A DNA stretch of 25,201 bases from a virus. The stretch is taken from positions 1 through 25,201 of IMG/VR virus record IMGVR_UViG_3300025769_000774. The stretch is one strand, 5' to 3'. The notes under the pieces are model-generated. The model was not told the origin of the DNA. It made no database searches and worked only from the letters and a program-made list of their open reading frames with translations. This document shows, in pieces, positions 1 through 25,201 of this stretch; positions within the stretch are counted from its first letter, which is position 1, and every line of letters starts with the position of its first letter. A program made the translations under genes and the position numbers.

Positions 1-2
1 GA

Positions 3-44
3 GATGCCTCAGAGCATTCCGTAGGACTTTTCTACAACTTCTAA
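3..44 (+). CDS. 3' end of an upstream gene (partial)
   Basis: One frame is open from the window edge to a TAA at 42-44 and encodes 13 residues ending in VGLFYNF. A strong terminator begins three bases later, which is where a gene end is expected. The other two + frames give a stop at 22-24 or run into the terminator, so they fit less well. The fragment is too short to name. Its position ahead of tail-associated genes makes a virion gene plausible, but that is inference. Confidence 0.4.
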   Translation, partial: DASEHSVGLFYNF

Positions 45-46
45 AT

Positions 47-70
47 AAAAGGGGCTACGGCCCCTTTTTT
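47..70 (+). terminator. Intrinsic terminator with UACG tetraloop
   Basis: GGGGC (51-55) pairs with GCCCC (60-64) around a TACG loop, giving C(UACG)G, a member of the very stable UNCG tetraloop class. AAAA (47-50) can extend the stem against TTTT (65-68), and the T run continues to 70. Because an A run precedes the stem, it could also terminate minus-strand transcription. It separates the upstream gene from the promoter at 93-121. Confidence 0.85.
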
Positions 71-92
71 CTACCCCTTCTAAAAATAATTC

Positions 93-121
93 TTGACTTT
101 TTTGTTCTTAAAAAGTATAAT
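93..121 (+). promoter_or_regulatory. Sigma70-type promoter P1, predicted leaderless
   Basis: TTGACT (93-98), a 17-bp spacer and a perfect TATAAT (116-121) are seen. The conserved 19-mer AAAAATAATTCTTGACTTT (82-100) occurs identically at the promoter before the HNH gene. Only seven bases separate the -10 box from the ATG at 129, so the expected transcription start falls on or next to the start codon. Confidence 0.85.
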
Positions 122-128
122 TGGTTCT

Positions 129-530
129 ATGAATATATGTATATGTACAGTCTTAGAAGATACATACCCCTACTGGAATCATATAATTGCAAATTTTCAA
201 CCGTCTACTGTATATCATATAGATAAGTTTCCTTCGGACCTAAGCAGAAAGAAAACACTCTCAAGAGCTAAAAAAATATCAAGCATTGAAGAAATACCAG
301 GAACTCTTGTACTGTGTAGTCCTATGACTGCTACTCATTATCCAGGAACTGTGTCTTTAACTGATTTTTCTCACCCGGAAGATTGTACTTATATCTTCGG
401 AGATGATGGAAAAGCAATTTCTTCAGAAGAGTTTGGAAAATCTACACCAGACTATACTTTATATATACCTTTTATGCTAGAAGTGCACGCACATGTTGCC
501 GCTAGTATAGTATTATGGAGCAGAAAATAA
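129..530 (+). CDS. Small SPOUT/TrmH-like protein (putative RNA methyltransferase relative)
   Basis: This gene encodes 133 aa. I chose ATG 129 because the in-frame TTG at 93 lies inside the promoter's -35 box and cannot be in the mRNA. The C-terminal half resembles the SpoU/TrmH cofactor-binding knot: TDFSHPED (78-85), TYIFGDDG (87-94, where the family has FGxExxG), YTLYIPF (109-115, family v.IPm), and VHAHVAASIVLW (119-130, where the family has SLNvs.A..ivl). The canonical Ser-Leu-Asn triplet is replaced by residues around H-A-H, and the N-terminal N..GA..RTA motif is not visible. It is also shorter than a usual SpoU enzyme. The fold is inferred; activity is uncertain. It is the first gene of an operon with tail-associated genes and is predicted to be read from a leaderless mRNA. 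Confidence 0.5.
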   Translation: MNICICTVLEDTYPYWNHIIANFQPSTVYHIDKFPSDLSRKKTLSRAKKISSIEEIPGTLVLCSPMTATHYPGTVSLTDFSHPEDCTYIFGDDGKAISSEEFGKSTPDYTLYIPFMLEVHAHVAASIVLWSRK

Positions 531-832
531 TGTCTTATGGGCTGGAAGTATACTCAAGCGGGGCTGTAAAGATTATTGAAGTTAGTAGTCGATGTACTGT
601 TTCCGTTGCGCGAGGGACTACAGCTTCTATTATTAGTGGTGGTTCTACTACTGTTAATATAACTGGATTAGCAAATGATGGAAATTGGCAAGTTTTTGTT
701 TACCCAATTAGCGCCCCAAATAACGCCTTATCTGATAATTACAGCCAATCAATTAGTACAGGATCATTCCAGGTCAATAATAGTATGGGAGTTTCTAGTG
801 CTTTTGAATATTTTGTAATAAAGAGTGGATAA
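530..832 (+). CDS. Small tail-associated protein, M-x-YG N-terminus (copy 1)
   Basis: This gene encodes 100 aa. ATG 530 is preferred over the in-frame ATG 515 because GGAG at 517-520 sits nine bases upstream and the start shares its A with the TAA of the preceding gene. The protein is rich in Ser, Thr, Val and Gly with alternating hydrophobic residues, which suggests a beta-sandwich. No signal peptide or membrane segment is visible. The opening MSYGLEVYSSG matches the style of the next gene (MGYGIKVINSSG). Short phage proteins with this type of start often lie beside tail-tip and fibre genes. The role is inferred from context: tail tip or fibre accessory, or adhesin. Confidence 0.7.
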   Translation: MSYGLEVYSSGAVKIIEVSSRCTVSVARGTTASIISGGSTTVNITGLANDGNWQVFVYPISAPNNALSDNYSQSISTGSFQVNNSMGVSSAFEYFVIKSG

Positions 833-835
833 ATA

Positions 836-1585
836 ATGGGATACGGAATAAAAGTAATTAATAGTTCTGGAAGAACTCAGTTTAATACAGATGAGGGCTA
901 CTCCCTTCTTTATGCGGGCCCTGCGGGCTCCGCGGTATCAAATACAGACTTTCCTCAAACCAGTTGGACAGGAACTAACTTTATACTTGCAAGGCCCTTT
1001 AGTACTGCACAAGGATCTCAAGGAAGTGGATGGGCAAGAATTGGCCGAGATTATAATGGGGCGTGGGGTACAGGCCTTAACGCTTTTCCAAATGCAAACA
1101 ATGGAAATGGAGGAGGCTCAGTAGTTTGGAGAGAGTTAAAGGCTCAGTCAGATTCTTCTTTAACTCCTTCAGGTTATGGGCTTGTAGCTTATGATGGAGG
1201 TGGAACAGCCTCTAGTAATATTGTATTTTCAGCCTCAGATTTAGATGTAACAGCCGAGCTTGTAGCCACGGGAACTTTTACAGGAACTTCGGGAAGTGGT
1301 ACAAATGCGGACCCTTATTATACTGAATATACTATACCTGTAACTGGATCAGCCAGGGGACAGTATTACGGTCTTGTTACAAATTGTATGCAACAGTATA
1401 TATCGGGAGGAATGGGTAATAATACAAGAATACACATTGATTACGAATTTAACTATACAGCAGGAACAATTCGAGCTTTATGTTTTCAATCAACAGGAAG
1501 TACCTTCTTAGCTCTTACGAAAACCCTCCCTTACGCAATTTTTAGAGTTAGAAATGGTGGTACAACAGACTCCACATTTAGTTAG
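836..1585 (+). CDS. Tail-associated protein, M-x-YG N-terminus (copy 2, long form)
   Basis: This gene encodes 249 aa and starts three bases after the previous stop. It opens with MGYGIKVINSSG, like its neighbour. A Gly/Asn-rich, aromatic-containing middle (about residues 50-100) is followed by a Thr/Gly-rich beta-type region (about 110-249). The ribosome site is weak (AGTGGA about seven bases upstream), so coupling to the preceding gene is likely. The composition suits a surface-exposed tail fibre or receptor-binding accessory protein. I do not recognise a named family beyond the shared N-terminus, and host binding is inference. Confidence 0.7.
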   Translation: MGYGIKVINSSGRTQFNTDEGYSLLYAGPAGSAVSNTDFPQTSWTGTNFILARPFSTAQGSQGSGWARIGRDYNGAWGTGLNAFPNANNGNGGGSVVWRELKAQSDSSLTPSGYGLVAYDGGGTASSNIVFSASDLDVTAELVATGTFTGTSGSGTNADPYYTEYTIPVTGSARGQYYGLVTNCMQQYISGGMGNNTRIHIDYEFNYTAGTIRALCFQSTGSTFLALTKTLPYAIFRVRNGGTTDSTFS

Positions 1586-1594
1586 GAAAATTTT

Positions 1595-2047
1595 ATGTAT
1601 GATTATGCTTTTGTAAATTCTGAAGGGGAAATAAGAAATTTAGTTTCTCCTGGGGACGATAATGACTTTACCCATCTTCAAGACATGGGAAATGGAATTA
1701 CATGTATTCAGATTGATCCTCTTGATTTTGATCGAGATATGATGAATACAAAATGGTGGAATTTTTCAGCGGGGGAATGGGCTACTCGTGAGGCAGGCGT
1801 AGGAAGTTATTACGACTGGATAGGAGGGGCTTGGGTTCTCAATACTTTAGACCTATGGCAAGAGATACGAGGCCAACGTAATGATCTTCTTACTAACAGT
1901 GATTGGACTCAAATGCCAGATGCACCTATTACAGACGAAAAGAAAGCTGAATGGTCTACATATCGCCAAGCTTTAAGAGATATACCTAGTAATCAACCTA
2001 ACGTTACAGAAGACTATCATATTGTCTGGCCAACAGAACCAAGTTAA
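1595..2047 (+). CDS. Tail fibre assembly chaperone-like protein (Phage_tail_APC type)
   Basis: This gene encodes 150 aa. AGGA at 1583-1586 lies eight bases before ATG 1595. The C-terminal region (about 84-150) shows the pattern of small phage tail-assembly chaperones: a helix with R.QRNDLL (92-99), SDWTQMPDAP (102-111), an acidic/Lys stretch, WSTYRQALRDIP (120-131), then a Pro-rich tail ending WPTEP. The N-terminal part (1-80) has a Trp-rich segment (WWNF, EWA, DWIGGAW) typical of the variable part of such proteins. These proteins usually sit last in the tail-fibre cluster, as here. The packaging promoter begins ten bases downstream with no terminator between. Confidence 0.75.
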   Translation: MYDYAFVNSEGEIRNLVSPGDDNDFTHLQDMGNGITCIQIDPLDFDRDMMNTKWWNFSAGEWATREAGVGSYYDWIGGAWVLNTLDLWQEIRGQRNDLLTNSDWTQMPDAPITDEKKAEWSTYRQALRDIPSNQPNVTEDYHIVWPTEPS

Positions 2048-2056
2048 AAATAGTTC

Positions 2057-2085
2057 TTGACTTTTTGGTCTTAACATTCTATACT
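2057..2085 (+). promoter_or_regulatory. Sigma70-type promoter P2, predicted leaderless
   Basis: TTGACT (2057-2062), a 17-bp spacer and TATACT (2080-2085) are seen. The upstream context AAAAATAGTTCTTGACTTT (2046-2064) differs by one base from P1. Seven bases separate -10 from ATG 2093, the same as at P1, and no Shine-Dalgarno site lies between. Confidence 0.85.
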
Positions 2086-2092
2086 TGACTCT

Positions 2093-2524
2093 ATGAAGCT
2101 CGTAAAAATGGCCCCAGAAAATCTTGAAGTAGCCAACGCCTATTTAAGCACTGGCAATGCGCTCGTTGCCGCAAACTCTTTAGGGTGCTCTCCCGACCAA
2201 GTATACGAGATACTTGAAAAATCTGAAGTAAAAGAATATATTAACTCGGTCTATCTCGACCAAGGTTATCGTAACCGTTTCCGACTTGCTGAATTACTCG
2301 ACGAAGTTATTGAAAATAAACTACAAGAAGCCCGTGATTCAGACCAGTACTCTAGCAAAGACCTCGTTGATATAATTGCACTCGCCCATAAAATGTCTGA
2401 AGACCATAGAAAAACTTCTACAGCCTCTACAAACATTAAACAACAGAATGTGCAGATTAACTCTCCCTTTGGTGAAGGAAACTATGGAAAACTGATGGAG
2501 AAGTTGCTTGGACAATCCGACTAA
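2093..2524 (+). CDS. Terminase small subunit
   Basis: This gene encodes 143 aa. A helix-turn-helix-like N-terminus (about 12-42: NAYLSTGNALVAANSLG, then SPDQVYEILEKSEV) is followed by a long helical region (about 60-105) that would serve oligomerisation, and a polar C-terminus with NIKQQNVQINSPFG. This layout, the size and its place three genes before the large terminase support a DNA-recognition terminase subunit. It would bind the packaging site and hand DNA to the motor. ATG 2093 falls at the predicted transcription start. M6 (ATG 2108) is a possible alternative, but neither start has a Shine-Dalgarno site. The 3' end overlaps the next gene by 17 bases. Confidence 0.75.
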   Translation: MKLVKMAPENLEVANAYLSTGNALVAANSLGCSPDQVYEILEKSEVKEYINSVYLDQGYRNRFRLAELLDEVIENKLQEARDSDQYSSKDLVDIIALAHKMSEDHRKTSTASTNIKQQNVQINSPFGEGNYGKLMEKLLGQSD

Positions 2525-2744
2525 AGAATTACAGGAATTAAAAGTAGAATTTGCCCAGCATGAAGCTGTTTGCGAAGAAAGATGGAAAACTATTTTTAAT
2601 GAACTTCGTGAAGGGAAAGAAGAAAGTAAAGAGCGTTGGACAGAAGTAAAAGCCTCTGTACAATCGCTTCATCGTCTCGTGTGGGCAGGAGGCGGAGCAC
2701 TCATTCTCTTTTTAGCGGGAATGATTATGAAAGGTGAACTATGA
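2508..2744 (+). CDS. XhlA/holin-like small membrane protein with TTG start
   Basis: This gene encodes 78 aa. An in-frame stop at 2493-2495 rules out any upstream ATG. TTG 2508 has GGAG at 2497-2500 with a 7-base gap, so TTG is the start. Residues 5-55 are a charged amphipathic helix (probable coiled coil), followed by one membrane segment at about 57-74 (RLVWAGGGALILFLAGMIM) and a short basic/acidic tail. This matches the layout of the hemolysin XhlA family and similar holin accessory proteins. Its place between the terminase subunits, rather than in a lysis cassette, is unusual, and no endolysin is in the window. A role in lysis is therefore tentative. It overlaps both neighbours. Confidence 0.65.
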   Translation: MDNPTKELQELKVEFAQHEAVCEERWKTIFNELREGKEESKERWTEVKASVQSLHRLVWAGGGALILFLAGMIMKGEL

Positions 2745-2953
2745 TCTATCAAAAAGGTAATATGTGGAAAGTGGCCGGTAGCTCTGAAAAATATGCTACC
2801 GAAGCCGAAGCAAAAGCTGCTGCCGGAATTAAAGAAACTGTAATAAAAGAATCGCCTCTCGATCAGTTAAGAGGATTAAAACAACCTTGTAATGAATGTG
2901 CATGTGACCCTTGTGAGTGTGATGAAGAATGGAAGTCAGCAGACGAGACATAG
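2741..2953 (+). CDS. Cys-cluster microprotein of unknown function
   Basis: This gene encodes 70 aa and starts in an ATGA overlap with the previous stop. The N-terminus (MIYQKGNMWKV...YATEAEAKAAAG) resembles short phage proteins with a small beta-hairpin and a helix. Residues 50-60 carry five Cys in C-x2-C-x-C-x2-C-x-C spacing, flanked by acidic residues, which suggests metal binding. The last 25 bases overlap the start of the large terminase, so translation of the two is probably coupled. I do not recognise the family; co-transcription with both terminase subunits suggests a packaging or head role, but this is inference. Confidence 0.7.
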   Translation: MIYQKGNMWKVAGSSEKYATEAEAKAAAGIKETVIKESPLDQLRGLKQPCNECACDPCECDEEWKSADET

Positions 2954-4209
2954 TTCTCGATAGAATAGTACCAGGAGACTTTTTAAAGGTTCCTATTGAA
3001 AGTTATTTAGAGTTACTTGGAATAGAAGCAATTCCTTCACAGCGGGCGTTAATAAATGCTATTAATAATCCTAAGTATCGGTTTGTTGTTGGGGCTCTTA
3101 GTCGGCGGCAAGGAAAAACATATATTGGTAACATTATTGCCCAATGTGTCGCCCTCGTTCCAGGATGCCATGTACTTATTGTCTCTCCTAATTACAACCT
3201 TAGCAATATTAGTTTTGATCTCCAAAGAAATCTTATAAAACATTTTGATCTTGAAGTTGCGAGAGACAATGCAAAAGATCGTGTAATTGAACTTACAAAC
3301 GGATCTACTATAAGACTCGGGTCAGTTAATCAAATTGACTCTGTTGTAGGAAGAAGCTATGACTTTGTTCTCTTCGATGAAGCGGCATTGGCAGATGGAG
3401 AAACTGCCTTCAACGTTGCCATTAGACCCACACTCGATAAACCGGGTAGTAAGGCTCTATTTATTAGCACTCCTCGGGGCAGGAACAATTGGTTTAGCCG
3501 TTTTTTTAATCGGGGCTATACTGATGAGTTTAACGAGTGGTGCTGTATAAAAGCTACTTGGCAGGATAATCCAAGAGCTTCTCAAAGCGATATTGATGAA
3601 GCTCGACGCTCGATGAGTCAAGCAGAATTTGCACAAGAATATGAAGCAGATTTCAATGTATTCGAAGGACAGATTTGGAACTTCAACTACGAAAAGTGTG
3701 TTCAAGATTTATCTGAGAGAGATTTTAGTGGGATGGACATAATATCGGGGCTTGACGTAGGATTTAAAGACCCCACAGCACTGTGTGTACTAGCTTTTGA
3801 TGGACATAAATACTACTTAATGGAAGAGTATTATGCGGCGGAACGCACAACGGAGGAACATGCGGGATACTTATCAGAAATTATTGAAAGAAGAGAAGTC
3901 GACTACTGCTTCATTGACGCAGCAGCAGCACAGACTCGATTCGACTTTGCTCAACAATATGACATTTCAACCATTAATGCCAAAAAATCTGTTGTTGATG
4001 GGATTGGCCATGTGGCTTCCCTTGTTGACAATGATCGGCTTATCGTTGATTCTTCGTGCGTAGAAGTCTTGAGGTCTCTTGACCAATATAGGTGGGATCC
4101 GAATCCAAACTTAATAAGAGAGAAACCGGTTCATGATTCTTCTTCTCACATGGCAGACGCATTAAGATACGCACTTTATAGTTTTGAAGAGAGCGCACCA
4201 ACATTTTAA
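2929..4209 (+). CDS. Terminase large subunit (ATPase-nuclease)
   Basis: This gene encodes 426 aa, a usual length for the family. It is the DNA packaging motor that docks on the portal, pumps DNA with ATP and cuts the concatemer. In the ATPase domain the Walker A-like loop GALSRRQGKT is at 55-64, Walker B VLFDEA at 147-152 (D150, E151) and the coupling motif STP at 180-182. In the RNase H-like nuclease domain GLDVG (274-278, D276), FIDAAA (328-333, D330) and SHMADALRYA (406-415, D410) supply the acidic metal ligands. ATG 2929 lies inside the preceding gene. No good Shine-Dalgarno site is seen, so coupling is likely. The gene ends 20 bases before the next promoter. Confidence 0.95.
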   Translation: MEVSRRDIVLDRIVPGDFLKVPIESYLELLGIEAIPSQRALINAINNPKYRFVVGALSRRQGKTYIGNIIAQCVALVPGCHVLIVSPNYNLSNISFDLQRNLIKHFDLEVARDNAKDRVIELTNGSTIRLGSVNQIDSVVGRSYDFVLFDEAALADGETAFNVAIRPTLDKPGSKALFISTPRGRNNWFSRFFNRGYTDEFNEWCCIKATWQDNPRASQSDIDEARRSMSQAEFAQEYEADFNVFEGQIWNFNYEKCVQDLSERDFSGMDIISGLDVGFKDPTALCVLAFDGHKYYLMEEYYAAERTTEEHAGYLSEIIERREVDYCFIDAAAAQTRFDFAQQYDISTINAKKSVVDGIGHVASLVDNDRLIVDSSCVEVLRSLDQYRWDPNPNLIREKPVHDSSSHMADALRYALYSFEESAPTF

Positions 4210-4229
4210 ATGCAACGAAAAAATAATTC

Positions 4230-4258
4230 TTGACTTTCAACTAACCCGAATATATAAT
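4230..4258 (+). promoter_or_regulatory. Sigma70-type promoter P3, predicted leaderless
   Basis: TTGACT (4230-4235), a 17-bp spacer and a perfect TATAAT (4253-4258) are seen. The 19-mer at 4219-4237 is identical to that of P1. ATG 4267 begins eight bases after the -10 box, and the intervening TTATAAAA holds no ribosome-binding site. Confidence 0.85.
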
Positions 4259-4266
4259 TTATAAAA

Positions 4267-4650
4267 ATGGCAGAGTTAAAACGAGACCCGATTAAATACA
4301 TCAGAGACCGGGCAAAGTCGAAGTATGAAAAAGGCAAAGAGTGTAGAATTTGCGGTGCAAAAATAAAACTCGACTTTCATCATTTCTATACGCTTGCCCC
4401 ACTTTTTCATAAATGGTTAAAAGAGAAACAAGCACTTCGTCCAGAACATTATACAGATGAGTATCTAATTATATGGAGAGACGAGTTTATAGAAGATAAT
4501 TGGTCTGAACTTTACGATGAGACAGTTACTCTCTGCCACACCCACCATTTAAAGCTACATAGTATCTACGGAAGAAATCCTGGTTTACATACAGCAGAGA
4601 AGCAAAAACGCTGGGTAGAAATACAAAGAGAAAAATATGGCATGGTATAA
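4267..4650 (+). CDS. HNH endonuclease associated with the packaging module
   Basis: This gene encodes 127 aa. Zinc/HNH features are C26-x2-C29, LDFHHF (35-40, with H38/H39 for catalysis) and LCHTHHLKLHSIYG (89-102). In that last motif C90 and H93 take the place of the usual second CxxC pair, so the structural site looks like Cys3His. Phage HNH proteins beside terminase and portal are known to assist DNA cleavage during packaging in HK97-like and other cos/pac phages; that role is inferred here from position. A free homing endonuclease is the alternative. The start is set by promoter P3. The 3' end overlaps the portal gene by 14 bases. Confidence 0.85.
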   Translation: MAELKRDPIKYIRDRAKSKYEKGKECRICGAKIKLDFHHFYTLAPLFHKWLKEKQALRPEHYTDEYLIIWRDEFIEDNWSELYDETVTLCHTHHLKLHSIYGRNPGLHTAEKQKRWVEIQREKYGMV

Positions 4651-5830
4651 CTTCTGGAAGGAAGAAAAATTAAACCCAGCGCAAGAAGAGATTGTAGTCA
4701 GTCTTGAAGGCGCGGGCCCTATTGCTTCTCGTGAAATTATTACAAATTACAGAGCGTATTACGAATATTTAGAAGTCGTAAATCGGGCTGTAAATATGAT
4801 TGTAGATGATGCAGCTGAAATTCCTCTTAGGATAGGTGAACCTGTTCAAGGATTGAACTCAGTAACTAAAGGTATTCGTCGTTCTCGTGTTGATCTATTG
4901 CTCAACAAAGAACCGAACCCTTTTCAAGACATTTCCAGTTTTAAGCGAAACCTCATAATCGATTATATTTTAGATGGGAATATCTTTATATACTTTGACG
5001 GAGTTTCTCTGTATCATCTCCCCGCTAACTATACGGACATTGAACCGGATAAGACAACTTATATTGCGGGTTACACATTTCAAACAAGCATCGACTATAG
5101 ACCAAACGAAATAATTCATATAAAAGAAAATTCTTTTCATAGCATTTATAGAGGTACTAGTCGCTTAAGAGCTGCTCAACGAAGTATGTCTCAGCTTACT
5201 CGCATGAGAGAGTTCCAAGATAACTTCTTTAGAAACGGCGCCGTCCCAGGTCTCGTTATTAAATCTCCCTCTGTTATTAGTGAAAAGAATAAAGAAAGAA
5301 TGATTCAATCCTGGATGACTCGTTATCGTCCAGACGGAGGCGGAAGAAGGCCTCTTGTATTAGACGGAGGAATGGAACTAGATTCTATATCAAATATAAA
5401 CTTTAGAGAATTGGACTTCGAAAGCTCTATAGAAAGTGCAGAAAAAGAAATACTAAAAGTTCTTGGCGTACCTCCGATTATGCTAGATTCTGGAAATAAT
5501 GCAAATATACGACCAAATCATCGAATGTATTATTTAGAGACAATCCTACCGATTATTGAAAAGATGAACAGAGCTTTAGAAAGATTTTTTGGGTTTAGCA
5601 TAACTCCAGATATCAGTAATATTCCTGCACTTCAGCCAGAATTAAGGGACTCTGCAGCATATTACTCAACTCTTGTAAACTCCGGTATTATTACACCAAA
5701 TGAAGCGAGAGAAGCCTTAAACTATGATGAAATTTTTGGGTCCAGTGAAATAAGAGTACCTGCCAATATTGCAGGCTCCGCATCAAACCCATCAGAGGGT
5801 GGAAGGCCCGAAGAAACAGAGGAAAACTAA
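4637..5830 (+). CDS. Portal protein, HK97 family
   Basis: This gene encodes 397 aa, typical for the HK97-type Phage_portal family. It forms the dodecameric ring at the head vertex through which DNA enters and leaves. Family-like stretches are visible: AVNMIVDDAAEIPLRIG (51-67), DYILDGNIFIYFDG, the RPNEIIHIKENS/YRGTSRLRAAQ segment, EFQDNFFRNGAVPGLVI, then EKEILKVLGVPPIML and a final helical region, with an acidic, disordered C-terminus. ATG 4637 overlaps the HNH gene. Upstream terminase and downstream protease/capsid confirm the head-gene order. Confidence 0.92.
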   Translation: MAWYNFWKEEKLNPAQEEIVVSLEGAGPIASREIITNYRAYYEYLEVVNRAVNMIVDDAAEIPLRIGEPVQGLNSVTKGIRRSRVDLLLNKEPNPFQDISSFKRNLIIDYILDGNIFIYFDGVSLYHLPANYTDIEPDKTTYIAGYTFQTSIDYRPNEIIHIKENSFHSIYRGTSRLRAAQRSMSQLTRMREFQDNFFRNGAVPGLVIKSPSVISEKNKERMIQSWMTRYRPDGGGRRPLVLDGGMELDSISNINFRELDFESSIESAEKEILKVLGVPPIMLDSGNNANIRPNHRMYYLETILPIIEKMNRALERFFGFSITPDISNIPALQPELRDSAAYYSTLVNSGIITPNEAREALNYDEIFGSSEIRVPANIAGSASNPSEGGRPEETEEN

Positions 5831-6154
5831 ATGAAGAAAAGTGAAGCGTTAAAAGTTTTGGTAGACTTTTTCCATGAACAAGGAAGAGTAATGAATAGAA
5901 GTGAGTACTATAGACTCGGAGACGATGCCTGGCCTGTTCACCCAAGACTACTCACTCGATATTTTAGAGGTAGAGGATATAACTCTATCATTAAAACCGC
6001 AGCACATATGTATCCAGCAGACTGGGCAGCAATTGGCACTAAGCCTGTTGAATCTGTTAAGCCTGCACCCAAGCCCGTTCTTGAACCGGCTTCAGAAGAC
6101 GATCTTTCTCCTCTGGAGAAATTAAAGTCTTTAAAAGGAGAATCAAGTGAATAA
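5831..6154 (+). CDS. Small protein resembling homing-endonuclease-associated (HNH_repeat) DNA-binding module
   Basis: This gene encodes 107 aa. ATG 5831 follows the portal stop directly, and GAGGA at 5819-5823 gives a good ribosome site. Residues 3-65 (helix KSEALKVLVDFFHEQGRV, then NRSEYYRLG, a Pro-containing turn, RYFRGRGYNSIIKTA) look like the short winged/HTH-type repeat found beside homing endonucleases (length, GR.m.rsEY and the terminal RyF...gyn..i..A pattern). Residues 70-107 are a Pro/Lys linker and a short acidic helix. In other phages a small head-assembly protein can sit between portal and protease. Whether this is a nuclease remnant, a DNA-binding protein or a head protein is unresolved. 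It overlaps the next gene by 8 bases. Confidence 0.55.
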   Translation: MKKSEALKVLVDFFHEQGRVMNRSEYYRLGDDAWPVHPRLLTRYFRGRGYNSIIKTAAHMYPADWAAIGTKPVESVKPAPKPVLEPASEDDLSPLEKLKSLKGESSE

Positions 6155-8207
6155 GATTTTTCACATTGGCTCCACATTTAAGGCGTTTGAAGAAGGGGAT
6201 GATCTTCATATCGCTGGTATGGCCAGTACGAATAGTACTGACCGTGTTGGAGACATAATTGAGACTGAAGCCTGGACAAAGGGTGGACTTCAAAATTATT
6301 TAAACAATCCCGTAATTCTTTTTAATCACGATTACAATCAGCCGATTGGCCGAGCAGTTCAGCTTGGTACTAACGATAATGGTCTGCAGTTAAAAGCAAA
6401 AATTGCTAAATCTGCTGGTCACGTAGGTGAATTAATTAAAGAAGGTGTCCTTGGAGCTTTTTCAGTCGGGTTTCGAGTCAAGGATGCGGAGTACATGACC
6501 GAAACCGATGGATATAAGATAAAGGACGCAGAATTACTGGAAGTTTCAGTAGTAACGGTTCCTGCTAACCAAGCTGCAACCTTTTCTCTTGCTAAATCTT
6601 TTAACTCAGAGTCTGAGTATGAAGAATTCAAGAAATCTTTCAAAACCGAAGATTCCGTGGAAGAAAAGCATGTTATTAGTGTTCAGGAGACTGAAGACAA
6701 AGTAACAGTTGAATTTGAAAAACATTCCGAAACCGAATCAATGCCTAAAGACTTATCACAAGTCGAAGTACAGGAGAAAACTATGAGTGATATCGATATC
6801 GATGCGATTGTGGCTGCTGCTGTCGAAAAGACCGCAACTGCAATGGCAATGAAAGAAGCTGAGCGCAAGGCAGAAGAGCAAACGCGATTGGAAGCAGAAC
6901 AAAAAGCTGCTGAAGAAGCCGAAGCTCAGAAAAATGCTGAAGAAGCTCGCATTGTAACCGCTGTAACCAGTGGTGCAGAAAAATTAATGGCTGACGTTGA
7001 AGCAAAACTTGCTGAAAAAGATGCTAATTTTGAACAAGTTGTTGGTTCGTTGCAAAATGAACTAAAAGAAAAAGCTGAAGAAATTGAGAAAATGCGTCAG
7101 AGCAAGCGTGTATTCGCTGATCGTAGCGAAAAATCCTCTTTTTCAGAAGAAGACATGGTAAATGCACATATTCTTGGTGTAGTTACTAACAAAGGTTTGG
7201 AAGGAACTCGTTTTGGCCGTTCTATCCTTGAAAAAGCTACGAATGCTAACGCAGGCGTACAGCTTCCTAGTTCTACGAACGAAGATTTTGAAACTACCGT
7301 TTCTACTGCGATTGAGCGTGATATTGAGCTCGAGCTTGTTCTCGATCCTCTTTTCCGTAAGATTCAGATGAACGCTGCTTCAATGGTTATCCCAACTATG
7401 CCTGATGCAGGTTACGCAGAATGGTTAAGCGCTAATGCTGCCGGCACTGGTGCTAGCGTTAACCCTAAAGGTAACTTAGGTTCACGTGATGAAGCCTCCC
7501 CAGGCGCCAACGCAGGTGTTACTTTAGGCACTAAAGTATTGACCGTTGAAAAGCTCGTTTCTAAGTCTTTCATGGCTAATGAAACTGAAGAAGATGCAAT
7601 TATGCCTATTCTTCCTTTAATTCGTGAAGCTATGGTTCGTGCACATGCACGTGCTATTGAGCATTCAATTCTTCAGGCAGGCTCTTCAGAAGTAGTAAAT
7701 GCTGGTGGTCAAAATGGTTTGATTAAGATTGCTACCGACGATAGCAAAGTACTGGATGCCGGTGCTTCTGCTGGTTCAGCTTCTGTAACTGCTACTACTG
7801 CTCAATTATTGAACATGCGTCAAGCAATGGGTAAATATGGTCGTCGTCCTAGTGATGTAGTGTATATCGTATCTTTGGATGCGTACTATGACATGTTAGA
7901 TGATCCTGAATTCCAAGATGTAAACTTGGTCGGTAGTGATCGTGCTACTAAGATTTCAGGTGAAATTGGTCAGGCTTATGGCTCACCAATTATCGTTTGT
8001 GACGAATTTACCGGTGGAAAGACTGCTAATAAGGTTTGGGGTATTGCTGTTAATACTCGTAACTTCTTAGTACCTGTTCTCCGTGGTGTAACTGTTGAAT
8101 CTGATTATGATGTTGAAAATCAACGTCGTGTATTAGTTGCTACTCAGCGTCGTGGTTTCGACCAGATGTTTAGTGCAGCTGGTCAGGTTGTTGCTCACGC
8201 TTGGTAA
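6147..8207 (+). CDS. Prohead protease / scaffold / major capsid fusion protein (HK97 type)
   Basis: This gene encodes 686 aa in one uninterrupted frame. Residues 1-150 are the HK97-family (U35) prohead serine protease: NPVILFNHDYNQPIGR (54-69, catalytic H61), GAFSVGFRV (103-111, nucleophile S106) and LLEVSVVTVPAN (130-141, candidate third residue E132). Residues about 150-215 are an acidic linker. Residues about 215-322 are an Ala/Glu/Lys coiled coil equivalent to the HK97 delta (scaffold) domain. From about 323 to 686 is the HK97-fold capsid, with PTMPDAGYAEWLSANAAG, the GLI.I region and the C-terminal RRGFDQMFSAAGQVVAHAW. The usual three functions are thus joined in one chain. A ribosome site lies upstream (AAAAGGAGA, 6132-6140). 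Autocleavage would release the capsid protein, and a nested start at 6783 would supply it separately. Confidence 0.9.
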   Translation: MNKIFHIGSTFKAFEEGDDLHIAGMASTNSTDRVGDIIETEAWTKGGLQNYLNNPVILFNHDYNQPIGRAVQLGTNDNGLQLKAKIAKSAGHVGELIKEGVLGAFSVGFRVKDAEYMTETDGYKIKDAELLEVSVVTVPANQAATFSLAKSFNSESEYEEFKKSFKTEDSVEEKHVISVQETEDKVTVEFEKHSETESMPKDLSQVEVQEKTMSDIDIDAIVAAAVEKTATAMAMKEAERKAEEQTRLEAEQKAAEEAEAQKNAEEARIVTAVTSGAEKLMADVEAKLAEKDANFEQVVGSLQNELKEKAEEIEKMRQSKRVFADRSEKSSFSEEDMVNAHILGVVTNKGLEGTRFGRSILEKATNANAGVQLPSSTNEDFETTVSTAIERDIELELVLDPLFRKIQMNAASMVIPTMPDAGYAEWLSANAAGTGASVNPKGNLGSRDEASPGANAGVTLGTKVLTVEKLVSKSFMANETEEDAIMPILPLIREAMVRAHARAIEHSILQAGSSEVVNAGGQNGLIKIATDDSKVLDAGASAGSASVTATTAQLLNMRQAMGKYGRRPSDVVYIVSLDAYYDMLDDPEFQDVNLVGSDRATKISGEIGQAYGSPIIVCDEFTGGKTANKVWGIAVNTRNFLVPVLRGVTVESDYDVENQRRVLVATQRRGFDQMFSAAGQVVAHAW
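6772..6785 (+). promoter_or_regulatory. Internal ribosome-binding site and ATG inside the protease-capsid gene
   Basis: AGGAG (6772-6776) lies six bases before an in-frame ATG at 6783 (residue M213 of the fusion). The start falls exactly between the protease plus linker and the scaffold/capsid part. It is a better ribosome site than most gene starts in the window. Confidence 0.65.
6783..8207 (+). CDS. Nested major capsid protein with N-terminal scaffold domain (internal start)
   Basis: Translation from the internal ATG would give 474 aa: MSDIDIDAIVAAAVEKT, a coiled-coil scaffold of about 105 residues, then the HK97-fold shell protein. This size and order match an ordinary HK97-type capsid precursor. 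A separate start would let capsid subunits greatly outnumber protease, as assembly requires. Codon use supports high expression: Arg in this part is almost all CGT, with many GCT, GGT and GTT codons, whereas portal and terminase use AGA and CGA freely. That two products are made is inferred; only the start signals are seen. Confidence 0.6.
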   Translation: MSDIDIDAIVAAAVEKTATAMAMKEAERKAEEQTRLEAEQKAAEEAEAQKNAEEARIVTAVTSGAEKLMADVEAKLAEKDANFEQVVGSLQNELKEKAEEIEKMRQSKRVFADRSEKSSFSEEDMVNAHILGVVTNKGLEGTRFGRSILEKATNANAGVQLPSSTNEDFETTVSTAIERDIELELVLDPLFRKIQMNAASMVIPTMPDAGYAEWLSANAAGTGASVNPKGNLGSRDEASPGANAGVTLGTKVLTVEKLVSKSFMANETEEDAIMPILPLIREAMVRAHARAIEHSILQAGSSEVVNAGGQNGLIKIATDDSKVLDAGASAGSASVTATTAQLLNMRQAMGKYGRRPSDVVYIVSLDAYYDMLDDPEFQDVNLVGSDRATKISGEIGQAYGSPIIVCDEFTGGKTANKVWGIAVNTRNFLVPVLRGVTVESDYDVENQRRVLVATQRRGFDQMFSAAGQVVAHAW

Positions 8208-8211
8208 TATT

Positions 8212-8244
8212 AGGATGGGAGCCTTCGGGCTCCCAAGCCTTTTT
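8212..8244 (+). terminator. Intrinsic terminator with UUCG tetraloop after the capsid gene
   Basis: GGGAGCC (8217-8223) pairs with GGCTCCC (8228-8234) around TTCG, giving C(UUCG)G. A lower stem AGG (8212-8214)/CCT (8238-8240) with a small internal loop brings the TTTT run (8241-8244) next to the helix. No promoter is visible between it and the next gene, so it probably terminates only partly and lowers expression of the connector genes relative to the capsid. Confidence 0.75.
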
Positions 8245-8253
8245 GGAAAATAA

Positions 8254-8865
8254 ATGGCAGATTTAATTACATTAGATGACTATAAACTGTTAGAGGGTGT
8301 TAATTCTACTCAGTATGATGAGAAGTTTGAGAAGCTAATTACGAGTGTAAGTCAGCTTGTCCGTACTTATTGTAATTCTGAGTTTGATACTTATGCAACT
8401 TCACCAGGATATACGGAGCTATTTGATATTCAATGGGACACTTATACTGTTCAATTGAAATATAGCCCTGTTATTAGTATAACAAATGTATATGAAAGAT
8501 CAGGTCAAGCCTCTGATTATATTGAGCTTTTTTCTAATGGAGGAGGAACTCCTCCAGAATATTCGTGGTATTTAGATGCCACATCAGATTCTATTTTCCG
8601 AACTCAAGAGAGTGGAAAGTATAAAAACTGGCCTCACGGAGTAGGGGCAGTAAAAGTCACTTATTTAGCGGGATATGTTTCGGTACCTGTTGATTTAGAG
8701 CTTGCTGTTGCTGATATTATTACTTACTATCATAAAGACGAACAGAAAGAAAGACAAAGCATTGGTTCAGCTAGTAGAGAGGGGGCAGGAAGCTCTGCAA
8801 TTCGTAATGATCCTGGATTTCCAGATCACATACGAAGAGTTTTAGATATGTATAGAATTGCATGA
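8254..8865 (+). CDS. Head-tail connector (gp6/DUF-type adaptor)
   Basis: This gene encodes 203 aa. It opens with MADLITLDDYKLLEGVNSTQ, then a helix (YDEKFEKLITSVSQLVRTYCN), a beta insertion about 45-135 ending VKVTYLAGYVSVPVDLELAVADIITYYHKDEQKER, and a final helix. The VTYLAGY...P.dL..A....v.y motif is characteristic of HK97 gp6-like/SPP1 gp15-like adaptors that sit below the portal. The insertion makes it longer than the minimal about 110-aa adaptor. The gene directly follows the capsid terminator and overlaps the next gene by ATGA. Its ribosome site is modest (GGA about six bases upstream of the ATG). Confidence 0.85.
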   Translation: MADLITLDDYKLLEGVNSTQYDEKFEKLITSVSQLVRTYCNSEFDTYATSPGYTELFDIQWDTYTVQLKYSPVISITNVYERSGQASDYIELFSNGGGTPPEYSWYLDATSDSIFRTQESGKYKNWPHGVGAVKVTYLAGYVSVPVDLELAVADIITYYHKDEQKERQSIGSASREGAGSSAIRNDPGFPDHIRRVLDMYRIA

Positions 8866-10322
8866 GTAGGATAGCTTTAAAGAATCTATTGACAAGAACT
8901 CTAGAAGATATTGAAGGTAATGCTGCAATTTCAAGAGTAGAGTCTAATAAACAACCCCATGAATTTACTATAAGCAGACAAAGCATAAAACAAGAAATAT
9001 ACTCTCAATTAAATAAAAAGAATTATTTAGTAAACGGAAAGATTACTGCCGAAATGAGAGAAATTGTTACTAATGGAGTTCAAGATTTAGCAGACTCTGT
9101 TTGGGAGGAAGGAAAAAAACTAAGAAATAAAAAAGAAGCTTTTTTAACTGGTAGAAAAGACGGTGTTTTTAGTGTTGTAGTTATTGTAGCACAAGATATC
9201 GTAAAATATAGGACAGAAGCCAGTGGTCAAGTAATTAAATACCATACTAGTTCTGATGATATTTTTAACAGTATAAAAGCTTTGTACAAACCTCATTTAC
9301 GCAATATACGTGCTAACTTAAACACTTACTTTAAAGAGAGTAGTGAGGTCGGTAAAGGTTTAATACCCTCTAAAAATATAAAAACTAAGAAAGACAAAAA
9401 CGGCAATATAATAAAACAGGGTAGACAAGCAGATACACTTTTACAGCTGGGACATGACGAATTAGATTCTGTCGCAGATCAAAGAATTTCTTCCGGTAAA
9501 GCCGAAATATTTAGGGAAGTTTCTTCTATAGGCAACGAAAATGGAGATTTAAGAGAAATCGAAGCTTTTTTAAAAAATCAAGGTTTTGAAGTAAGTTTTG
9601 ATAAGCAGGCAAAAAAAGATAAAACAGTAATAAAAGTAAGGCTGCAATCTCAGTTTCAAAATCAAGGTTTACAGGCAGCAGAAGAAAAATTCAGAGTAAA
9701 ACAGTTTAAAACAGCTTTAAGAAGAGCTATAGATAATCTAGGAGAGGAGTACGCTCTTTCAGAAGGATCAGACTCTAGAGTAGATATAGAAAAAAAGAAA
9801 GTCTTAAAAAGAGTAAAAGAAAAATTAAATAAACATAAAAATATAAAAACAAATTTTAAAAATACTAGCCTTAAACTGGGCAACGCTAAAGCAAAAGATA
9901 AAATAACGGCGGGAAGAACAAAACCTAGAGTTAAGGCAAATACTTCGACAGGATTTACTATAAACTCTGCTCAAAAGCAAAAACCGTCTAAAGGGAGACA
10001 AGAAAGTTATTTTTCTTTAATACCTTTAATTAACAGAACCTTGCCTGGAGTTGTTAGGGCCAATATGGGAGCTCCTGCTCTAGAAAATATCTCAGGAAAA
10101 TTTGCTCAGAGTGCTAGAGTTACTGAAATTATAACCACAAGAAAAGGTTATCCTAGTATTGGTTATACATATGATAAAAACCCGTATCAGATATTTGAGC
10201 CGGGAAAAGGAAAGACACCTTGGGCAACTTCTGATAGAGACCCTAGAAAAGTTATTGATAAATCTATTCGTGAAATAGTGACCGGATTAATACAAGAAAG
10301 ATTTTATACTAGGAGATTATAG
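8862..10322 (+). CDS. Large neck / head-tail completion protein
   Basis: This gene encodes 486 aa and starts in an ATGA overlap with the connector gene. It is very Lys/Arg/Asn-rich, with a long basic middle (about 170-380). The C-terminal about 75 residues (SARVTEIITTRKGYPSIGYTYDKNPYQIFEPGKG...RDPRKVIDKSIREIV...ERFYTRRL) have a compact beta-plus-helix pattern that I recognise from neck/virion structural proteins of marine-type phages. Its place between connector and tail terminator indicates a head-completion or neck role. It is much longer than the usual 110-180 aa of such proteins, and the extra basic region has no obvious domain. Its A-rich codon use (AAA, AGA) contrasts sharply with the capsid gene. 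Exact function is inferred. Confidence 0.65.
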   Translation: MSRIALKNLLTRTLEDIEGNAAISRVESNKQPHEFTISRQSIKQEIYSQLNKKNYLVNGKITAEMREIVTNGVQDLADSVWEEGKKLRNKKEAFLTGRKDGVFSVVVIVAQDIVKYRTEASGQVIKYHTSSDDIFNSIKALYKPHLRNIRANLNTYFKESSEVGKGLIPSKNIKTKKDKNGNIIKQGRQADTLLQLGHDELDSVADQRISSGKAEIFREVSSIGNENGDLREIEAFLKNQGFEVSFDKQAKKDKTVIKVRLQSQFQNQGLQAAEEKFRVKQFKTALRRAIDNLGEEYALSEGSDSRVDIEKKKVLKRVKEKLNKHKNIKTNFKNTSLKLGNAKAKDKITAGRTKPRVKANTSTGFTINSAQKQKPSKGRQESYFSLIPLINRTLPGVVRANMGAPALENISGKFAQSARVTEIITTRKGYPSIGYTYDKNPYQIFEPGKGKTPWATSDRDPRKVIDKSIREIVTGLIQERFYTRRL

Positions 10323-10324
10323 AG

Positions 10325-10777
10325 GTGGCCACAAGAGATTATAGCACTAGAAGGATGGCCATAGTAAAAGCTTTAGAGGATAAATTAAAGCTAATAAATG
10401 GAAACTTTCCTTATAGAACTAATTTATATAACAATGTTCTTCCTCGATTGAAGTTTTGGGACGAAGTAGAAGACTTCCCCGCAGTTCATATTAGTGCTGG
10501 AGGAGAAACACGACAGTACCAAGGAGGAGGATACAAAGACAGATTTCTTACTGTAACTATAAGAGTATATGTTCAAGAAGAAAATGCAATTTTTGCTCTT
10601 GAAAAATTATTTGAAGATATAGAAACAGTTTTGGAAGATAACGCAGGTCTTTCTTATACCGACCAGGATGGGAATATTCAAAGTGTTCAGCAGATTACTA
10701 TCTTGAGCTTGAGCACGGATGAAGGCGCTCTCGAACCTTTAGCTGTTGGAGAGATTATCTGCGAAGTTCGATACTAA
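10325..10777 (+). CDS. Tail terminator protein
   Basis: This gene encodes 150 aa. GTG 10325 is chosen because AGGAG (10311-10315) sits nine bases upstream; the in-frame ATG downstream (M11) has no such site. The protein shows an N-terminal helix (RRMAIVKALEDKLKLI), PYRTNLYNNVLPRLKFWDEVEDFPAVHIS, a beta-rich core with GG.ETRQYQGGGYKDRFLTVTIRVYVQ, a helix (ALEKLFEDIETVLED), and a final LSTDEGALEPLAVGEIICEVRY strand pair. This alpha/beta layout is that of lambda gpU-like tail terminators, which cap the tail tube and join it to the head. Its position directly before the major tail tube gene agrees. Confidence 0.75.
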   Translation: MATRDYSTRRMAIVKALEDKLKLINGNFPYRTNLYNNVLPRLKFWDEVEDFPAVHISAGGETRQYQGGGYKDRFLTVTIRVYVQEENAIFALEKLFEDIETVLEDNAGLSYTDQDGNIQSVQQITILSLSTDEGALEPLAVGEIICEVRY

Positions 10778-10826
10778 CCTTATTAGGTTGAGATGAAAAG
10801 GTAACTTTTCTTCGGAGAAAAAAAAG
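10776..10826 (+). promoter_or_regulatory. Structured leader of the major tail tube gene
   Basis: Three small hairpins can be drawn. AACCT/AGGTT (10776-10780/10785-10789, loop TATT). GAAAAG/CTTTTC (10795-10800/10805-10810) with a GUAA (GNRA) loop. TTTTC/GAGAA (10806-10810/10815-10819) with a UUCG loop. The last two share 10805-10810 and exclude each other; the third would cover the GGAG ribosome site (10814-10817) of the tube gene. No promoter is visible here. Confidence 0.4.
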
Positions 10827-11960
10827 ATGGCATTACAATTTACAAGAAATGCAAACGTATATGTACAGCTGGTGGATGGCTCCGGCACTCATGTACAAGC
10901 TTGGAAACTTTCAGTCTTAGACGGGTTTTCATTTACACAATCAATTAACTCATCAGAAATTACCATTAATGAAGCAGGTTCAATCTCTCGTAGAGCAAGA
11001 TTGCTTTTTAACGATAGTTTAGCACCTGTAGAATGGTCAATGAGTACTTACGCCCGTCCTATTACGGACACTAATATTACTCATTGTCCTGAAGAACCTC
11101 TTTGGGCTATGATGTTAGGCGCGGACGGTTATGCTACAAATCAATATACTAGTTCAGTATTAGCAGGCGCGTCACCTGCTCCCGCCACTGAAAATATAAA
11201 TACTCCTGCTAATGGAACAAATACTTTTGACTTTTCAGCTTCAAATGTATCTTCATTTTCTGATCGTTGGAATATTTATTTCGGGTTTGAGGATACAGGA
11301 AATATTCAATTTTATAAACTAGACTCTGCTGTAGTAAATTCAGTAACTATGGATTTTGATATAGATGGTATTGCGACTCTTTCTTGGAGTGGCTTTGCAA
11401 AATCTTTATCTGATGAAGGTACTTCCGTTCCTACCGATTTGGCCTCCCCAATTACCATAGGATTAACGGATACTACTAACTTTATTCGTAATCGTATTTC
11501 TACAGTTTCTTTAACAAGAACAGATGTTACTCCTGACGATGTATATAATATTGTGTTGACGGGAGGCTCTTTTACTATTGAAAATAATGTCTCTTACTTA
11601 ACGCCGGAAGAGCTAGGGATAGTAAATGCACCTCTAGCAAATATTACTGGTGCTCGCTCAATTTCAGGCTCAATGACTTGTTATCTTGATAATGATCAAC
11701 TTAATAGTAAATCGGGAGAACTTTTTGCTGATTTGGTGGCTGATGTAGACACAGTACGAAATGTTTTTACTCTTTCATTAAATGTAGGAGGAGAAACTGC
11801 TTCTACCCCTAGGGTGGCATTTGAGCTTCCAACAGCACATTTAGAAGTGCCAACAATTAACGTAGAAGATCTATTGACTCTTGAAATTAACTTCCATGGT
11901 CAGGTGAGTGGAGGTAATGTTGATCTTACTGACGAAGCAACAATCGTCTATAAATCGTAG
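10827..11960 (+). CDS. Major tail tube protein
   Basis: This gene encodes 377 aa. GGAG (10814-10817) lies nine bases before the ATG. The protein is beta-rich with few Lys or Cys. It has an N-terminal tube-type segment (VYVQL.., then LSVLDGFSFTQSINSSEITINEAG at about 28-51, SRRARLLFNDSLAPVEWSMSTYARP), a central sandwich (about 100-200), and a C-terminal half that repeats similar motifs (SFTIENNVSYL..., RSISGSMTCYLDND at 277-290). This matches phage tail tube proteins whose rings stack along the tape measure. The gene is followed by a hairpin terminator and a new promoter. A diverged relative lies directly downstream. Confidence 0.85.
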   Translation: MALQFTRNANVYVQLVDGSGTHVQAWKLSVLDGFSFTQSINSSEITINEAGSISRRARLLFNDSLAPVEWSMSTYARPITDTNITHCPEEPLWAMMLGADGYATNQYTSSVLAGASPAPATENINTPANGTNTFDFSASNVSSFSDRWNIYFGFEDTGNIQFYKLDSAVVNSVTMDFDIDGIATLSWSGFAKSLSDEGTSVPTDLASPITIGLTDTTNFIRNRISTVSLTRTDVTPDDVYNIVLTGGSFTIENNVSYLTPEELGIVNAPLANITGARSISGSMTCYLDNDQLNSKSGELFADLVADVDTVRNVFTLSLNVGGETASTPRVAFELPTAHLEVPTINVEDLLTLEINFHGQVSGGNVDLTDEATIVYKS

Positions 11961-11979
11961 TAATAAGAAAAAATAAATC

Positions 11980-12008
11980 TTGACAACTTAGTGTTTGTTA
12001 GATATAAT
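11980..12008 (+). promoter_or_regulatory. Sigma70-type promoter P4
   Basis: TTGACA (11980-11985), a 17-bp spacer and TATAAT (12003-12008) match the consensus fully. The upstream context AAAAATAAATCTTGACAAC (11969-11987) is a relative of the P1-P3 19-mer with four differences. Unlike P1-P3, this promoter has a leader of about 60 bases before the next gene, and the leader begins with a stable hairpin. Confidence 0.85.
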
Positions 12009-12012
12009 TATG

Positions 12013-12043
12013 AAGATTGGGGGAAACTCTTCCCCCAATTTTT
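12013..12043 (+). terminator. Hairpin terminator overlapping the P4 transcript start
   Basis: ATTGGGGGAA (12016-12025) pairs perfectly with TTCCCCCAAT (12030-12039) around ACTC, and a T run (12039-12043) follows. For RNA coming from the tail tube gene it is a standard terminator. For RNA starting at P4 (expected start near 12014-12016) it would form the extreme 5' end, where it could protect the mRNA or cause early release. Confidence 0.8.
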
Positions 12044-12076
12044 ATATAATAAAAAGACTGTCAAGGGAGAAATGGA

Positions 12077-13021
12077 GTGAGTTTCGAATTCTTAAGAGAT
12101 GGTAGAGTCTGGCTCGAATATCCTGCAAATAATTTTTATCTTCTACACACCTTAAAAGATATAAATTTTTCCCAAACGTTTAAACAAGAGGATTTTAATA
12201 AAAAAACGTTACATAATCCGAATCAGTTTTTTAAAAGATCTTCTATAACAGAAGCAAATCCGGCTAATTTTTCTTTCAGCATATACATGTTGGACGAAAC
12301 AAGTCTTAATCAGCACAAGCTATTAGACTTACTACTGAATTATTCAGTAAACCCTACCTACACACTAGACACTTTTAACCTTTATTTTGTATACGAGAAT
12401 TATAGTCCTCAAGTTTACTATAAAATGGAAAATTGTGTTCTTACCTCGGGCTCTTTTAATATACCGAGAAATGGTCTTATGACAGTTCAACTGTCTGGAG
12501 AGGGAACAAAGCTAACTAGAAATTCGGCTCCGTGGACAATCACACCGCACTCTGGATATACTAGCTACCCTACTTACGCCGTGTCCAAAGTTTTTAATGT
12601 CTATATAGGAGGAACCACTCCTATATATAAATTAGACAATCTTATAGGGACGTCCTTTGAAGTCCAAAACAGTATTTCTTGGACAGCTAATTCCACTATA
12701 CAAAATTCTTTGCAAGTAACAAACGAGACTAATACAATTTTTCCTTCTTCATTTACTTTGGAGGATAGAAGTTTTGCTGGTAATATACGACAGTATATAG
12801 ATGAAACAAACCCACAGTCAAAAAATAACTTAATGACGTGGGCTGAAGGCATCACCGTGCAATTAGAAGCTGGGTTAGCCGAAAATAATCTTCAACTTGA
12901 AGTTTTGTTCGAAAATAACGCCTCTTTCACTAATAGAGGCTCTTTTGGAGAAGTATTCACTCAAAGCTATGATTTTAGATTAATTTCTAACCCTTTAATT
13001 AGTAATATTTTTAATTATTAG
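12077..13021 (+). CDS. Second tail tube-like protein (diverged paralog)
   Basis: This gene encodes 314 aa. GTG 12077 has AAGGGAG (12063-12069) about seven bases upstream; ATG 12072 is out of frame and meets a stop at once. Several segments line up in order with the major tail tube protein: VWLEYP...LKDINFSQTFKQEDFNKKTLHN (11-48) with VYVQL...LSVLDGFSFTQSINSSEITINEA; ANFSFSIYMLDE with VEWSMSTYARP; YKMENCVLTSG with YKLDSAVVNSV; SFEVQNSISWTAN with SFTIENNVSYLTP; and RSFAGNIRQYIDE (231-243) with RSISGSMTCYLDND. It therefore looks like a paralog that lost part of the central domain. It could form a special ring at the tail tip or base, or a minor tube subunit. It has its own promoter. Confidence 0.7.
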   Translation: MSFEFLRDGRVWLEYPANNFYLLHTLKDINFSQTFKQEDFNKKTLHNPNQFFKRSSITEANPANFSFSIYMLDETSLNQHKLLDLLLNYSVNPTYTLDTFNLYFVYENYSPQVYYKMENCVLTSGSFNIPRNGLMTVQLSGEGTKLTRNSAPWTITPHSGYTSYPTYAVSKVFNVYIGGTTPIYKLDNLIGTSFEVQNSISWTANSTIQNSLQVTNETNTIFPSSFTLEDRSFAGNIRQYIDETNPQSKNNLMTWAEGITVQLEAGLAENNLQLEVLFENNASFTNRGSFGEVFTQSYDFRLISNPLISNIFNY

Positions 13022-13029
13022 GAGATTTA

Positions 13030-13461
13030 ATGAAGTTAAAAGATTTAATGGTAGACACCAAATCGGCTTGGGTCGATTTTCCTGGTTGTCCTGGATTCGA
13101 AGTAGAGGTATGTAATCTTTCTCGAAAAGAATTAGTTAATTTAAGGAAAAGGTGTGTTGCACAAAAATTCGATAGAAAGACTAGACAAATGGTAGAAGAT
13201 TTAGACGAAGAAAAATTCGTAAGAGAGTTTTCCGCCGCAACAATAAAAAGCTGGAAAGGCTTGAAGCTAAAATATTTGGAAGATCTTATTTTAGTAGACT
13301 TAAAAGACCAAGATCACGAAACTGAACTTGATTACGATGCTGAACAAGCGGAAGTACTAATCCAAAACTCTACTGAGTTTGATAACTGGATAAACGAGGT
13401 AGTCTTTGACCTTGCCAACTTTCGCGGAGGACCAAAAGGAGAGTCTCTGGAAAAGGTTTGA
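13030..13461 (+). CDS. Tail assembly chaperone (lambda gpG-like)
   Basis: This gene encodes 143 aa. GGAG (13021-13024) precedes ATG 13030. The protein is acidic and helical, with a short N-terminal beta part (KSAWVDFPGCPGFEVEVCNLSRKEL), RKLTRQMVEDLDEEKFVREFSAATIKSWKG-like charged segments, and a final helix (FDNWINEVVFDLANF). Position between tube and tape measure, size and composition match the first of the two chaperones that coat the tape measure during assembly. The 3' end overlaps the next frame, as in the G-GT pair of lambda. Confidence 0.8.
   Translation: MKLKDLMVDTKSAWVDFPGCPGFEVEVCNLSRKELVNLRKRCVAQKFDRKTRQMVEDLDEEKFVREFSAATIKSWKGLKLKYLEDLILVDLKDQDHETELDYDAEQAEVLIQNSTEFDNWINEVVFDLANFRGGPKGESLEKV
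13403..13461 (+). other. Probable programmed frameshift window (+1 or -2)
   Basis: The first chaperone frame runs to TGA 13459-13461. The second frame opens after TAG 13400-13402, so any shift must occur here. Moving between these frames needs +1 or -2, not lambda's -1. Candidate sites are GTT-TGA (13456-13461), a +1 slip at a UGA stop with purine-rich GGAAAAGG just upstream, and the AAAAG run at 13451-13455 (a -2 slip of the Lys tRNA from AAG to AAA). The fused product would be about 259-260 aa. Confidence 0.55.
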
Positions 13462-13810
13462 TCTGTGGCAAAAAAATAATGCTGTAGGAATGACCAAAGA
13501 AAGATATCTAGAGATGGAGGAACAGTTAGGTAGAGAGCCTAGTCCTGACAAGTGTCCTCCAGGAATAGAAGATTTCCCTGAAGAAGTTATAGAAGCTGTA
13601 CACATATTTAATGCTCTTGGAGATAGAGTTTATCCAGAAATAGGGTATATTGGAAAAGACTATACAAATCTCCCAATACTAATTAAATTATACGAAGTTG
13701 ATAACCAAGAATTGTTACTAGACGTGTTATCAAGACTTGACGCAGAAGCGATTAAAATTTCTCAAGAAAGATTAAAACGCGAATACGACAAGATAAAGAG
13801 AAAAAAGTAG
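13406..13810 (+). CDS. Tail assembly chaperone, frameshifted half (gpT-like extension)
   Basis: The open frame 13403-13810 encodes about 135 aa. No convincing independent start exists: TTG 13406 lacks a ribosome site, and ATG 13490 (MTKERYLEMEEQLG) has only GTAGGA touching it. Protein-like sequence clearly begins before that ATG (LWKRFDLWQKNNAVG), which favours production by frameshift from the upstream gene. The body shows MTKERYLEMEEQLGREP, CPPGIEDFPEEVIEAVHIFNALGDRVYPE, KDYTNLPILIKLYEV and a basic helical C-terminus (LKREYDKIKRKK). This pattern occurs in the second tail chaperone of many phages. Its TAG overlaps the GTG of the tape measure by one base. Confidence 0.75.
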   Translation: MTLPTFAEDQKESLWKRFDLWQKNNAVGMTKERYLEMEEQLGREPSPDKCPPGIEDFPEEVIEAVHIFNALGDRVYPEIGYIGKDYTNLPILIKLYEVDNQELLLDVLSRLDAEAIKISQERLKREYDKIKRKK

Positions 13811-16800
13811 TGGCTAATCAAATTATACTAGAGGTAGTTCTTCAAGGCAAGAATATAAAACTTGTTCAAAAAGAGGTTGATGCAGCTACAAATTCTTTAA
13901 ATAAAAACACCAAAGCACAGGACAGTAGTACAGGGGCCTATCAAAAAGGTTCCGGCGCTAGAAATAGTTGGCAGAGACAAGAAAAAGGTGTCGGCCAGAT
14001 AACTTCGAATAGTACTAAAGCTTTTTCTAAACAAGCACAAACAATTGGAGGTACTCTTGTACCTGCGTATGCTGTTTTAGCTGCAAATATCTTCGCTATA
14101 GGCGCAGCTTTTAGCGCTTTATCTCGAGCAGCGGAAGTAGAACAGCTTACTGAAGGTTTACAAGCTTTAGGAGGAGCAAGTGGTATAGCATTAAAAAGCC
14201 TATCCAGAAATCTTCAAGAAGCCACAGGCAATGCTCTTAGTCTTGAAGAATCAATGAGATCTACTCAGTTAGTAATTAGCTCAGGTTTTGATAGTTCTAC
14301 CTTAGAGAGATTAGGGGCTGTTGCAAAAAATGCCAGTATTGCTCTGGGTAGGGATACGGCAGATGCTTTGGCTCGTTTAACTCGTGGTGCTACTAAACTA
14401 GAGCCCGAATTATTAGACGAACTTGGTATTATGGTAAGGCTAGATGAAGCCTCCGAAGCCTACGCTGATCAAATAGGTAAAACTGCTGGCGAGTTAAGTA
14501 ACTATCAAAAACGGCAAGCTTTTATGAATGCCGTACTCGCAGAGGGCGAGGCCAAGTTCGGAGCTATAGGAGACTCTGTAGACCCTAACCCCTTTACCCA
14601 GTTAGCTGCAACGTTCCAAGATCTCACTAAAGTAGTGTTAGGTTTTGTTAATTTTTTTGCGGGGCCACTAGTTAGTGCTTTGGCGGGTAATGCTGCTACT
14701 TTATTTGGAGTTTTAGTTGTTTTTGGGTCAGGAGTTGCAAAGCAAATGATTCCTGCTCTTGCTACTCTGGGTCAAAGTTTCAGCAATCTTAATGAAGTTA
14801 CAAAAAAAGTTGCTGCAAACAGTATCAAATTTACATCTAATATTTCAGGACTTCCTCCCGCTTTACAAAAAAATATAGCTTCAATCAATGAAAATAATGC
14901 AAGTATTAGTAAGTTTGAAAAGCTTATAGTAAAAGCCAATCGTAATTTAGAGATAAACTCTACAAATTATAATAAAAATAGAAACTCTGTAAAGGCGAAT
15001 ACGGCAGCTTTAGAGAAGAATCAGGCTAGAATATCCGCAAATAAAACCGCTATTAATCAAATGGCAAAATCTATCCAGCTTTTAACGAATGTTAAAATCG
15101 CTGAAACAGAACAAATAGCATCGCTATACTTGGAAGAGGGAAATTATAAAGAGGCATTAAATGCTGCAAAGCAGGCTATGTCGGAACAAATTCAAAATAC
15201 AAAAACAGCCACAAAAACCAGCAGGGGTTTTGCTAAAGCACAAGCTCTTCTTCGTGGAGCACTACTCTTATCTGCAGGAGCTGCTCGTTTAGCTGCAATT
15301 GCTTTTATTCAAATTCTTCCTTTTATTGGCACGATAATAATTGCTTTTGGCTTATTATTCTCCGCAGTTAAAGCTGTGTGGGAGTTTTTTAAATCAGACG
15401 CAACAAAAAAACTTGAAAAAGATATTGCAGCTCTTACAGAAAAAAATACGGAACTCGCAGAAAGTTTTAGTCAGATTTCAGCCGCTCGAAAGGGAGAAAA
15501 CTCCTCCATAAAAACAACTACTCAACTAGTTACTGCTGAAGCAAATGCTTTAAACGAGCTTTCTACATCTTATTTACGATTAAACACTTCTATGAAGGAA
15601 GCTGGAGAAGAAAATCCGTTTTTTGATCCTCGTGTGGACTTTTTTCAAGATCTTATTAAAAATTCAGAAGACGCAAAAAATCGATTCGAAGAATTAGCCG
15701 GAGCAGGCGTAGCGTTGGATAGAAATTTTATCCAGAAATCTGGAGGGCCAAAAAAAGCACTTGAGCTTTTGTTCAAAACCTTAATTAGCGATCCTGCGGA
15801 AGCGGCCACATCTCTAAAAAGCTTAGGAGACTCTTTTAAATCTGCCCAAAAACCTTTAACAGATTTTTATAATGCTTCTGTACCTAAAACTCCTTACGAT
15901 GACTTACTGAGTAAGTTACAGGAAGTTCAGAAACAAACTTTAGAGGCCGCAAAAGTGGGCGGTGTAGAATACGCAGAAATTTTTAATGAAAATGCCTCTG
16001 CTTTTGCTGGTCCTATCGCTAAAGCCGCCGCAGACTCGAATAAGTTTATATTAGGGCTAAAAAGTAAAGGAGTAAAAATTGAAGGTGCTCTTTTAGCTCA
16101 ATTAGAAGAAAATAATAAAGTCATTCAAGAGGGTACTGAAGCTTACGTTTTAAGAGTGCAAGAGGTACAAAAAGGAGCTCAATTAGCTAAATTAGAGGTT
16201 GTTGACGCAAAAAGAGCGTTGGACTTTGCTAAGCAAAAAACCGCAACTCAAATAGATGCTGAAAAGCAGGCAGAAGCTTCCTTTGCTTTAAGAAGAGCAC
16301 AGGCAAAGGAACTGGACTCCCAACAGGCGGCTGTTCTACTCAAGTTAGAGAATCAAAATCTTGAAGAAGGTCAAAGAACGGCACTATTAAAAGAACAAAA
16401 TGACTTAAGAGAAAGAAGTGAAAACATAACCAATAATATTTTTGAAGCCGAAGAAACAGGAGTTCTTGTTGCTCAAAATAAATTAAACTTCCTTAAGCAA
16501 GAGCAAGCAGTAAAAAATGCGGTTTTAGACACTCAAAGAAGGTCTTTGGAAATGAGCCAAAGAGATATTAATTTACAAGAACGTAGGCTCAGAGCCGAAG
16601 CCGAGGCGAGAAATAATGAAGGAGGCTTAGGCTTTACAACAACTGCACAGGATGAAGCAGCTATTTCCGAAGCTCTGCTTGCAGATAGAAAGACGGCAAT
16701 TGAGGATGAACTAGCTATAAAGAAAGCAGCTATAGACTTAGAATACGATATGTTAGACGCTAGGTATGCTTTTCTTCAAGCACAAACTGAACTCTTTAAT

Positions 16801-18627
16801 AAACAAAATGGTGTAAATATAAGCACAACGGCTTTAGAAAAAGCTAGAAACGGCCTTCAAGCTCAAAGAATGAAAGCCCAAGAGCTGGCTGATGAGGAAT
16901 CAAAAGTTCGTCTTTTAGAAGCAACTAATGCCAATAACGAGGCTAAAATAAAAGGCGAAGAATACCTAGCAACACTACAGCAAGCTAATGCCGTATCTCA
17001 AGTAGAAGCTCTTCAATCAGCGATGAATGCAAAGCTGGACATTGAATCTAAAATTCTTGCAGCAGAAAAGAAAAAATTTGAAGAAGATCAAAAAATTCTA
17101 AAAGAACAAAGAATGATGGAGAATCTTAAAAATTCTGGTATACGCGAATATAAGCTTACAGCTCAGGATATAGCTGAATTCGAAAAGAACGCAACCACGC
17201 AAAAACTTAAAAACGCTAAAGAAGAGGAAAGAATAGCTCTTCAAAGAATAGATATGGAATATAACTTGCTAGACGCAAAACTAAAACTAGCAAAAGCAGA
17301 AGCCTCAATTAGTACTAAAAAACTAGAAGCTCAAGGAGTTCTTAGCGCGGAGGATTCAAAGAAAATAACTGACAGTTTTGATACGGCAATTGAGAATGTC
17401 TCTGCTGGCAGAAGTGCCGCAGTAGCGGCTGTCGAGAGGGAGTTTACTGCAGTAAGGGATACTATAAATAATTCTGTACAAAGAACGGGTATAGAAGGCA
17501 ACCAAGAAGCTACCGGAACTTCCCCCATAGTAACTGGATTCCAGGCTGCTCAATCTGAATCCGGAGCCATGCTAGGTGATCCTAATGCTTCTACAGGAGA
17601 TAAAGTTTCAGCAGGAGTAAATATTTTTGCAGGTATGGCCGAAGACTTAGCTAAACTCGGACCTCAAGGTGAGTTAATTTCTGCAGTAGCTCAAGGTGCT
17701 ATGGTTATTTCAGACGCTTGGCAAAATGTTGGAACAGTATTTTCAAAAACAGGGGAAGAAGCTGCAACCGGAGCAGAGAAGTTTGCAGCCGTTGCTGGAG
17801 CTGCTGCCGCTACTTTTGGAGCCATCGGTCAAATGCAGAAAGCTCAATCTGAGCAACAGGTTAAAGCTATTGATGCTGAAATTGCTGCTGAAAAGAATAG
17901 AGACGGAAAGTCAAAAGAAAGTCTTGCAAAAATTGCTAAACTAGAGCAGAAAAAAGACCAGATTAAAAGAAAAGCTTTCGAACAAGATAAAAAGATGAAA
18001 ATAGCTCAAGCTGTTATGTCCACGGCCCAAGCAATAGCTACTGCTTTAGCTGGCCCTCCCGGCCTTCCCTGGTCAGCAGTTTTTGCAGGTATGGCCGCAG
18101 TAATGGGTGCAGCACAGATTCGGGCAATTCAATCCACTTCCTACCAAGGAGGAGGGTCTACTCCTTCTAGTGGAGGCATGGCTTCTCAAGTATCTGTAGG
18201 CCAACGAAAGCAAACAGTCGATTTAGCGAAATCTGAAGGTGGTGCAGGTGAATTAGCTTATCTTCGGGGTCAGCAAGGAACAGGGTCTGCAGAAAACTTT
18301 AAACCTGCATTCACGGGAGCTAAATATCGAGCAGAAGGTGGACCAACTGCCGGATATGTCGTAGGCGAGCAGGGTCCAGAATTATTTGTACCCGAAAGTC
18401 CAGGAAGAATCGTTCCAAATAATGAAATTCAACCAGCAACACCAATAAATGCAAATATAAATATCTCAGCAGTTGATGCCGCTGGAGTAGAAGAAGTTCT
18501 TGTAAAACAGCGAGGAAATATTATAGGAATGATAAGAGAAGCAGCAAACTCTTACGGAGAAAACTTTATGGAAGAGATAGATACCGCAGTTTATACCTCC
18601 TCCGCCGCAGGCGCTAGGAGATACTAA
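13810..18627 (+). CDS. Tape measure protein
   Basis: This gene encodes 1605 aa. GTG 13810 overlaps the preceding stop by one base; no strong ribosome site is seen, so coupling is likely. The protein sets tail length and passes into the host envelope at infection. Hydrophobic segments lie at about 80-103 (GGTLVPAYAVLAANIFAIGA), 270-320, 479-527 (LLRGALLLSAGAARLAAIAF, then PFIGTIIIAFGLLFSAV) and 1399-1439. Between about 530 and 1390 it is Lys/Glu/Gln/Ala-rich coiled coil. The C-terminus carries the usual GYVVGEQGPELFVPESPGRIVPNN motif (1515-1537). No lytic transglycosylase or peptidase motif is evident. By the usual rule of about 0.15 nm per residue the tail would be at most about 240 nm. Confidence 0.95.
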   Translation: MANQIILEVVLQGKNIKLVQKEVDAATNSLNKNTKAQDSSTGAYQKGSGARNSWQRQEKGVGQITSNSTKAFSKQAQTIGGTLVPAYAVLAANIFAIGAAFSALSRAAEVEQLTEGLQALGGASGIALKSLSRNLQEATGNALSLEESMRSTQLVISSGFDSSTLERLGAVAKNASIALGRDTADALARLTRGATKLEPELLDELGIMVRLDEASEAYADQIGKTAGELSNYQKRQAFMNAVLAEGEAKFGAIGDSVDPNPFTQLAATFQDLTKVVLGFVNFFAGPLVSALAGNAATLFGVLVVFGSGVAKQMIPALATLGQSFSNLNEVTKKVAANSIKFTSNISGLPPALQKNIASINENNASISKFEKLIVKANRNLEINSTNYNKNRNSVKANTAALEKNQARISANKTAINQMAKSIQLLTNVKIAETEQIASLYLEEGNYKEALNAAKQAMSEQIQNTKTATKTSRGFAKAQALLRGALLLSAGAARLAAIAFIQILPFIGTIIIAFGLLFSAVKAVWEFFKSDATKKLEKDIAALTEKNTELAESFSQISAARKGENSSIKTTTQLVTAEANALNELSTSYLRLNTSMKEAGEENPFFDPRVDFFQDLIKNSEDAKNRFEELAGAGVALDRNFIQKSGGPKKALELLFKTLISDPAEAATSLKSLGDSFKSAQKPLTDFYNASVPKTPYDDLLSKLQEVQKQTLEAAKVGGVEYAEIFNENASAFAGPIAKAAADSNKFILGLKSKGVKIEGALLAQLEENNKVIQEGTEAYVLRVQEVQKGAQLAKLEVVDAKRALDFAKQKTATQIDAEKQAEASFALRRAQAKELDSQQAAVLLKLENQNLEEGQRTALLKEQNDLRERSENITNNIFEAEETGVLVAQNKLNFLKQEQAVKNAVLDTQRRSLEMSQRDINLQERRLRAEAEARNNEGGLGFTTTAQDEAAISEALLADRKTAIEDELAIKKAAIDLEYDMLDARYAFLQAQTELFNKQNGVNISTTALEKARNGLQAQRMKAQELADEESKVRLLEATNANNEAKIKGEEYLATLQQANAVSQVEALQSAMNAKLDIESKILAAEKKKFEEDQKILKEQRMMENLKNSGIREYKLTAQDIAEFEKNATTQKLKNAKEEERIALQRIDMEYNLLDAKLKLAKAEASISTKKLEAQGVLSAEDSKKITDSFDTAIENVSAGRSAAVAAVEREFTAVRDTINNSVQRTGIEGNQEATGTSPIVTGFQAAQSESGAMLGDPNASTGDKVSAGVNIFAGMAEDLAKLGPQGELISAVAQGAMVISDAWQNVGTVFSKTGEEAATGAEKFAAVAGAAAATFGAIGQMQKAQSEQQVKAIDAEIAAEKNRDGKSKESLAKIAKLEQKKDQIKRKAFEQDKKMKIAQAVMSTAQAIATALAGPPGLPWSAVFAGMAAVMGAAQIRAIQSTSYQGGGSTPSSGGMASQVSVGQRKQTVDLAKSEGGAGELAYLRGQQGTGSAENFKPAFTGAKYRAEGGPTAGYVVGEQGPELFVPESPGRIVPNNEIQPATPINANINISAVDAAGVEEVLVKQRGNIIGMIREAANSYGENFMEEIDTAVYTSSAAGARRY

Positions 18628-19379
18628 TGGCACAATTTACAAATTTTCAAAATATTTTGCCTGATCCTAATAACTCTATAGGTTATGCTGGTCAGGTTGG
18701 TGCTGATGTTACTGCTCCTGATTCTGCTCGAACAGGCGCAGGCTTCGCTTCTGTAGATTTATCTTCTGTCGAAAATATAATGAAGAATCGTACTAACTCT
18801 GGAAGATATACTTCTCGAGCAGCTTCTTATCAACACTGGAAAATAGATATTAAGTATAATCCTCTTACCCAACAAGAGTTTTTACCTGTGTATACTTTTC
18901 TACTTCAAAAAAGAGGGGGATTAAAATCTTTTTATGTTTCTCTTCCTCAGTACACAGAACCTCAGGATTCAGTATTTAACTCTAGCGGTTATGCAGACGT
19001 TCTTTCCCCTACGGCGGCTTATTTTGCGGGCGAGACTTCGATGAGAGTTGATAGTGCAAGCTTTAGTTATTTAACGCACCACACTCCTTTACCTGGAGAC
19101 GTTTTTAATATAATTGATGCGTCAAATTCAAATCATAAGAAAGCCTATATGATAACACGAGTAGAAAATGCGGTAAACTATTTCGAAACTCCCGCACTTA
19201 ATGCCAATGAACTTATACTTCATTTTAGTCCTGGACTTGCAAAAGACGTGGCAAATACAGCAACTCTAGATTTTACTAATCCCTTGTTTAAAGTCGTACT
19301 GTCAAATGATGTTCAACAATATTCTCTTGGTACAAATAATCTTTATCAATACTCACTTTCATTGGAGGAAGTTCAGTGA
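18627..19379 (+). CDS. Distal tail / minor tail protein (gpM-like position)
   Basis: This gene encodes 250 aa. AGGAG (18616-18620) lies six bases before ATG 18627, which shares bases with the tape measure TAA. The segment YQHWKIDIKYNPLTQQEFLPVYTFLLQKRGGLKSFYVSLPQY (about 68-110) is the conserved core of a minor tail family in which a strand is followed by a helix ending in a Gly/Arg turn and F.v..P. The C-terminal region (FTNPLFKVVLSNDVQQYSLGTNNLYQYSLSLEEV) closes the beta domain. Coming right after the tape measure and before the tip protein, it most likely forms the ring connecting tube and tip. Confidence 0.7.
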   Translation: MAQFTNFQNILPDPNNSIGYAGQVGADVTAPDSARTGAGFASVDLSSVENIMKNRTNSGRYTSRAASYQHWKIDIKYNPLTQQEFLPVYTFLLQKRGGLKSFYVSLPQYTEPQDSVFNSSGYADVLSPTAAYFAGETSMRVDSASFSYLTHHTPLPGDVFNIIDASNSNHKKAYMITRVENAVNYFETPALNANELILHFSPGLAKDVANTATLDFTNPLFKVVLSNDVQQYSLGTNNLYQYSLSLEEVQ

Positions 19380-22300
19380 CAATTCGTAATATAAATACTG
19401 ATCTCAAAAACTCTTTATTACCCTCTAGTTCAGAATATAAAGATGCGTTTCTCTATGCGCATCTTGTAAAATTTGAAAAAGCCATAAAATATAAAGGTAA
19501 TCTTAACGGAAGAGGTGCAAAGTCTTATTCATATATTACTGATGGATCAAACGATATTTTATTTAATGATGGTTCAGAAGACTTTGAAGGTAACCCAAAC
19601 GGAACTCAAAGGTACGTTGCAAGTAAGCTTTCTGCTGTAGGAGCGGTATCGGAAACTATTCAGGCAAGAGCCTCTAATATTAATTTAGAGGTTGATACTG
19701 CGGTCCTCGGCACAGAACTAAAAGGCGTATATGTAACTTTTACATCAACTTCCTTCACTGTAGACGTTGACCTGGTAGACGCAGGATTTTTTGAAGGCGA
19801 TGAAATCTATTTCGAGGCGGACACTACCGTTTCTCCTAATCTCGCCCTAAATACTACAGTAACTGCTCGTATAGATAGATTCACAAACGAGAATAAAACA
19901 GCCCACTGTACTTTGATTAGTACTCAAAGTACTTTTGACATATCTAATTTTTCTACTACCCCTGGATATTATAATATTCGTTTTGCTTCAAAAGAAGTAA
20001 TCGGTCTTCTCAATAAGAAAGAAGGTTCTAGCTATGCTGGTTATATTAATAGAGAAGTTTTTATCTATAAGGCGCATATTGATCCCGAAAATGGTGCAAT
20101 AATTGGAGCACCTTACCTCCTTTTTAAAGGTATTATTACCTCGGCAAAATTAACTGAAGATCCCGAGAATAGATCAAGAATGTCTTGGAGTATTTCGAGT
20201 CATTGGGGGGACTTTGTTAGAGTAAATGGTCGACTTACTTCCGACACGTTTCATCGAGGATTAGACGGAAACGGTATTCCCCAAATTCAAGCACTCAAAA
20301 AACCACAATACTCTCAAGATTTAGGCTTTCTACATTCTGAACAAGCTATAAATCTTATTGCTATTTATTCTGTCACAGAAACTCGTCAGAAGCTGAAAAT
20401 GAAGAGGAAATGGTATGGAAGTAAAAAGTATAAGCTTGTAGAATACCAAGTAGAAGTTGATAGAGAAGCTGACCTTCGATTCAATTTAGAGGCTAAATAT
20501 TTGCCAGTTATTTATGGAGTACAGAAAATTGACAGTATTCCTATTTTTGTCGATACACTATCTAATAGCGCAAATACAGTATTTGTAGCTTATGCTATTT
20601 GTGAAGGAGAAGTTGGCGGTTTATACGATATTTATTTTGACGATCAATCAAGCATTTGTATAGATAAACAAGATGCAGATACGAGAACCCAACAAACAGC
20701 AGAAAACACTATTGATGTTTTGTGTCAGGGTAGAATGGATCGCGGAGACACTTTAAACAATGTATCAGGAGTATATGATTCTTCCTCCACTAGACTTGAA
20801 GGTCTTGGGAGAGGTTATGGATTTTTAACTTGGAAGGCGGATAGGTGGGACTATGAAGTAGCTCCAGTGGACGGCAATATTACTCTTATTGATACTACTA
20901 CTTTTATATCAGGTTCCGGAGGCACTAGTAGTGCTAAATTTGGTCTCCAACACGAAGAGGCAACTTCTTTCGAAGTGCCTATAGACACTCGGTTAATTTT
21001 TCACTCTGGGAAAGAAAACCAGAAAGCTGATGGACTTTTAAGTCGGTATGCTTTAAATAATCAGTTTAAAATTCAAACAGACTATTTTGAGTCTACCTCC
21101 GATTATTGGGGGCCAAACCATCAACTCCTAGACACAGCATATGTAGTTGCCCAATATACTATTAATGACGGCGAAACTCAAGTTCCTCACCTAGATTTTG
21201 TCGTTCGAGGAAAGTTAATAGATTGTTATAACTACGATCTCTCTTATGTATCTGTACCTCAAGCTTTGGAAGATATAACTAATTTTACAATCGGAGACGA
21301 GGTAGAACTTTATAGTTCAGAAAATCCGTCTTTGATTGAAACAAACTATATTGCAGATATTTTTACTCTTCCAGAGGAGACAGAACCTAGAATTCGTTTA
21401 TTAAATAATCCTAATCTTAATGGGGTTACTGCTTTCTATGTACAAAAAAATTCAGATACTTGGCACGTTATAACACACGATCATGTAGAGCATACAGGAA
21501 ATGTAGCTGAGACTTTACGAGAAGAAATTACAGCTTCTTCTTCAACAGGTACCGATACAGGTGTTCAAGTAGATTTAAATTCAACGGGAATTGTTTTTAA
21601 CTCTTTATCTCAAATTCAGGCTAATTTAGCTTTAGCCGGAGTAGATATCACTACTGCTGAAATTGATTTTACAGAATTGACTAGGCTTTTGGGTAATCTT
21701 ACCTATGAAGGTGGTTCAGGCGGGACAATAGATAATATTGGAGAAAATACTAATACGACTGATTTTGATAATGAAGTAAGCTTCGCGTATGTTACTAACG
21801 CAATAGCACTCGATCCATCGACTTCCAGCTCAACCGATGATTATTATTCTGGGTACACTATAGAACTCTCTAGAGACTTAGAAGATGGTAGTTATTTTAA
21901 ACAAACGAAAGAAATTATTTCTTATAACGGAACTACTCATGTAGCTTTTGTTGATACAAACTGGAATCCCGCATATATGCCTATGGGAGGGGATAGTTCT
22001 GGAACTCCAGTAGATACTTATAAAATACTTTCCAAAAAAGACAAAAGAGTTTCTCTCAATCCCGCTATGCAGTTACTAGACTATTTAACAAATGTTAGAT
22101 ATGGAAGAGATTTAGATGTTCAAGAAGATATAAATTTAGACTCTTTCAAAAAATCAGGTAGAGAGTGTGATACTAGATCTGATGTAACTGTACATTTGGG
22201 AGGATCAAATAACATAGCTGTAGGCGATATTTATTTTGCCGTGAAATCGGGTCCTAACTCTACTTATCCCATTGTTTTTAGAGGGAAGGTAAAATCTATT

Positions 22301-25201
22301 GAGCTAGTTACTTATAATTCTACTTCTTACAAACAAGTTACCTTTACCGAAGTAATCGGAAAAATTGCTAATAAATGGTTGGACTGGAAAACTTATGAAG
22401 AAGGCGATTTTATTTGGTACAAGGGAGTTCTAAGAAGAGCATCGACAACCGGACAATTAAGTACTGAATCTTCATTTAATTCTTTAAATAATGTATCCAT
22501 AAATTTACAAAAAGAATCGGGAGATGCAGGTTCAGATTCTACTATATCAATAGATACCACCAATAGTACTGTTTCAGAAGAAAACCCTGTAGTTAAAAAA
22601 TTAAATTCTGTAAATACTTTAATTTCTGGATATTCTTTATATGATTCAGACGACGTAAAATACTGGAAATATTTAGGGTGGAATTCTCAGAACCAACGAG
22701 AAGTTACCCGCCACCAAACTAATACTATTATCGATACTTCGTCATCTATCTTTGATAATATAAATAGTATGTTAAATCATTTTAACGGTATTTTACGTTA
22801 CTCAAATGGTAAATATGAATTAGAGGTAGAAACTCAGTCAGGCACTTTTGATAACGCTGAAATATTAACAGAAGATGATATTATTGGGTCGATCAATATT
22901 GAAGATTCTGGGCAGAGGGGGACATATAATACTGTAACGGTAGGTATCTCAGATCCACAAAATCGGTTTGAGAGTAGAAGTATTTCTTTCTTTGATTCTA
23001 ACTATTTAATAGAAGATAGAAATATTTCTAAGAAGGGGGATTTTAAAACTCCTTATGTTACTAACTACTTTAATGCGAGAATAAATGCTCGTCAATATCT
23101 TGAACAATCTCGATATGGTCTAAAAATTTCTTTTAATATGGCCCCAAAAGGTCTTCTGCTTGTTGCAGGAAGCTTAATTAAGCTAACTTATCCTCGTTTC
23201 GGTTGGGATGAAAAAATATTTAGAATTACAAACCTAACTTTTAATAACGATTGTTTGGTTCAGGTGACTGCGGAAGAACATAATGAATCTGCTTATTTAA
23301 TTTCGCCTATACCACGACAAGGATACAGTTCAGAAAACGCTAGTGTAGCTAATGACCCTCCGCCAGTAGCTCCCACAAATTTGACTACTTCTACAACTTC
23401 AAAGGGTGCTATTAATTTAAATTGGACAAATTCATCTACGTACAACCCTGCAAATTATGAGGTGGAAATTTATCGATCTACTCAGAGTTCGTTTACAGGA
23501 AGTCCTGCTCCCGAGTTGATAGCTGTAACAAAGGGAAATAGTTATTCTGATGTTTTAATTACAACCACGCAAGTAACTCTATACTACTGGATTCGGTATG
23601 CTGTAAGTACTCCTTTTGCGAAAAGAAGTACATCAAATAAAGCAAGACAAATTTTTTCCACATACTTGCCACTTTCTACAAATTCAGGGGTTTCTGGAGT
23701 TACTTCCGGCTCTATTGACGGCAGTACTATTACGCTTACTCCTTCCTCCGTAGGTATTGCGGAAGATTCGACAAATTTAGGAAACTATTTATATGGTAAC
23801 TCTGCTACTTCTGTAAGAGTTAAAGTAGGAAGTATTGATATTCCTTACGACGCTTCTTCCCCTTATAGTGAGCCTTCTTTCAGATTAGGAACTATTACAG
23901 GAACTAATATAACTCCTGGAACAATTTCTGGTTCAGGAGCTGACTTTGTAACTATAGGGCCAATGAGTAGCTTAACTCAGGAGTTTGCTTCGATCGATTA
24001 CGACATTATATTAGTAAATTCTCTTGGAGAAGAATCTACTTTTACAATTACACAGACTGCTTCTGTAACAGGAGTAGGTTCAAGGGGTCCAGGAAGGTGG
24101 AATGTTCCTGTTAGCTCTCTTCCAACAACTTCTTTACAAGCCGACACTGCTTGGGACTCTTCTTGGGCTAATCGTCCAGGACATCCTGTAGAAAATGATC
24201 AGGCATGGTTTTTTACAGGGACAGAAAGCTCTCCTTCCGGACAAAATGTGTGGATTTATGATGGGACAAACTGGTCGGAACAGATAGAAAGTATAGATGC
24301 AGAGTTACTTATATCAGGAAGTATTACAACCAGTAAAATTGCAGCAAACCAGATTACTGCTAATCTAATAGCAGCAAACCAGATTACCGCAAATCAAATC
24401 GCCGCAAACCAGATTACCGCAAATCAAATCGCCGCAAACCAGATTACTGCTACGGCAATCGCGGCAAACCAGATTACTGCTACGGCAATCGCCGCAAACC
24501 AGATTACTGCTACGGCAATCGCCGCAAACCAGATCTCTACTAATTTAATCGCTTCAAATACCGTCATAGCTCGCCATGTCAGTGCTGCTTCCGTGGTCTC
24601 AGCTTTATTAGATGTTCAATTAATTTTAGCCGATCAAATTGCTGCAAATCAAATTACTTCAGATAAAATTGCAGCGAATCAAATTACTGCAAGTCAAATC
24701 GCTGCAAACCAGATTACTGCAAACCAAATCGCTGCAAATCAAATTACTTCAAATCAAATCGCTGCAAACAGTATTACTTCATCTATGATCACTTCTAATT
24801 CTATTGTTTCCAATATTTTAGACGCTAATACTATTACAGCAGCCGATATTACTGTTACTGAATTGTCCGCTTTTACAGCCAATTTAGGTAGTATAACAGC
24901 TGGAACAATGAAAAATACAGGAGCAGATGCAATCCCTGATGCGGACTCAGCTCCTTCAGGTTCAGAGAGTGGCGCCCATATTGACCTTGATAATGGAAGA
25001 TTCGTTTTTGGAGATTCAGCTCAATATATTTTATGGGACGGAGCCGATTTAACTCTTTCTGGAGTTACGATCGATGAGAATGCAATTATTAATGCCGCTT
25101 CCGGCATACCTTTTATTCAAGATTCCGGAACTCAGGAAGGTGCAAATGTTCCAACACTTAATTTCGGAACAAACCTATCTCTTTCAGTAACGGGCGCCTC
25201 T
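19376..25201 (+). CDS. Tail tip / host-specificity protein, L-J fusion type (partial, 3' end beyond window)
   Basis: The frame is open for all 1942 codons from GTG 19376 to the window edge. GGAGG (19364-19368) is seven bases upstream, and the start overlaps the previous stop. Residues about 1-350 resemble minor tail proteins of the gpL/DUF2163 kind (YINREVFIYKAHIDPENG..., LLFKGIITSAKL, MSWSISSHWGDFVRVNGRLTS). Residues about 350-1310 hold TipJ/gpJ-like core domains, including NPAMQLLDYLTNVRYGRDL and LEQSRYGLKISFNMAPKGLLLVAGSLIKLTYP. Residues about 1326-1420 form an FN3 domain (PPPVAPTNLTTS...INLNW...YEVEIYRS...YYWIRYAVS). A domain with WDSSWANRP...GQNVWIYDGTNWSEQ precedes a decapeptide-repeat fibre (1645 to about 1830) and a distal beta domain (HIDLDNGRFVFGDSAQYILWDG). 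It would recognise the host surface and close the tail. Confidence 0.88.
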   Translation, partial: MTIRNINTDLKNSLLPSSSEYKDAFLYAHLVKFEKAIKYKGNLNGRGAKSYSYITDGSNDILFNDGSEDFEGNPNGTQRYVASKLSAVGAVSETIQARASNINLEVDTAVLGTELKGVYVTFTSTSFTVDVDLVDAGFFEGDEIYFEADTTVSPNLALNTTVTARIDRFTNENKTAHCTLISTQSTFDISNFSTTPGYYNIRFASKEVIGLLNKKEGSSYAGYINREVFIYKAHIDPENGAIIGAPYLLFKGIITSAKLTEDPENRSRMSWSISSHWGDFVRVNGRLTSDTFHRGLDGNGIPQIQALKKPQYSQDLGFLHSEQAINLIAIYSVTETRQKLKMKRKWYGSKKYKLVEYQVEVDREADLRFNLEAKYLPVIYGVQKIDSIPIFVDTLSNSANTVFVAYAICEGEVGGLYDIYFDDQSSICIDKQDADTRTQQTAENTIDVLCQGRMDRGDTLNNVSGVYDSSSTRLEGLGRGYGFLTWKADRWDYEVAPVDGNITLIDTTTFISGSGGTSSAKFGLQHEEATSFEVPIDTRLIFHSGKENQKADGLLSRYALNNQFKIQTDYFESTSDYWGPNHQLLDTAYVVAQYTINDGETQVPHLDFVVRGKLIDCYNYDLSYVSVPQALEDITNFTIGDEVELYSSENPSLIETNYIADIFTLPEETEPRIRLLNNPNLNGVTAFYVQKNSDTWHVITHDHVEHTGNVAETLREEITASSSTGTDTGVQVDLNSTGIVFNSLSQIQANLALAGVDITTAEIDFTELTRLLGNLTYEGGSGGTIDNIGENTNTTDFDNEVSFAYVTNAIALDPSTSSSTDDYYSGYTIELSRDLEDGSYFKQTKEIISYNGTTHVAFVDTNWNPAYMPMGGDSSGTPVDTYKILSKKDKRVSLNPAMQLLDYLTNVRYGRDLDVQEDINLDSFKKSGRECDTRSDVTVHLGGSNNIAVGDIYFAVKSGPNSTYPIVFRGKVKSIELVTYNSTSYKQVTFTEVIGKIANKWLDWKTYEEGDFIWYKGVLRRASTTGQLSTESSFNSLNNVSINLQKESGDAGSDSTISIDTTNSTVSEENPVVKKLNSVNTLISGYSLYDSDDVKYWKYLGWNSQNQREVTRHQTNTIIDTSSSIFDNINSMLNHFNGILRYSNGKYELEVETQSGTFDNAEILTEDDIIGSINIEDSGQRGTYNTVTVGISDPQNRFESRSISFFDSNYLIEDRNISKKGDFKTPYVTNYFNARINARQYLEQSRYGLKISFNMAPKGLLLVAGSLIKLTYPRFGWDEKIFRITNLTFNNDCLVQVTAEEHNESAYLISPIPRQGYSSENASVANDPPPVAPTNLTTSTTSKGAINLNWTNSSTYNPANYEVEIYRSTQSSFTGSPAPELIAVTKGNSYSDVLITTTQVTLYYWIRYAVSTPFAKRSTSNKARQIFSTYLPLSTNSGVSGVTSGSIDGSTITLTPSSVGIAEDSTNLGNYLYGNSATSVRVKVGSIDIPYDASSPYSEPSFRLGTITGTNITPGTISGSGADFVTIGPMSSLTQEFASIDYDIILVNSLGEESTFTITQTASVTGVGSRGPGRWNVPVSSLPTTSLQADTAWDSSWANRPGHPVENDQAWFFTGTESSPSGQNVWIYDGTNWSEQIESIDAELLISGSITTSKIAANQITANLIAANQITANQIAANQITANQIAANQITATAIAANQITATAIAANQITATAIAANQISTNLIASNTVIARHVSAASVVSALLDVQLILADQIAANQITSDKIAANQITASQIAANQITANQIAANQITSNQIAANSITSSMITSNSIVSNILDANTITAADITVTELSAFTANLGSITAGTMKNTGADAIPDADSAPSGSESGAHIDLDNGRFVFGDSAQYILWDGADLTLSGVTIDENAIINAASGIPFIQDSGTQEGANVPTLNFGTNLSLSVTGAS
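24338..24547 (+). repeat. Seven tandem 30-bp repeats coding IAANQITANQ-type decapeptides (block A)
   Basis: Seven contiguous 30-bp units encode I-A-A-N-Q-I-(T/S)-(A/T)-x-x (residues 1655-1724 of the tip protein). Units 4-6 end in ATA and units 2-3 in ANQ. Several neighbours differ by only one base, a sign of recent duplication or conversion. Ile recurs every five residues, fitting a slender trimeric fibre. Confidence 0.9.
24638..24787 (+). repeat. Five tandem 30-bp repeats of the same decapeptide (block B)
   Basis: Five units encode IAANQITSDK-, IAANQITASQ-, IAANQITANQ-, IAANQITSNQ- and IAANSITSSM-type decapeptides (residues 1755-1804). They use more AAT/CAA codons than block A and are more diverged in DNA. 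Block B starts exactly 300 bp after block A, so both are in one register. Confidence 0.88.

Follow-up and report, generated by a model that had tools for sequence, protein, structure and literature searches.

The tail tube gene of an uncultured T5-related phage is followed by a full-consensus sigma70-type promoter that sits directly upstream of a GC-rich hairpin with a T-run, and the two parts recur after related tail tube genes as a conserved element whose order is swapped in many relatives. Sequence comparison establishes that the element is conserved, that its two layouts are nearly exclusive of each other, that they have switched repeatedly, and that the T-run is conserved. The reading that we favour, with a probability of roughly 0.6, is that the hairpin is a mostly leaky intrinsic terminator that also forms the 3' end of the tube mRNA, and that the nested promoter restarts transcription.

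The window, a virus record of 25,201 bases, contains head and tail genes only, in a T5-like order: terminase, portal, protease with major head protein, head-tail adaptor and an unnamed protein, followed by tail terminator, tail tube, baseplate tail tube and tail assembly chaperone. From its length and place, we take the 1605-residue frame after the chaperone to be the tape measure protein. The gene for the tail tube (major tail) protein, which is T5 pb6-like (10827-11960, + strand; phrog_3575 major tail protein, E = 1.2e-52), encodes a protein about 32% identical to Demerecviridae tail tube proteins by tblastn; 903 records were matched, every one below 60% identity, and the best among the matches listed reached about 32%. 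The next gene belongs to the baseplate tail tube protein family (12077-13021, + strand; phrog_3889, E = 4.2e-14), starts with GTG, and has a Shine-Dalgarno-like AAGGGAG that can be read in the sequence (12063-12069, + strand). The 116 bp between the end of the tube gene (11960) and the GTG at 12077 hold an A-tract, the promoter, the hairpin and the T-run. Among cultured phages, no match was found by blastn with positions 10827-13800 or by tblastn with the downstream baseplate protein, and searches of viral contigs returned no relative of the latter. The tube profile found no relative in bacterial and archaeal genomes, so the host cannot be read from a prophage.

The promoter, P4 (11980-12008, + strand), consists of TTGACA (11980-11985), a 17-nt spacer and TATAAT (12003-12008), that is, 12 of 12 sigma70-type hexamer positions at 17 bp, within the 16-18 bp spacing of this promoter class. 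It is the only 12-of-12 match of the promoter scan in the window, where the exact pattern occurs once on both strands against 0.005 times per shuffle (200 dinucleotide shuffles of the window). An A-tract or UP-like block, AAAAAATAAATC (11968-11979, + strand), abuts the -35. The A-tract and the TC before TTGAC are strongly conserved whichever side of the promoter the hairpin lies on, and promoters of both layouts have in common the block AAAAATA-TTCTTGAC before and at the -35 (11968-11985 in the window). The C before TTGAC is reminiscent of alphaproteobacterial promoters, a possible hint at the host.

Transcription usually starts 7-8 nt past the -10, which places the predicted start of P4 at 12015-12016 (+ strand). 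This prediction has indirect support from three sister promoters of the window (at 93, 2057 and 4230), in which an A-rich block precedes TTGACT and the A of an ATG is the 8th or 9th base past the -10 (93-131, 2057-2095 and 4230-4269). In related loci, an ATG follows the -10 within 12 nt at 39 of 183 distinct promoters of this kind, the spacing being exactly 7 nt at 22 of them. This is what leaderless mRNAs beginning with their ATG would show, and it agrees with a P4 start near 12016. The three sister sites, where no Shine-Dalgarno sequence is visible, probably give leaderless mRNAs themselves, and the same A-rich promoters with a near ATG are also present in L019, L021, L025, L026, L043, L059, L068 and other loci.

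At 12016 begins a perfect 10-bp stem with the loop ACTC (12016-12039, + strand; arms 12016-12025 and 12030-12039), and a T-run at 12039-12043 (+ strand) marks the predicted point of RNA release. The 52-nt fold has an energy of -23.1 kcal/mol and a z of -6.6, with 0 of 200 shuffles equally good. Perfect 10-bp stems with loops of 3-8 number two in the window against 0.29 per shuffle (200 dinucleotide shuffles). Coordinates and shuffles thus confirm what an earlier note had described at this site, a full-consensus promoter with a perfect 10-bp stem and a T-run at its expected start, the start being a predicted one. The second of the two perfect stems lies at about 12602-12627, in the coding sequence of the baseplate gene, and is not accompanied by a T-run. 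Elsewhere in the window, a hairpin with a UUCG loop is found directly 3' of the major head protein gene (8216-8235), with no promoter after it; its T-run is displaced by four bases and its d-score is -24.6.

Regions downstream of related tail tube genes were gathered from a tube protein search (17 loci), a nine-protein profile (best 80 of 533) and a second profile (best 80 of 528). Loci lacking the tube C-terminus were dropped and 216 locus-strands possessing it were kept; seven of these were then dropped for having less than 110 nt downstream or no stop in reach (L275, L297, L358, L361, L362, L343 and L219), which left 209 loci, many of them overlapping, that extend at least 110 nt beyond the tube gene and correspond to 139 distinct regions. 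A broad scan for a consensus promoter with GGGG..CCCC gave, among the matches listed, many that resemble unrelated promoters with a weak hairpin or none, and it was not used alone for the counts; 9 promoter-first regions and 6 of the 49 non-redundant elements analysed below come only from that scan. In this sample, which is biased towards the query sequences, the 139 regions comprise 78 with the promoter followed by the hairpin, as in the window (promoter-first), 45 with a terminator followed by the promoter (terminator-first), 11 with a hairpin alone, 4 with neither and 1 unclear. Labels were set by eye for three promoters only, with L370 placed as promoter-first, L337 as terminator-first and L064 left unclear, and L221, a cultured phage, was counted as lacking a hairpin, since the only one it has falls within the next gene. 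Of the four regions with neither part, two belong to cultured T5-like phages and the other two are L377 and L381. In L064, L377 and L381 the tail tube gene is followed by another tube-like gene, the two being tandem paralogues.

The distance of the promoter from the tube stop codon separates the regions sharply, being at most 33 nt in 79 of them and at least 48 nt in 45. When the promoter is near, a strong hairpin follows within 60 nt of the -10 in 77/79 regions (2.6 expected from shuffles) and precedes the promoter in 0/79; with the regions from the hairpin-requiring scan removed, 69 of 70 near-stop promoters have the hairpin. When the promoter is far, the situation is reversed, with a strong hairpin before it in 45/45 regions and after it in 0/45. 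No region among the 139 has a strong hairpin on both sides. Together with the hairpin-only relatives (11/139), the near and far promoters indicate, at the level of sequence, that the invariant part is a single hairpin placed at the tube gene's end and that the side taken by the promoter is what varies. In ten loci (L274, L280, L287, L295, L298, L299, L301, L365, L380 and L097) the hairpin lies 10-14 nt past the tube stop without a promoter, and the next gene begins shortly after.

Strict exclusivity of the two layouts was ruled out. Under looser criteria (at least 3 G-C pairs), a weaker stem is present after the promoter in 5 of the 45 terminator-first regions (L227, L228, L234, L337 and L303), against 1.5 expected from mononucleotide shuffles. 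Three of these, L227, L228 and L234, are alike, their promoters being followed by a stem of 8 bp and a tail that contains T; since they are similar to one another and fall in or near the branch of the window, they may be intermediates between the layouts.

The signature of an intrinsic terminator, a GC-rich hairpin followed at once by a T-run and conserved in relatives, is present here, RNA release itself being a prediction. Across 49 non-redundant promoter-first elements, T averages 5.35 in the 8 positions that follow the GC core, against 1.78 and 1.80 in control windows on either side. At least five of the 8 are T in 40/49 elements and at most three in 4/49, and these four still keep the hairpin; likewise, the d-score is above 0 in 47/49, and the hairpin is retained in the two negative cases. 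The arms vary in sequence, with 35 different left arms in the 49 elements, while pairing is kept, in part by construction because the elements were selected for a hairpin. Against this background it is barely credible that the inverted repeat arose by chance or acts only as a DNA operator, with nothing to do at the RNA level: inverted repeats at promoters are often operators, but chance is excluded by the 77 regions observed against the 2.6 expected, and changing arms with maintained pairing and a conserved T-run are not what an operator would call for.

Compared with the hairpins of 33 terminator-first elements, those of the 49 promoter-first elements have weaker T-runs (p = 8e-10), as do those of six hairpin-only elements (p = 0.003), related elements being counted as independent in both tests. 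Their core stems are stronger (-14.1 vs -9.4 kcal/mol), the stems having been cut back to the outermost G-C pair, a step that reduces the energy counted for terminator-first hairpins flanked by A-T, and loops of the cUUCGg/cUCCGg type occur in 0/49 of them vs 28/33 of the terminator-first hairpins. In promoter-first and hairpin-only regions, polymerase has to cross the hairpin to get to the downstream genes, and weaker T-runs therefore suit a leaky punctuation. Leakiness is not evident in the window's own copy, whose d-score of 35.6 is at the strong end and compares with a terminator-first mean of 35.9.

The GC core starts 7-22 nt past the -10 in 49/49 promoter-first elements; 25 of them, with the core at 7-13 nt, form the subgroup of the window. 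This position near the RNA 5' end, which in the window coincides with the predicted start itself as expected of an mRNA stabiliser, raises the possibility, in our view a rather doubtful one, that the hairpin is chiefly a 5'-terminal stem-loop protecting the tail-gene mRNA from decay much as the T7 gene 10 leader does, and that it resembles a terminator only secondarily. The combination of stronger stems with weaker T-runs would agree with such a role, as would the four elements that keep a hairpin with few T, and a T7 gene 10 stem-loop increased the output of a reporter in C. necator by 1.5-3-fold (PMC6146998). However, 40/45 terminator-first regions have no leader hairpin even under the loose criteria, with the same downstream gene families, which argues that it is not generally needed downstream, although it may still help where present. 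Moreover, hairpin-only relatives have no promoter and thus no new 5' end from one, and in the long-gap subgroup the core would lie about 7-15 nt into the RNA. The conservation of T-runs across the 49 elements also speaks against this role.

A role of the hairpin in the incoming tube RNA is moderately favoured by the bases that flank the core. In RNA that reads through from upstream, and only there, the stem of the window could extend to 17 bp with two G-U pairs (12009-12046, + strand; arms 12009-12025 and 12030-12046), as it would include bases before the predicted start of P4. In the subgroup of the window, pairing between the first six bases past the -10 and the sequence that follows the core exceeds that of swapped partners (25/20000), the same applies to the whole flanks (2/20000), and 6/25 elements outdo shuffled versions of their 3' flank (p<0.05); no such signal was seen in the long-gap subgroup (0/24) or in the flanks of terminator-first hairpins (1/33). 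Since a control comparison with bases farther downstream is also low (339/20000), relatedness inflates the test and the support is moderate. Because the outer bases are not transcribed from P4 itself, the pairing would make sense in RNA that has been transcribed through the tube gene. Several stems were misaligned when 17 hairpins were aligned with MAFFT, and the pair counts do not draw on that alignment.

The earlier note had proposed that the same DNA would end incoming RNA and provide outgoing RNA with a 5' stem-loop. This proposal holds insofar as promoter and hairpin constitute one conserved, T-enriched unit with d-scores nearly always positive, whereas both the start and the termination on which it depends are predicted. 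Its further suggestion of insulation is sustained in part: the terminator features and the constancy of the hairpin at the end of the tube gene speak for it, but RNA from P4 must itself cross the hairpin, and the T-runs of the family are of the weaker kind. Stabilisation of the outgoing RNA, also suggested there, is possible.

The layouts were mapped onto a tree of 124 tube proteins, obtained by a quick method without bootstrap, from which short, near-identical and three unclear sequences were left out, and for which the labels predate the relabelling of L370 and L337. On this tree the promoter-first label requires 18 changes, at least 9 of them forced by well-supported (starred) branches, and the terminator-first label 15 changes, at least 8 of them forced. 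The labels are clustered (0/500 shuffles gave as low a number), without a single origin. The layouts have therefore been swapped repeatedly among related phages, as judged from these 15-18 changes. Both main downstream gene families occur with either layout (31 promoter-first and 24 terminator-first regions for one, 41 and 18 for the other). The sister tube proteins of L331 and L372, about 93% similar, are associated with opposite layouts and different next genes, which in sequence terms is a recent swap of the gene boundary. The roughly 100 bp past the tube gene thus represent a natural experiment, in which one boundary has received two solutions with many switches among related phages.

In the reading that we favour, the element would serve as transcription punctuation between a gene whose product is needed in many copies, the tail tube, and genes needed in fewer copies, those of the baseplate, chaperone and tape measure proteins. 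The GC-rich hairpin with its T-run would partly terminate the incoming tube RNA, being leaky in most of the family, and the very strong sigma70 promoter directly upstream of it would restart transcription. Partial termination so near a promoter has a precedent in vitro, where E. coli polymerase showed 31-41% termination at lambda tR2 in a 38-bp unit (PMC6978380). Transcripts from P4 would begin with the same hairpin, a part being released after about 28 nt and the rest running into the tail genes; terminator-first relatives would achieve the same end with the terminator ahead of the promoter. We infer actual termination, leakiness, gene output and early release from P4 from the sequences compared.

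Early release may be taken further, as the earlier note did in its alternative: P4 and the hairpin would then be a small-RNA gene or a brake, yielding abundant hairpin RNAs of about 28 nt with little read-through. A consensus promoter, a hairpin and a T-run do make up a complete short transcription unit, the d-score of the window is high, and such a brake is physically plausible in view of the termination seen in vitro (PMC6978380). We nevertheless hold this to be decidedly unlikely, given that the hairpin sequence is not conserved, as the diversity of left arms indicates, and that no Rfam family was found at gathering score; furthermore, no promoter lies between the hairpin and the next gene, so that the tail genes would depend on read-through. 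In the same in vitro study, most of the terminated polymerase remained bound to the DNA and was able to start again from an upstream or a downstream promoter (PMC6978380). The nested layout might have been selected for such recycling, with polymerases that release the tube mRNA remaining on the DNA, sliding back tens of bp to P4 and restarting there, a reading that we regard as unlikely. If it were true, the supply of polymerase to the tail genes would come from recycling and scale with tube transcription; the two layouts would represent one device in two geometries, with restart upstream or downstream of the release point, and the element would provide a natural case of what has been seen in vitro.

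Another way past the hairpin would be an antiterminator that loads at P4 and carries the polymerase through, gating the promoter in the way of lambda Q or AlpA. AlpA acts on promoters that have an intrinsic terminator directly downstream (PMC7969949), and the spacers of the long-gap subgroup contain a partly conserved TGGT block. We think this very unlikely, the spacers giving it no clear support: those in the subgroup of the window have no strongly conserved block, and terminator-first spacers also have a partly conserved one (CCTCC), although an antiterminator would be unneeded there. The element lets one ask if a terminator close to a promoter is leaky, escaped or recycled, and by what means phages adjust the amounts of tube and tail-tip proteins relative to each other.

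We found no description in the open-licence literature of a nested promoter and hairpin with side-switching order after a tail tube gene. Its components have precedents, since leaky terminators after abundant structural or coat genes and 5' hairpins are known in phages, as exemplified by T7, with T-phi after gene 10, and by filamentous phages, with the central terminator between genes VIII and III. As in these two cases, a terminator after an abundant structural gene would lower the expression of the tail or tip genes that follow; unlike them, the element has a full-consensus host-type promoter directly before the hairpin, and relatives swap the order. With the T7 gene 10 stem-loop (PMC6146998) it would share a stem-loop near the 5' end of a phage structural-gene mRNA, but here the promoter is of the sigma70 host type, a T-run follows, and most terminator-first relatives lack the leader hairpin. 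The promoters controlled by AlpA and lambda Q similarly combine a strong promoter with an intrinsic terminator close behind (PMC7969949), whereas the subgroup of the window has no strongly conserved loading element and its hairpin would also end the upstream gene. A terminator tens of bp from a strong promoter is likewise the geometry in which recycled polymerase restarted in vitro (PMC6978380; see also PMC6978322). Finally, cultured T5-like phages (Demerecviridae) have a tail tube gene homologous to this one and arrange their head and tail genes in much the same way, but the 7/7 examined, of about 900 matching records, leave no room for the element, with 0-11 bp after the tube gene or an overlap.
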